This document shows, piece by piece, positions 1-64,000 of a stretch of DNA of 64,000 nucleotides. This DNA comes from Mycobacterium marseillense. GTDB lineage: Bacteria > Actinomycetota > Actinomycetes > Mycobacteriales > Mycobacteriaceae. A model generated the notes under the pieces. It worked only from the letters and a program-made list of their open reading frames with translations, had not been told where the DNA came from and searched no databases. Position 1 is the first letter of the stretch. Every line of letters starts with the position of its first letter. The stretch covers positions 1,860,001 to 1,924,000 of the forward strand of contig NZ_AP022584.1 of the NCBI RefSeq assembly GCF_010731675.1. Reading direction: 5' to 3'. Made by a program: the position numbers and the translations under genes.

Positions 1-500
1 GCCAACGACTGCACGACCCGATCTTTGCGGGCTTGCTCCCATCCACCAACCGGGCGCAGTGCGTCGACGAGGACAACGTCGGCGCCGTAGGCAGCAAGCA
101 TCCGGCGAATGGTCGGTCCCATCATCCCGGTATCGATGACAACCGCTACCGGACCCACGCACACCTGGCCCGCTAGAACCAGTCCCAAACCTAGTCTGCC
201 GCCGGTGAACTCCGCGGTCCGCGCTTCAGACAGCAACCCGCCGCGGGCGCGCGCCTTATCGACCATGTGCGTGGCAAGGACTTCCTTCATGCTGCCACCT
301 GGGTTAAAGCACTCAAGCTTCGCCCAGAAACCGCGGTCCGGAATGCTCTGGGACGCCGAGATCTTCAGCACCAAAGCGTGTCCCACCAAGACACCAGGCG
401 CCCATAGGTGGCAGGCCTGCGCGGCCAGTAGAAGCGCCCCGATGGCGGTAAGAGGTGGACCTTTTGCAAGATTATTGTCAGTGCGAACAACGTCAGTCAT
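1..500 (-). CDS. cysK2: CysK2-type PLP-dependent synthase, partial (N-terminal part)
   Basis: The frame starts at ATG 500 and runs off the left edge, so only about 166 N-terminal residues are present. It reads as a fold-type II PLP enzyme of the cysteine synthase family, closest by eye to CysK2 (Rv0848), which is known to make S-sulfocysteine. Visible are the block FWAKLECFNPGGSMKE with the PLP lysine and later VVIDTGMMGPTIRRMLAAYG. The loop that normally binds the substrate carboxylate (a Ser/Thr-rich SxSGT-like sequence) reads EFTGGRLGLGL here, which is divergent. The gene lies directly downstream of an LpqS-like gene on the same strand, the same neighbour order as Rv0847-Rv0848, which supports the call. 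Function of this copy is inferred; the divergent loop could mean altered substrate use or early decay. Confidence 0.72.
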   Translation of the reverse strand, partial: MTDVVRTDNNLAKGPPLTAIGALLLAAQACHLWAPGVLVGHALVLKISASQSIPDRGFWAKLECFNPGGSMKEVLATHMVDKARARGGLLSEARTAEFTGGRLGLGLVLAGQVCVGPVAVVIDTGMMGPTIRRMLAAYGADVVLVDALRPVGGWEQARKDRVVQSL

Positions 501-595
501 TTGATCGTCACTTCCATCAACGCGCGAGGCGCGACAATTGGTAAGAAGCGTTCACCGGCCGGCGACGCGAAGCGCAGCGGCCTGACGGTGACTGA

Positions 596-1036
596 TCAGC
601 GACGAGACAAGCAGAGCCGAGTCAACAGATCTCGACCGGCGCAACGCACTGCAAGCACAGTGGGCGGACCCCGCCCCGGCGCCGCCGCGGGATAAGCCAA
701 CCACCCCGCCCCCCCAACTGGGCTGACTGCGGCGCCGAAACTCGCCAACGCGGCCACGGACGGTGTCAAGGCGACGGCCATGAACTGGTCGTGGTGGTGT
801 GTCGACGAATCTCTTCTTGCGTGTGCATGGTCTGGGGGTAGCTGATCCCTGACCACTTGCGACGATTCAAGCGAAGTTGCCGCTTCACCGGCAACGATTT
901 CCAGATCCGTTGAGTTAGTTCTACTTTCGTGGTGGTGTGCGCCACCGATTACCATCCACAATATCAACCATACTGCGGCTGTTACCGCGACCAAACGGGA
1001 TCGCGGCATTGTCGGATCGGCAACGTCGATTCTCAT
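596..1036 (-). CDS. LpqS-like small exported protein
   Basis: A 146-residue protein if ATG 1036 is used; an in-frame ATG at 1117 would add 27 residues that do not look like a signal peptide. The N-terminus has a hydrophobic export segment (RLVAVTAAVWLILWMVIGGA) followed by His-rich clusters (AHHHES, DSSTHHHDQ) and ends LLTRLCLSRR. That ending closely matches LpqS (Rv0847), a copper-regulated mycobacterial protein. The histidine clusters fit metal binding outside the membrane. Upstream of cysK2 on the same strand with a 95-bp gap, as in the Rv0847-Rv0848 pair. I did not find a convincing RicR-type palindrome upstream, so copper control is only inferred from the family. Confidence 0.6.
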   Translation of the reverse strand: MRIDVADPTMPRSRLVAVTAAVWLILWMVIGGAHHHESRTNSTDLEIVAGEAATSLESSQVVRDQLPPDHAHARRDSSTHHHDQFMAVALTPSVAALASFGAAVSPVGGAGWLAYPAAAPGRGPPTVLAVRCAGRDLLTRLCLSRR

Positions 1037-1228
1037 AACAACCCCGAAGCTAGCACCGCACGGGAACGATGTCGTCGGCAAAAGCCTTGCTGGGACAATA
1101 TGTTCCCGACTTGACACGACTCGTTCAGCGCTTGCTCACCACCAGCTCACTTAACGAACCAGATCGAGCGTTAACCCGCGCCGGTTTGGCTGCTTTGCAT
1201 GATCTCGGTTCGGTTGCGTCAACGGTCC
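1037..1228. other. Intergenic stretch, nothing recognised
   Basis: Between the LpqS-like gene and transposase debris. No coding frame with a recognisable product and no clear operator was seen on either strand. Confidence 0.4.
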
Positions 1229-1413
1229 GTCAATTCGTACTTCTCGCCTTCGGGCGCCACACGGCAATCGATGGCCGACGATATGGCGCGGTCACAGCAG
1301 CGCCCCCGGTGTCGCCATCAATGTCCAGTGCGCCGAACCGCCGCAAGATCCTCACCAGCTCACCCAGCATCGGCGCCAGCCACATGCCAGCCGGCATGTC
1401 CAGCACGGCCTAG
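1229..1413 (-). pseudogene. Degenerate DDE integrase/transposase fragment
   Basis: On the minus strand two broken frames give MLGELVRILRRFGALDIDGD and then SSAIDCRVAPEGEKYELTDR. Together they resemble the stretch before the catalytic core of actinobacterial integrase-type transposases (pattern: LxxLRRxGELDI ... MSxATIDRRLAPER). A frame change and a stop separate the pieces, so it is a remnant. The assignment rests on pattern memory of a short segment and is tentative. Confidence 0.3.
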
Positions 1414-1579
1414 TAAAGGCCCCGGTGCAACGCTGGCGTTCACCCACCGTCAATCCCATCGTCTGGGCCTGCTGCGCCGCACCGGTTTCGCCGCTTCAAC
1501 ACGCCACTTCGCGGGCAGCATTTCTCTTTGGGACAACGAAGGGGGCACGCGGGCATTGTTGGTGAGTCAACGCGCCGGG

Positions 1580-1622
1580 TTGACTGGTGCCGCCTTGACT
1601 GCGAAGATAACGTTCGCATAAA
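1580..1622 (+). promoter_or_regulatory. Possible promoter for the M-box transcript
   Basis: Two TTGACT hexamers lie at 1580-1585 and 1595-1600, just before the riboswitch. The second is 16 bases from CATAAA (1617-1622). That start would clip the 5' strand of the riboswitch P1 helix, so the first hexamer with a weak AAGATA at 1604-1609 (18-base spacing) may be the better pair. Transcription start is not known. Confidence 0.3.
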
Positions 1623-1782
1623 CCTCGGTAGGTGAGGCGTCTGCACGGATATAGGCCACTGACCTCGAACGTCGAGAGACGCCCCGGGTCAGGACAGCTC
1701 TTCCCGGCTTAAGGGTTGAGCCCAAGTGGCTTCCGGCTCAACCGGATACGCCGTGTGGTGCCAAAGCTCTGACGAGAGGGGT
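1622..1782 (+). promoter_or_regulatory. M-box (ykoK leader) Mg2+ riboswitch
   Basis: The 5' block reads GGTAGGTGAGGC at 1628-1638, and the 3' block reads GTGCCAAAGCTCTGACGAGA at about 1758-1777. Both are the most conserved stretches of the M-box class, which binds Mg2+ and shuts down expression of Mg2+ uptake genes. Between them the sequence CGTCGAGAGACGCC (about 1670-1683) matches the conserved internal CGTC-GAAA-GACGCC region. CCTC at 1623-1626 can pair with GAGG at 1776-1779 to close P1. M. tuberculosis has one M-box ahead of PE20-PPE31, so finding it ahead of a PE-PPE operon here fits. The 454 bases after it hold a leader ORF and hairpin before the PE gene. Confidence 0.88.
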
Positions 1783-1840
1783 GCCGCGCCCGGCTGAATC
1801 GCCGGGTCGCCTTACCCCGGTGTGCGACTGTTGGCACCCC
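1778..1840 (+). promoter_or_regulatory. Putative M-box expression platform
   Basis: GGGGTGCC (1778-1785) can pair with GGCACCCC (1833-1840). This uses bases 1778-1779 that otherwise close riboswitch helix P1, so the two pairings compete. Inside lies a perfect six-pair hairpin CCCGGC/GCCGGG (1789-1806). There is no U-tract, so if this ends transcription it would more likely act through Rho. Inference from base pairing only. Confidence 0.4.
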
Positions 1841-1873
1841 CGTGTGCCCTGGCCGTGAGGAGGTGAGAGCGAG

Positions 1874-1954
1874 ATGAATCGCGGTGATAGTCCCTATCCG
1901 AGTCCGATGAGCATTTCGTTCGGATCCGGCCCAGGCACCGTTTCCACTATCTGA
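1874..1954 (+). CDS. Short leader ORF (26 aa) between M-box and PE gene
   Basis: ATG 1874 is preceded by a very strong Shine-Dalgarno sequence, GAGGAGGTGAGAG, ten bases upstream. The frame encodes 26 residues, beginning MNRGDSPYPSPM, and stops at TGA 1952-1954. Three prolines sit within residues 7-11. Its position, between a riboswitch and a hairpin that precedes the first structural gene, is that of a regulatory leader peptide. Proline-containing leaders such as MgtL control Mg2+ transporter genes in enterobacteria, which is an analogy and not homology. Coding status is not proven. Confidence 0.5.
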   Translation: MNRGDSPYPSPMSISFGSGPGTVSTI

Positions 1955-1986
1955 ATCGGCTTGCGCCGCTTCGGTTAACACTCGCC

Positions 1987-2007
1987 CGCGTCCGCTTCGT
2001 GGACGCG
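1987..2007 (+). terminator. Hairpin between leader ORF and PE gene, possible attenuator
   Basis: CGCGTCC (1987-1993) and GGACGCG (2001-2007) form a perfect seven-pair stem with a seven-base loop, followed by TGTTGTTGTGG. The tail is U-rich only in part. It lies 33 bases after the leader ORF stop and 71 bases before the PE start, so ribosome position on the leader could influence it. Confidence 0.4.
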
Positions 2008-2077
2008 TGTTGTTGTGGCGTGCCCTGACACGACCACAGCCGCAGCCTTAATCTGCATTCCCTTGAGGAGAAGTCCG

Positions 2078-2377
2078 ATGTCTTTTGTGACCGCACAACC
2101 AGAAATACTGGCGGCAACGGCCAATGATTTGCGCAATATCGGCTTAGGGCTCGCCGCCCAGAACGCGGCCGCATCTACGCCTACGACAGGCGTGATTCCT
2201 GCAGCGGCCGATGAGGTTTCGGCGCTCACCGCGACCCAGTTCGTTGCGCACGCGCAGCTGTATCAAGTGGTGAGCGCACAAGCCGCAGCAGTTTCTGACC
2301 TGTTCGTGCGGACCTTAGCGGCCAGCGCCGTTTCGTACGCCGCCACCGAGGCCCTCAACACGACCGCGGCCGGCTAA
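2078..2377 (+). CDS. PE family protein (99 aa)
   Basis: ATG 2078 follows GAGGAGAAG at a normal distance; the protein is the bare PE domain, beginning [18 protein letters not shown] with Pro8-Glu9. PE proteins form a helical hairpin that pairs with the N-terminus of a PPE protein and leaves the cell through a type VII (ESX) system. The YxxxD/E-type secretion signal is expected near the C-terminus. It is the first structural gene after the M-box and is followed at 14 bp by a PPE gene, so the two probably form one heterodimer. In M. tuberculosis the M-box-controlled pair is PE20/PPE31, linked to growth at low Mg2+; the same role is inferred here. Confidence 0.9.
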
Positions 2378-2391
2378 AGGAAGTGTGTCCA

Positions 2392-3609
2392 ATGACTGTC
2401 ATGATCGATTTCGGCGCGTTGCCGCCGGAAATCAATTCCGCAAGAATGTATTCCGGCGCGGGCTCAGCGCCGATGCTTAGCGCCGCCGCCGCCTGGGACA
2501 CGCTGGCCGCTGAATTGCGTTCGGCGGCAACCTCCTACAGCTCGACGATCTCAGGATTGACCAGCGAAGGCTGGCGCGGCCCGGCATCGATATCGATGGC
2601 GGCCGCCGCAGCACCTCTTGTCGCCTGGATGAACACGACCGGGATGCAGGCTGAACAAACCGCCACCCAGGCCACCGCAGCCGCGGATGCCTATGAGACC
2701 GCGTACTCGATGACGGTGCCCCCACCGGTCATCGCGGCCAATCGTAGCCTTTTGAGCGCGTTGGTCGCGACCAACGTTTTGGGGCAGAACACGCCGGCGA
2801 TCGCGACCACCGAGGCTCACTACGGCGAAATGTGGGCCCAGGACGCTGCCGCAATGTACGGCTACGCCGCCGCTTCGGCGGCCGCCTCGAAGGTGACGCC
2901 ATTCACCGGTCCACAACAGACAACCAATGCGGCGGGGCTGACCGGGCAGGCCGCGGCGGTCAGCCAGGCCACTGCTACCTCGACAGGCACGAGCACGCAG
3001 ACTGCACTGTCACAGCTGACCTCCACGGTACCCACAAAGTTGCAGAGCCTCGCGGCACCCGCGTCGTCTTCGTCGTCGACGTCGGGACTTTCGGAAATCC
3101 TTGGCCAACTGCCTCAGTCTGGGTCTGGGAATCCGCAGCTCGACGACTTCTGGAACCAGTGGGGGCCCAACGCGAACATCTGGAACACCATCTTCTCGTC
3201 CGGGTTCTACACACCCAGTAACACATTGGGTGCCTTCACGAGTTTGCTGGGCGCCGGCGCAGCCGGGGGCGCGGCGGGAAACGCGATCGGAGAAGCTGTC
3301 ACAACCGGCCCCCTCGGAGGCCTATTGGGTCTGGCGAGCCTGGGCTCTGGCGGCGGCGCATCGGCGGCCCTGGGTCAAGCCGCATCAATCGGCCCGTTAT
3401 CGGTGCCCGCGAGCTGGACCGCCCTAGCCCCACCCCCGAGCTCTCTTGCCTCAGGGCTGGGCGGCACGCCCCTCACCGCGGCTCCGGCAGGTGTGATACC
3501 CATGATGCCCGGCATGCCGATGGCGAACACGGCCGGAAGCCACATAGCCAGTGCTCCCAAATACGGGCTCCGGCTCACCGTAATGGCCCGCTCACCCATC
3601 GCCGGATAG
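2392..3609 (+). CDS. PPE family protein, SVP subfamily
   Basis: Start chosen at ATG 2392 because GGAAG lies eight bases upstream; ATG 2401 is also possible. 405 residues. The N-terminal PPE domain (about residues 1-180) contains [20 protein letters not shown] and the conserved [17 protein letters not shown]. The middle is Ser/Thr/Gln-rich and low complexity. The C-terminal part has the GPLSVPASW motif that defines the PPE-SVP subfamily and ends in [15 protein letters not shown], the usual PPE-SVP C-terminus. Partner of the PE protein 14 bp upstream. Placement downstream of an Mg2+ riboswitch suggests an outer-membrane uptake role like that proposed for PPE31; this is an inference. Confidence 0.9.
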
Positions 3610-3724
3610 CAGATACGGGGATCGGCTGCGAGCCTCAGTTCGACGGCCCCAACCGCATAAGCAGTTCGGCCACGATTCACCGCTTATGTGGCACTCGATG
3701 ATTTCTAGATAAGGAGACATTCAG

Positions 3725-4021
3725 ATGACTACGCGTTTTACGACCGACCCGCACGAGATGCGCTCGATGGCAGGGCGTTTCGAAGTGCACGCCCGAACCG
3801 TGGAGGACGAGGCCCGCAAGATCTGGGCGTCCTCGCAAAACATCGCCGGCGCCGGCTGGAGCGGTAGCGCTCAAGCCACCTCCTACGACACCGTGAGCCA
3901 GATGAACACCGCCTTTCGCAATATCGTCACCATGCTGCACGGGGTGCGCGACAACCTGATTCGTGACGCCAGCAACTACGAGGACCAAGAACAGGCCTCT
4001 CAGCAGATCCTGGGCAACTAA
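3725..4021 (+). CDS. WXG100 protein, EsxJ/K/M/P/W type
   Basis: 98 residues from ATG 3725 (AAGGAGACATTCAG upstream). The sequence closely follows the M. tuberculosis QILSS subfamily of Esx proteins: [20 protein letters not shown] at the start and [10 protein letters not shown] at the end. The W45-S-G turn of the WXG100 hairpin and a C-terminal YEDQE secretion-signal-like motif are visible. It is expected to form a 1:1 dimer with the next gene product and to be exported by ESX-5 or a related system. Lies 115 bp after the PPE gene, the common PE-PPE-esx-esx layout. Confidence 0.92.
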
Positions 4022-4049
4022 CCGCTTTGCACCCGTGAGGAGAACACCG

Positions 4050-4334
4050 ATGACGATCAACTACCAGTTCGGCGACGTCGACGCCCACGGTGCGCTGATC
4101 CGCACCCAAGCCGCCACCCTAGAGGCTGAGCATCAGGCCATCATTCGCGATGTGCTTGCCGCCGGCGACTTCTGGGGCGGCGCGGGCTCACTGGCCTGCC
4201 AGGAGTTCATCACCCAATTGGGCCGCAACTTCCAGGTGATCTACGAGCAGGCCAACGCTCACGGCTCCAAAGTACAAACGGCCGGTTCCCACATGGCCAA
4301 CACCGACAGCGCCGTGGGCTCCAGCTGGTCCTAA
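4050..4334 (+). CDS. WXG100 protein, EsxI/L/N/O/V (Mtb9.9) type
   Basis: 94 residues from ATG 4050, with GAGGAGAA eight bases upstream. MTINYQFGDVDAHGALIRTQ and GRNFQVIYEQANAHG are hallmark Mtb9.9-family sequences, and W42-G-G is the helical-hairpin turn. Partner of the preceding Esx protein, 28 bp upstream. The pair is the fourth member of the riboswitch-led operon if no terminator intervenes; I see only a weak GCGGCA/TGCCGC hairpin after the stop. Confidence 0.92.
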   Translation: MTINYQFGDVDAHGALIRTQAATLEAEHQAIIRDVLAAGDFWGGAGSLACQEFITQLGRNFQVIYEQANAHGSKVQTAGSHMANTDSAVGSSWS

Positions 4335-4414
4335 CCCCAAGCGCGGCAGCCGTATTGCCGCTCCCGTGCTACACCACCCACCACTGATTTACACGTTGCG
4401 CCAAGGAGAGATCC

Positions 4415-5017
4415 ATGAACAAACCGGCGACCGAGATCCGACGACCGCTCCGCCTGCTCGGACTGCTGAAGACACCCGGCGGCCACGTTGCCCGCCCTCC
4501 CACGAGGTCGCCGCGTTGCTCGCCCGGATCCGTGCCGACGACGCCGACGACGCGGCCTTCATTTTGCGCCAGTCCCACCCGGCGCCGTGTTCTGGAATTG
4601 ATGCCCGCACCCCAGCGCTCCCACGGTGATCGCCCTTGTTGGGATTCAAACCCGCACAGCGCAGGCCGTTTGATGAACCTCGACATCGTCTCCTGCGAAA
4701 CATGGGCGTCTGCAGCTGCACGTCCTCCACGAGTGCGGGCGGCTGGCCGGCGTGGTCTCAGTGATCGCACTTTGCAATCGAACATTGCGGATGCGGTTGC
4801 GACACTGATGGATTCGAATCCCATCTTGGTGACTCCCGATGCCGATCTGATCGATGCCGCGGTATTGATAGCCGACTACAACTTACACACCATTTCGGTC
4901 GTCGATGACGAGGGTCAGGCGCTGGGGGTGGTGACCGTCGATGCCGTGCTCAGGCCACCATTCCCGACGACTGGCGCTAGCGAGCGCCCGGGCCACGCCT
5001 GGTTCGCGAAGACCTGA
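4415..5017 (+). pseudogene. Decayed MgtE_N/CBS gene (copy 1)
   Basis: A start with AAGGAGAG upstream (ATG 4415) leads into a sequence that matches the intact domains of the second copy (16309-17198) only when the frame is changed several times. HEVAALLARIRADDADDAA is in one frame (from about 4500). RRRVLELMPAPQ and SAGRLMNLDIVSC are in a second. LHVLHECGRLAGVVSVIA is in a third. DSNPILVTPDADLIDAAVLI and LGVVTVDAVL are back in the second. The PRC part of copy 2 has no counterpart. At least four frame disruptions and an internal deletion make a working protein unlikely. It lies 31 bp upstream of the NRAMP-related gene, the same arrangement as copy 2. Confidence 0.8.
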
Positions 5018-5048
5018 CCTCGATGAGCAGCGAAGAAGGAGACTGGCT

Positions 5049-6716
5049 ATGACACTCTTGGACCGCCCCACTTCCGACACAGTGTTGGCGGCGCCGCACG
5101 GCACCGCGGTGCTGGACAGCGCACACGTCGGCGACATCGAAGGTGCGCTGGGCCGAATCGGCCTCGGCGACACCGCCCGTCCGCGTAGCCTGAAAATCCG
5201 CCTAGCCACCATGCTGGCGATCATCGGGCCCGGCTTGATCGTGATGGTCGGCGACAACGACGCCGGAGGCGTCTCGACCTACGTGCAGGCCGGACAGAAC
5301 TACGGCTACAGCCTGCTGTGGGTGCTGGTGTTGTTGATCCCGGTGCTGATTGTTAACCAGGAGATGGTGGTCCGGCTCGGTGCGGTCACCGGGGTCGGAC
5401 ACGCGCGGTTGATCAATGAGCGGTTCGGCCGCGGCTGGGGCTGGTTTTCCGTGGGTGACCTGTTCCTGCTGAACTTTCTGACCCTGGTCACCGAATTCAT
5501 TGGCATCACCCTGGCGGCCGACTACATCGGCATCCCCCGATATGTGGTCGTCCCGCTGGCCGCGATCGCGCTGATCACCATCATGGCCACCGGCAGCTTC
5601 CAGCGCTGGGAACGCGCGATGCTCGCGTTCATCGCGATCACGCTGCTGCAAATCCCAATGTTGTTGATGTCCCATCCAGATGCGGGGCGCGCCGCCAAAT
5701 CGTTTGTCATCCCGGGCATGCGTGGCGGAGTCACCTCGGACGCGGTGCTGTTGATCATCGCGATGGTCGGCACCACGGTGGCCCCGTGGCAGCTGTTCTT
5801 TCAGCAGTCCAACATTGTCGACAAGCGCATCACGCCGCGTTTCATCGGCTACGAGCGCGCCGACACCACACTGGGTGCCTTCGTCGTGGTGATCGGTGCG
5901 GCGGCGTTGATCATGACCGGCGACTGGGCCGCGCGGGCCACCAACAGCCGTGGGCGCTTCGCCGACGCCGGCACGGTTGCGCACCTGCTCGGCCAAATCA
6001 ACACCACCCTCGGGTCGGTGTTCGCGATCGTGTTGCTCGACGCCTCCATCATTGGGGCGGCTGCGGTGACCCTGGCCAGCAGCTATGCCTTCGGGGATGT
6101 ACTCGGGCTCAAGCATTCCCTGCACCGTGGCTTCGGTGACGCCAAGCCATTCTACCTGTCCTACACCGGAATGGTCGTGATCGCCGCAGCGATCGTGCTA
6201 ATCCCCGGGGCGCCGTTGGGGTTGATCACGACCGGCGTGCAAGCGCTGGCCGGGTTGCTGCTGCCCAGCGCGACTGTCTTTTTGGTGCTGTTGTGCAACG
6301 ACCGGGAAGTCTTAGGCCCGTGGGTGAACCGGCCGTGGCTCAACGTAACGTCAGGGCTCATCGTCAGCGTGCTGTTGCTACTCTCGGGCATACTCATGGC
6401 CACGACCGTATTCCCCCGCCTCGACATCGTCTCACTCGCCGCCGACCTCACCGTCGGTATCGCCCTATGCGCCGCAACCGTTTTCGGTGTGCTGCGGTGG
6501 TATGGTCGCCAGCGCCCGAAACAACAATGGCCTGACCAGCCCCCCTTTGACCTGGCCACAGCCCAACGGGCCACCTGGCGAATGCCGCCGTTGACCTCGT
6601 TGAAACCGGTGTCCTGGTCGGCCGGAACTCGGCTAGGCATGCTGGCCTTGCGTGGCTACCTCGTAGTCGGGGCGATTTTGCTCGTGGCCAAAGCCATCCA
6701 ACTCGGTAGCACCTGA
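5049..6716 (+). CDS. NRAMP-related divalent cation transporter (copy 1)
   Basis: Start at ATG 5049, eight bases after AAGGAG; 555 residues with about 11 predicted membrane helices. It belongs to the NRAMP fold. The first helix motif that is DPGN in Mn2+/Fe2+ transporters reads GDNDAGG (in PGLIVMVGDNDAGGVSTY). The helix-6 MPH motif is replaced by TVAPWQLFFQQS, so the soft metal-binding methionine is gone. Loss of that methionine is a feature of NRAMP-related Mg2+ transporters (NRMTs). A conserved soluble N-terminus (AVLDSAHVGDIEGALGRIGL) precedes helix 1 and is shared with copy 2. Its neighbours, a decayed MgtE_N/CBS gene and an upstream M-box operon, support Mg2+ as substrate. Substrate is inferred. 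Confidence 0.85.
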   Translation: MTLLDRPTSDTVLAAPHGTAVLDSAHVGDIEGALGRIGLGDTARPRSLKIRLATMLAIIGPGLIVMVGDNDAGGVSTYVQAGQNYGYSLLWVLVLLIPVLIVNQEMVVRLGAVTGVGHARLINERFGRGWGWFSVGDLFLLNFLTLVTEFIGITLAADYIGIPRYVVVPLAAIALITIMATGSFQRWERAMLAFIAITLLQIPMLLMSHPDAGRAAKSFVIPGMRGGVTSDAVLLIIAMVGTTVAPWQLFFQQSNIVDKRITPRFIGYERADTTLGAFVVVIGAAALIMTGDWAARATNSRGRFADAGTVAHLLGQINTTLGSVFAIVLLDASIIGAAAVTLASSYAFGDVLGLKHSLHRGFGDAKPFYLSYTGMVVIAAAIVLIPGAPLGLITTGVQALAGLLLPSATVFLVLLCNDREVLGPWVNRPWLNVTSGLIVSVLLLLSGILMATTVFPRLDIVSLAADLTVGIALCAATVFGVLRWYGRQRPKQQWPDQPPFDLATAQRATWRMPPLTSLKPVSWSAGTRLGMLALRGYLVVGAILLVAKAIQLGST

Positions 6717-7069
6717 CGACGACCGTGCGCGTCGGACGCAGCAGCTCACTTAGTGGCCTCGCCAGCGCGAGTGAACTTCACCCAAACGCCCTCCCACGCA
6801 CTTGTGACCGCAGCTTCACCGAGCAGACCTGCTTGCTAACTCTGTCGCCGCGCAACCAGGTCTGGGCAACAAGACCTTGGCGCGTGTCGGCTGAGCGGGC
6901 TCGATCGAACAGTTGTCGGTGCCGTCCAAGCTGGACCGCGAGCGCCCCGCCAATGAACGCGCAGGCTTGAGCGGTGGGAAACATCTGAAGATTCCTCGCC
7001 GGCGGGTCGCGATCGATGGCATTGCTGGGATGCCGCTTAGACATCCTGGGGCCGGCCCATCGGGGTCCG
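6717..7069. other. Intergenic stretch, nothing recognised
   Basis: Lies between the first NRAMP gene and an IS256 remnant. An open minus-strand frame (6778-7044) has no features I recognise and its composition looks random. Possibly further transposon debris. Confidence 0.35.
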
Positions 7070-7270
7070 TCAGATTACGGTGTAAGCGGCATCTTCGGTA
7101 GGTGTTTCACTTTCCGGCATGCGGTCGGCGAAGCAGATCGCGAAGGCGTTCACTGCCAATCTTGAACGCATGTCCATCGCTTCTGTCCCGTCCCGGTCAG
7201 GTGCAGTGACCGCGTGATTAAGTAGAGGTATTCGAGTGCAGCCTGCTTGGTCGGGAAGCGGGAAGTGTCC
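7070..7270 (-). pseudogene. IS256-family transposase remnant (C-terminal end)
   Basis: Minus-strand frames give FPTKQAALEYLYLITRSLHL followed by TGTGQKRWT. After a frameshift the reading is VNAFAICFADRMPESE, ending at TGA 7070-7072. This is the C-terminal signature of IS256 (mutator) transposases (HFPNxxAALKxxYLAxRSLxPTGTGxxRW...LNAFAITF). Only the last 65 or so residues remain, in two frames. Confidence 0.75.
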
Positions 7271-7381
7271 GCGGACACGGATGGCCCAGCCGCGCTCAAA
7301 AAGCGGCGCGGTGTCCGTGGGCCACTCGAACGGCGTTGCGCTGAACTGGATCTCGGCGCAAATGGTTGGGACGTCGTCGCG

Positions 7382-8560
7382 TTATCCGGCAAACGGGGGG
7401 CGCGCCATCACCGTCGGGCGGATCCCGTAGCGCGGACCGGTGCCGCCCGAACTTCCGCCGATACCCGCCAGCGGCATGCCGCCGAGCAGGTTTCCGGGCG
7501 CTGATGTGTCCGGGGTGGTGATGAAGCGGCTGACCGGAATCGACGATGCCCCCGACGTGACCGCCGGGGGCGCGGCGGACCACGCGGGCGGTACGGACAG
7601 CCCACCGACCGGTGCGGCGGAAGCCAAAGTTGCCGAGATGGCGCCGCCGCCACCGGTCAGGCCGCGCAGCGAGGCGCCGACGGTGGGCAGGGCCGCGGCG
7701 GCTTTGGCTCCCTCGCTGGCGGCTTTGGCGGCGGGTGCTAGTGCCTTGCCGAGTGATTGAAAGTGCGTTGTCATGCCGGTAGCGCGATACATCATTGCGA
7801 GGGTGTTTTGGGTGGGGCTGGCATATTGGGACCACAGGCTCACGAATTCGTTCTGTTTTAACGCGTCTGAGATCGGTGTTGTGGATGCGGTTGATGAGCT
7901 AGGTGATGCGAGGCTTTGCAGTGCGGAGGGTGTGGAGGATAACAGTTGCGACTGCGTAGCCTGCGTGCTCGTGCCGGCCGGTGTGCCGGCGGCTCGGGTG
8001 ACCGCGGCGCCCTGCATGGCCTGTCCGGCGGGGTTGGTGGTTTGGGCCGGCTCGGTGAATGGCGTGACTTCGGCAGTGGGTGCGGTGTGGGCGGCGTAGC
8101 CGTACATCGTGGCGGCGTCTTGGGCCCACATTTCGCCGTATTGGGCCTCGAGTTGGGTGATCAGTGGGATGTTTTGGCCGAGGACATTGGTGGAGATCGC
8201 CTGGGCGAGCAGGGTGCGGTTCGTTTCGATCAGTGGTGGGGGCACCGTGGCGGCGAACGCGGTCTCGTAAGCGCCCGCCGCGGCTCTGGCTGATGTGGCG
8301 GCCTGTTCGGCTTGCGCGGCGCTGGTCCGCATCCATACCAGATAGGGTTGGGCGGCCTCGGCCATTTGGGCTGATGCCGGGCCCATCCACCCTTCGCTGG
8401 TCAGTTGTGTGATGACGGTGTCGTAGGCGGTGGCTGCGGAGTCCAGCTCGGCGGCCAGCATGTTCCATGCCCATGCCGCGGCCATCATCGATGCCGAACC
8501 GGGGCCGGAATACATGCGCGCAGAATTGAATTCAGGGGGTAGTGCTCCGAAATCCAGCAC
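7382..8560 (-). CDS. PPE family protein, SVP subfamily
   Basis: Start chosen at GTG 8560, which follows AAGGAGGC and gives the standard N-terminus [19 protein letters not shown]; a longer frame to 8614 exists but would overlap the PE gene needlessly. 392 residues. PPE domain (about 1-180) with MWAQDAATMYGYAA, a variable Ser/Thr-rich middle, then GGLSVPPAW (SVP motif) and the end YGIRPTVMARPPFAG. It lies 13 bp downstream of a PE gene on the same strand; the two should pair. Divergent from the third PPE gene at 9228. Confidence 0.9.
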   Translation of the reverse strand: MLDFGALPPEFNSARMYSGPGSASMMAAAWAWNMLAAELDSAATAYDTVITQLTSEGWMGPASAQMAEAAQPYLVWMRTSAAQAEQAATSARAAAGAYETAFAATVPPPLIETNRTLLAQAISTNVLGQNIPLITQLEAQYGEMWAQDAATMYGYAAHTAPTAEVTPFTEPAQTTNPAGQAMQGAAVTRAAGTPAGTSTQATQSQLLSSTPSALQSLASPSSSTASTTPISDALKQNEFVSLWSQYASPTQNTLAMMYRATGMTTHFQSLGKALAPAAKAASEGAKAAAALPTVGASLRGLTGGGGAISATLASAAPVGGLSVPPAWSAAPPAVTSGASSIPVSRFITTPDTSAPGNLLGGMPLAGIGGSSGGTGPRYGIRPTVMARPPFAG

Positions 8561-8573
8561 GTAGTCAGCCTCC

Positions 8574-8873
8574 TTAGCTGGCCGCGGCGGCGTTGATGGC
8601 TTCGGTGGCCGCATAGGAACCGGCGCCGAGGTGCAGCATTTTCACGAAGCTGTCGTGAATCATCGTGGCTTGGGCGCAGACGGTCTGATACATCTGGGCG
8701 TGCGTGGCGAACTGCGCCGCGATCAGGACCGAAACCTCGTCGGCCGCCGCGGGAACCACGCCCGTCGTCGGCGCCGATGCCGCGGCATTCTGCGCGGCCA
8801 GCGCCGAACCGATCACGGCCAATTTGCTGGCTGCTGCGGATAACACTTCGGGTTGGGTGGTCACGAACGACAC
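8574..8873 (-). CDS. PE family protein (99 aa)
   Basis: GTG 8873 is preceded by GAGGAGAGAG. The protein is a bare PE domain, MSFVTTQPEVLSAAASKLAV, very similar to the PE protein at 2078-2377, and heads a PE-PPE pair on the minus strand. The upstream 350-bp region holds a strong AT-rich inverted repeat (9021-9048) between this gene and the divergent PPE gene. Confidence 0.9.
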   Translation of the reverse strand: MSFVTTQPEVLSAAASKLAVIGSALAAQNAAASAPTTGVVPAAADEVSVLIAAQFATHAQMYQTVCAQATMIHDSFVKMLHLGAGSYAATEAINAAAAS

Positions 8874-9227
8874 TGTGATCTCTCTCCTCGCTGGATCTCG
8901 TTTCAGCGGCCGCTAAAGCCGCTCCCCAGCGAGGTTAAGTGCTGCGCGATCAATAGTGTATTGCCAAAGACTAATGTTCATCGTCAGTTAGATTCAGTTC
9001 AGAGTCGTGAACTGTCGCGTACATATATGTTCTTAGAATCATATATGTGCATCATCGTCCACTCATGAGAGATGGCGGCCGCGGTCGACGAACGGCTTCG
9101 CGTTCGTGACTTCCTCGCCGACGGTGTCGGCTGCGCTGGACGGTAGCCACGCACACGTATCTGACCACAGTTTCGGGCGGCGTTGGTGTGCGTGCGACAG
9201 CCGTCGACAAGCCGAGGGGACCACTTA
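8874..9227. other. Divergent intergenic region between PE-PPE pair and third PPE gene
   Basis: About 350 bp that is AT-rich compared with its surroundings. It contains the inverted repeat at 9021-9048 and presumably two divergent promoters. No coding sequence is recognised. Confidence 0.6.
9021..9048. promoter_or_regulatory. Perfect inverted repeat, likely operator
   Basis: ACATATATG at 9021-9029 and CATATATGT at 9040-9048 are perfect nine-base arms around a ten-base spacer (TTCTTAGAAT). It sits between divergent PE and PPE genes in GC-rich DNA. A second 28-bp repeat with the same ends (ACATA...TATGT) precedes pacL-ctpC at 12160-12187. The geometry suits a dimeric regulator such as an ArsR/SmtB-type metal sensor; that identity is a guess. 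Confidence 0.55.
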
Positions 9228-10370
9228 GTGGATTACGGGGCGCTTCCGCCGGAGGTCAACTCCGGGCGGATGTATGTCGGCGCGGGTTCGGGGCCGATGC
9301 TGGCCGCGGCGGCAGCCTGGGATGGGGTGGCCATCGATCTGTACAGCGCGGCCGCCTCCTACAGTTCGTTGATCGCCGAGCTCACCGGCGTGTGGAGGGG
9401 TCCGGCGTCGGCGACGATGGCCAGCGCTTCGGCCCCGTATACCGCGTGGCTGACTGCGACGGCTGCGCAGGCCGAGCAGACGGCCGTCCAGGCGAAGGCC
9501 GCTGTGGGAGCGTACGAGGCGGCGTTCGCGATGACGGTTCCGCCGCCGGTGATCGCGGCCAACCGCGCGCAACTGATGACGTTGATCGCGACGAACTTCT
9601 TCGGCCAGAATTTGCCGGCGATTGCGGCTACCGAGGCCCAGTACGCCGAGATGTGGGCCCAGGACGCGGCGGCGATGTATGGCTACGCCGCGGCGTCGGC
9701 CGGCGCCTCAGCACTGCCCACCTTCGATCAGTCGCCGCCGACCACCAACCCGGCGGGCCAGGCCGGTCAAGCCGCCGCCGTCGCCCACGCCGCCGATACA
9801 AGTGCACAACCCAGCGCGTCCATCTCCGGGCTAGCAAACCTCAAATCAGTCTCGACCGGATTACTGAATGCATCGACTACGTCATCCGGATCGTCCAAAC
9901 CGGTGGCCTGGAAAGACTGGGTAAAAATGTATACCAGCGACCTTGGCATCCTATATTACCAACTGGGCGACTATGACCACTTTATGAAGCTCTGGCTAGG
10001 TGGGAGGCCGGCCGCCGTCAGCAAAGGAACTCAGGCCGCGGCGGCCGCAGCCACCTTGCGCGGTGTGGGTGGAACCCTCGGCGGTGGCCCGACGCCCTCG
10101 GGCGCGTCTGTGTCGGCGGGTCTGGGCAGGGCGGGCACCGTCGGCCACTTGTCGGTGCCCCAGAGTTGGGCCGCCGCGGCACCGGCGACAAGCGCAGAAA
10201 CAGCGCCGCCCGCGGTCAGCACCGTCAGCGCCGGCTCCGAGGCCAAAGCAGGGGGTTTGCTCCGCGGCATGCCGCTGACGGGCGCGGGCCGGGGTGCCGG
10301 CGGCAAGATCGTCGGACAGCGGTACGGGTTCCGTCCGATGGTGGTGGCACGCCACGTCGTCGGCGGATAG
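9228..10370 (+). CDS. PPE family protein, SVP subfamily
   Basis: Start chosen at GTG 9228, with GAGGGG ten bases upstream, giving VDYGALPPEVNSGRMYVGAG; 380 residues. PPE domain with [17 protein letters not shown], a variable middle that is less repetitive than in the other two PPE proteins (WKDWVKMYTSDLGILYYQ), then GHLSVPQSWAAAAP and the end YGFRPMVVARHVVGG. No PE gene accompanies it on this strand, so it may use the PE from a neighbouring pair. Divergently transcribed from the PE-PPE pair to its left. Confidence 0.88.
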   Translation: MDYGALPPEVNSGRMYVGAGSGPMLAAAAAWDGVAIDLYSAAASYSSLIAELTGVWRGPASATMASASAPYTAWLTATAAQAEQTAVQAKAAVGAYEAAFAMTVPPPVIAANRAQLMTLIATNFFGQNLPAIAATEAQYAEMWAQDAAAMYGYAAASAGASALPTFDQSPPTTNPAGQAGQAAAVAHAADTSAQPSASISGLANLKSVSTGLLNASTTSSGSSKPVAWKDWVKMYTSDLGILYYQLGDYDHFMKLWLGGRPAAVSKGTQAAAAAATLRGVGGTLGGGPTPSGASVSAGLGRAGTVGHLSVPQSWAAAAPATSAETAPPAVSTVSAGSEAKAGGLLRGMPLTGAGRGAGGKIVGQRYGFRPMVVARHVVGG

Positions 10371-10420
10371 ACGCCCAGGGTCCCGCGCTGGTCGAGGGGC
10401 GCCGAACGCGTGGTGTGGGC

Positions 10421-11134
10421 CTATTTGCCGGACGTGAACCAGGCGACCTTGGCTTGCCAAGATCGGGCGGATCCGTAGGCGAAACCGATGGCGCTCAGGC
10501 AGGCGCACAACCAGACGGGCAAGGCGATGTCGGTGCCCGCCCACGCGGTTCCAATTTGGATCACGCTGGCCGCCGCCCCGAATCCCGCCGAGATCAGATA
10601 GAGGTCGACGGTCGTCGTTGAGCGGGGATCCGTCCGCAGGATCAAAAGGATTCGCCCGGCGTAGGAGAGTAGATAGATCATCAGGGCGCCCAGGACCAGC
10701 CAGTAAGCCAGCAGCCAGAAGTCGGCGGGGGCCGCGAAGAAGTCGAGGTGATGGCCTTCGTCGGCGATGATGAACAGCGCCACCAGCAGCGGAACCGCAA
10801 GCCGCAGCGGGCGCGTGACGTGCTTGCGAAATAGTTCGCGCTCGTAGGTTTCGTCGACGAGGCGGATGAGCCCGTGCCGAATAATGGCCGTCACCGCGAA
10901 GATCCAGCAGATGTGACCGAGCAGATGTTGTATGTTCCACAGCCCCAAGACGCGATGCAGTGGCGGCCCGAGCGCGGCCGCGGCCCAATGCGACATCAAC
11001 AGCACGGCGCAACCGTGCAGGGCGATGTTGCGGGTGGCGCCGGCCTCCCACCGGGAGCGCCAGGTGTCGCGCCGGATCCACAGGCTGCACATCAGGGCCG
11101 CCAGGGTGACGATGATGAGTGCGGTCTTGATCAT
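10421..11134 (-). CDS. Multi-pass membrane protein, function unknown
   Basis: 237 residues from ATG 11134 with about seven hydrophobic segments (for example MIKTALIIVTLAALMCSLWI and PLRLAVPLLVALFIIADEGH). A His-containing segment, GLWNIQHLLGHICWIF, lies near residue 65. It resembles a mycobacterial integral-membrane family often found beside a small HTH regulator, and such a regulator lies immediately upstream here (23-bp gap, same strand). No transport motif or enzyme signature is visible, so the pair is probably a regulator with its membrane partner, and no function is assigned. Confidence 0.6.
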   Translation of the reverse strand: MIKTALIIVTLAALMCSLWIRRDTWRSRWEAGATRNIALHGCAVLLMSHWAAAALGPPLHRVLGLWNIQHLLGHICWIFAVTAIIRHGLIRLVDETYERELFRKHVTRPLRLAVPLLVALFIIADEGHHLDFFAAPADFWLLAYWLVLGALMIYLLSYAGRILLILRTDPRSTTTVDLYLISAGFGAAASVIQIGTAWAGTDIALPVWLCACLSAIGFAYGSARSWQAKVAWFTSGK

Positions 11135-11157
11135 TCAAACGGTCCCGGCAGTGCCGC

Positions 11158-11706
11158 TCAGACGGGCGGACTGTTGGGATCGGGGCGAAGATCACGCAGC
11201 CGGGGCGGCCCGGCCTGGGACTCCACATACTCGGTAACCGAGTCGGAGTCGATCAAACCGAAGCGAACCTGCAGGTCAACCGGGTTCAACCCCAAATACT
11301 TGGCCGCCCTAATCAGGTTGTCCGCGGTGATTAGCCTGCCCTCACGAGCCGCCTTGTAGTACGCGGACTTGCGGTAGCCGAACGCTTCGTAGACCTCGGT
11401 AGCCGCCAAGGGCCGCCCGACCAGATACGGAAGCACCACCGCCGGGTCCTTCGCACTGTCGTCCACAATCAGGGACGATAGCGTCGTACGACGGACCTCG
11501 CAAAAGAAACGCGACCACGCCAATGTGGCGGGGCGATTGCGGTTCGCCTGCCTGCCAGCCTTAGCCACCCTGCCTGATTTCGACGTCGATGCCGCCGCCT
11601 GCTGCACCGCTCGGCGGTCATCAACATCGACCGCGAGTGTCCTACCGACTACGCGACCATGCCGCCGCCGAAGCCCCGCGCCGCGCCGCCACTGCGACCG
11701 GCACAC
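11158..11706 (-). CDS. Small HTH-type regulator
   Basis: The core reads ATEVYEAFGYRKSAYYKAAR followed by EGRLITADNLIRAAKYLGLN, a helix-turn-helix of the kind in small mycobacterial and prophage regulators. The longest frame starts at 11706, but its first 60 residues are Arg-rich and unlike a protein fold. The true start is probably further in, near the segment SLIVDDSAKDPAVVLPYLVG. The product would control itself and the membrane protein gene 23 bp downstream. The start is uncertain. Confidence 0.55.
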   Translation of the reverse strand: MCRSQWRRGAGLRRRHGRVVGRTLAVDVDDRRAVQQAAASTSKSGRVAKAGRQANRNRPATLAWSRFFCEVRRTTLSSLIVDDSAKDPAVVLPYLVGRPLAATEVYEAFGYRKSAYYKAAREGRLITADNLIRAAKYLGLNPVDLQVRFGLIDSDSVTEYVESQAGPPRLRDLRPDPNSPPV

Positions 11707-11767
11707 TGACCGCAGCTCACGGCGGGGAATTCGACGAGCCCACCCCGGGGGCTTGCGACGAGCGCGA

Positions 11768-12061
11768 TCAGCCAGCCGAATTGTGGCGGTTGTACCACGG
11801 ATGTTCGCACAGTTCCTCGTCCGGAGCGGTTTCGAAGACGGTCTTGGTCCGCCTTAAGCAATCCGCCGGGCCGGTCACCACGCCGACCTCCCGAGCCTGG
11901 CGCACCAACTCCCTAGCCCAAGCGATCTCGAGTCGGTCGACCTCGCGGCTGCCGACGACATCAACGGCCGGCGCAGAGGCGGCCTCATCTTCAGGATTCT
12001 GCGTCAACTGCGCAGCCACGACAGTCTTGGTCTTGGTATCAGACGACCCCTCCGGCCCCAC
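11768..12061 (-). pseudogene. IS256-family transposase remnant (N-terminal part)
   Basis: The frame reads ARELVRQAREVGVVTGPADC, then TKTVFETAPDEELCEHPWYN and RHNSAG. This matches the N-terminus of IS256 transposases (LVxxARxxGxxLTGPxGLLxxLTKxVLETALxxEMTEHLGYxKHDPAG) with several substitutions, and nothing of the catalytic core follows. It is a fragment on the same strand as the two C-terminal IS256 fragments at 7070 and 19330. Confidence 0.65.
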
Positions 12062-12159
12062 ACACTGTGGCCGATAGCCATCTATACCTTTAATGCAATC
12101 CCGGACCTAGGGAACACGATCCGGGGTTCGCCCCGGGTTGGCCTTCGCCAAGACCCATT

Positions 12160-12187
12160 ACATAGTGATATTGCGATGTATCTATGT
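12160..12187. promoter_or_regulatory. Inverted repeat upstream of pacL-ctpC, possible metal-sensor operator
   Basis: ACATAG at 12160-12165 and CTATGT at 12182-12187 frame a 16-base AT-rich centre. Total length is 28 bp, identical to the repeat at 9021-9048, with the same terminal ACATA...TATGT. It lies 62 bases before the pacL start, where an operator overlapping the promoter would be expected. Confidence 0.5.
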
Positions 12188-12248
12188 TACGGTCGAATGA
12201 GTAGTAGGTGAAATGCGCCCGACAGGGCCGAACACGAGGAGGAATTTG

Positions 12249-12530
12249 ATGTTTCCGCATGCGCTAGCGGCAAAGGCGGCCGCGACGGTGTTCACCGGCT
12301 TGGTGGGCGTGAGCGCTTATGAGTTGTTGCGGAAGGTGGCTGGTGGGGCGCCTGTGCGCCGGGCGACGGTCGCGGCCGCGGAGTTGAGTTTGCGAGGGAC
12401 GCGTCGCGCGGAAGTGGCCGCGGAGTCGGCTCGGCTGAAGGCGGCCGACGTGGTCGCTGAGGCGCGTGAACGCATCGGTGAAGAGGCTTCCCCGCCGGCT
12501 GCGGCCGCGGTCCACGATCACGACCACTGA
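12249..12530 (+). CDS. pacL1: PacL-type metal chaperone (DUF1490)
   Basis: 93 residues from ATG 12249, after GAGGAGGAA. An N-terminal membrane segment (AATVFTGLVGVSAYELLRKV) is followed by an Ala/Glu/Arg-rich helix and the C-terminal metal-binding tail VHDHDH. PacL proteins bind Zn2+ through an Asp/His tail, scaffold and protect the P-type ATPase CtpC in membrane platforms, and are encoded directly upstream of it. Here ctpC begins 11 bp downstream. The symbol is given because the ATPase partner is clearly CtpC. Confidence 0.85.
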   Translation: MFPHALAAKAAATVFTGLVGVSAYELLRKVAGGAPVRRATVAAAELSLRGTRRAEVAAESARLKAADVVAEARERIGEEASPPAAAAVHDHDH

Positions 12531-12540
12531 TCGCTTAACG

Positions 12541-14784
12541 ATGACTGTTGTCGATGACCCCGCCGTAGAAATTCTGTCCGATGCGGCGGGGCGGATGAGA
12601 TTGCATGTTCCGTGGGTTCGTTCGGATTCCCGTCGTGCGGTGGCCGTCGAGGACATGGTGGACAAGCAGACCGGTGTGCGTGCGGTGCACGCCTATCCCC
12701 ACACCGGATCGGTCGTGGTGTGGTATTCACCCAAGCGTTGTGATCGCTCGGCGATCATGGCGGCCATTGCGGCGGCGAAAGACGTTGCGGCTGAGCTTAT
12801 TCCCGCGCGTACGCCGCGCTCGGCTGATGTTCGCAACACTGAGGTGCTGCGCATTGCGGTCGGCGGGGCGGCGCTGGTGTTGTTGGGTGTGCGCCGCTAT
12901 GGTTTCCGACGCCCGCCGCTGCTGGGGCCCAAGGGTCAGCTGGTGGCGACCGGCGCGACGGTGTTCATGGGCTATCCGTTCTTCCGGGGGGCGCTACGTT
13001 CGCTTCGTTCTGGCCGAGCGGGCACCGACACGTTGGTGACGGCGGCCACGGTGGCCAGCATGGTGTTGCGGGAGAACGTGGTCGCGCTGACTGTGTTGTG
13101 GCTGCTCAATATCGGCGAGTACCTGCAGGACCTGACGCTGCGCCGCACCCGCCGGGCCATCGCCGACCTGTTGCGCGGCACCGCGGACACGGCCTGGATC
13201 AGGGCCAATGATGGCAGCGAAGTCCAGGTGCCCATCGATACCTTGCAAATCGGTGACGAGGTCGTCATCCACGATCACGTGGCGATCCCGGTGGACGGCG
13301 AGGTGCTCGACGGGGAAGCGGTGGTCGACCAGTCGGCGATCACGGGCGAAACGTTGCCGGTCAGCATGGTCGTCGGCTCCCGCGTACACGCCGGATCGGT
13401 GGTGATACGCGGACGCCTCGTGGTGCGCGCGACCGCGGTGGGCAGTGAAACCACGATCGGGCGGATCATTTCTCGCGTCGAAGAGGCCCAGCACGATCGG
13501 GCACCGATTCAAACGGTCGGTGAGAATTTCTCCCGCCGGTTTGTTCCGATCTCGTTCATCGTGTCCGCGGCAACTCTACTGCTGACCGGCGACATCCGGC
13601 GCGCGATGACCATGCTGTTGATCGCGTGTCCATGTGCGGTGGGATTGTCGACCCCGACTGCGATCAGCGCCGCGATCGGCAACGGGGCGCGCCGCGGCAT
13701 TCTGATCAAGGGCGGGTCTCACCTCGAACAAGCCGGGCGGGTGAACGCCATCGTGTTCGACAAGACCGGGACGCTCACCGTTGGGCGCCCCGTCGTGACG
13801 AATGTCGTTGCCTTCCAGAAGGATTGGCAGCCCGAAGAGGTCTTGGCCTATGCGGCCAGCTCGGAGATACATTCACGTCACCCGCTGGCCGAGGCGGTGA
13901 TCCGCTCGACCACCGAACGCCATATCACGATCCCGCCGCACGAACAGTGCGAAGTGTTGGTCGGCCTGGGCATGCGCACCTGGGCTGATGGCCGTGTTTT
14001 ATTGCTGGGTAGCCCTTCGCTGCTGCGTGCCGAAAAAGTCCGCGTGTCCAAGAAGGCAACCGAGTGGGTTGAAAAACTGCGCCGCCAAGCCGAGACCCCG
14101 CTGCTGCTTGCCGTCGATGGCAAGCTGATCGGCCTGATCAGCCTGCGCGACGAAATCCGCCCCGAGGCAGCCGACGTGCTGAACAAGTTGCGCAGCAAGG
14201 GCATTGGGCGCATCGTGATGCTCACCGGTGATCATCCTGACACCGCCGAGGTGGTCGCCGGCGAACTCGGCATCGACGAGTGGCGCGCCGAGGTGCTACC
14301 CGAAGACAAGCTTCAGGCGGTGCGCCAACTGCAGGACGAAGGCTTCGTCGTCGCGATGATCGGTGACGGCGTCAATGACGCGCCGGCGCTGGCGACCGCC
14401 GATATCGGGATCGCCATGGGTCTGGCCGGCACCGACGTCGCCGTGGAAACCGCCGATATCGCGCTGGCCAACGACAACCTGCAGCGCCTGCTTGATGTAC
14501 CCGATCTGGGTGCGCGAGCCGTCGCGGTGATCCGGCAGAACTACGGCATGTCCATCGCCGTCAACTCGATCGGTCTGCTCATGGGTGCCGGAGGGGCCCT
14601 GTCGCCGGTGCTGGCCGCGATCCTGCACAACGCATCCTCGGTCGCGGTGGTCACCAACAGCTCTCGACTCATCCGCTACCGCCTGATGAACGGTCAATCC
14701 GCGACCGCGAACGAACACGCGACGGGGGCGCCCGTCGGCACCACCCGTGAGCAAGCCGCGGTGTCGTCCCCGGTCGCCGATTGA
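12541..14784 (+). CDS. ctpC: P1B-type metal-exporting ATPase CtpC
   Basis: 747 residues from ATG 12541. It aligns by eye along its whole length with CtpC (Rv3270), about 30 residues longer mainly at the C-terminus. N-terminal domain (1-100) lacks a CxxC site, as in CtpC. The actuator domain has SAITGE, the transport site is LLIACPCAVGLSTP (CPC), the phosphorylation motif is DKTGTLT and the hinge is GDGVNDAPAL. The HP locus is SRHPLAEAV. CtpC is known as a Zn2+/Mn2+ exporter important for resisting metal poisoning. It forms an operon with pacL, and the inverted repeat at 12160 probably controls both. The CtpC-like NRAMP neighbourhood makes this a metal-homeostasis cluster. Confidence 0.93.
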   Translation: MTVVDDPAVEILSDAAGRMRLHVPWVRSDSRRAVAVEDMVDKQTGVRAVHAYPHTGSVVVWYSPKRCDRSAIMAAIAAAKDVAAELIPARTPRSADVRNTEVLRIAVGGAALVLLGVRRYGFRRPPLLGPKGQLVATGATVFMGYPFFRGALRSLRSGRAGTDTLVTAATVASMVLRENVVALTVLWLLNIGEYLQDLTLRRTRRAIADLLRGTADTAWIRANDGSEVQVPIDTLQIGDEVVIHDHVAIPVDGEVLDGEAVVDQSAITGETLPVSMVVGSRVHAGSVVIRGRLVVRATAVGSETTIGRIISRVEEAQHDRAPIQTVGENFSRRFVPISFIVSAATLLLTGDIRRAMTMLLIACPCAVGLSTPTAISAAIGNGARRGILIKGGSHLEQAGRVNAIVFDKTGTLTVGRPVVTNVVAFQKDWQPEEVLAYAASSEIHSRHPLAEAVIRSTTERHITIPPHEQCEVLVGLGMRTWADGRVLLLGSPSLLRAEKVRVSKKATEWVEKLRRQAETPLLLAVDGKLIGLISLRDEIRPEAADVLNKLRSKGIGRIVMLTGDHPDTAEVVAGELGIDEWRAEVLPEDKLQAVRQLQDEGFVVAMIGDGVNDAPALATADIGIAMGLAGTDVAVETADIALANDNLQRLLDVPDLGARAVAVIRQNYGMSIAVNSIGLLMGAGGALSPVLAAILHNASSVAVVTNSSRLIRYRLMNGQSATANEHATGAPVGTTREQAAVSSPVAD

Positions 14785-15363
14785 TTGCCCCTGCTGTCGC
14801 GTCTCCCCCGCAGCGTCATCCCCAATGGGCGCGCTTCTGGGCTCACGGGCCTTTCATTCGAGTGGGCCGCTTAACGCCTGAGGCCGACGAGCGCCCGGTT
14901 AGAAAGGTGAGCACAAGTGAGTGGACCAGAAACGTCGGCTGAGCAGGTCGGGTCGCACCCGGTTATGCATCTCTCGGAGTTGCTGCATGCGCCGGTGTTG
15001 GCCCGGTCGGGCGAGGCTGTGGGCCGGGTGCAGGACGTGATTGTGCGGCTGCGCGGCGCCGACGAGTATCCGTTGGTGAGTGGGATCGTCGCTGTGGTGG
15101 GGAGGCGGCGGGTGTTCATCGGCAGCCCCTCCATTTCTGAGTACGCCCCAGACCGCGTGGTATTGGCGACACACAAAATCGATCTGCGCGGTTTCGAACG
15201 CCGCGACGGCGAGGTGTTGCTGCGCGCTGATGTGCTGGGACACCGGTTGATCGATGTGGCTGCCGTGGAGTTGGTACGCGCCTATGACGTGGAGCTCGAA
15301 GATATCGGCGTCGGGTGGGTGCTTGCCCGTCTGGATACTCGCCGCCCGGCGCGGTTCTTCGGA

Positions 15364-16029
15364 CTAGGGCGTGTCTGACAAATGCGGTAGCCAGAGGGTG
15401 ATAGCTCTCAGGACAGCTGCGCCGCGGTAGACGAGAGCGAGTTTGTCATAGCGGGTGGCCAGTCCGCGCCATTGCTTGACGACGTTGAAGTTTCGCTCAA
15501 CGACGTTGCGGCCCTTGTAATCCTCGGCGTTGAAGGCCGGCGGCCGGCCGCCACGTGCACCTCGCCGCTTACGGTTAGCGATTTGGTCGGAGGGTTCGGG
15601 AATGACCGCGCCGATGCCACGTCGGCGCAGCCGTGTTCGTGTTGCGCGGCTGGAGTAGGCCTTATCTGCGCGGACGCGATCGGGGCGGGTCCGTGGTCGG
15701 CCACCGCGGCGGTGCACTTTCACGTGTGCGAGCAAATGCTCCAACACCGGTCCGTCATGGGCTTGGCCAGGGCCGACGAGCACCACCAAGGGCCGTCCAC
15801 GACCGTCGACGAGATGATGAATCTTGCTGGTCAACCCACCGCGGGAGCGGCCAATGCCGTGGTCAGGCGGCTCGATGCCCAGATTCGTGTAATTCGACCC
15901 AGCCCCCCGTGTCACGGGTGATGTTCGTAGCGTGCTGATGAGCACGGGCGATCGTGGAATCCACCGCCACCGCCCAGTCGATGAGCCCGGCCGCCTCTGC
16001 GGCGGCCAGCAACCGAGCCAGCACCACAT
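15364..16029 (-). CDS. IS5/IS427-type transposase, second frame (catalytic C-terminal part)
   Basis: This frame carries the DDE nuclease fold: DHGIGRSRGGLTSKIHHLVD, RVRADKAYSS, VIPEPSDQIANRKRRG and RNVVERNFNVVKQWRGLATR with the catalytic E of the YREK-type region. It is reached from the first frame by a shift near the run of six G at 15903-15908. Its stop codon, TAG on the minus strand at 15364-15366, lies in the duplicated target CTAG and not in the IS. Confidence 0.85.
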   Translation of the reverse strand: MWCWLGCWPPQRRPGSSTGRWRWIPRSPVLISTLRTSPVTRGAGSNYTNLGIEPPDHGIGRSRGGLTSKIHHLVDGRGRPLVVLVGPGQAHDGPVLEHLLAHVKVHRRGGRPRTRPDRVRADKAYSSRATRTRLRRRGIGAVIPEPSDQIANRKRRGARGGRPPAFNAEDYKGRNVVERNFNVVKQWRGLATRYDKLALVYRGAAVLRAITLWLPHLSDTP

Positions 16030-16304
16030 CCCAGGTGCCTTCGGCGCTCATCCTTCGATGCCAGGTCCAGATCGTCTGCCACGGTCCGAACACCTCGGGC
16101 ACGTCTCGCCAGGCGATCCCACACCGGTACCGGTAAATAATGCCTTCGACCATCGAGCGAGCATCCTGAAAGGGCCTGCCCCGCTTACCTGTCCGGGCCG
16201 GAAGCAAATCTTCGATCAACGACCACTGAGCATCAGTGAGCAACTGAAACCGCGACATAGCTCAAGCCTCAGGCACAACACCCCAAAACTTTGTCAGACA
16301 CGCC
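15368..16304 (-). mobile_element. IS5-family (IS427 group) insertion sequence, 937 bp
   Basis: Ends are inverted repeats GGCGTGTCTGACAAA (15368-15382) and TTTGTCAGACACGCC (16290-16304), flanked on both sides by CTAG (15364-15367 and 16305-16308). It contains two overlapping transposase frames on the minus strand. The perfect target duplication and the restored host frame show a recent insertion. CTAR targets are typical of the IS427 group. Confidence 0.93.
15863..16258 (-). CDS. IS5/IS427-type transposase, first frame
   Basis: Starts at ATG 16258, 46 bp inside the IS end. It carries the N-terminal DUF4096-type segment of IS427 transposases (LTDAQWSLIEDLLPARTGKR, RYRCGIAWRDVPEVFGPWQT) and the first catalytic Asp in VDSTIARAHQHA. 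Relative to this frame the second one is +1 (or -2), with six consecutive G (15903-15908) as a likely shift site. Confidence 0.88.
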   Translation of the reverse strand: MSRFQLLTDAQWSLIEDLLPARTGKRGRPFQDARSMVEGIIYRYRCGIAWRDVPEVFGPWQTIWTWHRRMSAEGTWDVVLARLLAAAEAAGLIDWAVAVDSTIARAHQHATNITRDTGGWVELHESGHRAA

Positions 16305-17194
16305 CTAGTCAAAAGTCGGGGTGGGCATGCGGCCCGGGATTGGAAGGCATTCGAACCACTGATCGGCCACGCCCGCTCCGGTGCCTCGCGACGTCAGGCA
16401 GGCCGGCTCGGCGGGTTCAAACCCGCCGACATCGCCGATCTTCTCGAAGACGCTGACAAAGCCGAGGGTGGGGAGATCCTCGACCGAGTCCGCAGCGACC
16501 CGGAATTGGAAGCCGACGTGTTCGAAGAACTCGACCCTGACAAGGCCAGCCGATTGCTCAATGACATGGCCGATGACGAGGTCGCCGCACTAATGGGCCG
16601 GATGCGCGCCGACGACGCCGCCGACGCGATCGCAGACCTGCGTCAATCGCGGCGCAGGCGCGTGCTGGAGCTCATGCCGGGCCCGCAGCGCACGAAAGTG
16701 ATCACCCTGATGGGCTTTAACCCCGACAGCGCCGGCGGCCTGATGAATGTCGACTTCGTCTCCTGCGCCGCAAGCACCACCGCGGGCATGGCGCTGGCAC
16801 TGATCGCGGGCGCCACAACGATACAGCCCGAGGCATTGGTCAAGATGCATGTCCTTGATGAAGACAACCGCCTGGCTGGTGTCGTGTCGGTGATCGACCT
16901 GCTGCAAGCCGAACCCGGTCAAACCGTTGAAGCACTGATGGATTGCGACCCAATTCGAATCGGGGCCGAAGCCGATCTGACCGACGTCGCCCTATTGATG
17001 GCCGACTTCAACCTCTACTCCATCCCCGTCGTCGACGGCCAGGACCGCGTGCTCGGGGTTGTCACCGTCGATGACGTGCTAGAAGCCACCATCCCCGAGG
17101 ATTGGCGGCGCCGCGAACCCGCCCCCCGCCCGGTCCGCGAAATCGCCCCACCGTATGACGATCGCGACGCGCCTGCACCGGAGAGTGAGGCGCC

Positions 17195-18871
17195 GTGACC
17201 TCCGGCGAGGAGGCCACCGGCCACGCAGCAGCGACTCACCGATCCGAGTCGCCACCACCGAAGCGCACCGCGGTGCTTGACTCGGCTCACCTCGGTGATA
17301 TTGAGGGCGCCTTTGGGCGCATTAACGTCGGTGAAACCGACCATCCCCGCACGTTCAAGACGCGGCTACTGACGCTGCTGGCCATCGTCGGCCCCGGAAT
17401 CATTGTGATGGTCGGTGATAACGATGCCGGCGGGGTTGCCACCTACACCCAAGCTGGCCAAAACTACGGCTACTCCCTGCTGTGGGTGCTACTCCTGCTC
17501 ATCCCGGTGCTCATCGTCAACCAAGAGATGGTGGTCCGGCTCGGCGCGGTTACCGGTGTCGGACATGCCCGCTTGATCAACGAACGCTTCGGCCGCGGCT
17601 GGGGCTGGTTCTCCGTCGGTGACCTGTTCCTGCTCAACTTCCTCACGATCGTCACCGAGTTCATCGGCATCACTTTGGCCGCCACCTACATCGGTATCTC
17701 CAAATATATTGTCGTTCCGGTCTCAGCGCTCACGCTCATCGCGATCATGGCCAGCGGCAGCTTTCGCCGTTGGGAGCGGGCCATGTTCGTCTTCATTGCC
17801 ATCACTTTGGCGCAGATCCCAATCCTGCTTATGGCGCACCCACAGTGGGCCCAGGCCGCCAAGTCATTTGTGGTGCCAAACATCTCCGGTGGCGTGACCT
17901 CGGATGCGGTGCTTTTGATCATTGCCATCGTCGGCACCACCGTGGCGCCTTGGCAGCTGTTTTTTCAGCAGTCCAACGTCGTCGATAAGCGCATTACGCC
18001 TCGATTTATGGGCTACGAGCGCGCCGACACCGTGTTGGGGGCCTTCATCGTGGTTGCCGGCGCCACCGCACTGGTCATGATCGGCGACTGGGCGGCGCGC
18101 TCCACTGGCACAGCCGGTGGTTTCACCGACGCCGGCGCCATCTCGCATCTGCTGGGCCAACACAATTCGACGCTGGGCTGGTTGTTCGCGATCGTGCTGA
18201 TGGACGCCTCGATCCTCGGCGCCGCCGCAGTGACCCTGGCCACCAGCTACGCCTTTGGCGACGTATTCGGCCTGAAACACTCGCTGCACCGAGGGTTCGC
18301 CGATGCGAAACCTTTCTACCTTTCCTACAGCGCAATGGTGGCGTTTGCGGCGGCGATCGTGCTGATTCCTGGCGCCCCCCTCGGGTTGATCACCACCGCC
18401 GTGCAGGCCCTCGCTGGCTTGCTGTTGCCCAGCGCCAGCGTGTTCCTCCTGCTGCTGTGCAACGACCGGGAAGTATTGGGCCCCTGGGTAAACCGGCCCT
18501 GGCTCAACTGGATTGCCGGCCTAATCGTCGGCGTCCTGCTGCTGCTGTCGGGAATCCTGATGGCGACTACCTTGTTCCCCGGCCTCGACGTGATCGTTGT
18601 CGCCGGCTACCTGGCACTGACATTGGTCATACTCGCCGCAGCCACGGTACCGACACTTCGTTGGATGGGTCGCCGCCAGCCCTCACCACCGGCGGCATCA
18701 AGCCCGGCGCGGCCCCTTGACCGCAATAGCTGGCGAATGCCACCACTGACCTTGTTAGAGCCCGTGACCTGGTCGCCAGGGACCCGTCTAGGCATGATTG
18801 CGCTGCGCGGCTACCTCGTCGTCGGCGCCGTCCTGCTCATCGTCAAGGCTGTCCAGCTCAGCGGCCGATGA
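17195..18871 (+). CDS. NRAMP-related divalent cation transporter (copy 2)
   Basis: 558 residues from GTG 17195, which overlaps the stop of the MgtE_N/CBS gene by four bases, so translation of the two is coupled. It is highly similar to copy 1 through all about 11 helices and in the soluble N-terminus (AVLDSAHLGDIEGAFGRINV). Helix 1 again reads PGIIVMVGDNDAGGVATY, and helix 6 reads TVAPWQLFFQQS in place of the AxMPH motif. These changes remove the methionine used by Mn2+/Fe2+ NRAMPs and agree with an Mg2+-type NRAMP-related transporter. Since the IS lies upstream in the partner gene, coupling and operon transcription are probably disturbed here. Confidence 0.87.
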   Translation: MTSGEEATGHAAATHRSESPPPKRTAVLDSAHLGDIEGAFGRINVGETDHPRTFKTRLLTLLAIVGPGIIVMVGDNDAGGVATYTQAGQNYGYSLLWVLLLLIPVLIVNQEMVVRLGAVTGVGHARLINERFGRGWGWFSVGDLFLLNFLTIVTEFIGITLAATYIGISKYIVVPVSALTLIAIMASGSFRRWERAMFVFIAITLAQIPILLMAHPQWAQAAKSFVVPNISGGVTSDAVLLIIAIVGTTVAPWQLFFQQSNVVDKRITPRFMGYERADTVLGAFIVVAGATALVMIGDWAARSTGTAGGFTDAGAISHLLGQHNSTLGWLFAIVLMDASILGAAAVTLATSYAFGDVFGLKHSLHRGFADAKPFYLSYSAMVAFAAAIVLIPGAPLGLITTAVQALAGLLLPSASVFLLLLCNDREVLGPWVNRPWLNWIAGLIVGVLLLLSGILMATTLFPGLDVIVVAGYLALTLVILAAATVPTLRWMGRRQPSPPAASSPARPLDRNSWRMPPLTLLEPVTWSPGTRLGMIALRGYLVVGAVLLIVKAVQLSGR

Positions 18872-18898
18872 ATTTGGGCCAATCCGAAAGGTCACCAA

Positions 18899-19183
18899 AT
18901 GAGCACGCCACGCAACGGGCGATTCGCCGCGGAAGCCAACTACCTACCGCACTACAACGACATCCAGCAGATCACCGGAACTGCCATCCTCGCCACCATT
19001 GCAGTCGCCCTGGCAGTGGCATTCATCATCATCCAACGTCGACGACGCCGCGCGCGCACCAAACAAAGCCATGTCGGTGGCCCCCAACGCTCCCGCGTCT
19101 CAAGACCTTCTAATATTTGTCGCTGGCGAATGATACCGACCTCTCGGCACATGTGGCCGGCAATTTCTTCGGCGCGGCGGTGA
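18899..19183 (+). CDS. Small single-helix membrane protein
   Basis: ATG 18899 (AAAGGTC upstream) lies 28 bp after the second NRAMP gene. Up to 94 residues; residues 25-47 form a membrane helix (ITGTAILATIAVALAVAFII) followed by a strongly basic stretch QRRRRRARTK. The C-terminal third after about 19100 has no protein-like pattern and may come from fused transposon debris, so the original gene could have ended differently. Likely part of the transporter operon; function unknown. Confidence 0.5.
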   Translation: MSTPRNGRFAAEANYLPHYNDIQQITGTAILATIAVALAVAFIIIQRRRRRARTKQSHVGGPQRSRVSRPSNICRWRMIPTSRHMWPAISSARR

Positions 19184-19329
19184 CATCGCACAGCCCGCAA
19201 TACCGTCCGGGTATCCCAGCCGGGGGCATGGACCAATGGGGGACGGACAATGCCGCACCACCGGTAGAGCGCGGGACTCCCAGTAGCGGCCCAGCGCTGC
19301 GCTGACACCCACCCACTATTGCCTCGTGT

Positions 19330-19425
19330 CGACATGCCCGAAGCCGTCGGTTGCCGGTCGGGGTGATCCGGCCGTTGAAGGTGATGGCAAACGCTTCGAG
19401 TGCGGGTTTCCACCTCATTCCCATC
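19330..19425 (-). pseudogene. IS256-family transposase remnant (extreme C-terminus)
   Basis: Minus strand reads MRWKPALEAFAITFNGRITP, the end of an IS256 transposase (RWKPALNAFAITFxGR). Only about 30 residues are recognisable. It is the third IS256 piece in the window and ends the transporter cluster. Confidence 0.6.
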
Positions 19426-19479
19426 GCGCCTTGCCAGCTCTTGAATGTTCAACGGGCAGTTGTGACTTCGCCTCATAGG

Positions 19480-19836
19480 GCGTGTCGTTGGATGAGAAGG
19501 CTATCGGCCTTCCGGAGTCTGAAGTTCACGGACCTCACAGTCCAGAAGGAACGGCAAGGACCGTGTGTGACGGTACGACATCGTTGTTTGGTTGCCATGT
19601 GTACGGGTTGAGCGTGTCGAGCGGCGCGCGGCGAGGTCTGGGTGGTGCACGTGGTCACGGCTGGCGAAAGGGCAGCGGCCTGCCCCGGGTGCGGGGTGCT
19701 CCTCCTCGGTCAAAAGTGGGTGATGACCTCGCCGAAGGACATGCCCTACGGGGCAAGATCGCATCCGAACCGCTCCTCGCGGAACTCCCGGTCGTACTTT
19801 TTCAGTTTCTCTGGCGTCGCTACCCCTCATAACTGA
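19480..19836 (+). pseudogene. ISL3-family transposase remnant (N-terminal zinc-finger part)
   Basis: Plus strand gives, in more than one frame, LFGCHVYGLSV and then VVHVVTAGERAAACPGCGVL followed by KDMPYGARSHPNR. This matches the N-terminus of ISL3 transposases, which has a CxxC pair and a PRDLPYG sequence. A frame break near 19620 and the missing catalytic part mark it as a remnant. It overlaps the end of the QcrB-like gene by a few bases. Confidence 0.6.
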
Positions 19837-21515
19837 TGCCTCCGCGGCCTCGGAGGAATCTCGGCTTTCTGGCTGTCGTCTCTAATCGCTTGCCCGTCGC
19901 CTGAACCAGTGATTGTCTGGCGTTGCCGCAGCGCAGTCATCGCGTGCCGTTCACCGGATCGCGCGGCGCGGGCGAGTGCGTCGCTTTCCTCGGCCGGATC
20001 TGGCCGCAGGAAACTGCCCGTGCCGGGGGCGCCGCTGGCGCCGAGCTTGTTCATCCGCTTGGGTACTGCCGCGCCCTGATATTCCAATGGAATTGGGTGA
20101 CCGTCTTCGTCGACGTCTCCTAGCGGTTGATGTATTTCTATGTAGGCGCCGTGCGGAAGGCGATTAATGATGCCGGTCTCGACGCCATGCTGAAGCACCG
20201 CGCGGTCGCTGCGCTGGAGTCCGACGCACCACCGGTAGGTGATGTAGTAAATGATCGGTGGCAGCACCACCATCCCGATGCGACCTATCCAGGTCGTGGC
20301 GTTCAGCGAGACTTCAAACTTGTAGGCCAAGATGTCGTTCATTCCGCTGAAGGTCAGCACCAGGTAGAAGGCGATCGCCATCGCCCCTATGGCGGTGCGC
20401 ACCGGCGCGTCGCGCGGCCGCTGCAGCAGGTTGTGGTGGGCGTTGTCGCCGGTCATCTTGTTCTCGATGAGCGGATAACTCGTCAACAGGACGAATACCA
20501 CTCCCATGAGCAGCGCCACCCAGAACGCCGCGGGCACGGTGTGGCCCCACACGTACAGTTCCCACGCCGGCCAAAGGCGAGCCAGCCCCTCGGTCCACAT
20601 CAAATAGAAATCGGGTTGGGAACCGGCCGACACCTGCGACGGCTTGTAGGGACCGAGATTCCAGATCGGGTTGATCTGCAACAGCCCACCCATCAGACCC
20701 AAGATGGCGACCGTCATCGCGAAAAACGCGCCGGACTTGACCGCGAACACCGGCATGACCCGCACACCCACCACGTTGTTCTCGGTGCGGCCGGGACCGG
20801 GAAACTGGGTGTGTTTCTGAAACCACACCAACGCCACATGCACGCCGATGAGTGCCGCGAAGATCGCCGGGAGAATCAGGACATGGATGGCGTACATGCG
20901 CGAAACGATGATGTCGCCGGGAAAGTCGCCACCGAATAGCGCCCAGTGCAGCCACGTGCCGATTACCGGGACGCTCATCGTGATCGATGACAACGCGATG
21001 CGCAGCCCGGTGCCCGACAGCAGATCATCGGGTAGCGAATAGCCGAAGTAGCCCTCGAACATGGCCAGAATCAGCAGCAGGGCGCCGATCATCCAGTTGG
21101 CTTCCCGGGGCCGCCGAAACGCCCCGGTGAAAAAGACTCGGGCCAGATGCACCATGATCGCCGCGGCGAACATCAACGCCGCCCAATGGTGGACCTGGCG
21201 GATGAACAACCCGCCGCGCACTTCGAAACTGATATCCAGCGTCGACTGGTAGGCCTTCGACATCGCCACGCCGCGCAGCGGTTGATAGACGCCGTTGTAG
21301 GTGACCTCGGTCATCGACGGGTCAAAGAACAGGGTCAGATACACCCCGGTGATCACCAGCACGATGAAGCTGTACAGGGCCACCTCGCCCAGCAGAAACG
21401 ACCAATGGGTGGGGAACACTTTATTGAGCTGACGCCGTAGAGCCGCCGAGGGGTGATACCGCGAATCAAGCGCGCCGCCCTGATCAACGAGCACGTCATC
21501 GAATTTTGGGCTCAT
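19827..21515 (-). CDS. QcrB-like cytochrome b subunit, orphan copy
   Basis: 562 residues, matching mycobacterial QcrB (cytochrome b of the bc1-aa3 supercomplex) along its whole length. Membrane core with heme-ligand histidines in [20 protein letters not shown] and [14 protein letters not shown]. The quinol-site region is [20 protein letters not shown] and the C-terminal extension is [20 protein letters not shown]. The usual partners qcrC and qcrA are not next to it, so this is an extra copy outside the qcrCAB operon. The start codon ATG 21515 has no good ribosome site but overlaps the stop of a small upstream frame (ATGA), suggesting coupling. Whether it joins the supercomplex is unknown. Confidence 0.9.
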
Positions 21516-21676
21516 CGGCTACACAGATGCCGCGAAAGTCGGCAGTGGACGCATCGCTTCACGGCGAAAGTGTTTACCATTTCTGGGGCCGTTAAACGCG
21601 TAGCGCGATCCCCCAATGGCTGCCCCGGGCGGCGAACCCGCAGCAGTGGGCCATAGTCACAATAGTCGTGGGTCAT
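21512..21676 (-). CDS. Small Cys-containing ORF overlapping the QcrB-like gene
   Basis: ATG 21676 follows GGGGGGTG by ten bases. 54 residues beginning [16 protein letters not shown] and ending [13 protein letters not shown]; four cysteines, three in a CxxC-x6-C cluster. The stop overlaps the QcrB-like start as ATGA, and that start lacks its own ribosome site, so reading this frame would be needed for translation of QcrB. Coding status is an inference from these two facts. Confidence 0.35.
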
Positions 21677-22068
21677 TCGCGGCACACCCCCCATGCTTTG
21701 AGGCGCGTGCATACTGCTTACCTACGGCGAAGCACCACGGCAAGCAGGGTCGACTGTTCGGGTCGACTGTTCGCGTCATCAGTATCGCGGCTCCGCGCCA
21801 CCGCGTCGTGGATATCTGGCCCGCGGATGTCACGCGGTTAAGTCCCTTCAAAAGTGCTCACTCGCAGCAACATCGCTGTCAGTAGCAGCGCTAAACTCCG
21901 TGACCGCTTTCAAATTTCGTGTCATGAGGGGAACCCAGCAATTGCCCACGCGCAGTAGCCCGTTCTTCACTTTGCGACTGCGGCTGGGCGCCAGCGATAC
22001 CACCTGGCTCGCGCCCATCGACCCGGAAGCGTTCCGGGCGTGAATGGTAACTGTTACGATCGGGCACC
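21677..22068. other. Intergenic stretch with a 13-bp tandem repeat
   Basis: No gene recognised. GGTCGACTGTTCG occurs twice in tandem (21748-21760 and 21761-21773). Presumably holds the promoter of the QcrB-like gene and that of the small membrane protein at 22069. Confidence 0.5.
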
Positions 22069-22419
22069 GTGGCCCGCTACGAATCTCCGAATAACGGTGG
22101 CGATGACCAGATTAGCTATACAAATCTCGGCCAGAGTCTAAACCAGCCGCGCCTCACCCCTTGGTATCGCAGGCGCGTGGTGTTGTTAGGAGCGGTCCTC
22201 GCGATCCTCATCGCCCTGATCACCTGGGGCATCGTCGCGCTGTTCACAGGCAGCCAGGGCGGCAGCCCCTCCATAACGACAACTACGACAACGACCGCGC
22301 CAGCCACCAGCACGTCGGGCGGCTTTCGGCTGCCGTCACTGCCATCGGAAATCACCCTCCCATCACTACCGTCGAAAATCACGCTGCCATCGGAGATCAC
22401 GCTGCCGTCGCTGCCTTAG
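22069..22419 (+). CDS. Small membrane protein with LPSLPSEIT repeats
   Basis: 116 residues from GTG 22069. A polar N-terminus (SPNNGGDDQISYTNLGQS), one membrane helix (VVLLGAVLAILIALITWGIV), a Thr-rich linker, then a tail made of repeats of the type LPSLPSEIT/LPSKITLPSEIT. The basic stretch WYRRR before the helix favours a cytoplasmic N-terminus with the repeat tail outside. No family or function recognised. It stands alone between IS debris and the QcrB-like gene. Confidence 0.6.
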   Translation: MARYESPNNGGDDQISYTNLGQSLNQPRLTPWYRRRVVLLGAVLAILIALITWGIVALFTGSQGGSPSITTTTTTTAPATSTSGGFRLPSLPSEITLPSLPSKITLPSEITLPSLP

Positions 22420-22549
22420 CCTGAATCCACCGACGGGGCTGGTTGTTGAGCTGATGCCGCCTGGTCTGATCCTGATTTCGACGGACGGCGTGCTGTATCC
22501 GCTGGTCTGCCCGGCTTTCCTTGTTGCTCCGCTCCGGCCTTTTCGGCGA

Positions 22550-22900
22550 TCGTCAGGCGGTGAGCCGTGGTGGGCGCTGTCCGATCATGTTGCACCACAA
22601 CGTCAGCCATGCGTCAGCCCAGGGCCAATGGCTGAGCAGATGCAGAAGAGGTCGGGTCAGGCGGACCGGAACGTTGACGACCTTGTGGCGCAGTGTGGCG
22701 TCCCGCGCGGTGGAGTTGCGGTTGATCCCAGCTTGCGGCAACGCGCGGCAGGTTGTGGGCGAAGGCAGCGGATCGGATCCTGTTGGCGCCGAACGCTCCA
22801 AGGGCGTCTGCGCCAGTGGTCCGTCGATCAGGTCGGCGAACACACGCAACTTCGCGCGTTAGGTCGGCCGCCGAACCTCCTATCATTGGACCTCCTGGGA
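22550..22900 (-). pseudogene. IS1380-family transposase remnant (C-terminal end)
   Basis: Minus strand carries LGAFGANRIRSAAFAHNLPR in one frame. In the next it reads RNSTARDATLRHKVVNVPVR followed by LTRPLLHLLSHWPWADAW. This is the C-terminus of IS1380 transposases (NxxxxxFAxNLxRAAG...ATLRxxLVxVPARLxxxxxxxLRLPxxWPW). A frame break lies between the two. No intact ends seen. Confidence 0.6.
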
Positions 22901-23195
22901 CGCGTTGTGTAGGAACGTGCCCATAGGCTTACGGGTCAAGTGCCCGGGTGCCCGACTCCCACTGCCGTGTGGTACCAGCATGTTCCATGCACCTGGCTGG
23001 AACCGTGCCGAACGCGTTGTTGAGCCGACGAGAAGCCAGCACACTGCCGTTCTCTGGTGGTCGTTCAGGCTGCGCGGTGTAAACGTTTCGCGTCGCGCGA
23101 GCTTGTTCAAGACAGATGCAAGGTGTCGTCAGCGGCTTCCGGCGGACCATGTTGGTGTCGCGGCTTCGCTTCGGACACCCGTTTGCTCGCTGCGG
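22901..23195. other. Intergenic stretch, nothing recognised
   Basis: Between the IS1380 remnant and the end of the CDF gene. Short open frames on both strands show no known pattern. Confidence 0.4.
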
Positions 23196-24149
23196 TCAGA
23201 AGCCGGCGGGTTGTTCGACGTGGCCGGCAGGCTCGACCTCGATTGTGGAATGGGTTACCCCGTAGCGTTCGGCAAGGAGTTGGCGGCTTGAGTCCAGCAC
23301 GGCGTGCCAGTTGGCCCCATCGCTTATCACCACGTGTGCGGTTGCGGCCTCCATGCCGCTGGTGACCGTCCAGATGTGCAGGTCGTGGACCTCACGGACA
23401 CCGGGAATTGCGGTCAGGTCACGGGCGGCGCCGTTGACATCGACTCCCGGGGGTGCGACCTCCATGATGATTCGCAGCGCCTGACGCATGAGTTGCCAGG
23501 TGCGCGGCAGGATGAACAGGCCGATAGCCGCAGCGACAATGGCGTCGATATATCGAAATCCAGTGATTGCTATCACGATGGCCCCGACGATGACGCCGAT
23601 CGAACCGAGCATATCGGAGAGCACCTCCAGGTAGGCCCCCTTGACATTCAGGCTCTCCTTGGCGCCTGCGGTGAGCAGCCGAAAGGAAATGATGTTGACC
23701 GCCAGCCCGACCGTGGCCACGATCAACATCGGCACACCCAGTACCTCTGGCGGCGCGAGGAAGCGCCGCACCGCCTCATAGAGGACGTAAAAAGCGACGC
23801 CAAATAGCAACAGCCCATTGATTACTGCGGCCAGCACCTCCAACCGGTATGTGCCATAGGTGCGCTGGTCTGCGGCCGGCCGCTTTGCCATATAGATCGC
23901 GGACAAGGCGAGCCCGAGTCCGAGCACATCGGTACCCATATGGGCAGCGTCACTGATCAGCGCCAGGGACCCGGTGACAATACCGCCGATGACCTCCACG
24001 ATGGCATAGGTGGCGGTCAACGCGAATGCGATCATCAACGGCTTCTGATGGCGTTCACCGGCGCTGCCGATGCGCAGCCCGTGCCCGTCACCATCGGGCC
24101 GGCTCGGAGTGGGCTCCATAGTGTTATCGCGCTTGCTGGATGAGCTCAT
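23196..24149 (-). CDS. Cation diffusion facilitator (CDF/CzcD type) efflux protein
   Basis: 317 residues from ATG 24149 (GCGGGAGAC upstream). Six membrane helices; the transport site pairs are in SLALISDAAHMGTDVLGLGL (helix 2) and YLEVLSDMLGS (helix 5). A cytosolic domain follows with the CDF dimer signature VREVHDLHIWTVTSGMEA. These proteins export Zn2+, Cd2+, Fe2+ or similar ions by proton exchange. It resembles Rv2025c of M. tuberculosis. Upstream lies a ten-base palindrome TTTAGCTAAA (24166-24175), a possible operator for a metal sensor. Metal specificity cannot be told from sequence alone. Confidence 0.9.
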   Translation of the reverse strand: MSSSSKRDNTMEPTPSRPDGDGHGLRIGSAGERHQKPLMIAFALTATYAIVEVIGGIVTGSLALISDAAHMGTDVLGLGLALSAIYMAKRPAADQRTYGTYRLEVLAAVINGLLLFGVAFYVLYEAVRRFLAPPEVLGVPMLIVATVGLAVNIISFRLLTAGAKESLNVKGAYLEVLSDMLGSIGVIVGAIVIAITGFRYIDAIVAAAIGLFILPRTWQLMRQALRIIMEVAPPGVDVNGAARDLTAIPGVREVHDLHIWTVTSGMEAATAHVVISDGANWHAVLDSSRQLLAERYGVTHSTIEVEPAGHVEQPAGF

Positions 24150-24165
24150 CTGGATGTCTCCCGCG

Positions 24166-24175
24166 TTTAGCTAAA
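24166..24175. promoter_or_regulatory. Palindrome TTTAGCTAAA upstream of the CDF gene
   Basis: A perfect ten-base palindrome 17 bases upstream of the CDF start codon, in AT-rich sequence. It may be an operator. A similar core (TTAGCTAA) occurs upstream of the CAR gene at 47568-47575. Confidence 0.3.
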
Positions 24176-24504
24176 TGACCACTACATATTTCACGCTAGC
24201 GAACTGAGGGTCGTCGCCGTCGTCATCTCGGCAAAGTTCACCCGCCATACTGCCAGCAGCAGGCGTAGAAAGCAGGTGGGGCCAAGGCGGGTGAGCGCCA
24301 GCCCGGTGCGCTTCGCGCCACACGGCAAGCGAATTCCGGAAATAGCCGACCGGACAGCCGCTTGATACCAGTAAAGAAAGTTCTCACGGGCCAGGTCACA
24401 GGTGGTCGGTGGTGGGCTTGGTCGGTGTTGGGGCCGTGGTCGTGCGGGGCGGCGGACGGGAGCGCCAGCGGACGGTAGCCGCCCCGCTGGGCGGCTGGTT
24501 CGGG
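24176..24504. other. Left flank of the integrated element, attL expected here
   Basis: About 330 bp between the CDF promoter and the end of the creatininase gene. If the element inserted once into the 13E12 gene, this stretch should contain the missing 3' part of that gene on the minus strand. I translated it and did not find the HNH tail (no NLxxxCRxHHxxKTxW). It holds open but unrecognised sequence; attL cannot be placed. Confidence 0.4.
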
Positions 24505-25224
24505 TTACTGGCCGGTGAGGACTTCGATCAGGGTGGCGGCGTTGCGGCCGAGGTGGTCGAGGGCTTTGTTGCCTTTGGTTTCGGTGGCGTGCGATGGGTA
24601 GCCGATGATGCCGGTGGGTGTGTAGGCGTGGATGCCGAGGGTGGTCAGGTAGCGGCGATCGCTGGCTGTGTGATCGCTGGTCTGCCATCCCTCGCGCAGG
24701 TAGTCGGGGCAGCTGGCGAGCAGGATGGAGGTCTCTAGTTCGCCAGCGTGCATGTCGTCGTGGTTGCTGCTTTGGATTCCTGCGGCGATGCGGGCCTCAG
24801 CCCAGTCGTCGCGGCTGGGGTAGAGCCCGACCTTCATGGGGGTTCGCGGGTGGTTGGCTTGTTGTACGACGTTGGTGAGTACCGCGTTGCCACCGTGGCC
24901 GTTGACGACGATGAACGCGGCGATGTTCTGGTGGGCAAGTGATTCGGTGATGTCGGCGACGACGGCGGCAAGTGTGGTTGCGCTGATACTCACAGTGCCG
25001 GGATAAGCGGCGTGCTCGTGGGAGCAGCCGAATGCGACAGGCGGTAGCTGAAACACGTTGTGATGCTGACTGATTGATGAAGCGATAGCGCAGGCAATGA
25101 GAGTGTCGGTGCCCAACGGCAAGTAGGGGCCGTGCTGCTCGAATGCTCCGACCGGCAAGACCGCAACGGTGCTGGCGGTCGCGGAGTCTGCGGTAGTGGT
25201 GTCGGGGATGACACGGCGGCTCAT
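24505..25224 (-). CDS. Creatininase-family amidohydrolase
   Basis: 239 residues from ATG 25224. The metal-binding motifs of the creatininase fold are clear: LPVGAFEQHGPYLPLGTDT near residue 23, VNGHGGN near 108 and DDMHAGELETS near 154. The family includes creatinine amidohydrolase, FAPy deformylase and MftE; the substrate here is not predictable. Its start overlaps the stop of the regulator gene (25221-25224, ATGA), so the two are translated together. It is the leftmost gene that clearly belongs with the mobile element. No mycofactocin genes are nearby. Confidence 0.85.
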   Translation of the reverse strand: MSRRVIPDTTTADSATASTVAVLPVGAFEQHGPYLPLGTDTLIACAIASSISQHHNVFQLPPVAFGCSHEHAAYPGTVSISATTLAAVVADITESLAHQNIAAFIVVNGHGGNAVLTNVVQQANHPRTPMKVGLYPSRDDWAEARIAAGIQSSNHDDMHAGELETSILLASCPDYLREGWQTSDHTASDRRYLTTLGIHAYTPTGIIGYPSHATETKGNKALDHLGRNAATLIEVLTGQ

Positions 25225-26492
25225 GTGGCGGCTCCTTGGGTGGCGTTCTTTATGCGACCGGCGAGTTGTTGCAGAATCGGGCTTTTGTTTCGTCGCCGGC
25301 GGTCCCGAACGACTGTGCCAGCCTTGGCGAGATGAAGTCGGGCTCGCTGAGAGGGTGCGGCCAGGTAGCCCGGGATCGCCGTGACGGCCAGTGCCAGCGC
25401 TTGCTGGTATTCGCCGACGGCGATGTAGGCGTGCAAAAGCCGCATATCGGCCACGGCCCGGTCGCGGTGCTGGTCTGACGTCCAGGCGTGATGGTGGCCG
25501 GCAAGCAGGGTTACCGCCTTGTCCGGGTTGCCGATGCGTAGGTAGCCCGACGCGATCTCGCTGGCAACGTAGGCGCCGTGGGCGTAGATCGCACGGTCAT
25601 GGGCCGTGGGAGCGATGCCGCTGAGGTCTAACGCTGCGGCAGCATGGCGGTGAAAAGCCCGCTCATTGCGGTTGGCCAACTCAGCGAGTGCTTGTTGGCG
25701 GGCGATGCTTGCCGCCAGGCGACCCACGTCTTGCCCGTCAATGAGTTCGGCGGCGTCGGCGGCCAGATCAGCGGCGAGGTCGGGGTTGGCGCGGGCAAAA
25801 ATATTGGACTGCCGCATCAAGATCATCGCATTCAGTTCCGGACCGGCCGACCGCAAGTGCAGGGCGGCCGTGTTGGTGAGTTTTTCCGCGGCGCTGTGAT
25901 CGCCGAGGTCTTGGGCGATCCACCCCGCCACCTCGGCGATTGTCCCGGCAGCGTGCCGCATCTGTGGTTTGAGCTGCGGTGGTGCATGGGCGATGAGGGA
26001 TTCGATCGTGACCAGATCGGACTCGACGAGCGGGCGGGCGTGTTGAGGGCCGAAGGCGTGCTCGGCCCGGATATGCGCATGTTGCTGAGCCTGAATGACG
26101 TCAAGTACCTCGCTGTCGACGGGGAGCTGCAGCAACAACGGGTGCGGCAACTGGCTCTCGATCGGCACGACGAAGAACTCATCGGGCTCGACGCCGAACA
26201 CTGCAGCCAGGTCTTCACGCCACATCGGACCGATCTTGCCGGTCGCCAAGACGTGAGAGATTTCGCGCTTGAGGGTGTCGCGAGTAGGGACGTCGTCATC
26301 GCCGCGCAGCCGGCGAACATTCTCGGCCTCGATTGCCAGTTCACGAAGGCTGTAACCGTACTGGTCCATGGCAGCGCGCAGCCGTTGCGCGTTGCGTGCC
26401 CGGATCGGGTCGGCTTCAGCCACGGCTTTAATCATGCCGCACACATCGGCGCAGGTCAGCTGGGCGTGCGCGTTTCCGGTTATCACTGCCAT
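25221..26492 (-). CDS. HTH regulator with long helical (TPR-like) C-terminus
   Basis: 423 residues. An XRE-like helix-turn-helix lies near residues 35-90 (RAAMDQYGYSLRELAIEAEN, DTLKREISHVLATGKIGPMW). A long alpha-helical C-terminal region follows (about 110-410), rich in Ala/Leu/His with repeat-like pairs of helices, as in TPR-type ligand-sensing regulators of actinobacteria. ATG 26492 gives the longest form; ATG 26435 (MIKAVAEADPIRARNAQRLR) is also plausible. It is transcribed away from the conjugation/replication genes, with only 95 bp between them, so it probably represses or activates both directions. It is coupled to the creatininase gene. Confidence 0.78.
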   Translation of the reverse strand: MAVITGNAHAQLTCADVCGMIKAVAEADPIRARNAQRLRAAMDQYGYSLRELAIEAENVRRLRGDDDVPTRDTLKREISHVLATGKIGPMWREDLAAVFGVEPDEFFVVPIESQLPHPLLLQLPVDSEVLDVIQAQQHAHIRAEHAFGPQHARPLVESDLVTIESLIAHAPPQLKPQMRHAAGTIAEVAGWIAQDLGDHSAAEKLTNTAALHLRSAGPELNAMILMRQSNIFARANPDLAADLAADAAELIDGQDVGRLAASIARQQALAELANRNERAFHRHAAAALDLSGIAPTAHDRAIYAHGAYVASEIASGYLRIGNPDKAVTLLAGHHHAWTSDQHRDRAVADMRLLHAYIAVGEYQQALALAVTAIPGYLAAPSQRARLHLAKAGTVVRDRRRRNKSPILQQLAGRIKNATQGAAT

Positions 26493-26587
26493 CAGTGGCT
26501 GTCACTTCCGGCGGCAGCCGGGGTGGCGCTGTCCTTGAGTCGCGGCCGAACAGACCGCGTCAACACCACGAGAAAGGACAGCAATCC

Positions 26588-26929
26588 ATGAAGTTACGAA
26601 TCGAGACCACCGGCGTGACGTTCCTGTGCACCCGGATTCCGGAGCAGCGCACCAACTTCGACACCGGCGCACCACGAATCGACAAAGCCACCGGGCAGGC
26701 GTTATGGCAGGTCCAGCTGATCGCCCTTGATGCCACCGGTGGCGAGGTGCTCGCGGTGACCGTGGTCGGTGAGCCCAAAGTCACTGTCGGCCAACCGGTT
26801 GCGGTGTCGGGCCTGGTGGCGTTGCCGTGGTCGCAAGACGGCCGCTCAGGCATCGCGTATCGCGCCGAAACCATAACCGCCGCCGACCCGGCTGGGGCCG
26901 CCGCGAAGGCGGGCCAGCAGGCCCGGTAG
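26588..26929 (+). CDS. Small conserved AICE protein, Pra-like
   Basis: 113 residues from ATG 26588 (GAAAGGAC upstream). Mostly beta-sheet, with KATGQALWQVQLIALDATGG and VGQPVAVSGLVALPW, a pattern shared with small proteins that precede the traSA/repSA genes in Streptomyces elements, some annotated as replication/integration/excision activators (Pra). It opens the rightward operon, divergent from the regulator. Homology is by eye and the activator role is an inference. Confidence 0.6.
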   Translation: MKLRIETTGVTFLCTRIPEQRTNFDTGAPRIDKATGQALWQVQLIALDATGGEVLAVTVVGEPKVTVGQPVAVSGLVALPWSQDGRSGIAYRAETITAADPAGAAAKAGQQAR

Positions 26930-26937
26930 CCGAGGGT

Positions 26938-26979
26938 CTGGCCCGACAGCACCCGCACGAGCGCGAGCTGTCGGGCCAG
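26938..26979. repeat. Perfect 12-bp inverted repeat between pra-like and traSA-like genes
   Basis: CTGGCCCGACAG (26938-26949) and CTGTCGGGCCAG (26968-26979) are exact inverse complements with an 18-base spacer. It begins 8 bp after the pra-like stop and ends 47 bp before the next start. There is no T-run, so it may be an operator, an mRNA processing or attenuation hairpin, or a DNA site for transfer. Confidence 0.6.
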
Positions 26980-27025
26980 CCTTCCCGACAACACCCCAAC
27001 CCGTCGCAATGGAAAGCGTGCCATC

Positions 27026-28474
27026 ATGTCGAACACCTCAAACCGTAAGAACCACAACACTAATCAAGCATCTGATGACGACTGGATCGGCGAGCTGATC
27101 TGGGCAGTAGTCAAAGCCGCCGGGCAGCTGCTGTGGTGGGCAATCCTTTTCCCCACGCTCAGTATCCCGATCATCGTCTCGATGTGGTTCGCCCTCGCCC
27201 ACGGCCCCCGCGCGGGCCTGCTGACCGCCGTCTTGTCCGTCGCCGCCTATATCGGCTGGGCCGTGTTGGAGCCGTCCTCGTTTACCGCGTGGGTGACCGT
27301 CCCGGTGCGCCAACGCTGGCTGTCGTGGTGGCGATACCGCCGCAACTGGGAGTCGGTGTGCGTCCTGCACGGTTTGACCGCCCGGCTCGGTGAACGCACC
27401 CTGGTCCCGGCATTGCGGTCGGTGCAGATCGGCAGCCACACCGACATACTGAGCCTGCGGGTACTGGCCGGCCAGTCGATTGCTGATTGGCAGAAACGCG
27501 GCGACGCGCTGGCGGCGGCGTGGCGGGCCGAGCGGCTCACCATCCGCGCCACGGCCCCCGGCGAGCTGCAGATCATCATCAGTCGCGGTGACGTGCTGGC
27601 CCAACCCATCGCCCTGCCCATGCCAACGCGAGCAACCCCGGTCGACCTGGCCGCGGTGCGCGTCGGCATCACTGAGACGCGGATGTGGTGGCAGTTGCCT
27701 GTGCTGGGGCAGCACATCCTGATCGCCGGTGCCACCGGATCTGGGAAGGGCTCGGTGCTGTGGTCACTGATCGCCGGACTGGCACCACACGTCGCGACAG
27801 GCCGGGTGCGGCTGTGCGTGATCGACCCCAAAGGCGGCATGGAACTGGGCGCCGGCGCACCGATGTTTTCGGTGTTCAGCCACAACACCGGCGAACCCAC
27901 CGTCGCACTGCTGCGCCAGCTGGTGGAATTGATGCAGGCGCGGACCAACCGGCTGCGCGGACGCACCCGCCTGCACACCCCCAGCACCAGCGAACCGCTG
28001 ATCGTGGTCGTCATCGACGAGATCGCCGCGCTGACCGCCTACGTCACCGACCGCAAACTGCGCACCGAAATCGAACAGCTGCTGGGCCTGCTGCTCTCTC
28101 AGGGCCGCGCGGTGGGGATCTCGGTGATCGCCGCGGTGCAAGACCCGGCCAAAGACAACCTGCCGGTGCGGCAGTTGTTCACCGTGCGGATCGGGCTGCG
28201 CATGACCGAAGCCACCCAAACCGCGATGGTGTTGGGCCAAGCAGCTCGCGATGCCGGCGCCGAATGCGACCTGATCGCTGATGCCACACCCGGTGTCGGG
28301 TACGTGATGATCGACGGCACCGCCGACCCGATACGGGTGCGAGCCTTTCACGTCACCGACCGCGATATCACCGCCCTGGCCCGAACATTCCCCGCACCCC
28401 GGCGCCGTACACCAGGCACGGTGAGAAACCGAACAGAGCGCCCGGACTACCGAGACGGCCAGGGGCAGCGGTGA
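27026..28474 (+). CDS. FtsK/SpoIIIE-type DNA translocase, TraSA/TraB-like
   Basis: 482 residues from ATG 27026. Two N-terminal membrane segments (about residues 30-75: LLWWAILFPTLSIPIIVSMW, LLTAVLSVAAYIGWAVL), then the FtsK ATPase core. Walker A is GATGSGKG at 235-242 and Walker B is VVVIDEIAAL near 330. A further conserved segment is LLGLLLSQGRAVGISVIAAV. Streptomyces proteins of this type pump double-stranded DNA between mycelial cells as a single-protein conjugation machine. The gene is in the middle of the rightward operon and its stop overlaps the repSA start (GTGA at 28471-28474). Confidence 0.9.
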   Translation: MSNTSNRKNHNTNQASDDDWIGELIWAVVKAAGQLLWWAILFPTLSIPIIVSMWFALAHGPRAGLLTAVLSVAAYIGWAVLEPSSFTAWVTVPVRQRWLSWWRYRRNWESVCVLHGLTARLGERTLVPALRSVQIGSHTDILSLRVLAGQSIADWQKRGDALAAAWRAERLTIRATAPGELQIIISRGDVLAQPIALPMPTRATPVDLAAVRVGITETRMWWQLPVLGQHILIAGATGSGKGSVLWSLIAGLAPHVATGRVRLCVIDPKGGMELGAGAPMFSVFSHNTGEPTVALLRQLVELMQARTNRLRGRTRLHTPSTSEPLIVVVIDEIAALTAYVTDRKLRTEIEQLLGLLLSQGRAVGISVIAAVQDPAKDNLPVRQLFTVRIGLRMTEATQTAMVLGQAARDAGAECDLIADATPGVGYVMIDGTADPIRVRAFHVTDRDITALARTFPAPRRRTPGTVRNRTERPDYRDGQGQR

Positions 28475-30105
28475 CAGCCGTCGCTGCGGACAGCCCGCCG
28501 GTCATGTTGCCAGGGCTGCCGAGCACCGTGGATCCCGGGCCGGTGATCGCCCAGATGCTGCGCCGCGCCGCCTCCCCCGGGTTTGGGTCGTGGTGGCATC
28601 GCGCCGAATCGGTCGGGTTTTGCGCCCACCCGATCCAGCTGTCCGGTGCTGACACCGCCGGGCGTAGCCACACCGTGTGGACACGCTGCAACAACCGCCG
28701 TCACGCGGTGTGCCCATCATGCTCAGACCTCTACGCCCGCGACACCTGGCAACTCGTGCACGCCGGAGCCGCCGGCGGCCATCACGACATACCCGTTGAG
28801 GTCGCGGCCCGACCGCAAGTGTTCGCCACCATGACCGCGCCCAGTTACGGGGCGGTGCACAACGCCACCGGCACACCCTGCCACACCGCACGGAACAGGT
28901 CGGCGGACCGTTGCCGGCACGGAACACCCTTGCGCTGCAACGCCACCCACCATGTCGATGACCCCGTGGTGGGGCAACCGCTGTGCCACGAGTGCTACGA
29001 CTACCTCGGGCATGTCTTGTTCACCTGGCATCTGCCCGAACTGTGGCGGCGCTTCACCATCGCACTACGGCGAGCCGTCTCGACGCACCTGAAAACAGTT
29101 GGCGTCAAGCCCGGTTCGGTGCGGGTCAGCTTCGTCAAAGTCGTTGAACTGCAAGCCCGCGCCATCCCCCATATCCACGCGCTGATCCGCCTCGACCCGC
29201 CACCGGCCGACAACGACACCCCAGGATCGGGTGACCACGATCGTCACGGCCCCGCCGCCGCCGGGGGTGGTGGGGAGCCCCGTCCGGTAACCGACCAGCA
29301 CACCAACTGGTCGTCACCGATCATCCCCGCCGACCTAGCCGCGCTGATCCAGCGCGCCGCCCGCCACGTCCGCATCGACATAGACGCCGGCGACCGCGGC
29401 CCCACCCAGGGCGGCTTGCGCACCCTACGATTCGGCGCCCAGACCGACACCCAACCATTGGCACCCGAAACCACGGCAGCCGCAAACGATTCCACAATCA
29501 ACGACACCGCGGGCACTTCGGTATCGCGGCTCTCGCCGCGCCGGGTCGCGGCCTACCTGGCCAAATACGTCACCAAATCCCTACACGACTTCGGCATCAC
29601 CGCCCGTCGCCTCACCGCCGAAGCAATCCGCGACCTCGACATCACCGAACACATACGCGCGATCCTGGCCACCATCGCCGAACTCGCCGAACACACTGCA
29701 TCCGCAGGCCCGTCGTTGGTGGGAATCGGACGCTGGCTGCACACCCTGGGCTACCGCGGCCACATCACCACCAAATCCCGGCACTACTCAACCACCATGG
29801 GCGCCCTACGCGCCGCCCGCGCCACCTGGACCCGCCACCAGATGACCAAACGATCAGGGCAACAGGGCGATACCCAACCATCCCGCTCGGGCCAACACGT
29901 GACCGGTGCCGCTGGTGATCGACACGAACCGATTGACACCGACGAGATGCTGTGGGAGTTCGACCGCGCAGGACACACCAGCGCCGGAGATCGCGTCCTG
30001 GTCATCTCCGCAGCCCTGCGCCACATCGGCGCTCGGATCACTGGCATCACCGAATCCCAGGCTGTCGCCACCCGCATCCCGCCAAACCCACACGGGGCAG
30101 GGTGA
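28471..30105 (+). CDS. RepSA-type HUH replication initiator
   Basis: 544 residues from GTG 28471. An N-terminal Cys-rich, probably zinc-binding region has WTRCNNRRHAVCPSCSDLYA and CRHGTPLRC. The rolling-circle initiator motif 2 is PHIHALIRLD, with His234-Ile-His236. Motif 3 has candidate catalytic tyrosines Tyr362 and Tyr366 in RVAAYLAKYVTKS. This is the pattern of pSAM2 RepSA, which nicks the origin of excised AICEs and starts rolling-circle replication. It is translationally coupled to the translocase upstream and to the small ORF downstream (TGATG). Its presence distinguishes the element from a prophage or simple genomic island. Confidence 0.88.
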   Translation: MTAVAADSPPVMLPGLPSTVDPGPVIAQMLRRAASPGFGSWWHRAESVGFCAHPIQLSGADTAGRSHTVWTRCNNRRHAVCPSCSDLYARDTWQLVHAGAAGGHHDIPVEVAARPQVFATMTAPSYGAVHNATGTPCHTARNRSADRCRHGTPLRCNATHHVDDPVVGQPLCHECYDYLGHVLFTWHLPELWRRFTIALRRAVSTHLKTVGVKPGSVRVSFVKVVELQARAIPHIHALIRLDPPPADNDTPGSGDHDRHGPAAAGGGGEPRPVTDQHTNWSSPIIPADLAALIQRAARHVRIDIDAGDRGPTQGGLRTLRFGAQTDTQPLAPETTAAANDSTINDTAGTSVSRLSPRRVAAYLAKYVTKSLHDFGITARRLTAEAIRDLDITEHIRAILATIAELAEHTASAGPSLVGIGRWLHTLGYRGHITTKSRHYSTTMGALRAARATWTRHQMTKRSGQQGDTQPSRSGQHVTGAAGDRHEPIDTDEMLWEFDRAGHTSAGDRVLVISAALRHIGARITGITESQAVATRIPPNPHGAG

Positions 30106-30380
30106 TGGCCACCACACCCGCGGACGCCGCCGCTAGCAACTACGAGGCTGGTGCCCTCCCGCCCTATGAGCGCCCCGAATTCGTCGCCTGGCTGACCTCC
30201 TCATGTGAACGCCAGAACGTGCCAGTCACCATCACCGACCCAACGGTCATCGCACGCATCGCCACCCTGCTCGGAGCAAGCCACCCGGCGCGGTCCTCGG
30301 TTCAGGTCCGCCACACCGGTCGCACCCGGGCGATATCCAGGCTGCGCGACCCAGGGGTCCCCGGAGCGATGACGGCGTGA
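30105..30380 (+). CDS. Small conserved element ORF
   Basis: 91 residues from ATG 30105, sharing one base with the repSA stop (TGATG). The conserved part is LPPYERPEFVAWLTSSCERQ followed by NVPVTITDPTVIARIATLLG. Short proteins with this PPYxRPxFxxWLxxxCxRQxVPVTI pattern occur next to recombinases in actinobacterial elements. The C-terminal 25 residues are read antisense to the end of the recombinase gene (79-bp tail-to-tail overlap). No HTH is visible, so an excisionase role is not claimed. Confidence 0.6.
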   Translation: MATTPADAAASNYEAGALPPYERPEFVAWLTSSCERQNVPVTITDPTVIARIATLLGASHPARSSVQVRHTGRTRAISRLRDPGVPGAMTA

Positions 30381-31741
30381 TCGAGCACCGATCTGATGAC
30401 TGCCTGTTGACGGTCAATGTCCAAGCTGTCCCACTGCAGTCGGAGCAGACGCCCGGTGCCGGCCAACTCCTGCACATCGGTGGTATCGGTCGCGGCCGCG
30501 ATCGCTCGGCGTGTTTCGGCGATACGAGCGATGATCGGGTCACGTGCGGCGATCCATTCCCGCGCGGTCACGGCACCGTTCGCATACAGCGCGGCCAGCT
30601 CATCCAAACGGGTAGTGTCGGCGTCGAGCCGGGCCGACAACGCCGCCACATCGGCATCCACGCTGGCCCTGCCCGCCAACGCATCGGCCAGAGCCGGAGA
30701 GTCCAGCCGGGTCAGCACCGCGTCGGTCAACAGCTCTTCGACGGGTTGGGCCACGACCGTCAGACGGCCGCAGCCGCCCTGATCCGGGCCGGATAAGCAC
30801 ACATAGCGGCGCACCCGGTTCTCGGGATTGACATGGCGGGCTTGGGAATACAACCGGTTGCCGCAGCGCCCGCAGCGCAGCAACCCCGACAGCAGGTAGG
30901 TGCGCGGGGCGCGGGTCTTGGCAAGCGCGCGGGCGGTCATGCGGGCCAATACCTGGTCCCGCTGTGCCGGGGTGATGATCGCTGGCCACGCGGCCTCACC
31001 GATGACTTGGCCGTGATGCTCGCGCAGTCCCGCGATGCGACCCGAGCATAGGATTTGGCGTACCGCTGAGGTCCGCCACGACTTTGATGCCGCCGGCGCG
31101 ATGCCGGAATCGTTGAGCCACATCGTCAATGAGCGGATCGAGGCCCCCGCCAGATACCGGTCCACCATCTCGCGCACCACGGCGGCCTCCGGCTCACGCA
31201 CGGTGATCTTGTCGGGTTCGTAGCCGAACGGGCGCACCGAGCCGTGCGGGCGTCCTTGTTCGGCGTTCTGCAACATCCTGCGGCGGATGCGCGCGGATTT
31301 GCGTCCGGACTCTTTGGCGGCGAACGCGGCGAAAATCCGGGCCATGAACAACCCGTCATCATTGCCCAGATCGATATCGGCGGTCACGGTGGCCACGTCG
31401 CGCACTCCTACCGATTCACACAACGCGACGAACTCTTCCAGCTCCACCGGGCGGCGATGCAACCGATCCAAGTTGTAAACGATCACCGCATCCCGCGCAC
31501 CCGACTGCAGATCGGCCAGCATCCGTGCGTACTCGCGGCGCGGTTTACCGGAGAAGGCCGACACGTCGTTGTCGACATACTCAGCCCCGACCGGCCAGCC
31601 CCGATCGGCGGCCAGCTTGCGGCAATCCTCCAACTGACGAGCGACCCCTAATCCAGCGCCCTCAACATCAGCGGAGATGCGAGCGTAGATTGCCGCAGAT
31701 TCGACACCGACCCGCTGAGCAGTGGTTTTCCGGCGCGACAT
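30302..31741 (-). CDS. Serine recombinase (phiRv1 integrase-like)
   Basis: 479 residues from ATG 31741. The N-terminal resolvase domain has the catalytic serine in AAIYARISADVEG (Ser23), then LGVARQLEDCRKLAADRGWP and VIVYNLDRLHRRPVELEEF. A recombinase domain and a zinc ribbon (LLRCGRCGNRLYS ... YVCLSGPDQGGCG) follow, then a coiled-coil region and the C-terminal DNA-binding tail. Layout and motifs match Rv1586c, the phiRv1 integrase that uses REP13E12 genes as attB. Here the gene starts 15 bp from a truncated 13E12 gene, the same arrangement. Enzymes of this class integrate without host factors and need a separate directionality factor for excision; none was recognised. Confidence 0.92.
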   Translation of the reverse strand: MSRRKTTAQRVGVESAAIYARISADVEGAGLGVARQLEDCRKLAADRGWPVGAEYVDNDVSAFSGKPRREYARMLADLQSGARDAVIVYNLDRLHRRPVELEEFVALCESVGVRDVATVTADIDLGNDDGLFMARIFAAFAAKESGRKSARIRRRMLQNAEQGRPHGSVRPFGYEPDKITVREPEAAVVREMVDRYLAGASIRSLTMWLNDSGIAPAASKSWRTSAVRQILCSGRIAGLREHHGQVIGEAAWPAIITPAQRDQVLARMTARALAKTRAPRTYLLSGLLRCGRCGNRLYSQARHVNPENRVRRYVCLSGPDQGGCGRLTVVAQPVEELLTDAVLTRLDSPALADALAGRASVDADVAALSARLDADTTRLDELAALYANGAVTAREWIAARDPIIARIAETRRAIAAATDTTDVQELAGTGRLLRLQWDSLDIDRQQAVIRSVLDHAVIAPGTPGSRSLDIARVRPVWRT

Positions 31742-31770
31742 GAGGGTAGTTTAACATCATCTCAGCTTGG
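31742..31770. other. Element-chromosome junction (att site next to the recombinase)
   Basis: Read on the minus strand, the 13E12 gene runs through CCCATGCCGCCAAGCTG (31760-31776) in good agreement with its family, then reaches TGA at once and AT-rich sequence (GATGTTAAACTACC) ending at the recombinase start. The crossover therefore lies close to 31757-31770. The exact core cannot be set without the other junction. Confidence 0.5.
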
Positions 31771-32890
31771 CGGCATGGGTGGGCCCGCCCTCGGCATACG
31801 GGATGGTGTGGTCGAGGTCGCAGGCGGTGGCCGGGCGATCACAGCCCGGCCAGCGACACGTCAGATCCCGACACCGCACAAACGCGGCCAGCCCGGTCGA
31901 GGGCACATAGCCGGGCTCAGGGGGCGCATCCCCGGGATGGATCAGCGGCACCAGTTTGGCTGAGGCCGCCAACTCGGCGAGCAGTTCGGGCGGGATCAAC
32001 CCCTCGGCACCGATCTCGGCACCCTGGGTCGCAGCGGTGCCATCCAGGCTGGCCTGCTCGGCGATCACATGGATCACCACCGGGCTTGCGGCCCGGCCCC
32101 CGGCCCCACACTCCGCACGCCCGCACCGGCACCCCAACCGCTCGGCGTCAGCGGCCAAGGCCCCCAACGCATCCGCGCGGCGCTGTTCACGGGTCCGCGG
32201 GTCGCGGGCACACACCGTGGCCGCCAACGCCTCCAGGCGCTTGTCCAGCGCGTGGGCATCGGGGCTGGCCAGCGTGCCCTCCACATGCGCCAACCCGTCA
32301 CCCATGTCGGCGAACCACACCTGCCGGCCGGCCGCGTGTTCCTGGCGCCGGCGCACCGCATCGGCATCGGCGTGGGCCACCACCTTGTCCACCTGCGCGG
32401 CCAACCGGCCCTGACTCAGCGACGGCCACCGGCCCACATTGCTCGCCAACACCGCGTCCACCGACGCCAGTACATCCGGGTCCACGATCAAATCCGTGCG
32501 GAACACGATGGTCTGAAACATCCGGTAATCAATATCCCCGGCCGCAAAGACCGCCCCCACCTTCGGCAACCGCTCGCGCAGCGCCCGCGCGTAGCGCACC
32601 CGGCTCGCCGCCAACCCTTGGCCGACCCGCAACTCGGCAGCCACCTCGGCGGCCACCGCCGCCTCGGTATCGATCGCCCAGTCCTCGGTCTCCGCACAAC
32701 GCGACAGCCGGTAGGCAAACAACTCCCCGACCGCCACCAACTGCGCCGCGGCCGCCCGATTCTCCACCCGCGCCACCATCCCGACGTGCACCAGCAGCGC
32801 CGCCGACTCCGCCGTCACCGACGGATGACAACGCTCGATGAGCTCCTCCAGCGCCGCGATCCCCGCAAGACGCCCCGCCTCATCGAACAT
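31757..32890 (-). pseudogene. 13E12 repeat family (DUF222-HNH) gene, 3'-truncated by the element
   Basis: 377 residues from ATG 32890 (TTG 32920 is possible). DUF222 fills most of the protein (AEVAAELRVGQGLAASRVRY, LAAQVDKVVAHADADAVRRR). The HNH domain starts normally with CRWPGCDRPATACDLDHTIP followed by YAEGGPTHAAKLR and then stops. In full-length members the text continues NLxCLCRxHHxxKT..., so the second part of the HNH site and about 100 C-terminal residues are missing. The nuclease is therefore almost certainly inactive. DUF222 genes are the known integration targets of phiRv1-type recombinases. Confidence 0.85.
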
Positions 32891-32944
32891 ACATTCGACT
32901 ATGCCACACGGGACCGACAACCCGCCTACCAGGCCTGAAACGCG

Positions 32945-34207
32945 TTACCGATCGAGCCGGGCGAGCACGTCGGCGACGACCGACTCCGTAGCGACGGCCG
33001 ACTGCTTCCCCGTCCCCAGGTCCTTCACCCCGACCGTGCCGGCCTCGATATCGCGGTCTCCCAGCACCAGGGCGACCCGGGCGCCCGATCGGTCGGCCGC
33101 GCGCATCGCGCCCTTGAGCCCGCGGTCGCCGTAGGCGAGGTCGACGCGCACACCGGCGGCCCGCAGTTGACCGGCCAGCACCGCCAGCCGCAGCTTGGCC
33201 TGCTCGCTCAGCGGCACGCCGAAGACGTCGCAGCGGGTGGTCTCCCCGACGCTCTTGCCCTCCGCCCGCAGCGCCAGCAGCGTCCGGTCCACGCCGAGCC
33301 CAAATCCGATGCCGGACAGGTCTTGTCCGCCGAGCTCGCGCATCAGGCCGTCGTAGCGGCCGCCGCCGCCGATGCCCGACTGCGCGCCCAGACCGTCGTG
33401 CACGAACTCGAACGTGGTCTTGGTGTAGTAGTCCAACCCGCGCACCATGCGCGGGTTGATGACGTACGGGACCCCGAGCGCGTCCAGGTGCGCCAGCACG
33501 GTGTCGAAGTGCTGCTTGGCCGCGTCGGACAGGTGGTCGAGCAACACCGGCGCATCCGCCGTCATGGCCTTCACCTGCGGTCGTTTGTCGTCGAGCACGC
33601 GAAGTGGATTCAGCCGCGCGCGTCGCTGGGTTTCCTCGTCGAGGTCAAGACCAAACAGGAACTCCTGCAACAGTTCCCGATATTGTGGTCGACAGCTGTC
33701 GTCCCCCAGCGAGGTGATCTCGAGCCGGAACCCGTCGAGCCCGAGCGACCGGAATCCCGCGTCGGCGATCGCGATGACCTCGGCGTCCAGGGCCGGGTCG
33801 TCGACGCCGATCGCCTCCACGCCGACCTGCTGCAGCTGGCGATACCGGCCGGCCTGCGGGCGCTCGTAGCGGAAAAATGGTCCCGCGTAACAGAGTTTGA
33901 CGGGCAGTGCGCCACGGTCCAGCCCGTGTTCGATGACGGCACGCACCACGCCGGCGGTCCCCTCGGGCCGCAGCGTCACCGAACGGTCGCCACGGTCGGC
34001 GAACGTATACATCTCCTTGGACACCACGTCGGTGGATTCGCCGACGCCGCGGGCGAACAGGGCGGTGTCCTCGAAGATCGGCAGCTCGATGTCGCCGTAC
34101 CCGGCGCGGCGGGCGGCGCCGAGCAAGCCGTCGCGCACGGCGACGAACTGCGCCGAGTCCGGCGGGACGTAGTCGGGCACCCCCTTGGGGGCAGCAAAGT
34201 CAGGCAC
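32945..34207 (-). CDS. hisS: Histidyl-tRNA synthetase
   Basis: 420 residues from GTG 34207, the normal mycobacterial length. Class II synthetase core with motif 2 [20 protein letters not shown], the HisA segment [18 protein letters not shown] and motif 3 [15 protein letters not shown], then the C-terminal anticodon-binding domain (from about 325). It charges tRNA-His in the cytoplasm. Three bases separate its start from the stop of the glyoxalase II-like gene, forming an operon as in Rv2580c-Rv2581c. It marks the start of the conserved core chromosome to the right of the accessory DNA. Confidence 0.97.
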
Positions 34208-34210
34208 GGG

Positions 34211-34876
34211 CTACAGGCCTTCGAGGAAGGGGTTGAGGCGCCGCTCGGCGCCGATGGTGGTGGCGTTGCCATGCCCCGGCAGCACCACCGTCGTGTCGTC
34301 GAGCACCAGGAGCTTGTCGACGATCGAGGTCAGCAGGTCGCGACCGCTGCCGCCGAACAGGTCGGTACGGCCGACCGACCGCTCGAACAGCGTGTCGCCG
34401 GTGAACACCACATCCTTGTCCCCGGTGACCCGGAACACCACCGATCCGCGGGTGTGGCCGGGGGTGTGGTCGACGTTGACGGTCACGCTGCCCAGGTCGA
34501 GCTTGTCGCCGTCGCGGTCGAGCTCGACGACCTGCTTGGGCTCGCGCCAGAAGGCGCCCGCCGCCAGCTGCGCCAGGCGCGGGCCCAGGCCGTAGATCGG
34601 GTCTTTGAGCATGAACCGGTCCTCGGGATGGATGTAGGTCGGGCAACCGTAGGTGTCGGAGACCTTCTGCGCCGACCACATGTGGTCGATGTGCCCGTGG
34701 GTGAGCAGCACCGCGGCCGGCGTCAGCCGGTTTTCGTCGAGGATGCGCCGCAGCGGGGCCATCACCCGCTGCCCCGGATCCACGATGACGGCGTCCGTTC
34801 CTGGCCGCTCGGCCAGCACGTAGCAGTTGCACTGCAACATGCCGGCGGGAAATCCGGTGATCAACACGGTTCCCAT
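34211..34876 (-). CDS. Metallo-beta-lactamase fold hydrolase, glyoxalase II-like
   Basis: 221 residues if ATG 34876 (MGTVLITGFPAGMLQCNCYV) is used; a longer frame to 34918 adds 14 non-conserved residues, and GTG 34867 is also plausible. The metal site is LTHGHIDHMW (HxHxDH), with further ligands in NVDHTPGHTRGS and FTGDTLFERS. These enzymes hydrolyse thioesters such as S-lactoylglutathione or a mycothiol analogue; Rv2581c is the orthologue. In an operon with hisS. Confidence 0.9.
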   Translation of the reverse strand: MGTVLITGFPAGMLQCNCYVLAERPGTDAVIVDPGQRVMAPLRRILDENRLTPAAVLLTHGHIDHMWSAQKVSDTYGCPTYIHPEDRFMLKDPIYGLGPRLAQLAAGAFWREPKQVVELDRDGDKLDLGSVTVNVDHTPGHTRGSVVFRVTGDKDVVFTGDTLFERSVGRTDLFGGSGRDLLTSIVDKLLVLDDTTVVLPGHGNATTIGAERRLNPFLEGL

Positions 34877-34986
34877 TTTCCCATGGGCCCCACTTGACAC
34901 GAGTCGCGGCGCCCACATTAGCCTGAGCTGGCCACCTCACGGGTTTATGGGGCTCCGACTTCACCAAGCATGGAGGCATAGCGGCC

Positions 34987-35880
34987 GTGCCGACCAACGA
35001 ACAACGACGTGCCAACGCCAAGCGCAAGCTCGAACGCCAGCTGGAGCGGCGCGCGAAGCAGGCCAAGACTCGCCGGATCGTGCTGATCGCGGCCGGCGCG
35101 ATCGTGGCGGTGGCCGTGGTCGTGGCGGTGGTCCTGACGATCGTCAACACCAAGCACGAACAGAAGAGCAACACCGCGGCGTCCACCACCACCAGCGCCA
35201 GCGCGCCCGAGTCCACGACGCCTGCCGGGCCGGCGCCGTCCGCCCCGCCGTTGCCGGCGTTCAAGCCGTCGGCCGAGGTGGGCGCCAACTGTCAGTACCC
35301 GGCAACGCCGGAGCCGGCGGCCAAGGAGGTCAAGCCGCCGCGGACCGGCAAGGTGCCGACCGATCCGGCGCAGGTGAGCGTCAGCATGGTGACCAACCAG
35401 GGCCACGTCGGCCTGATGCTGGCCAACAACGAATCGCCTTGCACGGTCAACAGTTTCGCGAGCCTGGTCGGCCAGAAGTACTTCGACAACACCAAATGCC
35501 ACCGGCTGACCACGTCGCCGGGGCTGGGCGTCTTGCAGTGCGGCGACCCCAAGGGCCAGGGCACGGGCGGCCCGGGCTACCAATTCGCCAACGAATACCC
35601 GACCGACCAGTACCCGCCGAATGACCCCAAGGCGCAGGAGCCCGTCCTCTACCCGCGCGGCACCCTGGCCATGGCCAACGCCGGGCCCGGCACCAACGGC
35701 AGCCAATTCTTCATGGTCTACAAGGACTCCCAGCTGCCCCCGCAATACACCGTGTTCGGCACCATCCAGCCCGACGGGCTGGCCACCCTGGACAAGATCG
35801 CCAAGGCGGGCGTCGCCGGCGACGGCGAGGACGGGGCACCCGCCAACGAGGTAACCATCACCTCGGTGTTGCTCGACTGA
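34987..35880 (+). CDS. ppiB: Membrane-anchored peptidyl-prolyl isomerase (cyclophilin)
   Basis: 297 residues from GTG 34987. A basic N-terminus (NAKRKLERQLERRAKQAKTR), one membrane helix (IVLIAAGAIVAVAVVVAVVL), a Ser/Thr/Pro linker and an extracytoplasmic cyclophilin domain (about 120-297). The domain keeps FDNTKCHRL, GGPGYQFANEYP and NGSQFFMVYKDS, with the catalytic Arg and the Gln-Phe-Phe residues. It catalyses proline isomerisation in secreted or surface proteins. Orthologue of Rv2582. The next gene encodes a kinase whose outer domain is a paralogue of this protein. Confidence 0.93.
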   Translation: MPTNEQRRANAKRKLERQLERRAKQAKTRRIVLIAAGAIVAVAVVVAVVLTIVNTKHEQKSNTAASTTTSASAPESTTPAGPAPSAPPLPAFKPSAEVGANCQYPATPEPAAKEVKPPRTGKVPTDPAQVSVSMVTNQGHVGLMLANNESPCTVNSFASLVGQKYFDNTKCHRLTTSPGLGVLQCGDPKGQGTGGPGYQFANEYPTDQYPPNDPKAQEPVLYPRGTLAMANAGPGTNGSQFFMVYKDSQLPPQYTVFGTIQPDGLATLDKIAKAGVAGDGEDGAPANEVTITSVLLD

Positions 35881-35970
35881 GTCCACTCGGCTGAATCCGT
35901 AGCGGCGCAACGCAGGCGCCGATCGGCGAGAATGCCGCGGACGCCGCGGCCGACAGCTTATGGTCGTTGG

Positions 35971-37686
35971 GTGGCGGCGAAGTCATTCGGGCAATACCAA
36001 TTGCTGGAGGTCTTGGGACGCGGGGGCATGGGACAGGTCTACCGCGCCTACGACGCCACCACCGACCGGGTGGTCGCGCTGAAGGTGTTGCCGTCGAACC
36101 TGGCTGAGGATCTCGAGTTTCAGCAGCGGTTCCGGCGTGAGGCACGCATCGCCGCCAGCCTCAACGACCCGCACGTGGTGCCGATCCACGGTTACGGCGA
36201 GATCGATGGCCAGCTGTATGTCGACATGCGGCTGATCGAAGGCCGCGATCTGGTCGACTACATCGCCGAAAACGGTGGACGGCTCAGCCCCGAGCGGGCG
36301 GTCGCGGTCGTCGAACAAGTTGCGGCGGCGTTGGATAGCGCGCACGAGGCGGGATTGATCCACCGCGACATCAAGCCCAAGAACATCTTGGTCACCAGGG
36401 CACGGGATTTCGTCTACCTGATCGACTTCGGCATCGCGCGCAGCACGGCCGACACGTCCCTCACGCAGACCGGTCACACGATGGGCACCGTGGCGTATAT
36501 GGCGCCCGAACGCTTCAGGGGCACAACGGATCACCGTGCCGACGTCTATTCGCTGGCCTGCGTCCTGCAGGAGTGCCTGACCGGGAAGCGTCCGTTCCCG
36601 GGCGAAAGCCTCGAAGAACAACTCAACGCGCACTTGAGCATTCCGCCGCCGCAGCCGTCGGCCGCCGTGCCCGGTGTGCCCCCGGCGCTGGACGCGGTGG
36701 TCGCGCGCGGGATGGCGAAGGACGCCGAACACCGCTACCAGTCGGTGATGGAACTCGCCGGGGCCGCCCGGGCTGGGCTGGCCGGCGCACCCCCGCCGCC
36801 CGCCGCGCCGCCACCGATTCCCGGCGCGCCGCCGCCGTATCACCCGCCGACGCACTCACGACGCCTGCTCATCGGCATCGTGGGCGCGTCGGCCCTGGCC
36901 CTCGCCGCGGTGGTGGCGTTGGTCATCGCATTGGTGGCCCAGAGTGACGGACCGGACGGCAGCCAGGCATCCAGCGCCCCGACGCGAGCCCGGGTGCCGG
37001 GCAGGACGGGATCGAATCCCGGTGCGAGCGGCCCGTCCTCGGCGACGGTGCCGCCGCTGCCCGCGTTCGCGCCGCCGGCCGACCTGGGCGCCAACTGCCA
37101 GTACCGGCCGGTGCCGGATCCGGTTTCGCGGCCCGTCAACCCACCGCCGTCGGGCCGGGTGCCCACCACCCCCGCGCAGATCGGCGCCGTCATCTCCACC
37201 AACTTCGGCGACATCTCCATGCAGCTCGCCAATTCCGAATCCCCGTGCACCGTCAACAGTTTCGTCAGCCTGGCCAAGCAGCAGTTCTTCGACAACACCC
37301 AGTGCGCCCGGCTGATCAGCTCGCCGGATGGCGGGTCGCTGTTGTGCGGCGGCCCGGACGTGGACGGTTCCGGTGGCCCCGGTTACGAATTCGCCGACGA
37401 GTACCCGGCGAACCAATACCCGCCCGATGATCCCGCGCTGCGGGCGACGGTGGTGTACCCGCGCGGCACCGTCGTCATGGCCACCGAGGGGCCCAACACC
37501 AGCGGCAGCCAATTCGCGTTGATCTTCAAGGACTCCGAGATGGACCCGCAGAGCACGGTGTTGGGCACGATCGACCAGGCGGGACTGGAGACACTCGACA
37601 GGATCGCCCGCGCCGGAATCGCCGGCAACCGGCAGAGCGGTGCCCCCACCAATCCTGTGACGATCAGCTCGGTGCGGCTGAGCTAG
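35971..37686 (+). CDS. Ser/Thr protein kinase with extracellular cyclophilin-like domain
   Basis: 571 residues from GTG 35971; ATG 35932 would add 13 residues and neither start has a strong ribosome site. Kinase domain (about 8-270): GRGGMGQVYRAYD, VALKVLP, LIHRDIKPKNIL, LIDFGIA, VAYMAPERF. A Pro-rich juxtamembrane part, a membrane helix (RRLLIGIVGASALALAAVVA) and an outer domain of about 190 residues follow. The outer domain matches the neighbouring PpiB (LGANCQYRPVPDPV, FDNTQCARLISSPDGGS, GGPGYEFADEYP). In it CHRL is CARL and GSQFFMVYKDS is GSQFALIFKDS, so catalytic contacts differ. It probably senses an outer ligand or proline-containing peptide. No kinase sits at this place in M. tuberculosis H37Rv. 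Confidence 0.88.
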   Translation: MAAKSFGQYQLLEVLGRGGMGQVYRAYDATTDRVVALKVLPSNLAEDLEFQQRFRREARIAASLNDPHVVPIHGYGEIDGQLYVDMRLIEGRDLVDYIAENGGRLSPERAVAVVEQVAAALDSAHEAGLIHRDIKPKNILVTRARDFVYLIDFGIARSTADTSLTQTGHTMGTVAYMAPERFRGTTDHRADVYSLACVLQECLTGKRPFPGESLEEQLNAHLSIPPPQPSAAVPGVPPALDAVVARGMAKDAEHRYQSVMELAGAARAGLAGAPPPPAAPPPIPGAPPPYHPPTHSRRLLIGIVGASALALAAVVALVIALVAQSDGPDGSQASSAPTRARVPGRTGSNPGASGPSSATVPPLPAFAPPADLGANCQYRPVPDPVSRPVNPPPSGRVPTTPAQIGAVISTNFGDISMQLANSESPCTVNSFVSLAKQQFFDNTQCARLISSPDGGSLLCGGPDVDGSGGPGYEFADEYPANQYPPDDPALRATVVYPRGTVVMATEGPNTSGSQFALIFKDSEMDPQSTVLGTIDQAGLETLDRIARAGIAGNRQSGAPTNPVTISSVRLS

Positions 37687-37697
37687 GGACGAACGGC

Positions 37698-40073
37698 TCA
37701 GGCCGCGGACGTCACGCGGTACACGTCGTAGACACCCTCGACGTTGCGCACCACGTTCAGCAGGTGGCCGAGGTGCTTGGGGTCACCCATCTCAAAGGTG
37801 AACCGGCTGATGGCAACTCGATCACCGGACGTGGTCACCGACGCGGACAGGATGTTGACCTTCTCGTCGGCCAGCACACGCGTGACGTCCGACAGCAGCC
37901 GGTGCCGGTCGAGCGCCTCGACCTGGATGGCCACCAGGAACACCGACGACGGCGACGGCGCCCAATTCACCTCGATGATGCGCTCGGACTGCTGCTGCAG
38001 CGAGGCGGCGTTGGTGCAGTCGGTGCGGTGCACGCTGACCCCGCCGCCGCGGGTGACGAACCCCATGATCTGGTCGCCGGGCACCGGGGTGCAGCACTTC
38101 GCCAGCTTGGTCAGCACGCCCGGGGCGCCGGGGACCGAGACGCCGACGTCGTCGCTGCTGCGGGGGCGCCGCAGCATGGTCGTCGGGGTGGAGCGTTCGG
38201 CGAGGTCTTCCTCGGCCTGGTCGATGCCGCCGATCTCGGCCAGGAGCCGCTGCACGACGTGCCGGGCCGACACGTGCCCCTCACCGATCGCGGTGTAGAG
38301 GGCGGACACGTCGATGTAGTGCAGCTCGCGGGCCACCGCCGCCAGGGTCTCGCCATTGACCAAGCGCTGCAAGGGAAGTCCGCCGCGACGCACCTCGCGG
38401 GCCATCGCGTCCTTGCCGGCCTCGAGCGCCTCCTCGCGGCGCTCCTTGGCGAACCACTGCCGGATCTTGGCCTTGGCGCGCGGTGACACCACGAACTGCT
38501 GCCAGTCCCGCGACGGCCCGGCGTTGGCCGCCTTCGAGGTGAAAACCTCGACGACTTCGCCGTTTTCCAGCTTGCGTTCCAGCGCCACCAGGCGTCCGTT
38601 GACCCGGGCGCCGATGCAGCGGTGGCCGACCTCGGTGTGCACGGCGTAGGCGAAGTCCACCGGCGTCGAGCCGGTCGGCAGGGTGATGACGTCACCCTTG
38701 GGGGTGAACACGAAGATCTCTTGTACCGCAAGGTCATACCGCAACGACTCGAGGAACTCGCCGGGGTCGGCGGCCTCCCGTTGCCAGTCGAGCAGCTGGC
38801 GCATCCACGCCATATCGTCGATCTCGGCGGCGGCGTGCGGATGCGGAAGACCGTTGCGACCCTTGGCCTCCTTGTAGCGCCAGTGCGCGGCGATGCCGTA
38901 TTCGGCGGTGCGGTGCATGTCGCGGGTGCGGATCTGCACCTCCAGCGGCTTGCCCTCGGGCCCGACGACGGTGGTGTGCAGCGATTGGTAGACGCCGTAA
39001 CGGGGTTGGGCGATGTAGTCCTTGAACCGGCCGGCCATCGGCTGCCACAGCGAATGCACCACGCCCACCGCGGCATAGCAGTCCCGGATCTCGTCGCACA
39101 GGATGCGGATGCCGACCAGGTCGTGGATGTCGTCGAAGTCTCGGCCCTTGACGATCATCTTCTGGTAGATCGACCAGTAGTGCTTGGGGCGGCCCTCCAC
39201 CGTCGCCTTGATCTTCGACGCGCCCAAGGTGCTGACGATCTCGGCGCGCACCTTGGCCAGGTAGGTGTCCCGCGACGGCGCGCGCCCCGCCACCAGCCGG
39301 ACGATCTCCTCGTACTTCTTGGGATGCAAGATCGCGAACGACAGGTCTTCCAATTCCCACTTGACGCTGGCCATCCCCAACCGATGAGCAAGGGGCGCAA
39401 TGACTTCCAGTGTCTCGCGGGCCTTGCGGGCCTGCTTCTCCGGCGGCAGGAACCGCATGGTGCGCATGTTGTGCAGCCGGTCGGCGACCTTGATCACCAG
39501 CACGCGGGGATCGCGCGCCATCGCGGTGATCATCTTGCGGATCGTCTCGCCCTCGGCGGCGCTGCCCAGCACCACCCGGTCCAGCTTCGTCACCCCGTCG
39601 ACGAGATGGCCCACCTCTTCCCCGAATTCCTCGCTCAAGGCGTCCAGGGTGTAGCCGGTGTCCTCGACGGTGTCGTGCAGCAGGGCGGCCACCAAAGTCG
39701 TGGTGTCCATGCCCAATTCGGCGAGGATGGTGGCCACCGCCAGCGGGTGGGTGATGTAGGGGTCGCCGGAGTGGCGCAACTGGGTGGCGTGGCGCTGGTC
39801 GGCGACCTCGAAGGCGCGCTGCAGCATCGAGACGTTCGCCTTCGGGTAGATCTCCCGGTGCACCGCAACCAGCGGCTCGAGCACCGGGTTGAGCGTGCTG
39901 CGCTGCGCGGTCATCCGCCGGGCCAGCCGCGCCCGGACCCGCCGCGACGCGCTGCTGGACGTCTTCAGGGATTCGGTCGGCGGCTCCGGCGCCTCCATCG
40001 GCTGCGTGATGGCTGGCGACTCCGCGACTTTGGGCGCGTCGAGCGCTTGCGCCGCGCTGTTGTCATCCGCCAC
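37698..40073 (-). CDS. relA: Bifunctional (p)ppGpp synthetase/hydrolase
   Basis: 791 residues from GTG 40073, the length of Rv2583c. HD hydrolase domain (about 90-230, [20 protein letters not shown]), synthetase domain (about 270-390, [40 protein letters not shown]), TGS domain ([20 protein letters not shown]) and a C-terminal ACT domain ([15 protein letters not shown]). It makes and degrades the stringent-response alarmone and responds to ribosome stalling. Followed downstream on the same strand side by the convergent kinase gene; apt lies upstream 44 bp away, as in M. tuberculosis. Confidence 0.97.
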
Positions 40074-40117
40074 GTGTGGTCACCTCCGAATTCGAGGATA
40101 TCTCCGATGTGGGTGGG

Positions 40118-40660
40118 CTACTCGCACATCAGGCTGTGCACCGGCAACGGTGCGACCGCGTCCCGGCCGCCCAGCCCGCCGAGTTCGAACAGCACCGCCG
40201 CCGCCACCACGTTCGCCCCGGCGCGCTCGAGCAGCCGTGCGGATGCGGCCAGGGTGCCGCCGGTGGCCAGCACGTCATCGACGATCACGATGTTGCGTCC
40301 GCGCAGGTCGATGCCCTCGCCGGGGATCTCCAGCGTCGCGGTGCCGTATTCCAGGTCGTACCGCTCGGCGTGCACCGGCGGCGGCAATTTCCCGGCCTTG
40401 CGGATGGCCAGCACGCCCGTCCGCAGCCGGTCGGCGACGGCCGCGGCCACCAAAAAGCCCCGGGCCTCGATGCCGGCCACCAGATCGGCGCCCGACGCGA
40501 GCTCGGCCACCGCGCCGGTGATCGCCGTCATCGCCGTCGCGTCGGCGAACACCGGGGTGAGGTCCTTGAACTGGATCCCCGGCTGGGGGAAGTCGGCCAC
40601 CTTGCGCGTCAGCGACGCGATCAGCTCGGCCACGGGCGTCCGCCCGCCGACATTCGTCAC
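40118..40660 (-). CDS. apt: Adenine phosphoribosyltransferase
   Basis: 180 residues from GTG 40660. The PRPP-binding signature is [20 protein letters not shown], and [17 protein letters not shown] is the other conserved block. It salvages adenine to AMP. Lies between relA and the solute-binding lipoprotein gene, the conserved Rv2583c-Rv2585c order. Confidence 0.95.
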
Positions 40661-40667
40661 GGCAACC

Positions 40668-42362
40668 TCACTGCACCAGGGCCCATCGGTCCATGTTCCA
40701 GCCCACGCCCCACCGGGTCGGGTTGTTGCTCACCGCGTACATCTTCTTGGACATCAGCAACGTGCGCTGCTGCCGGTACAACGGCAGGGTCGGCATGTCG
40801 CCCCAGAGTATCGGCGCGGTTTCGGCCAGCAGCCTGACGCGCTCGGCGGCATCGGCGGACACCGCCAGCGCCCCGATCGCGCCGTCGACCTGGGGATTGC
40901 TGTATCCGGACAGGTTGTTGCCGTTGCCGGTGTGCAGGGCGTACGCGTCCAGCGCCGAGGACCCCGTCGAGCCGCTGCCGGTCGCGCCGCCCGTGCTGGC
41001 CAGCAACGCGTCGATCTTCCCGTCCCGGAGCGCCTGCGGGCCCGAGGCGTCCAGGGTGACGCCGGTGACGGTGATACCGGCCGCGGCGCACGATTTGGTG
41101 ATGACGCCGACGTTGACCGCGAGCCGCGCGTTGGGCCCCTGGTAGCCGATCCGCACCGCCAGCGGCGCGCCGCCCAGCGCGTTGCGGGCGGCGACCGGGT
41201 CCGCCTTGCGGAACGGGCCGGCCTCGGTGGCCCCGTCGGCCGCGGTGACCGCGTCGTCGCCGGCGGGGCTCAGGCGTGAATTGGCGATCGGTGTCCCCGC
41301 GTCGTGGGCCAGCGCGTCGCGCGGCGTGCACAGCGCGACGGCCCGGCGCGCCTTGGGCGCCGAAAGCGGCCCCTGCGGGGCGAAGATCAGCTGCTCGATG
41401 CCGTCCGACGGCGCGTCCGAGCGCTCGTAGTTGTCGGGCGTGGCCAGCGTTCCCGACGAGCCCGCGGCGACGTCCACCACGTCGACCGTGCGGTTGTTGA
41501 CGCGGTCCTGGATGTCGGGCCCCTGCGGCCACACCGTGATCCGCTTGGTGATGGCCCTGGGCCCCCACCACCGGTCGTTGGCGACGAGCACCACCGCCCC
41601 GCCCTCCAGGACGGACCCGATCTTGTAGGGCCCCGACGACGGGAAGCGTTTGAGATCGACACCCGGTTTGAGGTCCCAGATCGTGTTCCACAGCTTCGCG
41701 ACCTGCTGCACCAGCGGCGCGTTGTGGCTGAGCAGCGCCGCGGTGACGTCGACGTTGAGCTGGTCGGCGATGACGTGCGAGGGCATCAGCGAGGTCGCGG
41801 TGAACAGCTGGGTGTAGTCGACGACACCGCGGTCCGGGACGAACGACACCCGCGCCTTCTTTTGCCCGGGGATGCACTCGACGTTGGCGATGTCGATATA
41901 GCCGCCCTGGGTGGCGGCGTTGAATTCCGGGAAGCGGCCGGACTGGGCCGCCCAGGCGAGGACGATATCGTCGCAGGTCAGTGGCTTGCCGTCGGAGTAG
42001 ACGGCGTTGTCGGCGATCTGGTAGTCCAGCACCAGCGGCGTGCCGCCGACCACCGAGACGGTGCCGAAGTCGCGGTCGGCGACGATCTGCCCGCCGGGGC
42101 CGTGGTAGCTGAACCCGGTGAGTGTGCGGGCGAATGCCTGCGCCCCGGCCGAGGCGGCGCCGGCGACGGTGTTGGTGTTGTAGGTGTTCAGCGGGCCGTC
42201 GACCACGTAATCGACCTCGGAGGCGGCGCTACCGGAGCACGCGGTCATCAAAAAGCCCGCGGCCAGCACCACCGCCAGCCCGGCGCTGATCCACAGCGCG
42301 ATGTTCGGCCGGACGGTTAGCGCGCCACGATCGGCCCCAGTTTCCCGGTACCTGGCGGCCAT
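40668..42362 (-). CDS. Family 5 solute-binding lipoprotein (DppA/OppA-like)
   Basis: 564 residues from 42362. Signal peptide with lipobox GFLMTACSG (Cys near residue 42), then the two-lobed peptide/nickel-binding fold ([40 protein letters not shown]). Orthologue of Rv2585c, adjacent to secF with a 5-bp gap. No permease or ATPase genes accompany it, so it may be an orphan receptor or serve another transporter. Its ligand is unknown. Confidence 0.9.
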
Positions 42363-42367
42363 CGCGC

Positions 42368-43666
42368 CTACCGCCGGCCGACGTTCCGCTTGCCGGTGGG
42401 ACGACGGGTCCCGGTCGGCCGCACGGGACGTGCCCCCGGCGCAGGCTTGTTCGGCGCGGGCTTGGACGGCCCTGACGGCTTCGACGCCTCGCCGGCGGTC
42501 GCTTCGGTGTCCCCGGCGGCCTCGTCGGCAGTGTCGTCAGCGTCGTTGGCGCCCAGGGCGTTCTCGGCGCCCGCGCGGGCACCCCCGGCGCGCCGCCGCA
42601 GGACGCGGCGGGTGTGGGTGCGCACCAGCTCGGTGCGTTCCCGCATGCTGACCAGCAGCGGGGTGGCGAAGAAGATCGAGGAGTAGGTGCCGACGATGAT
42701 GCCGATCAGCTGCACCAGCGCCAGGTCCTTCAGGGTGCCCACACCCAGCAGCCACACCGCCACGACCATCAGCGCCAGCACCGGCAGCACGCCGATGAGG
42801 CTGGTGTTGATCGACCGCATGAACGTCTGGTTGATCGCCAGGTTGGCCTCTTCGGCGAAGGTGCGCTTGGGCTTGTGCTGGAAGCCGTGGGTGTTCTCCT
42901 CGACCTTGTCGAACACGATGACGGTGTCGTAGAGGGAGAAACCGAGGATCGTCAGCAGGCCGATGACCGTGGCCGGGGTGACCTCGAATCCGACCAGCGA
43001 GTACACGCCGGCGGTCACGGCCAGGTCGAAGAACATCGCCGCGATCGCGGCCAAGGTCATGTACCGCTCGTAGCGGACCGTGATGTACACGCCGACCAGC
43101 GCCAAAAACACCACCAGGGCGAACAGCGCCTTCATGGTGATCTGGTCACCCCAGGTCTCGGAGACCGCCGAGTCGCTGATGGCCTGCTTGCTGGGTTTGC
43201 CGTCGGGGCCCTTGGGTCCGAACGCGTCGAACAACGCGTTGCGCAACTTGGCCGTCTGGTCGTTGGACAGCGTCTCGGAACGAATCTGCACGGTCGCCGC
43301 CGCGCCGTTGCCGACGACGACCACCGATTCCGCATCGTTGCCCAGGGTCTTGCGGAACACGTCTTGGACTTGGGAGGTCTGCACCATGCCGTGCGCCCCG
43401 TCGGCCGGCATCGACACCGTCGTGCCGCCGTTGAAGTCGATGCCGAAGCTGAAGCCGCGCAACACAATGCTCAACAGCGCGGCCGCCACAATCGCGCCGC
43501 TGATGCCGAACCACAGCCGCCGCCGTCCGACAACCTCGAACGCACCGGTGCCGGTGTAGAGGCGCGACAGGAAGCTATGGTGCGGCGCCCCGGCGGCGCT
43601 GTCGGTCAATTCGGTTGTGCCTTCCGAGGTTTCGGTGATCTCGGTCGCGTCTTTGGAGGCCATCAC
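42368..43666 (-). CDS. secF: Protein-export membrane protein SecF
   Basis: 432 residues from GTG 43666. Six membrane helices with the SecF signatures GIDFNGGTTVSMPADGAHG and GLLTILGFSLYDTVIVFDKV. A Pro/Ala/Lys-rich C-terminal tail of about 70 residues follows, as in other mycobacteria. With SecD it uses the proton gradient to help proteins through the Sec channel. The start is one base from the secD stop. Confidence 0.96.
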   Translation of the reverse strand: MMASKDATEITETSEGTTELTDSAAGAPHHSFLSRLYTGTGAFEVVGRRRLWFGISGAIVAAALLSIVLRGFSFGIDFNGGTTVSMPADGAHGMVQTSQVQDVFRKTLGNDAESVVVVGNGAAATVQIRSETLSNDQTAKLRNALFDAFGPKGPDGKPSKQAISDSAVSETWGDQITMKALFALVVFLALVGVYITVRYERYMTLAAIAAMFFDLAVTAGVYSLVGFEVTPATVIGLLTILGFSLYDTVIVFDKVEENTHGFQHKPKRTFAEEANLAINQTFMRSINTSLIGVLPVLALMVVAVWLLGVGTLKDLALVQLIGIIVGTYSSIFFATPLLVSMRERTELVRTHTRRVLRRRAGGARAGAENALGANDADDTADEAAGDTEATAGEASKPSGPSKPAPNKPAPGARPVRPTGTRRPTGKRNVGRR

Positions 43667-43667
43667 G

Positions 43668-45503
43668 TCATCCCCGTCCCGTCTTGACCTGCGACGAACC
43701 CCGGCGTTCGCGGGCGACCTGCTGGATCGCGCCCAGGCCGTTGTACGCGGGTTTCGCCAACGTCGGTGACTTGGAGGCCAGGTAGACCAGCGGCCAGGTC
43801 ACCAGGAACACCACCACCAGGTCAAGGATCGTGGTGAGGCCCAACGTGAATGCGAAGCCCTTCACCTGTCCGATCGCCAGCGCGTACAGCACCGCGGCGG
43901 CCAGGAAGGTGACCGCGTTGCCCGACACGATCGTCTTCCGCGCCCGCGTCCACCCTCGAGGCACCGCTGACCGGAACGAACGCCCTTCGCGGATCTCGTC
44001 TTTGATGCGTTCGAAGAAGACTACGAAGGAGTCGGCGGTGGTACCGATACCGATGATCAGACCCGCGATGCCCGCCAGGTCCAGGGTGTAGTTGATCTGG
44101 CGGCCCAGGATCACCAGGATCGCGAAAACCATTGCGCCCGAAGCGGCCAGCGACAGCGCCGTGAGCAGTCCCAGCACCCGGTAATAGAGCAGCGAATACA
44201 GCAGCACCAGGATCAGGCCGATCGCGCCGGCGATCAGCCCCGCGCGCAGCGACGTCAAACCCAATGTCGCCGAGACGGTTTGGGCTTCCGACGCCTCGAA
44301 CGACAACGGCAGCGAACCGTATTTCAGGACGTTGGCCAGCTGCTTGGCGGTCGCCGCGGTGAACGGCGGGTCGCCACCGCTGATCTGGGTGCGCCCGCCG
44401 GGGATGGCTTCTTGGATCATCGGGGCGCTGACGACCTGAGAGTCGAGCGTGAACGCCGTCTGGGTGCCGATATGGGCGGCGGTGAAGTCCGCCCAGGTGT
44501 TGGCCGCCGCGGACTTGAACTGAAGGTCGACGACGTAGCCGATGCCGCGCTGGTTCTGGCTCGAGGTGGCGTCCTGGATCTGATCACCGCTGACGATGGA
44601 CGGCCCCAGCAGGTAGGCCACCTTGTGGTCGGTCGAGCAGGTGATCAACGGCTGGGTGGGGTCGTCGTTGCCGGCCAGGATGTCTTCTTTGTCGCAGCGC
44701 GTCGCCTGGAACTGCAGGGCCAAAAATTGAATGCCCTGCCGGGTGCTCTGCCGCCATTTCTTCTCGTCGGCGATGCGCTCTGCGAGGTCCTTGCGCGGGT
44801 CCGGCTGGGCGGGCGCCTCGGCCGGCGGCGCCTCCCCGGCAGGGGCGGCTGGCGCGGGCGCCGGGGCACCGGGGGCCGGAGCGGGTGCGGGAGGCGCGGG
44901 GCTGGGCACCGGCGGCGGTTCCTGCGGGTAAGGCCGGGGCTGCGCGCCCGGCTTGCCGCCGGGTGCGGGCTGGCCCGCCGGCGGAGCCGGCTGGCCCGGG
45001 GCGGGCTGACCGCCCGGCGCGGGCTGGCCGCCCGGCACGGGTTCAGCGGGCGCGGGCTGGCCGTTGGGCGCCGGCTGGCCCCCCGCGGGCTGGCGCGCCG
45101 GGGGCTTGGGCTCGGCGCTTTGGGCCGGCATCGAGTTGAGCACCGGACGGATGTACAGCCGGGCCGTCTGGCCCAGGTTGCGGGCCTCATTGCCGTCGTT
45201 GCCCGGGACCGTGATGATCAGGTTGTCGCCGTCGACGACGACCTCCGAACCCGAGACGCCGAGCCCGTTGACCCGGGCGCCGATGATCTGCTGCGCCTGC
45301 GCCAGCGCCTCGCGACTGGGACGCGAGCCGTCCGGTGTGCGCGCGGTCAGCGTCACGCGGGTGCCGCCCTGCAGGTCGATCCCGAGCTTGGGGGCGGCCC
45401 GCTTGTCGCCGGTGAGGAACACCAGCAGGTAGACGCCGATGAGCAACACCAAGAAGACCGACAGGTAGCGGGCAGGGTGCACCGGCGCCGAAGACGATGC
45501 CAC
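43668..45503 (-). CDS. secD: Protein-export membrane protein SecD
   Basis: 611 residues from 45503. The first periplasmic domain contains a Pro/Gly/Gln-rich low-complexity insert (about residues 125-230, repeats of PAPGGQPAP type), typical for mycobacterial SecD. Conserved parts are [17 protein letters not shown] and the channel-like helices with [20 protein letters not shown]. Works with SecF and YajC. Gene order yajC-secD-secF is conserved, all on the minus strand. Confidence 0.96.
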
Positions 45504-45614
45504 GTTCCTTCTATCTCCTCGAGAATCGGTTACTTACCCCGGACAGAGCCTAGAAAAGCCTACGTGGCCCCGAGAAGCCCGTCGCGCAAGCCGTCCTCCC
45601 CCGGAATATCGGCG

Positions 45615-45941
45615 TCAGGAATCCTTGGCGATCGAGCCCTCGTCGGCGGCGGCGTCCTCGTCGACCAGATCCTCGTCGTCGTCGGGCAGGATCCGGTCGC
45701 GGATCGCCAGCTTCATCCAGGTGGTCACCACGCCGGGCGAGATCTCGAGGTCGACGGTGTCGTCGGTGATCGCGACGACGGTCGCCTGCAGGCCCGACGT
45801 GGTGTGCACCCGGTCGCCCGGGGTCAAGGACTCGTGCAGGTCGATGGTGGCCTGCATCGCGCGCTTCTGGCGCCGCGACGCGAAGTACATGAACCCGCCC
45901 ATGATGAGCAGGAACGGCAGGAACAGGATCAAACTCTCCAT
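45615..45941 (-). CDS. yajC: Sec translocon accessory subunit YajC
   Basis: 108 residues from ATG 45941, chosen because MESLILFLPFLLIMGGFMYF is the standard N-terminus; the frame is open upstream to 46085 but non-conserved. One membrane helix, then LTPGDRVHTTSGLQATVVAI and an acidic tail. Associates with SecD-SecF. Lies 111 bp upstream of secD. Confidence 0.95.
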   Translation of the reverse strand: MESLILFLPFLLIMGGFMYFASRRQKRAMQATIDLHESLTPGDRVHTTSGLQATVVAITDDTVDLEISPGVVTTWMKLAIRDRILPDDDEDLVDEDAAADEGSIAKDS

Positions 45942-46156
45942 GGGCGCGCCCGTCTTTCTTCGTGATTTTCGGGGTATTTCGAGTGGAAGGTGCCGGTCCG
46001 ACTCGAGCGTCGCGCACCTCGTCACGGTCCAGTGTGCCCGTCTAGTCTGGCAGGCCGCGGGCCGTCGCCGACCGCCGCGGTGCAACCAGTGCCCGCCGGT
46101 GGCAAGCTCGATAGGCTTTCAGCGCGGCGTGACACGCGCGCCGCGGGGAGGAGTAC

Positions 46157-47500
46157 GTGGTGGCCAGCCTCGAGCAGACTCGCCAACTGGTCACCGAGAT
46201 CCCCGGCCCGGTCTCGCTGGAGCTGAGCAAACGCCGGGCGGCGGCGGTGTCGCACTCGGTCAACGTCTCCGTCCCGGTCTTCGTGGCCCGCGCCGGCGGC
46301 GGCATCATCGAGGACGTCGACGGCAACCGCCTCATCGACCTCGGCTCCGGCATCGCGGTGACGACCATCGGCAACTCGGCGCCCCGGGTGGTCGAGGCGG
46401 TGCGCGCGCAGGTCGCCGAGTTCACCCACACGTGCTTCATGGTGACGCCGTACGAGTCGTATGTCGCCGTCGCCGAAACCCTCAATCGGATCACCCCGGG
46501 CTCCGGCGAGAAGCGCTCGGTGCTGTTCAATTCCGGCGCCGAGGCCGTCGAGAACGCCGTCAAGGTCGCGCGCGCCTACACGCGCAAGTCCGCCGTGGTG
46601 GCGTTCAACCACGCTTACCACGGCCGCACGAACCTGACGATGGCGCTGACCGCGAAATCCATGCCCTACAAGGCCGGCTTCGGCCCGTTCGCGCCCGAGG
46701 TCTACCGGGCGCCGCTGTCCTACCCCTATCGGGACGGCCTGATCGACAAGGAACTGGCCACCGACGGGGAAAAGGCCGCCGCGCGGGCCATCCGGGTCAT
46801 CGACAGCCAGATCGGCGCCGACAACCTCGCCGCCCTCCTCATCGAACCGATCCAGGGCGAAGGCGGGTTCATCGTCCCGGCCGAGGGATTCCTGCCCACC
46901 CTGCTGGACTGGTGCCGCAGAAACGACGTGGTGTTCATCGCCGACGAGGTGCAAACCGGGTTCGCGCGGTCGGGCGCCATGTTCGCCTGCGAACACGAGG
47001 GCATCGAGCCCGACTTGATCTGCACCGCCAAAGCCATCGCTGACGGGCTGCCCCTGTCGGCGGTCACCGGCCGGGCCAACATCATGGACGCGCCGCACGT
47101 CGGCGGCCTGGGCGGCACCTTCGGCGGAAACCCCCTGGCCTGCGCGGCGGCGCTGGCCACGATCGAGACGATCGAGAGCGACGGCTTGGTCGAACGGGCC
47201 CAGCGGCTGGAACGGCTGATCACCGAACCGCTGCTGCGGCTGCAGGCCGGCGACGACCGGATCGGTGACGTCCGCGGCCGGGGCGCCATGATCGCGATCG
47301 AATTGGTGAAGTCGGGGACCGCCGAGCCCGACAAGGAGCTGACCCAGCGGCTCACTGTCGCCGCCCAGGCGGCCGGCGTCATCGTCCTGACCTGCGGCAT
47401 GTTCGGCAACATCATCCGGCTGCTGCCCCCGCTGACGATCGGCGACGAACTGCTGGCCGAGGGCATCGACATCCTGAGCGGGTTGTTGCGCGACCTGTAA
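46157..47500 (+). CDS. gabT: 4-aminobutyrate aminotransferase
   Basis: 447 residues from GTG 46157 with GGGGAGGAG upstream. Class III PLP aminotransferase: FNSGAEAVENAVKVARAYT, AFNHAYHGRTNLTMALTAKS, ADEVQTGFARSGAMFACEHE, and the PLP lysine in LICTAKAIADGLPLSAVTG near residue 290. It converts GABA and 2-oxoglutarate to succinate semialdehyde and glutamate. Orthologue of Rv2589, divergent from yajC. Confidence 0.95.
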   Translation: MVASLEQTRQLVTEIPGPVSLELSKRRAAAVSHSVNVSVPVFVARAGGGIIEDVDGNRLIDLGSGIAVTTIGNSAPRVVEAVRAQVAEFTHTCFMVTPYESYVAVAETLNRITPGSGEKRSVLFNSGAEAVENAVKVARAYTRKSAVVAFNHAYHGRTNLTMALTAKSMPYKAGFGPFAPEVYRAPLSYPYRDGLIDKELATDGEKAAARAIRVIDSQIGADNLAALLIEPIQGEGGFIVPAEGFLPTLLDWCRRNDVVFIADEVQTGFARSGAMFACEHEGIEPDLICTAKAIADGLPLSAVTGRANIMDAPHVGGLGGTFGGNPLACAAALATIETIESDGLVERAQRLERLITEPLLRLQAGDDRIGDVRGRGAMIAIELVKSGTAEPDKELTQRLTVAAQAAGVIVLTCGMFGNIIRLLPPLTIGDELLAEGIDILSGLLRDL

Positions 47501-47560
47501 CACCCCCGCCCTCGTGGGCAATCTCACAACCACGCCACAGGCCGTATCATGGTGGAATAC

Positions 47561-47577
47561 CGTTACTTTAGCTAACG
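47561..47577. promoter_or_regulatory. Inverted repeat upstream of the CAR gene
   Basis: CGTTA (47561-47565) and TAACG (47573-47577) frame a TTAGC core, 64 bases before the CAR start in a 140-bp intergenic region. The form is that of a TetR-type operator, but the arms are short. Confidence 0.3.
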
Positions 47578-47640
47578 TTCTATGTGTCAGCGCCGACGCG
47601 CTTATTGACTCGTTATCTTTCATTCGCAAGGGATCTGTTT

Positions 47641-50600
47641 ATGTCGACTGCCATTCATGACGAACAACTCGACCGTCGCATCGAGGAACTCATCGCCAAC
47701 GACCCCCAGTTCGCCGCCGCCCGGCCGGACCCGGCCATCACCGCCGCCACCGAAGCGCCCGGGCTGCGGCTGCCGCAGATCATCCGGACCGTGCTGGACG
47801 GCTACGCCGACCGCCCGGCACTGGCGCAGCGCGCGGTGGAGTTCGTCACCGACGCCAAGACCGGACGGACGACCGCCGAGCTGCTCCCCCGCTTCGAGAC
47901 CATCACGTATGGCGAACTCGGCAACCGGGTTTCAGCCCTCGGCCGCGGCTGGGCCGGCGACGCGGTGCGCCCCGGCGACCGCGTCTGCGTGCTCGGCTTC
48001 AACAGCGTTGACTACGCCACCATCGACATCGCCCTGGGCACCATCGGGGCAGTGTCGGTGCCGCTGCAGACCAGCGCGGCGATCTCGTCGCTGCAACCGA
48101 TCGTCGCCGAGACCGAGCCCAGCCTGATCGCCTCCAGCGTCAACCAGCTGCCCGACGCCGTGGAGCTGATCCTGGCCGGCGACCACGTGCCCGGCAAGCT
48201 GGTCGTGTTCGACTACCAGCCCGAGGTCGACGACCAGCGCGAGGCCGTGGAGAGCGCCGCCGGGCGGTTGGCCGATGCCGGCGTCGTGGTCGAGGCGCTC
48301 GCCGACGTGCTGCGGCGGGGCAAGGACCTGCCGGCCGTCGAGCTGCCGGCGAGCGACGAAGACTCGCTGGCCCTGCTGATCTACACCTCAGGCAGCACCG
48401 GCGCGCCCAAGGGCGCGATGTACCCGCAGAGCAACGTCGGCAAGATGTGGCGCCGCGGCAGCAAGAACTGGTTCGGCGAGAGCGCCGCGTCGATCACCCT
48501 CAACTTCATGCCGATGAGCCACGTCATGGGGCGCGGCATCCTCTACGGCACGTTGGGCAATGGCGGTACTGCGTACTTCGCCGCCCGTAGTGACCTGTCC
48601 ACCCTGCTCGAGGACCTCGAGTTGGTGCGGCCCACCGAGATGAACTTCGTCCCCCGCATCTGGGAGACACTGTTCGGTGAATTCCAGCGCCAGGTCGAGC
48701 GGCGGCTGGCCGAGGGCGGAGATCGCGAAGCGGTCGAAGCTGCGGTGTTGGAAGAACAGCGCCAGTACCTGCTGGGTGGGCGGTTCATCTTCGCGATGAC
48801 AGGTTCGGCGCCCACCTCGCCGGAGCTCAAGACGTGGGCCGAGTCACTGCTGCAGATGCACCTGCTGGACGGCTACGGCTCCACCGAGGCCGGAATGGTG
48901 TTGTTCGACGGGGAGATTCAGCGTCCGCCGGTCATCGACTACAAGCTGGTCGACGTTCCGGATCTGGGCTACTTCAGCACCGACCGCCCGCATCCGCGCG
49001 GTGAGCTGTTGCTGCGCACCGAGAACATGTTCCCCGGTTACTACAAGCGGGCCGAGACCACCGCCAACGTTTTCGACGACGACGGCTACTACCGCACCGG
49101 TGACGTGTTCGCCGAGATCGCGCCGGACCGGCTGGTGTACGTCGACCGCCGCAACAACGTGCTCAAGCTCGCGCAGGGCGAGTTCGTCACCCTGGCCAAG
49201 CTGGAGGCGGTGTTCGGCAACAGCCCGCTGATCCGCCAGATCTATGTCTACGGCAACAGCGCCCAGCCCTACCTGCTGGCCGTCGTGGTGCCGACCGAAG
49301 AGGCGTTGGCGGACAACGCCGTTGAGGCACTCAAGCCCAAGATCGCCGACTCGCTGCAGAAGGTCGCCAAGGAGACCGGCCTGCAGTCTTACGAGGTGCC
49401 GCGTGACTTCATCATCGAGACCACGCCGTTCACCCTGGAAAACGGTCTGCTGACCGGTATTCGCAAGCTGGCGTGGCCAAAGCTCAAGGCGCACTACGGG
49501 GATCGGCTCGAGCAGATCTACGCCGATCTGGCCGCGGGACAGGCCAACGAGTTGGCCGAACTGCGCCGCAGCGGCGCGGCGGCGCCGGTGCTGCAGACCG
49601 TGGGCCGGGCCGCGGCCGCCATGCTGGGGGCTTCGGCCGGCGATCTGTCCGGGGATGCCCACTTCACCGATCTGGGTGGAGACTCGTTGTCGGCGTTGAC
49701 CTTCGGGAACCTGCTGCGCGAGATCTTCGACGTCGATGTGCCGGTGGGTGTCATCGTCAGCCCGGCCAACGACCTGGCGGCCATCGCCGCCTACATCGAG
49801 GCCGAGCGGCAGGGCTCCAAGCGGCCGACGTTCGCCGCCGTGCACGGTCGCGGCGCGACCACGGTGCACGCCAGTGACCTCACGCTCGACAAGTTCCTCG
49901 ACGAGGCGACCCTGGCCGCCGCGCCCACCTTGCCCAAGCCGGCCACCGAGGTGCGCACCGTGCTGCTGACCGGCGCGACCGGCTTTTTGGGCCGCTACTT
50001 GGCGCTGGACTGGCTCGAGCGGATGGACATGGTCGACGGCAAGGTCATCGCCCTGGTGCGGGCAAAGTCCGATGAGGAGGCGCGCGCCCGGCTGGACAAG
50101 ACCTTCGACAGCGGCGACCCCAAACTGCTGGCGCACTACCAGCAGCTGGCCGCCGACCACTTGGAGGTCATCGCCGGCGACAAGGGCGAGGCCAACCTCG
50201 GCCTTGACCAGCAGACCTGGCAACGACTGGCCGACACCGTCGACGTCATCGTCGACCCCGCCGCGCTGGTGAACCACGTGCTGCCCTACAGCGAGCTGTT
50301 CGGCCCCAACGCCCTGGGCACCGCGGAGCTGATCCGGATCGCGCTGACGTCCAAGCAGAAGCCGTACACCTACGTGTCGACGATCGGCGTGGGCGACCAG
50401 ATCCAGCCGGGTGAGTTCGTCGAGAACGCCGACATCCGGCAGATCAGCGCGACCCGCGCGATCAACGACAACTACGCCAACGGCTACGGCAACAGCAAGT
50501 GGGCCGGCGAGGTGTTGCTGCGCGAGGCGCACGACCTGTGCGGCCTGCCGGTTTCGGTGTTCCGCTGCGACATGATCCTGGCCGACACCACCTACGCCGG

Positions 50601-51153
50601 ACAGCTCAACCTGCCGGACATGTTCACCCGGCTGATGCTGAGCCTGGTCGCCACCGGTATCGCGCCCGGGTCGTTCTACGAACTAGATGCCGACGGCAAC
50701 CGGCAGCGGGCGCACTACGACGGCCTGCCGGTCGAGTTCATCGCCGCGGCGATCTCGACGCTGGGGACCCAGATCACCGACAGCGACACCGGCTTCCAGA
50801 CGTACCACGTGATGAACCCCTACGACGACGGCATCGGCCTGGACGAGTACATCGACTGGCTGGTCGAGGCCGGGTATTCGATCGAGCGCATCGCCGATTA
50901 CTCCGAGTGGCTGCGCCGGTTCCAGACGTCGCTGCGGGCCCTGCCGGATCGGCAGCGTCAGTACTCGCTGCTGCCGCTGTTGCACAACTACCAGACGCCG
51001 GAGAAGCCGATCAACGGCTCGATGGCGCCCACCGAGGTGTTCCGCGCGGCGGTGCAAGAGGCGAAAATCGGCCCCGACAAAGACATTCCGCATGTGTCGG
51101 CGCCGGTGATCGTCAAGTACATCACGAACCTGGAGTTGCTCGGTCTGCTCTGA
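47641..51153 (+). CDS. fadD9: Carboxylic acid reductase (CAR, FadD9)
   Basis: 1170 residues from ATG 47641 ([20 protein letters not shown]); the frame extends 57 bases upstream but the M. avium CAR starts here. Three modules: adenylation domain with [16 protein letters not shown] near 247, carrier domain with the phosphopantetheine serine in LGGDSLSAL near 680, and reductase domain with [16 protein letters not shown] near 775 and [13 protein letters not shown] (YxxxK) near 945. It reduces carboxylic acids to aldehydes with ATP and NADPH and needs a phosphopantetheinyl transferase encoded elsewhere. Very close to the M. avium enzyme, more than to M. tuberculosis FadD9. A strong terminator follows at 51168. 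Confidence 0.97.
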
Positions 51154-51167
51154 CGTGAGCTGAACAG

Positions 51168-51202
51168 CAAGTCGCCCAGCCCTTTTGGGGCTGGGCGACT
51201 TG
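51168..51202. terminator. Strong intrinsic terminator after the CAR gene
   Basis: CAAGTCGCCCAGCCC (51168-51182) and GGGCTGGGCGACTTG (51188-51202) form a perfect 15-pair stem with a five-base loop (TTTTG), followed by TTTCGG. It lies 14 bp after the CAR stop and before the convergent membrane protein gene, so it can serve both strands. Confidence 0.85.
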
Positions 51203-51216
51203 TTTCGGTGTGCTGA

Positions 51217-51909
51217 CTACTGCTGCGGGTGTGGCCAACGCAGATACGCGGCGTTACCCCCCGATCCCGCACCTGCGCGGTGGCGCCGCCATCCCCGCTT
51301 TGGTTCGGGGTCAGACGACGCGCGCGGCTTGGTCAGCGCACCCGAGGAGACCTCGGCCGGCTGCTCGTAAACCGAATCCCGGTACGGCTCAACGGCGGGT
51401 GTGCCCGTGGTGGCCGGCGCCACCGGCTGAACGTCGCGCGCCAGGCGTACGGCGGTGCGCGCCAACACGACGCCACCCACGAAGATGATCAGCGCTCCCA
51501 GGCCCGAGAAGTAGGTGACCTCGAGCACCGCGCGCTTGCGGTCGGTCGCGGCGATCGGGTCGCCGGCGGAGCCGATTCCCAGCAGGGGCGCGACCTGCCC
51601 GCCCACCACGAACCAGGCACCGGCCAGTACGGCCAGCCACCCGCCCAACATCGCGGCGATACGGTTGCCGGCAACGATCAGAAGCAGGCCGCCAATCGCG
51701 GTGGCCGCGCCCGGGGCGACCTCCAGCCAGCCCCGGGCCGAGCTCCATGCCCAGTTTCGGTCCGGCGTGTAGGCGAAGTTGAAGTGTGGACCGACAAACG
51801 GTATTAACGCCCCCCAGGCTCCCAGAATGACCAGGAGCAATCCGCTGACCGCGCCTCGCGAGCGCGGCATGCTCAGCCCGCGGGTTCGGCCGTCTTCTGC
51901 GTATTTCAT
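51217..51909 (-). CDS. Four-helix membrane protein, paralogue 1
   Basis: 230 residues from ATG 51909 (GAGGGGATGTC upstream). Four membrane segments, including GLLLVILGAWGALIPFVGPH and LEVTYFSGLGALIIFVGGVV, then a polar C-terminal tail of about 70 residues. It is clearly paralogous to the product of 52526-53215 (shared WGALxPFxGPxxxxAY, GWLAVLAGAWFVVG and LEVTYFxGLGALIxFxGG). No known domain. Function unknown; the two copies flank a DUF1304 gene. Confidence 0.7.
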   Translation of the reverse strand: MKYAEDGRTRGLSMPRSRGAVSGLLLVILGAWGALIPFVGPHFNFAYTPDRNWAWSSARGWLEVAPGAATAIGGLLLIVAGNRIAAMLGGWLAVLAGAWFVVGGQVAPLLGIGSAGDPIAATDRKRAVLEVTYFSGLGALIIFVGGVVLARTAVRLARDVQPVAPATTGTPAVEPYRDSVYEQPAEVSSGALTKPRASSDPEPKRGWRRHRAGAGSGGNAAYLRWPHPQQ

Positions 51910-52041
51910 GACATCCCCTCGTTGAATACCGGGCCTATTTCCGGCTCGAGATGGGTACCCGGCGACTTCCACTAGTAACCCACGCGGCAAACGAAAGCCA
52001 ACCGCTGGCGGTGATTATTGTGGCTGGTGAGACTGGTGTTA

Positions 52042-52425
52042 CTACTGAAGGCCGAGCAACAGCAGCACGATCGCCATCGCCGGGAAGGTGCCCTGGGCGA
52101 GCGCGGCCCGCCCCTTGTCGGGTGCGGACACCAGCAGCACCACCGCGGCCGCGGCCATCGATCCGATGCCGGCGAAAACCAGTCCCGCGCCAACATCGGT
52201 GTGTCCCAACGCAATTACGGCGATGCCGATGACGGTGACGATGGCGAGGAACAAGTTGTAGAAGCCTTGGTTGAAGGCGAGCAGCTTGGTGGTCTCGGCT
52301 TCCGCGGGGGTGGTGCCGAAGGTGGCGCGTGTGCGCGGCGAGGTCCAGGTCAACGATTCCATCACAAAGATGTAGACGTGCAGTAACGCCGCCAGCGCGG
52401 CGAACAGCAGCGCGGTCGTGATCAT
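52042..52425 (-). CDS. DUF1304 membrane protein
   Basis: 127 residues from ATG 52425, with CCAGGAGGA upstream; the open frame to 52698 is not used. Four helices; the N-terminus LLHVYIFVMESLTWTSPRTR and AFNQGFYNLFLAI are the DUF1304 hallmarks. Function unknown. Between two paralogous membrane protein genes on the same strand. Confidence 0.85.
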   Translation of the reverse strand: MITTALLFAALAALLHVYIFVMESLTWTSPRTRATFGTTPAEAETTKLLAFNQGFYNLFLAIVTVIGIAVIALGHTDVGAGLVFAGIGSMAAAAVVLLVSAPDKGRAALAQGTFPAMAIVLLLLGLQ

Positions 52426-52473
52426 CGCGTCCTCCTGGCCGGTGCGGTTGCTCGATCTACCTTGGCGCAAAAA

Positions 52474-52502
52474 GGCACCGGCAGCCAAGGGCTGCCGGTG
52501 CC
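52474..52502 (-). terminator. Intrinsic terminator between paralogue 2 and the DUF1304 gene
   Basis: GGCACCGGCAGCC (52474-52486) and GGCTGCCGGTGCC (52490-52502) make a perfect 13-pair stem with a three-base loop. On the minus strand it is followed by TTTTTGCG, a proper U-tract, so it ends the transcript of the gene at 52526-53215. Confidence 0.85.
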
Positions 52503-52525
52503 GTTTAGCGTTGCTGACCGGCGTC

Positions 52526-53215
52526 CTAGACGCCGGCGTGGTGGTGGCGGTGGAACAGACCCCCGCCGGGGCGCCGGTGGAACAGGCCACGCCCGCCGCG
52601 TCCCCGAGGCGTTGCGTCGGCCGCCACCGCGTCCGTCGGCGCGGCCGACATGCCGCCCGTCTCGTCATACATGGCGGGTTGGGCCGCCGGCACGGCATCG
52701 GCCGCCGCGGGCGCGGGCTGGGTAACCACGACGTCGCGCGCGTGCCGAACGGCCAGGCGCGCCACGGCCGCCCCGCCCAGGAACACGATCAGGGCGCCGA
52801 GACCGGTGAAGTAGGTGACCTCGAGCAGGGCCCGCTTCAGGTCCGCGGCGGCCGTCGGCTGACCGACGTCCCCAATGCCCAGCGTCGGGGCGAAGGCGCG
52901 TCCGACGACGAACCAGGCGCCGCCCAGGACCGCCAGCCAGCCGCCGAAGACGGCGTTCGCGCGGTTGCCGGAGAGCAGGACCAGCAGGCCGCCCACCGCG
53001 GCGGCGGCACCGGGAAGCACTTCGAGCCAGCCTTTGGCCGCCGTCCAGGTCCACGCGGGGTCCGCGGCGTAGGCCCAGTCGATGTTGGGGCCGAAGAACG
53101 GAACCAGTGCACCCCAAGCACCCAACAGAATCAGGAGTAGCCCGGTCAGCGCGCCGCGGGTACGCGGCATGTACATCGCGCGCGGGCTTTCGTAGTCATG
53201 GCGCCTGTTCCTCAT
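52526..53215 (-). CDS. Four-helix membrane protein with His-rich tail, paralogue 2
   Basis: 229 residues from ATG 53215. Same four-helix body as the product of 51217-51909 (GLLLILLGAWGALVPFFGPN, LEVTYFTGLGALIVFLGG). The tail differs: it is Ala/Gly-rich and ends GLFHRRPGGGLFHRHHHAGV, a His/Arg cluster that could bind metal or nucleic acid. Function unknown. Confidence 0.7.
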   Translation of the reverse strand: MRNRRHDYESPRAMYMPRTRGALTGLLLILLGAWGALVPFFGPNIDWAYAADPAWTWTAAKGWLEVLPGAAAAVGGLLVLLSGNRANAVFGGWLAVLGGAWFVVGRAFAPTLGIGDVGQPTAAADLKRALLEVTYFTGLGALIVFLGGAAVARLAVRHARDVVVTQPAPAAADAVPAAQPAMYDETGGMSAAPTDAVAADATPRGRGGRGLFHRRPGGGLFHRHHHAGV

Positions 53216-53309
53216 CTTCAGTCTCCTTCACGAGGCGTTACTGCTGTGAGGTTGGTTACCCACGCCGCCGCGAAGTAACCCGACAAGGCCGGGCGACTGT
53301 TTGCTGTGG

Positions 53310-54365
53310 CTATTCGAACAGGCCGGGCTGGCCGAGGCCGGCGGCCCCGGGGGGCGGCGCCATGCCCAGGTGCGTCCACGCCTGGGCGGTGGCCACCCGG
53401 CCGCGCGGGGTCCGGGCCACCATGCCGGCGCGGACCAGGAACGGCTCGCACACCTCCTCGACGGTGGTCGCCTCCTCGCCGACCGCCACCGCCAGCGTCG
53501 ATACCCCGACCGGCCCGCCGCCGAAGCTGCGGGTCAGCGCCGAGAGCACCGCCCGGTCCAGCCGGTCCAGCCCCAGTTCGTCGACGTCGTAGACCGCCAG
53601 CGCGGACTTGGCGACGTCGCGGGTGATCACGCCGTCGGCGCGCACCTCGGCAAAGTCCCGCACCCGGCGCAACAGCCGGTTGGCGATCCGTGGCGTGCCC
53701 CGCGAGCGGCGGGCGATCTCCTCGGCCGCGTCGCCGCCGAGTTCGATGCCCAGAATCCCGGCGGAGCGGGCCAGCACCCGCTCCAGCTCGGCGGGCTCGT
53801 AGAAGTCCATGTGCGCGGTGAAGCCGAAGCGATCGCGCAGCGGGCCGGTCAGCGCGCCGGACCGGGTGGTGGCGCCGACCAGGGTGAACGGCGCCACCTC
53901 CAGCGGGATCGACGTCGCCCCCGGGCCCTTGCCGACGACCACGTCGACCCGGAAGTCCTCCATCGCCAGGTAGAGCATCTCCTCGGCGGGCCGCGCGATG
54001 CGGTGGATCTCGTCGATGAACAACACGTCGTGCTCGACGAGATTGGACAGCATCGCCGCCAGATCCCCGGCGCGCTCCAGCGCGGGCCCCGACGTCAGCC
54101 GCAACGAGGAGCCGAGCTCGGCCGCGATGATCATGGCCAGCGATGTCTTCCCCAGCCCCGGCGGGCCGGACAGCAGGATGTGATCCGGTGTGCCGCCGCG
54201 GTTCTTGGCCCCCTCGATGACGAGCTGCAGCTGTTCGCGCACCCGCGGCTGGCCGATGAACTCCCGCAGCGAGCGCGGCCGCAGGCTGACGTCGATATCG
54301 CCCTCGCCGGGCGCCAGCGCGCCCGAGACGTCGCGGTCGGACCAGTCGTCGTCGGTGGAGGTCAT
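53310..54365 (-). CDS. ruvB: Holliday junction branch-migration ATPase RuvB
   Basis: 351 residues. Walker A is [15 protein letters not shown], Walker B is VLFIDEIHR, and the sensor/arginine-finger region is [20 protein letters not shown]. It forms the hexameric motor that moves Holliday junctions with RuvA. It overlaps the ruvA stop by four bases, giving the ruvC-ruvA-ruvB operon. Confidence 0.97.
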
Positions 54366-54961
54366 CGGGACTTACCCAGCAGTGACAGGGCGGCGCGCAG
54401 CGCACCGGAGGTGGTCGCGTCCTGCTCGGCGGCCAGTACCTTGTCGGTGGCTTCCTCGGCCTGCTTGACGGCGAACCCAAGGCCGACCAGGGCCTCCACC
54501 ACCGGGCCGCGGACCGCGTGGCCGTTGACGGCCGTGCCCGCGGGGGCCGCCCCGGCACCGGCCACGCCCACCTTGTCCCGCAGCTCCAGAACCATCCGTT
54601 CGGCGCTGCGTTTGCCGATCCCGGGCACCCGGGTCAGCGCGGTGACGTCGCTGTCGTGCAGCGCCTGCCGCAGCGCGCCGGCGTCGTGCACGGCCAGGGT
54701 CGCCATCGCCAGCCGCGGCCCCACCCCTGACACCGACAGCAGGGTCAAAAACAGGTCGCGGGTGTCGGTGTCGGTGAAGCCGTACAGCGTCATCGAATCC
54801 TCGCGGACGATCATCGCGGTGATCAGCCGCGCCTCGGTCCCGGTCCGCAGCGTCGACAGCGTCGACGGCGTCGCGTTCACCCGGTAGCCGACGCCGGCGG
54901 CCTCGATCACCACGTGATCGAGCGCCACCTCGAGCACCTCGCCGCGCACCGCGGCGATCAT
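54362..54961 (-). CDS. ruvA: Holliday junction-binding protein RuvA
   Basis: 199 residues from ATG 54961 ([20 protein letters not shown]). OB-fold, then two helix-hairpin-helix motifs ([40 protein letters not shown]) and the C-terminal RuvB-binding domain. The start overlaps the ruvC stop. Confidence 0.97.
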
Positions 54962-55512
54962 CGGGCGGCTTTCAGCTTGGCCTGATACTTCTGCCGCTGC
55001 TCGGCGGCCAGCGCTTCGGCGGCCGCCATCCGGGCGATCATCGGCGCCCGCCAGCAATGACAGATTGCCAGCGCGAGAGCGTCGGCCGCGTCCGCCGGCG
55101 TCGGTTTGGCTTGCAGCGCAAGGATTCTGGTGACCATCGCGGTGACCTGGGCCTTGTTGGCCGTGCCGTTGCCGGTGACCGCGGCCTTGACCTCGCTGGG
55201 GGTGTGGAAGTGCACGTCGATGCCGCGCTTGGCCGCCGCCAGCGCGACCACGCCGCCGGCCTGGGCGGTGCCCATCACCGTCGACACGTTCAGCTGGGAG
55301 AACACGCGCTCGACGGCCACGACGTCGGGCTTATGCGTGGCCAGCCAATGCTCGACGGCGTCGCTGATCTGCAGCAGCCGCTCGGCGAGCGGCGCGTCCG
55401 ACGGCGTGCGCACCACGTCGACGTCGAGCGCGACGACGGTGCGCCCCCGCCCGCTCTCGACCACCGACAGCCCGCACCGGGTCAGGCCGGGGTCGACGCC
55501 CATCACCCGCAT
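54958..55512 (-). CDS. ruvC: Holliday junction resolvase RuvC
   Basis: 184 residues from ATG 55512, with GGTGGGAGCG upstream. RNase H-like nuclease: [20 protein letters not shown] with the first catalytic Asp, [20 protein letters not shown] with the Glu, and [14 protein letters not shown] with the last Asp pair. First gene of the ruvCAB operon, under a LexA-type box at 55533-55548. Confidence 0.97.
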
Positions 55513-55532
55513 TACCCGCTCCCACCTAGTAA

Positions 55533-55548
55533 TAGAACAGCTGTTCGA
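55533..55548. promoter_or_regulatory. LexA (SOS) box upstream of ruvCAB
   Basis: TAGAACAGCTGTTCGA matches the mycobacterial LexA consensus TCGAAC-N4-GTTCGA with one mismatch, 21 bases upstream of the ruvC start. It predicts DNA-damage induction of the operon. Confidence 0.75.
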
Positions 55549-55707
55549 TACCCTAGCGGCCGGCACCGACGCGTCCCGGGTGCGACACGCGGCGGCTACC
55601 CCGATTCCGGGCCGATTCCCGGGCCGCGAGGTTAGCGCCGAACCCACGAAAAAGCTGTTAGCTTTAGCCCACGTTCGCTCAAGCAGTGTGGCAACGGGAG
55701 GCTTCGC

Positions 55708-56316
55708 GTGGGTTCTCTGCTGGTCATTCTCGCCATCGTGCTGTTCATCGCGTCCATCGTGGTGCTCGTCATCGCTTTGCGGCGCCCCAAGCAACCGGCC
55801 GAGCGCGGCCGTCCGGATCCGCTCGCGTCGGACGCGATGCCGCAGTTCGGCCCGCGCCAACTCGGCCCCGGCGCCATCGTCAGCTACGGCGGCACCGACT
55901 ACATCGTGCGCGGATCGGTCACCTTCCGCGAGGGGCCGTTCGTCTGGTGGGAACATCTGCTCGAGGGCGGCGACCAGCCGATCTGGTTCAGCGTCGAGGA
56001 CGACGACGGGCGGCTGGAACTGGCGATGTGGGTCACTCGCAAGGATGTGCCGCTGCGGCCCGGCGACCCCTACGTCGTCGACGGCCTGATGTTTCACGAA
56101 TCCGAACGCGGCCGCGCCTCGTACACGACCGAAGGCACCACCGGGCTGCCGGCCGGCGGTGAGATGGAATTCGTCGACTGCACCAATGAGGACGAGACGG
56201 TCCTGCTCTCCTTCGAGCGCTGGGCAGCGGACATGCCCTGGGAGGTGTCGACGGGCAAGTCCGTGTCACCCGGCGAACTCACCGTGTACGCGGCGCCCCC
56301 GCCCAGCCCCGCCTAG
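55708..56316 (+). CDS. DUF4178-type membrane protein (Rv2597-like)
   Basis: 202 residues from GTG 55708. An N-terminal membrane helix ([20 protein letters not shown]) and a beta-rich domain ([40 protein letters not shown]). First of five same-strand genes in the Rv2597-Rv2601 order, ending with a spermidine synthase-like protein. In other bacteria DUF4178 genes also lie beside DUF350 and speE-like genes, so a shared membrane process is likely. Its biochemical role is unknown. Confidence 0.85.
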
Positions 56317-56335
56317 CGCGCACGAGGTCAGGCCG

Positions 56336-56851
56336 GTGCCTCTTCATCAGCTCGCCGTGAGCCCGGCGGACGTATCCGGGGAGCGGCTGGGGCTCGCGCT
56401 CAACGCGCCGGTCCCCGCGCCGCTGGCCACCTGCCGCCTGGATCATCCCGGCGGCGCGGGGGCGCTGCTGCTCGGGGTGCTCGGCGCGTCGCACGTCGTT
56501 GCGGTCGAGCACGCCGCGGGGCGGTTCTCCGAGGAAATCTCTTGCACGGCACGCAATCTCGGGGCCGAACTGCCCGAGCGCACCGACGTGCCCGGCTACC
56601 GCCTGCGATCGCGCACCGACGCCCGCGGCGAGGCGGACTTCCGCCGCCTCGCGCACGACCTGCGCGGCCGCTGCGCCCGACGGGCCGGCTGGCTCGGCGG
56701 CACCTTCCCGGGCGACGACGCCGCGCTGACCGTGCTGGCCGCCGAGCCCGACGGCGCCGGATGGCGTTGGCAGACCTGGCATCTGTACCCGGGGCATCCG
56801 GCCGGCTCCGGCGGGACCGTGGTTCACACGGCGAGCCGGTGGCAACCGTGA
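56336..56851 (+). CDS. Conserved hypothetical protein (Rv2598-like, DUF2617-type)
   Basis: 171 residues from GTG 56336 ([20 protein letters not shown]). Soluble, with [20 protein letters not shown] and [20 protein letters not shown] near the C-terminus. Starts 20 bp after the DUF4178 gene and overlaps the next start (GTGA). Function unknown. Confidence 0.82.
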
Positions 56852-57279
56852 GCCGGACCCGCCTGTTCGTGCTCGCCGGCTTGCTGGCAGCGGGCGCCGT
56901 GGTGTGTCTGCTGATCGGAATCATCTTGCTGCAGAAGAACATCGCGTCATACGTCGCGGGCCACTATCACGAGTACGCGCACGACGTGAACGGCACGCGC
57001 TACCAGTGCACCGGATCCCCACGGCAGACGGCCGACACGCTCGTCGCGTATGCGCGACCCGAGGCGCGCGCCGACAACGGCAACACCGAATACCTGCGTT
57101 ATGCCAACAACATCGTGATCGTCGGGCCCGACGGCACCTACCCGTGCAGCATCCGCGTCGAGTCGCTGAGCGCCGGCTACAGCCACGGCGCGTTCATCTT
57201 CCTCGGTCCCGGATTCACGCCCGGCTCCCCGTCGGGTGGTTCCGGGGGCAGCCCCGGCGGCCCGGGCGGAACCAAGTGA
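56848..57279 (+). CDS. DUF4247-type membrane protein (Rv2599-like)
   Basis: 143 residues from GTG 56848, equal to the length of Rv2599, with a four-base overlap with the previous gene. One N-terminal helix ([20 protein letters not shown]) and an outer domain with two cysteines ([20 protein letters not shown]), which may form a disulfide, then a Gly/Ser-rich tail. Function unknown. Confidence 0.85.
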
Positions 57280-57302
57280 TGGCACCACAAAAGGAGACAA
57301 CC

Positions 57303-57758
57303 ATGTACCTCGCCGTCGACATCGGAACCGTCGACCTCAATCCCGTCCTGAAAGGCGCGGTCGCGACGATCCTGTACTTCGTCGTGGGCATGGCCGTCCT
57401 GCTCGTCGGGTTCTACGTGGTCGACGTGCTGACCCCGGGAAAGCTGCGCCAGCTGGTGTTCATCGACCGCCGCCCCAACGCCGTCATCGTCGCGGGCGCG
57501 ATGTACATCGCGCTGACCGTCGTCATCATCACCGCGATCGCCAACAGCTACAGCCAGCTGGGCCAGGGACTACTCGGCGTGGCGGTGTATGGGTTGATGG
57601 GCGTGATTTTGCTCGGAATAGCGCTGCTCGCAATGCATCTGCTGATCCCGGGCAGTTTCCACGAGCACATCGACGAGCAGGTGCTGCATCCCGGCTCGTT
57701 CGCGGTGGCGCTGATACTGCTCGCCGTGGGAGGGGTGACCGCCGCGGCGGTGTCATGA
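57303..57758 (+). CDS. DUF350 membrane protein (Rv2600-like)
   Basis: 151 residues from ATG 57303, chosen because AAAGGAG lies seven bases upstream. Four membrane helices in two DUF350 repeats ([40 protein letters not shown]). Overlaps the speE-like start by four bases (ATGA). Function unknown, but the partner genes are constant. Confidence 0.87.
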
Positions 57759-59344
57759 GCTCCGTCAGATCAGCGGGCGATGTGGACACGCCTCCGGCGG
57801 CGCCGGCCGCGGCGGCGTCGGGGCGGTGGCGGGCGCTGCTGTTGGCGGCCGTGGCGGCGTGCGCGGCCTGCGGCATCATCTACGAACTGGCGCTGCTGAC
57901 GCTGTCGGCCAGCCTCGACGGCGGCGGCATCGTCGCCACCTCACTGATCGTGGCGGGCTACATCGCCGCGCTGGGCGTGGGCGCCCTGCTGGTCAAGCCG
58001 TTGCTGGCGCACGCGGCGATCACGTTCATCGCCGTGGAGGCGCTGCTCGGCGTCATCGGCGGGCTGTCCGCGGCGGCGCTGTACATGGTGTTCGCGTTCC
58101 TGGACGGCGCGGTCGGATCGACGTGGGTGCTGGCGGTGAGCACGGCTTTGATCGGTGGCCTGGTCGGCGCCGAGGTGCCGCTGCTGATGACGCTGCTGCA
58201 GAGTGGGCGAGTGACGGGTGCCGCCGACGCCGGGCGCACCCTCGCCAACCTCAACGCCGCCGATTACCTCGGCGCGCTGCTGGGCGGGCTGGTCTGGCCG
58301 TTCCTGCTGCTGCCGCAGCTGGGGATGATTCGCGGCGCGGCGGCCACCGGCATGATCAATCTGGCGGCGGCGGCCGTCGTCGCGATTTTCCTGCTGCGCC
58401 ACGTGGTTTCGGCCCGTCAACTACTGCTCGCGCTGTGCGCGCTGGCCGCCGCGCTGGGACTGCTGGCCACCCTGCTGCTGCACTCGGCGGACGTCGAAAC
58501 CACTAGCCGGCAACGGCTTTACGCCGACCCGATCGTCGCCTACCGGCACACGCCCTACCAGGAGATCGTGGTGACCCGCCGCGGCAACGACACTCGCCTG
58601 TACCTCGACGGCGGGCTGCAATTCTCCACCCGGGACGAATACCGCTACACCGAAAGCCTCGTCTACCCCGCGCTCGGCAACGGCGCCCATTCGGTGCTGG
58701 TGCTCGGCGGCGGCGACGGCCTGGTGGCGCGCGAATTGCTGCGCCAGCCCGGCATTTCCACGATCGTGCAGGTCGAGCTCGACCCCGCGGTGATCGACAT
58801 CGCGCGCACCACGCTGCGCGGCGCCAACGGCGGTTCGTTGGACAACCCGCGGGTGCACGTGGTGACACAGGACGCGATGAGCTGGTTGCGCGCACCCGGC
58901 ATCGACCGGTTCGACGCGATCATCGTCGATCTTCCCGACCCCGACACCCCCGTGCTGGGCCGGCTGTACTCGACCGAGTTCTACGCGCTGGCCGCCCGGG
59001 CCCTGGCCCCGCGCGGGCTGATGGCGGTGCAGGCGGGCAGCCCCTTTTCCACACCGACGGCGTACCGGCGCACGGTGTCGACGATCCGGGCGGCGGGCTA
59101 CGCGGTCACGCCGTATCACGTGCACGTGCCGACGTTCGGTGACTGGGGATTCGCCCTGGCGCAGCGCGCCGACACGGCGCCGGAACCGACGGTGCCGGCC
59201 GACGCTCCCCCACTGCGTTTCCTCAACCCGCAGGTGCTGCGGGCCGCGTGTGTGTTCTCCGGCGACATCGCGCCGCGGCCCGTGGAGCCGTCGACCCTGG
59301 ACAATCCCCGCATCGTCGAGGACATGCGGCACGGGTACGACTAG
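57755..59344 (+). CDS. speE: Membrane-bound spermidine synthase-like protein
   Basis: 529 residues from ATG 57755. An N-terminal membrane part with about seven helices (to residue 230) and a C-terminal aminopropyltransferase-like Rossmann domain with [17 protein letters not shown] and [20 protein letters not shown]. Orthologue of Rv2601. Whether it makes spermidine is uncertain; membrane-fused relatives may act on other substrates. The link with DUF4178/DUF350 genes suggests a membrane-associated pathway. Confidence 0.9.
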
Positions 59345-59362
59345 TCCGCCGAGCGCGGTGAA

Positions 59363-60118
59363 CTACTCCTCGTCGAGGGCGGCGAGCACCTCGTCGGACA
59401 GGTCGACGTTGGTCCAGACGTTCTGCACGTCGTCGCTGTCCTCCAGCGCGTCGACCAGCTTGAACACCTTGCGGGCGCCGTCGACGTCCACCGGCACGCT
59501 GACCGACGGCTGGAAGCTCGCCTCCGCGGATTCGTAGTCGATGCCGGCGTCCTGCAGCGCGGTGCGCACCGCGACCAGGTCGGTCGGCTCGGAGATGACC
59601 TCGAAGCTCTCGCCGAGATCGTTCACGTCCTCGGCGCCGGCCTCGAGCACGGCCGTCAGCACGTCGTCCTCGGTCAGGCCGTTCTTCTCGAGCGTGACCA
59701 CGCCCTTGCGGGTGAACAGGTAGGACACCGAGCCGGGGTCGGCCATGTTGCCGCCGTTGCGGGTGACGGCCACCCGGACTTCGCCGGCCGCGCGGTTGCG
59801 GTTGTCGGTCAGGCACTCGATCAGGACCGCGACGCCGTTGGGGCCGTAGCCCTCGTACATGATCGTCTGGTAGTCGGCGCCGCCGGCCTCTTCGCCCGCG
59901 CCGCGCTTGCGTGCCCGCTCGATGTTGTCATTGGGCACCGAGGTCTTCTTCGCCTTCTGGATGGCGTCATACAGCGTCGGGTTGCCGGCCGGGTCACCGC
60001 CGCCGGTGCGGGCGGCGACCTCGATGTTCTTGATCAGCCGGGCAAACTCCTTGCCGCGGCGCGCGTCTTTGACGGCCTTCTGGTGCTTGGTGGTGGCCCA
60101 CTTGGAATGGCCGCTCAT
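59363..60118 (-). CDS. YebC/PmpR family protein
   Basis: 251 residues from ATG 60118, beginning [20 protein letters not shown], the constant N-terminus of the family. Three-domain protein; YebC members act as transcription regulators or, for the YebC2 branch, as helpers of translation through proline runs. Orthologue of Rv2603c. Convergent with the speE-like gene. Confidence 0.95.
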
Positions 60119-60322
60119 GGGTGTCTCTTACCTCTTCTATGTCTGGAAAGTTCGCCAGACGAGTCTACGTGGACGTCTGCGCCCGACTGCCGGGCGCTGC
60201 ACTCCGGTCGCAGGATTTGTGCGGTGACGGCGTTGAGTGTGCGCTGGAGGCGGCGACACGCCGGGGGATGCCGCCCCGCAGCACACTGAAAACCCGGACT
60301 GCACACCGAACGCCCTGCGGCG

Positions 60323-60919
60323 TCAGGCCTGGCCGGTCACCATGTCGACGAACATGTGGTGGATGCGCCGGTCGCCGGTCACCTCGGGGTGAAACGCCGT
60401 CGCCAGCTTGCGCCCCTGGCGCACCGCGACGACGTGTCCGGCGGCGCTGGCCAGCGCCTCCACGCCGTCACCCACGCGCTCGACCCACGGCGCGCGGATG
60501 AACACCGCGCGCACCGGATCGCTCAGCCCGGCGAAGGGGATGTCGCCCTCGAACGAGTCGACCTGGCGCCCAAAAGCGTTGCGCCGCACGGTCATATCGA
60601 TCGCGCGCAGGGGCAGCGCCTCCCGGCCGCCCGCTCCGGCGTCCAGAATCTCGCTGGCCAGCAGGATCATGCCGGCGCACGCGCCGTAGGCGGGCAGCCC
60701 GTCGGCCAGCAGGCCCCGCAACGGCTCCAGCAGCCCGAGATCGAGCAGCAGGTGGCTCATGGTGGTCGATTCCCCACCGGGAATGACCAGCCCGTCGACC
60801 GCCTCGAGTTCGGCACGCCGGCGCACCGGCATCGACTCGGCTCCAGCCTCGCACAGGGCGGCCAGGTGCTCGCGGGTGTCGCCCTGCAGCGCCAGCACCC
60901 CGATCCGCGGGGCGCTCAC
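60323..60919 (-). CDS. pdxT: Pyridoxal 5'-phosphate synthase glutaminase subunit
   Basis: 198 residues from 60919. Glutaminase triad: Cys in YGACAGMIL, His-Glu in [11 protein letters not shown]; the GGESTTM oxyanion segment is present. It supplies ammonia to PdxS for vitamin B6 synthesis. Overlaps the stop of tesB2 by four bases; the operon pdxS-tesB2-pdxT matches Rv2606c-Rv2604c. Confidence 0.96.
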
Positions 60920-61764
60920 TGCTGGGCCGGCTGGTGGCCGCGCTTGAAGCGGGTCAGCCCCTCCTGCATGACCGCCGCGACCATCTCACCGGATTGGGTG
61001 AAGATCTTGCCCTGGCACAGCGCTCGCCCGCCGTTGGCCGACGGCGAGGACTGGTCATACAGCAGCCACTCGTCAGCCCGGAACGCCCGCATGAACCACA
61101 TCGCGTGGTCCAGCGACGCCACCTGCAGGTGCTCCCGTACGTCGAGGTGGGTGACCTGCGCCGATCCCAGCAGCGTCAGGTCGCTCATGTAGGCCAGCGC
61201 GCAGATGTGCAACACCGGGTCGTCGGGCAGCGGGTCACGGTGGCGGAACCAGACCTGCTGCTGGGCGGCCTTGCCCGGCAACAACTTCAGGCGTTCGCGC
61301 GGCACGATGCAGACGTCCCACTCCTCGAACTGTTTGAACCCGGCGTCGTCGAAGACCTTGATCGAGTCCAGCCCGGGCAGGCCGTCGGGCGGCGGTGCGG
61401 CCGGCATGGGGTCCTGGTGGTGGATGCCTTCCTGGTCGGTCTGGAAGGACGCGCCCATGCTGAAGATGATCTCGCCGTGCTGGATCGCGTTGACGCGGCG
61501 AGTCGCGAACGAGCCGCCGTCGCGGGTGCGCTCCACGATGAACACCGTGCGTTCCTTGGCGTCCCCGGGCCGCAGGAAGTAGCCGTGCAGCGAGTGCACC
61601 TGGTAACGCGGGTCGACGGTGCGCACCGCCGACACCAGCGACTGGCCGGCCACATGACCGCCGAAGGTGCGCTGCAGGAATCCCGATTCCGGGCTGAAGA
61701 TGCTGCCGCGGTAGATGTTGACCTCGAGCTGCTCGAGATCGAGGATCTCTTCGATCGCCACCAA
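60916..61764 (-). CDS. tesB2: Acyl-CoA thioesterase II
   Basis: 282 residues from 61764. Double hotdog fold: [40 protein letters not shown] in the first half and [20 protein letters not shown] in the second. Hydrolyses acyl-CoA. It sits between pdxT and pdxS, an arrangement kept in mycobacteria with no obvious metabolic reason. Confidence 0.94.
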
Positions 61765-61775
61765 TAGCCCTCGGC

Positions 61776-62687
61776 TTACCAGCCGCGTTCGGCGAGGCGA
61801 TGCGGCTGCGCGATCTGCTCGACGTTGATGCCGACCATCGCCTCACCCAGCCCGCGCGAGACCTTGGCCAGCACGTCGGGATCGTCGTAGAAGGTGGTGG
61901 CCTTGACGATCGCCGCGGCGCGCTGGGCGGGGTCGCCGGACTTGAAGATGCCCGAGCCCACGAAGACGCCCTCGGCGCCGAGCTGCATCATCATCGCCGC
62001 GTCGGCGGGCGTGGCGATGCCGCCCGCCGTGAACATCGTGACCGGCAGCTTGCCCGCCCGGGCCACCTCGACGACGAGTTCGTAGGGCGCCTGCAATTCC
62101 TTTGCGGCGACGTACAATTCATCTTCGGACAGCGACGTCAGGCGGCGGATCTCGCCGCCGATCGCCCGCATGTGTGTGGTGGCGTTGGAGACGTCTCCGG
62201 TGCCGGCCTCCCCCTTGGAGCGGATCATGGCCGCGCCCTCGTTGATGCGTCTCAACGCTTCGCCGAGGTTGGTGGCGCCGCACACGAACGGCACGGTGAA
62301 CTTCCACTTGTCGATGTGGTGGGTGTAGTCGGCGGGGGTGAGCACCTCGGACTCGTCGACGTAGTCCACGCCGAGGCTCTGCAGGATCTGCGCCTCGACG
62401 AAGTGCCCGATGCGCGCCTTGGCCATCACCGGGATGGTCACCGCGGCGATGATGCCCTCGATCATGTCCGGGTCGCTCATCCGCGACACCCCGCCCTGGG
62501 CGCGGATATCGGCGGGCACCCGCTCCAGCGCCATCACGGCGACGGCGCCGGCGCCCTCGGCGATCTTGGCTTGCTCGGGGGTGACGACGTCCATGATGAC
62601 GCCGCCCTTGAGCATCTCGGCCATGCCGCGCTTGACGCGCGCGGTTCCGGTTCGCCCGTTGCCGTTCGGTGGGTGGGCGCTAGTCAC
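61776..62687 (-). CDS. pdxS: Pyridoxal 5'-phosphate synthase subunit PdxS
   Basis: 303 residues from 62687. TIM barrel with [20 protein letters not shown], the Schiff-base lysine in [20 protein letters not shown], and [20 protein letters not shown]. Makes PLP from ribose 5-phosphate, glyceraldehyde 3-phosphate and ammonia from PdxT. Confidence 0.97.
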
Positions 62688-62756
62688 TGCTTGTTCTCCT
62701 TCAACCGTTGTCGACCCAGTCTAATGAGGCGCTTTGGCCCGCGTTGACCGGCGGAG

Positions 62757-63785
62757 TCAGCGGATGGACAGGAGCGGTCCCGGCGCGCGGCCGCCGGCGA
62801 GCGCGGCCGCGTCGGTGAGCAGTCCGGATAGTTGCATGGGATAGACCGTCTCCCCCGCGGCGACGAGCTGGGCGATGTCGGCAGCGTCACACCAGCGGTG
62901 GCCGTGGATGTAGCTGCGTTCCAGTTCGGTGCGGCCGGTGCGCGACGGCTCGAACCGCCGGGTGCGGTAGACGAAGTAGAACTCCTCGCTGTCGATCAGC
63001 GAGCCGTTGAACTCGAAGACCTGGTCGCGACGCCATACCGGCCCGACCATGTCGGCCGGCGCGACCCGCAGGCCGGTCTCTTCGGCGAGCTCGCGCGCGG
63101 CGGCCTCGGCCAGCCGCTCCCCCTGCTGTACCTCGCCGCCCACGGTGAACCACCACTTCGGCGCGTGCTGTTCGGCCAGCGCCGGATCCGACCCGCGCAG
63201 CAACAGCACCGCGCCGGTCTCGTCGAGCAGCACGACGCGGGCCGAGGTGCGGTGGTTGAGCACGCCGTGATCACCGTGGGCCAGCGCGTGCGGCCGCTCG
63301 ACGATCTCGAAATAGCTGGGCAGCCCGGCGGTCCCGCCCAGATGGAACAACCGCACCAGGGGCCGCTCGGCCAGCGCCAACGTGTCGCGCACCGCGTCGT
63401 TGTGGAAGCGGCGGGCCAGCAACACCCGGGCCTCGGCGTCGGCCAGCTCGGCGATCAGCCCGGCCGGCAAGGACGCCGGGTCGACGACGGCCAGCGCGGC
63501 CGACAGCTCGTTTTCGCACGTCTCCCGCGCTGGCCGGGGCGCGCCCTCGGCGGCATCGGCCAGCGCCGCCAGCCGCCGCCCCTCGGATGCGCCGCCGTAG
63601 GCGTCGATGGCCACGGCGCGCGCCACCACCGCGCGCCGCGCCAGCGCACCGTCGAGCGCCTGCCAGGACAGGTCGTAGCGGACGTGCAACCGGTCCAGCC
63701 GGTTGGCCGTCCGGTACGCCCAGGCGCCGAAGACGGCCAGCACCGCGACCAACACCGCGATGGCGACGATCACCCATGTCATCAA
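62757..63785 (-). CDS. NUDIX hydrolase with long N-terminal domain (Rv2609c-like)
   Basis: 342 residues. N-terminal membrane helix (TWVIVAIAVLVAVLAVFGAW), a helical domain (about 30-160), then a NUDIX domain with the box GGEVQQGERLAEAAARELAE followed by ETGLRV. The combination with an LemA-like helical part is as in Rv2609c. Substrate unknown. Overlaps the pimA stop by four bases. Unlike H37Rv, no pdxH or PPE42 gene separates it from pdxS. Confidence 0.9.
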   Translation of the reverse strand: MMTWVIVAIAVLVAVLAVFGAWAYRTANRLDRLHVRYDLSWQALDGALARRAVVARAVAIDAYGGASEGRRLAALADAAEGAPRPARETCENELSAALAVVDPASLPAGLIAELADAEARVLLARRFHNDAVRDTLALAERPLVRLFHLGGTAGLPSYFEIVERPHALAHGDHGVLNHRTSARVVLLDETGAVLLLRGSDPALAEQHAPKWWFTVGGEVQQGERLAEAAARELAEETGLRVAPADMVGPVWRRDQVFEFNGSLIDSEEFYFVYRTRRFEPSRTGRTELERSYIHGHRWCDAADIAQLVAAGETVYPMQLSGLLTDAAALAGGRAPGPLLSIR

Positions 63786-64000
63786 CCGGCCACCTCAACC
63801 TTGGCGCCCGACGCGGCGACCGTCTCGTAAACCCGCAGGATCTGACTGGCCACCACCGACCAGTCGTAGCGCTGGACGGTGGCCGACCCGGCCGCCACAT
63901 AGCGTTCCCGCAGCACATCATCCTCCAGCACCGCGATCAGCGCATCGGCGAGCGCGGCGCCGTCGCCAACGGGCACCAGCCGGCCCACCTCGCCGCCGGC
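63782..64000 (-). CDS. pimA: Phosphatidylinositol mannosyltransferase PimA, partial (C-terminus)
   Basis: The last 72 residues, running in from the right edge: GGEVGRLVPVGDGAALADAL, then RYDWSVVASQILRVYETVAA. The GGEVGRLV segment and the final helix match the C-terminus of the GT4 enzyme PimA (Rv2610c), which adds the first mannose of PIMs on the inner membrane face. Only this end is in the window. Confidence 0.85.
   Translation of the reverse strand, partial: AGGEVGRLVPVGDGAALADALIAVLEDDVLRERYVAAGSATVQRYDWSVVASQILRVYETVAASGAKVEVAG

What the first reader, a model, noticed from the sequence alone, without database searches (positions are those of the whole stretch)
14917..18871. Channel-less MgtE sensor (PRC-MgtE_N-CBS) coupled to an NRAMP-related transporter
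The gene at 14917-17198 (IS removed) encodes a PRC barrel, MgtE_N and two CBS motifs but no MgtE membrane domain, and its stop overlaps the start of an NRAMP-fold gene (GTGA, 17195). In MgtE the MgtE_N/CBS part is the Mg2+ sensor that closes the channel. The NRAMP protein lacks the helix-6 methionine (TVAPWQ in place of the MPH motif), as in Mg2+-type relatives. I infer a two-part Mg2+ uptake system in which a detached MgtE gate controls an NRAMP carrier. The same pairing occurs twice in this window (4415-6716).
Basis: partly seen in the sequence, partly recalled or inferred. Interest (0 to 1): 0.85.

Follow-up and report, generated by a model that had tools for sequence, protein, structure and literature searches.

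The report
Detached magnesium sensor beside NRAMP transporter
This mycobacterial region holds two copies of a magnesium-type NRAMP transporter gene, each next to a broken copy of a separate magnesium-sensor gene; the pairing was noticed in other bacteria in 2014, but the sensor's likely origin from a dead magnesium channel and its place in a riboswitch-controlled uptake operon appear new.

Summary
The pairing is real, conserved and already in print. The gene at 14917-17198 is split by an insertion sequence (15364-16308); its pieces encode PRC-like and MgtE_N-CBS parts, without an MgtE channel domain. Its GTGA overlap with the NRAMP gene is real. The second pairing is only a gate remnant beside an intact transporter; an intact pair lies elsewhere in the genome. 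Both transporters carry the NRMT signature (DxxG-TxxA); the nearest solved structure is the Mg2+ transporter EleNRMT. Shin et al. 2014 reported NrmT genes beside 'MgtE-like fragments' and proposed feedback, so the core idea is not new, and the gated pair they tested looked like a Mn2+ carrier. Added here: (1) 125 of 125 partner-associated gates examined carry a PRC-like domain, 0 of 12 true MgtEs do; (2) 23 longer gates keep a degenerate MgtE channel domain lacking the pore Asp; (3) the same module pairs with DUF1003 in 27 genomes; (4) an Mg2+ riboswitch (M-box) heads an operon in this window, M-box-PE-PPE-Esx-Esx-gate remnant-NRMT, with relatives in other mycobacteria. Best reading: Mg2+ importers regulated by a sensor subunit descended from MgtE. 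Contact, direction of control and cargo are untested.

The parts
1617..1787 (+). M-box Mg2+ riboswitch aptamer (RF00380)
   Evidence: cmscan 146.3 bits, gathering 44
2078..2377 (+). PE protein gene, first large gene after the M-box
   Evidence: Pfam PE 102 bits
2392..3609 (+). PPE (PPE-SVP) protein gene
   Evidence: Pfam PPE 225 bits, PPE-SVP 64 bits
3725..4021 (+). WXG100 (Esx-like) gene 1
   Evidence: Pfam WXG100 64 bits
4050..4334 (+). WXG100 (Esx-like) gene 2
   Evidence: Pfam WXG100 55 bits
4415..5017 (+). decayed remnant of a detached MgtE gate; one CBS domain recognisable, no PRC or MgtE_N match
   Evidence: Pfam CBS 39.7 bits only; tblastn 41% to the gate C-terminal part at 4580-4966
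5049..6716 (+). NRMT-type NRAMP transporter, copy A, intact frame (signature DAGG / TTVA)
   Evidence: Pfam Nramp 263 bits (longer frame from 4941); 76% to copy B; motifs read
12213..12530 (+). DUF1490 protein (PacL-type by recall) before the P-type ATPase; neighbour of pair B
   Evidence: Pfam DUF1490 123 bits
12466..14784 (+). heavy-metal P-type ATPase, neighbour of pair B
   Evidence: TIGR01525 577 bits
14917..15378 (+). gate gene copy B, piece 1 (PRC-like domain), frame ends inside the insertion sequence
   Evidence: PRC 19.5 bits, below cut-off 21.2; 93% to the intact paralogue
15364..16308 (-). IS5-type insertion sequence splitting the gate gene (inverted ends 15364-15384 and 16288-16308)
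16443..17198 (+). gate gene copy B, piece 2 (MgtE_N and two CBS)
   Evidence: Pfam MgtE_N 55 bits, CBS 64 bits for the ORF from 16506; tblastn 98% from 16443
17195..18871 (+). NRMT-type NRAMP transporter, copy B (signature DAGG / TTVA), start overlaps gate stop (GTGA)
   Evidence: Pfam Nramp 264 bits; best PDB match EleNRMT 7qia E 2.2e-59

Best explanation
The NRAMP genes belong to the Mg2+-type NRMT branch. The neighbouring gene is a regulatory subunit, PRC-MgtE_N-CBS, descended from an MgtE whose own channel was lost. It senses cytosolic Mg2+ at the N-CBS interface as in MgtE, docks on NRMT (perhaps by its PRC-like domain or the P..WR tail that stands in the place of the plug helix) and slows uptake when Mg2+ is ample. 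In mycobacteria a second feedback layer, the M-box, can act on the same operon, which may also carry PE/PPE genes (outer-membrane entry). In this strain both gates in the window are broken, leaving copy A under the M-box alone and copy B without a local gate, with one intact pair elsewhere. Shown here: pairing, signature, M-box, operon order, conserved acidic positions, fold, dead-channel forms. Inferred: cargo, contact, inhibition, docking site, descent order, role of PE/PPE.
Against: A. capsulatum NrmT beside such a gene fully rescued a Mn2+ defect but a Mg2+ defect only at low millimolar Mg2+, and adding the fragment did not improve the latter (PMC4072509). EleNRMT carries Mn2+ as well (PMC8806188 abstract). 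Pair B sits beside a heavy-metal P-type ATPase. No fusion among the 120 listed of 4263 hits; no docking signature that tells gated from ungated NRMT. Gates decay while transporters stay intact here and in L053 and L040, though L064 shows the reverse, a split NRMT frame beside a full gate. The gate/M-box complementarity is not significant once the tree is taken into account.
Confidence: 0.6

Rival explanations
1. The transporters carry Mn2+ (or Mn2+ and Mg2+) and the gate is a Mn2+ sensor or a general divalent-ion brake.
For: A. capsulatum precedent (PMC4072509); EleNRMT also transports Mn2+ (PMC8806188); pair B lies behind a DUF1490 gene and a heavy-metal P-type ATPase; several database entries name these proteins manganese transporters.
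Against: Signature DxxG-TxxA; M-box in front of 38 of 38 gateless class II genes and of operon A; M-box-like sequence within 6 kb upstream of 15 gated rows, 14 distinct proteins.
Confidence: 0.2
2. The gate is a chaperone, scaffold or assembly factor for NRMT, not a Mg2+-dependent inhibitor.
For: Shin et al. offered a chaperone role as an alternative; the ATP pocket of MgtE is not kept (Arg187 0 of 89, Phe227 0 of 89); CBS modules have many roles.
Against: Acidic N-CBS positions invariant; the dead-channel forms keep the plug-helix Glu-Asp 23 of 23, as expected of a gate.
Confidence: 0.12
3. Only co-regulation: gate and transporter share an operon but act on different things, and the gate's real target is another membrane protein such as DUF1003.
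For: The same module type pairs with DUF1003 in 27 of 198 genomes.
Against: Different gate genes serve the two partners in the same genome, and nine genomes hold an unlinked long gate plus an unlinked NRMT, so co-occurrence outlasts linkage there (the nine are partly related).
Confidence: 0.08

Closest known systems
NrmT/NRMT (Nramp-related Mg2+ transporter) with MgtE-like fragment, Shin et al. 2014, PMC4072509
   Same: NRMT-type transporter beside a gene like the MgtE cytosolic domain; M-box in some; feedback proposed there
   Different: Actinobacterial branch; a search of that text found no 'PRC' or 'CBS', and the passages I saw do not mention dead-channel forms, DUF1003 or PE/PPE operons; in this window the gates are broken
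EleNRMT (PDB 7qia), PMC8806188
   Same: Best PDB match of the window transporter; same NDAGG and GTTxAPW motifs
   Different: About a third identical; window proteins have N- and C-terminal extensions; gates beside 91-96% relatives of EleNRMT end in one membrane helix
MgtE Mg2+ channel (2yvy, 5x9g)
   Same: MgtE_N-CBS fold and acidic positions
   Different: PRC-like domain added, channel absent or degenerate, ATP pocket not kept, P..WR tail instead of the plug helix
M. tuberculosis pe20 and 'Mn2+-type' M-boxes, PMC12810186 (section 5 and passages read)
   Same: M-box in front of pe-ppe genes, or of genes called manganese transporters
   Different: Here one operon joins M-box, PE/PPE/Esx, gate and NRMT; the NRMTs behind M-boxes that I checked for the motif mostly carry the Mg2+-type signature

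Membership tests
NRMT branch of SLC11/NRAMP | DxxG in helix 1 and TxxA/T in helix 6 (PMC8806188) | tested here: met
   DAGG and TTVA in both window copies
NRMT branch of SLC11/NRAMP | closer to NRMT than to Mn2+/Fe2+ NRAMP | tested here: met
   EleNRMT E 2.2e-59; next PDB match E 1.2e-20
NRMT branch of SLC11/NRAMP | transports Mg2+ without proton coupling | not testable with these tools
   needs transport assays
MntH / classical NRAMP | DxxN and A/CxxM metal site | tested here: not met
MgtE Mg2+ channel (gate protein) | MgtE_N and CBS pair | tested here: met
   intact relative L004 and its fold; in the window only in piece 2
MgtE Mg2+ channel (gate protein) | five-helix channel domain with pore Asp | tested here: not met
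   no channel domain in the window pieces or in intact relative L004; PF01769 has no match in the whole genome
PRC-barrel | PF05239 at gathering score | tested here: inconclusive
   window piece 19.5 bits, below 21.2; intact relatives 22.9 (L004) and 40 (L091) bits
M-box riboswitch RF00380 | covariance-model match over gathering score | tested here: met
   146.3 bits, full length

The most novel reading that the evidence does not exclude
PRC-MgtE proteins are a general class of Mg2+-sensing regulatory subunits that arose when an MgtE channel died and its gate was kept for another membrane protein: NRMT carriers in several phyla, DUF1003 (an unassigned, possibly Mg2+-related membrane protein) in Actinomycetota. 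In mycobacteria one such unit sits in an M-box-controlled operon with PE/PPE and Esx genes, giving a two-membrane Mg2+ uptake system; the 'manganese transporters' behind mycobacterial M-boxes are Mg2+ importers.
Probability: 0.45. Interest if true: 0.75.

Novelty: new variant of a known kind. Interest (0 to 1): 0.55.

Why it matters
It would show how an ion-channel gate can be detached and reused for unrelated membrane proteins, with surviving intermediates (dead channel, one-helix anchor, soluble gate). It would reassign many genes now named manganese transporters to Mg2+ uptake, give DUF1003 a first lead, and offer an inner-membrane partner for PE/PPE-mediated Mg2+ entry in mycobacteria. All of it can be tested with harmless actinobacterial pairs.

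Tried and rejected
Natural gate-NRMT fusion: the 1014-aa frame in Nocardia L033 looked like one, but gate and NRMT are in different frames and the database protein of that strain has 565 aa; my notebook entry 8 called it a fusion and entry 9 corrects that. In one search all 120 listed of 4263 hits have 557-625 aa.

'M-box or gate, never both' as a rule: gate+ with M-box 6 of 30, gateless with M-box 41 of 41 decidable places (two contig-end places dropped; the IS-split copy counted as gated). But the tree-aware test gives 4 independent pairs and no significance, and in that set 15 rows (14 distinct proteins) have both. Kept only as a tendency.

A docking signature in NRMT: the N-terminal AVLDxAHxGDIxGA motif is conserved in both 83 gated and 17 ungated sequences. 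Rejected.

Translational coupling as universal: an NRMT start codon overlaps the gate stop by 4 nt in 35 of 71 pairs only.

Limits of the counts: I kept the 134 listed MgtE_N rows down to E 6.9e-12 and dropped the weaker ones; the lists were cut short by the tool. The PRC-like profile was built from 49 of the 85 NRMT gates it was then run on. Some loci are near-duplicates of each other. In one search the row for window copy A was translated in the wrong frame and reads empty; its motifs were read. In one search the PE query was in a wrong frame; one search repeats it correctly. No Foldseek search of the gate model was obtained, and its PRC-like part was not covered by the rows.
Full report
What is there. 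The window comes from a Mycobacterium; among the nearest named database proteins many are from M. intracellulare. Pair B: gate piece 1 at 14917-15378 (PRC-like, 19.5 bits, below Pfam's cut-off), an IS5-type element with inverted ends at 15364-15384 and 16288-16308, gate piece 2 ending at 17198 (MgtE_N 55 bits, CBS 64 bits), then an NRAMP gene 17195-18871 (264 bits) whose GTG overlaps the gate's TGA. Pair A: an intact NRAMP at 5049-6716 behind a remnant (4415-5017) in which only one CBS domain is recognised. The genome holds an intact pair elsewhere (L085, gate 446 aa, NRAMP 559 aa, 4-nt overlap), a fourth NRMT without gate (L099) and no match to the MgtE channel domain (PF01769).

The pairing. 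In 198 Actinomycetota genomes searched with the transporter (60 of 198 at E 1e-20), MgtE_N (109 of 198), DUF1003 (55 of 198) and the MgtE channel domain (113 of 198), the 134 strong listed MgtE_N places split into 56 true MgtE, 37 beside an NRAMP-type gene, 27 beside DUF1003 and 14 neither. Of the 37, three have the gate downstream and one lies on the other strand. Of the 14, nine are long frames in nine genomes that each hold an unlinked NRMT at 33-36% identity.

The transporter. Ramanadane et al. (PMC8806188; passages and section 5 read) give DxxN-A/CxxM for Mn2+/Fe2+ NRAMPs and DxxG-TxxA/T for NRMTs. The window proteins read DAGG and TTVA. In one search the other NRMT rows fit too, except L013 and the second copies in L047, L057 and L058 (DxxA); L093 (DPSG-TTIS) and L094 (DPGN-ATVM), at 26% identity, are outside. 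The best PDB match is EleNRMT, E 2.2e-59, against 1.2e-20 for the next.

The riboswitch. An M-box scores 146.3 bits at window 1617-1787. Behind it on the same strand lie PE 2078-2377, PPE 2392-3609, two WXG100 genes 3725-4021 and 4050-4334, the gate remnant and NRMT copy A. By cmscan M-boxes also lie in L028, L040, L053, L097-L099 and L101-L103, that is in 10 of the 44 sources scanned, the window included; pair B and the intact pair L085 have none nearby. In 118 Mycobacterium genomes (joined) NRMTs at 73% identity or more (class I) have a gate in 29 of 34 places (two of the other five are cut by contig ends); class II (52-59%) in 1 of 39. The 38 gateless class II genes each have an M-box 348-1295 nt upstream (27, 11 more, computed); of the 29 gated class I places 6 have one within 7 kb upstream. 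Operon forms seen: M-box-PE-PPE-PPE-Esx-Esx-gate-NRMT (L122), M-box-PE-PPE-Esx-Esx-gate-NRMT (L120), M-box-PE-PPE-PPE-gate-NRMT (L121), the same kind without a gate (L116) or with a remnant (window, L053, L040/L117), and M-box-gate-NRMT without PE/PPE (L119, L123, L124). A tree-aware test does not support strict exclusion of gate and M-box. The M-box is the strongest argument for Mg2+ as cargo. A 2026 study (PMC12810186; section 5 and passages) names a 'Mn2+-type' class of mycobacterial M-boxes after manganese-transporter-type genes behind them. If those are the class II genes found here, which I did not check gene by gene, the name rests on a family label that the binding site contradicts.

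Origin. The 23 gates of 597-666 aa (15 beside an NRMT, 8 unlinked in genomes that hold one) end in a membrane part that Pfam does not call MgtE in the two scanned (L091, L160) but that aligns to 12 true MgtEs with probability 99.7 and 98.6 on the membrane part alone; ten column-shuffled controls stay at or below 0.7, and NRMT itself scores 0.3. The conserved Asp of the last helix is present in 12 of 12 true MgtEs and in none of the 23; the GGN motif is lost, the plug-helix Glu-Asp kept 23 of 23. That this Asp is the pore residue is recalled. This reads as a series: channel, dead channel plus NRMT, anchored gate plus NRMT, soluble gate plus NRMT or DUF1003. The order in time is inferred.

What is known. 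Shin et al. 2014 (PMC4072509; abstract and passages) reported that most NrmT group members lie beside a gene like the MgtE cytosolic domain, speculated about feedback regulation or chaperoning, rescued a Mg2+-transport defect with two C. acetobutylicum proteins without the partner, and concluded that the A. capsulatum protein is likely a manganese transporter. The core of the finding is therefore known. For the added parts, no paper in the held library has PRC-barrel with MgtE or DUF1003 with MgtE; two mention DUF1003 (listing); searches listed nothing on a PE/PPE-NRMT operon that I recognised from titles and abstract starts. The library lacks most subscription papers.

Verdict. Observation partly confirmed, interpretation partly supported and partly already published. 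The window itself shows loss of the gate at both loci with the transporters kept. Interest lies in the wider class: PRC-MgtE subunits from a dead channel, a second partner family, and the riboswitch operon.

Noticed in passing
L084:5874-7720 (own genome, minus strand): A second PRC-MgtE_N-CBS gene (435 aa) overlaps a DUF1003 gene; the same pairing in 27 of 198 Actinomycetota genomes. DUF1003 has no known function; the M. tuberculosis counterparts are, by recall, Rv1232c/Rv1231c.
   Followed up: partly
window 1617-6716: M-box-controlled PE-PPE-Esx-Esx-gate remnant-NRMT operon, seen in several arrangements in other mycobacteria.
   Followed up: yes
window 12213-18871 and L085:187-9963: DUF1490, P-type ATPase, gate and NRMT are duplicated at about 93-98% protein identity; only the other copy has an intact gate.
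   Followed up: partly
L047, L057, L058 (Streptomycetaceae): Second NRMT copies with DxxA instead of DxxG, each 323-337 nt behind an M-box-like sequence; no gate in L047 and L057, undecidable in L058.
   Followed up: no
window 1874-1954: A short frame between M-box and PE gene, with Pro at position 7, may match the conserved upstream ORF described for the M. tuberculosis pe20 M-box (PMC12810186); read by eye.
   Followed up: no
window 19827-21515 (-): A cytochrome b gene downstream of pair B on the other strand (Pfam).
   Followed up: no
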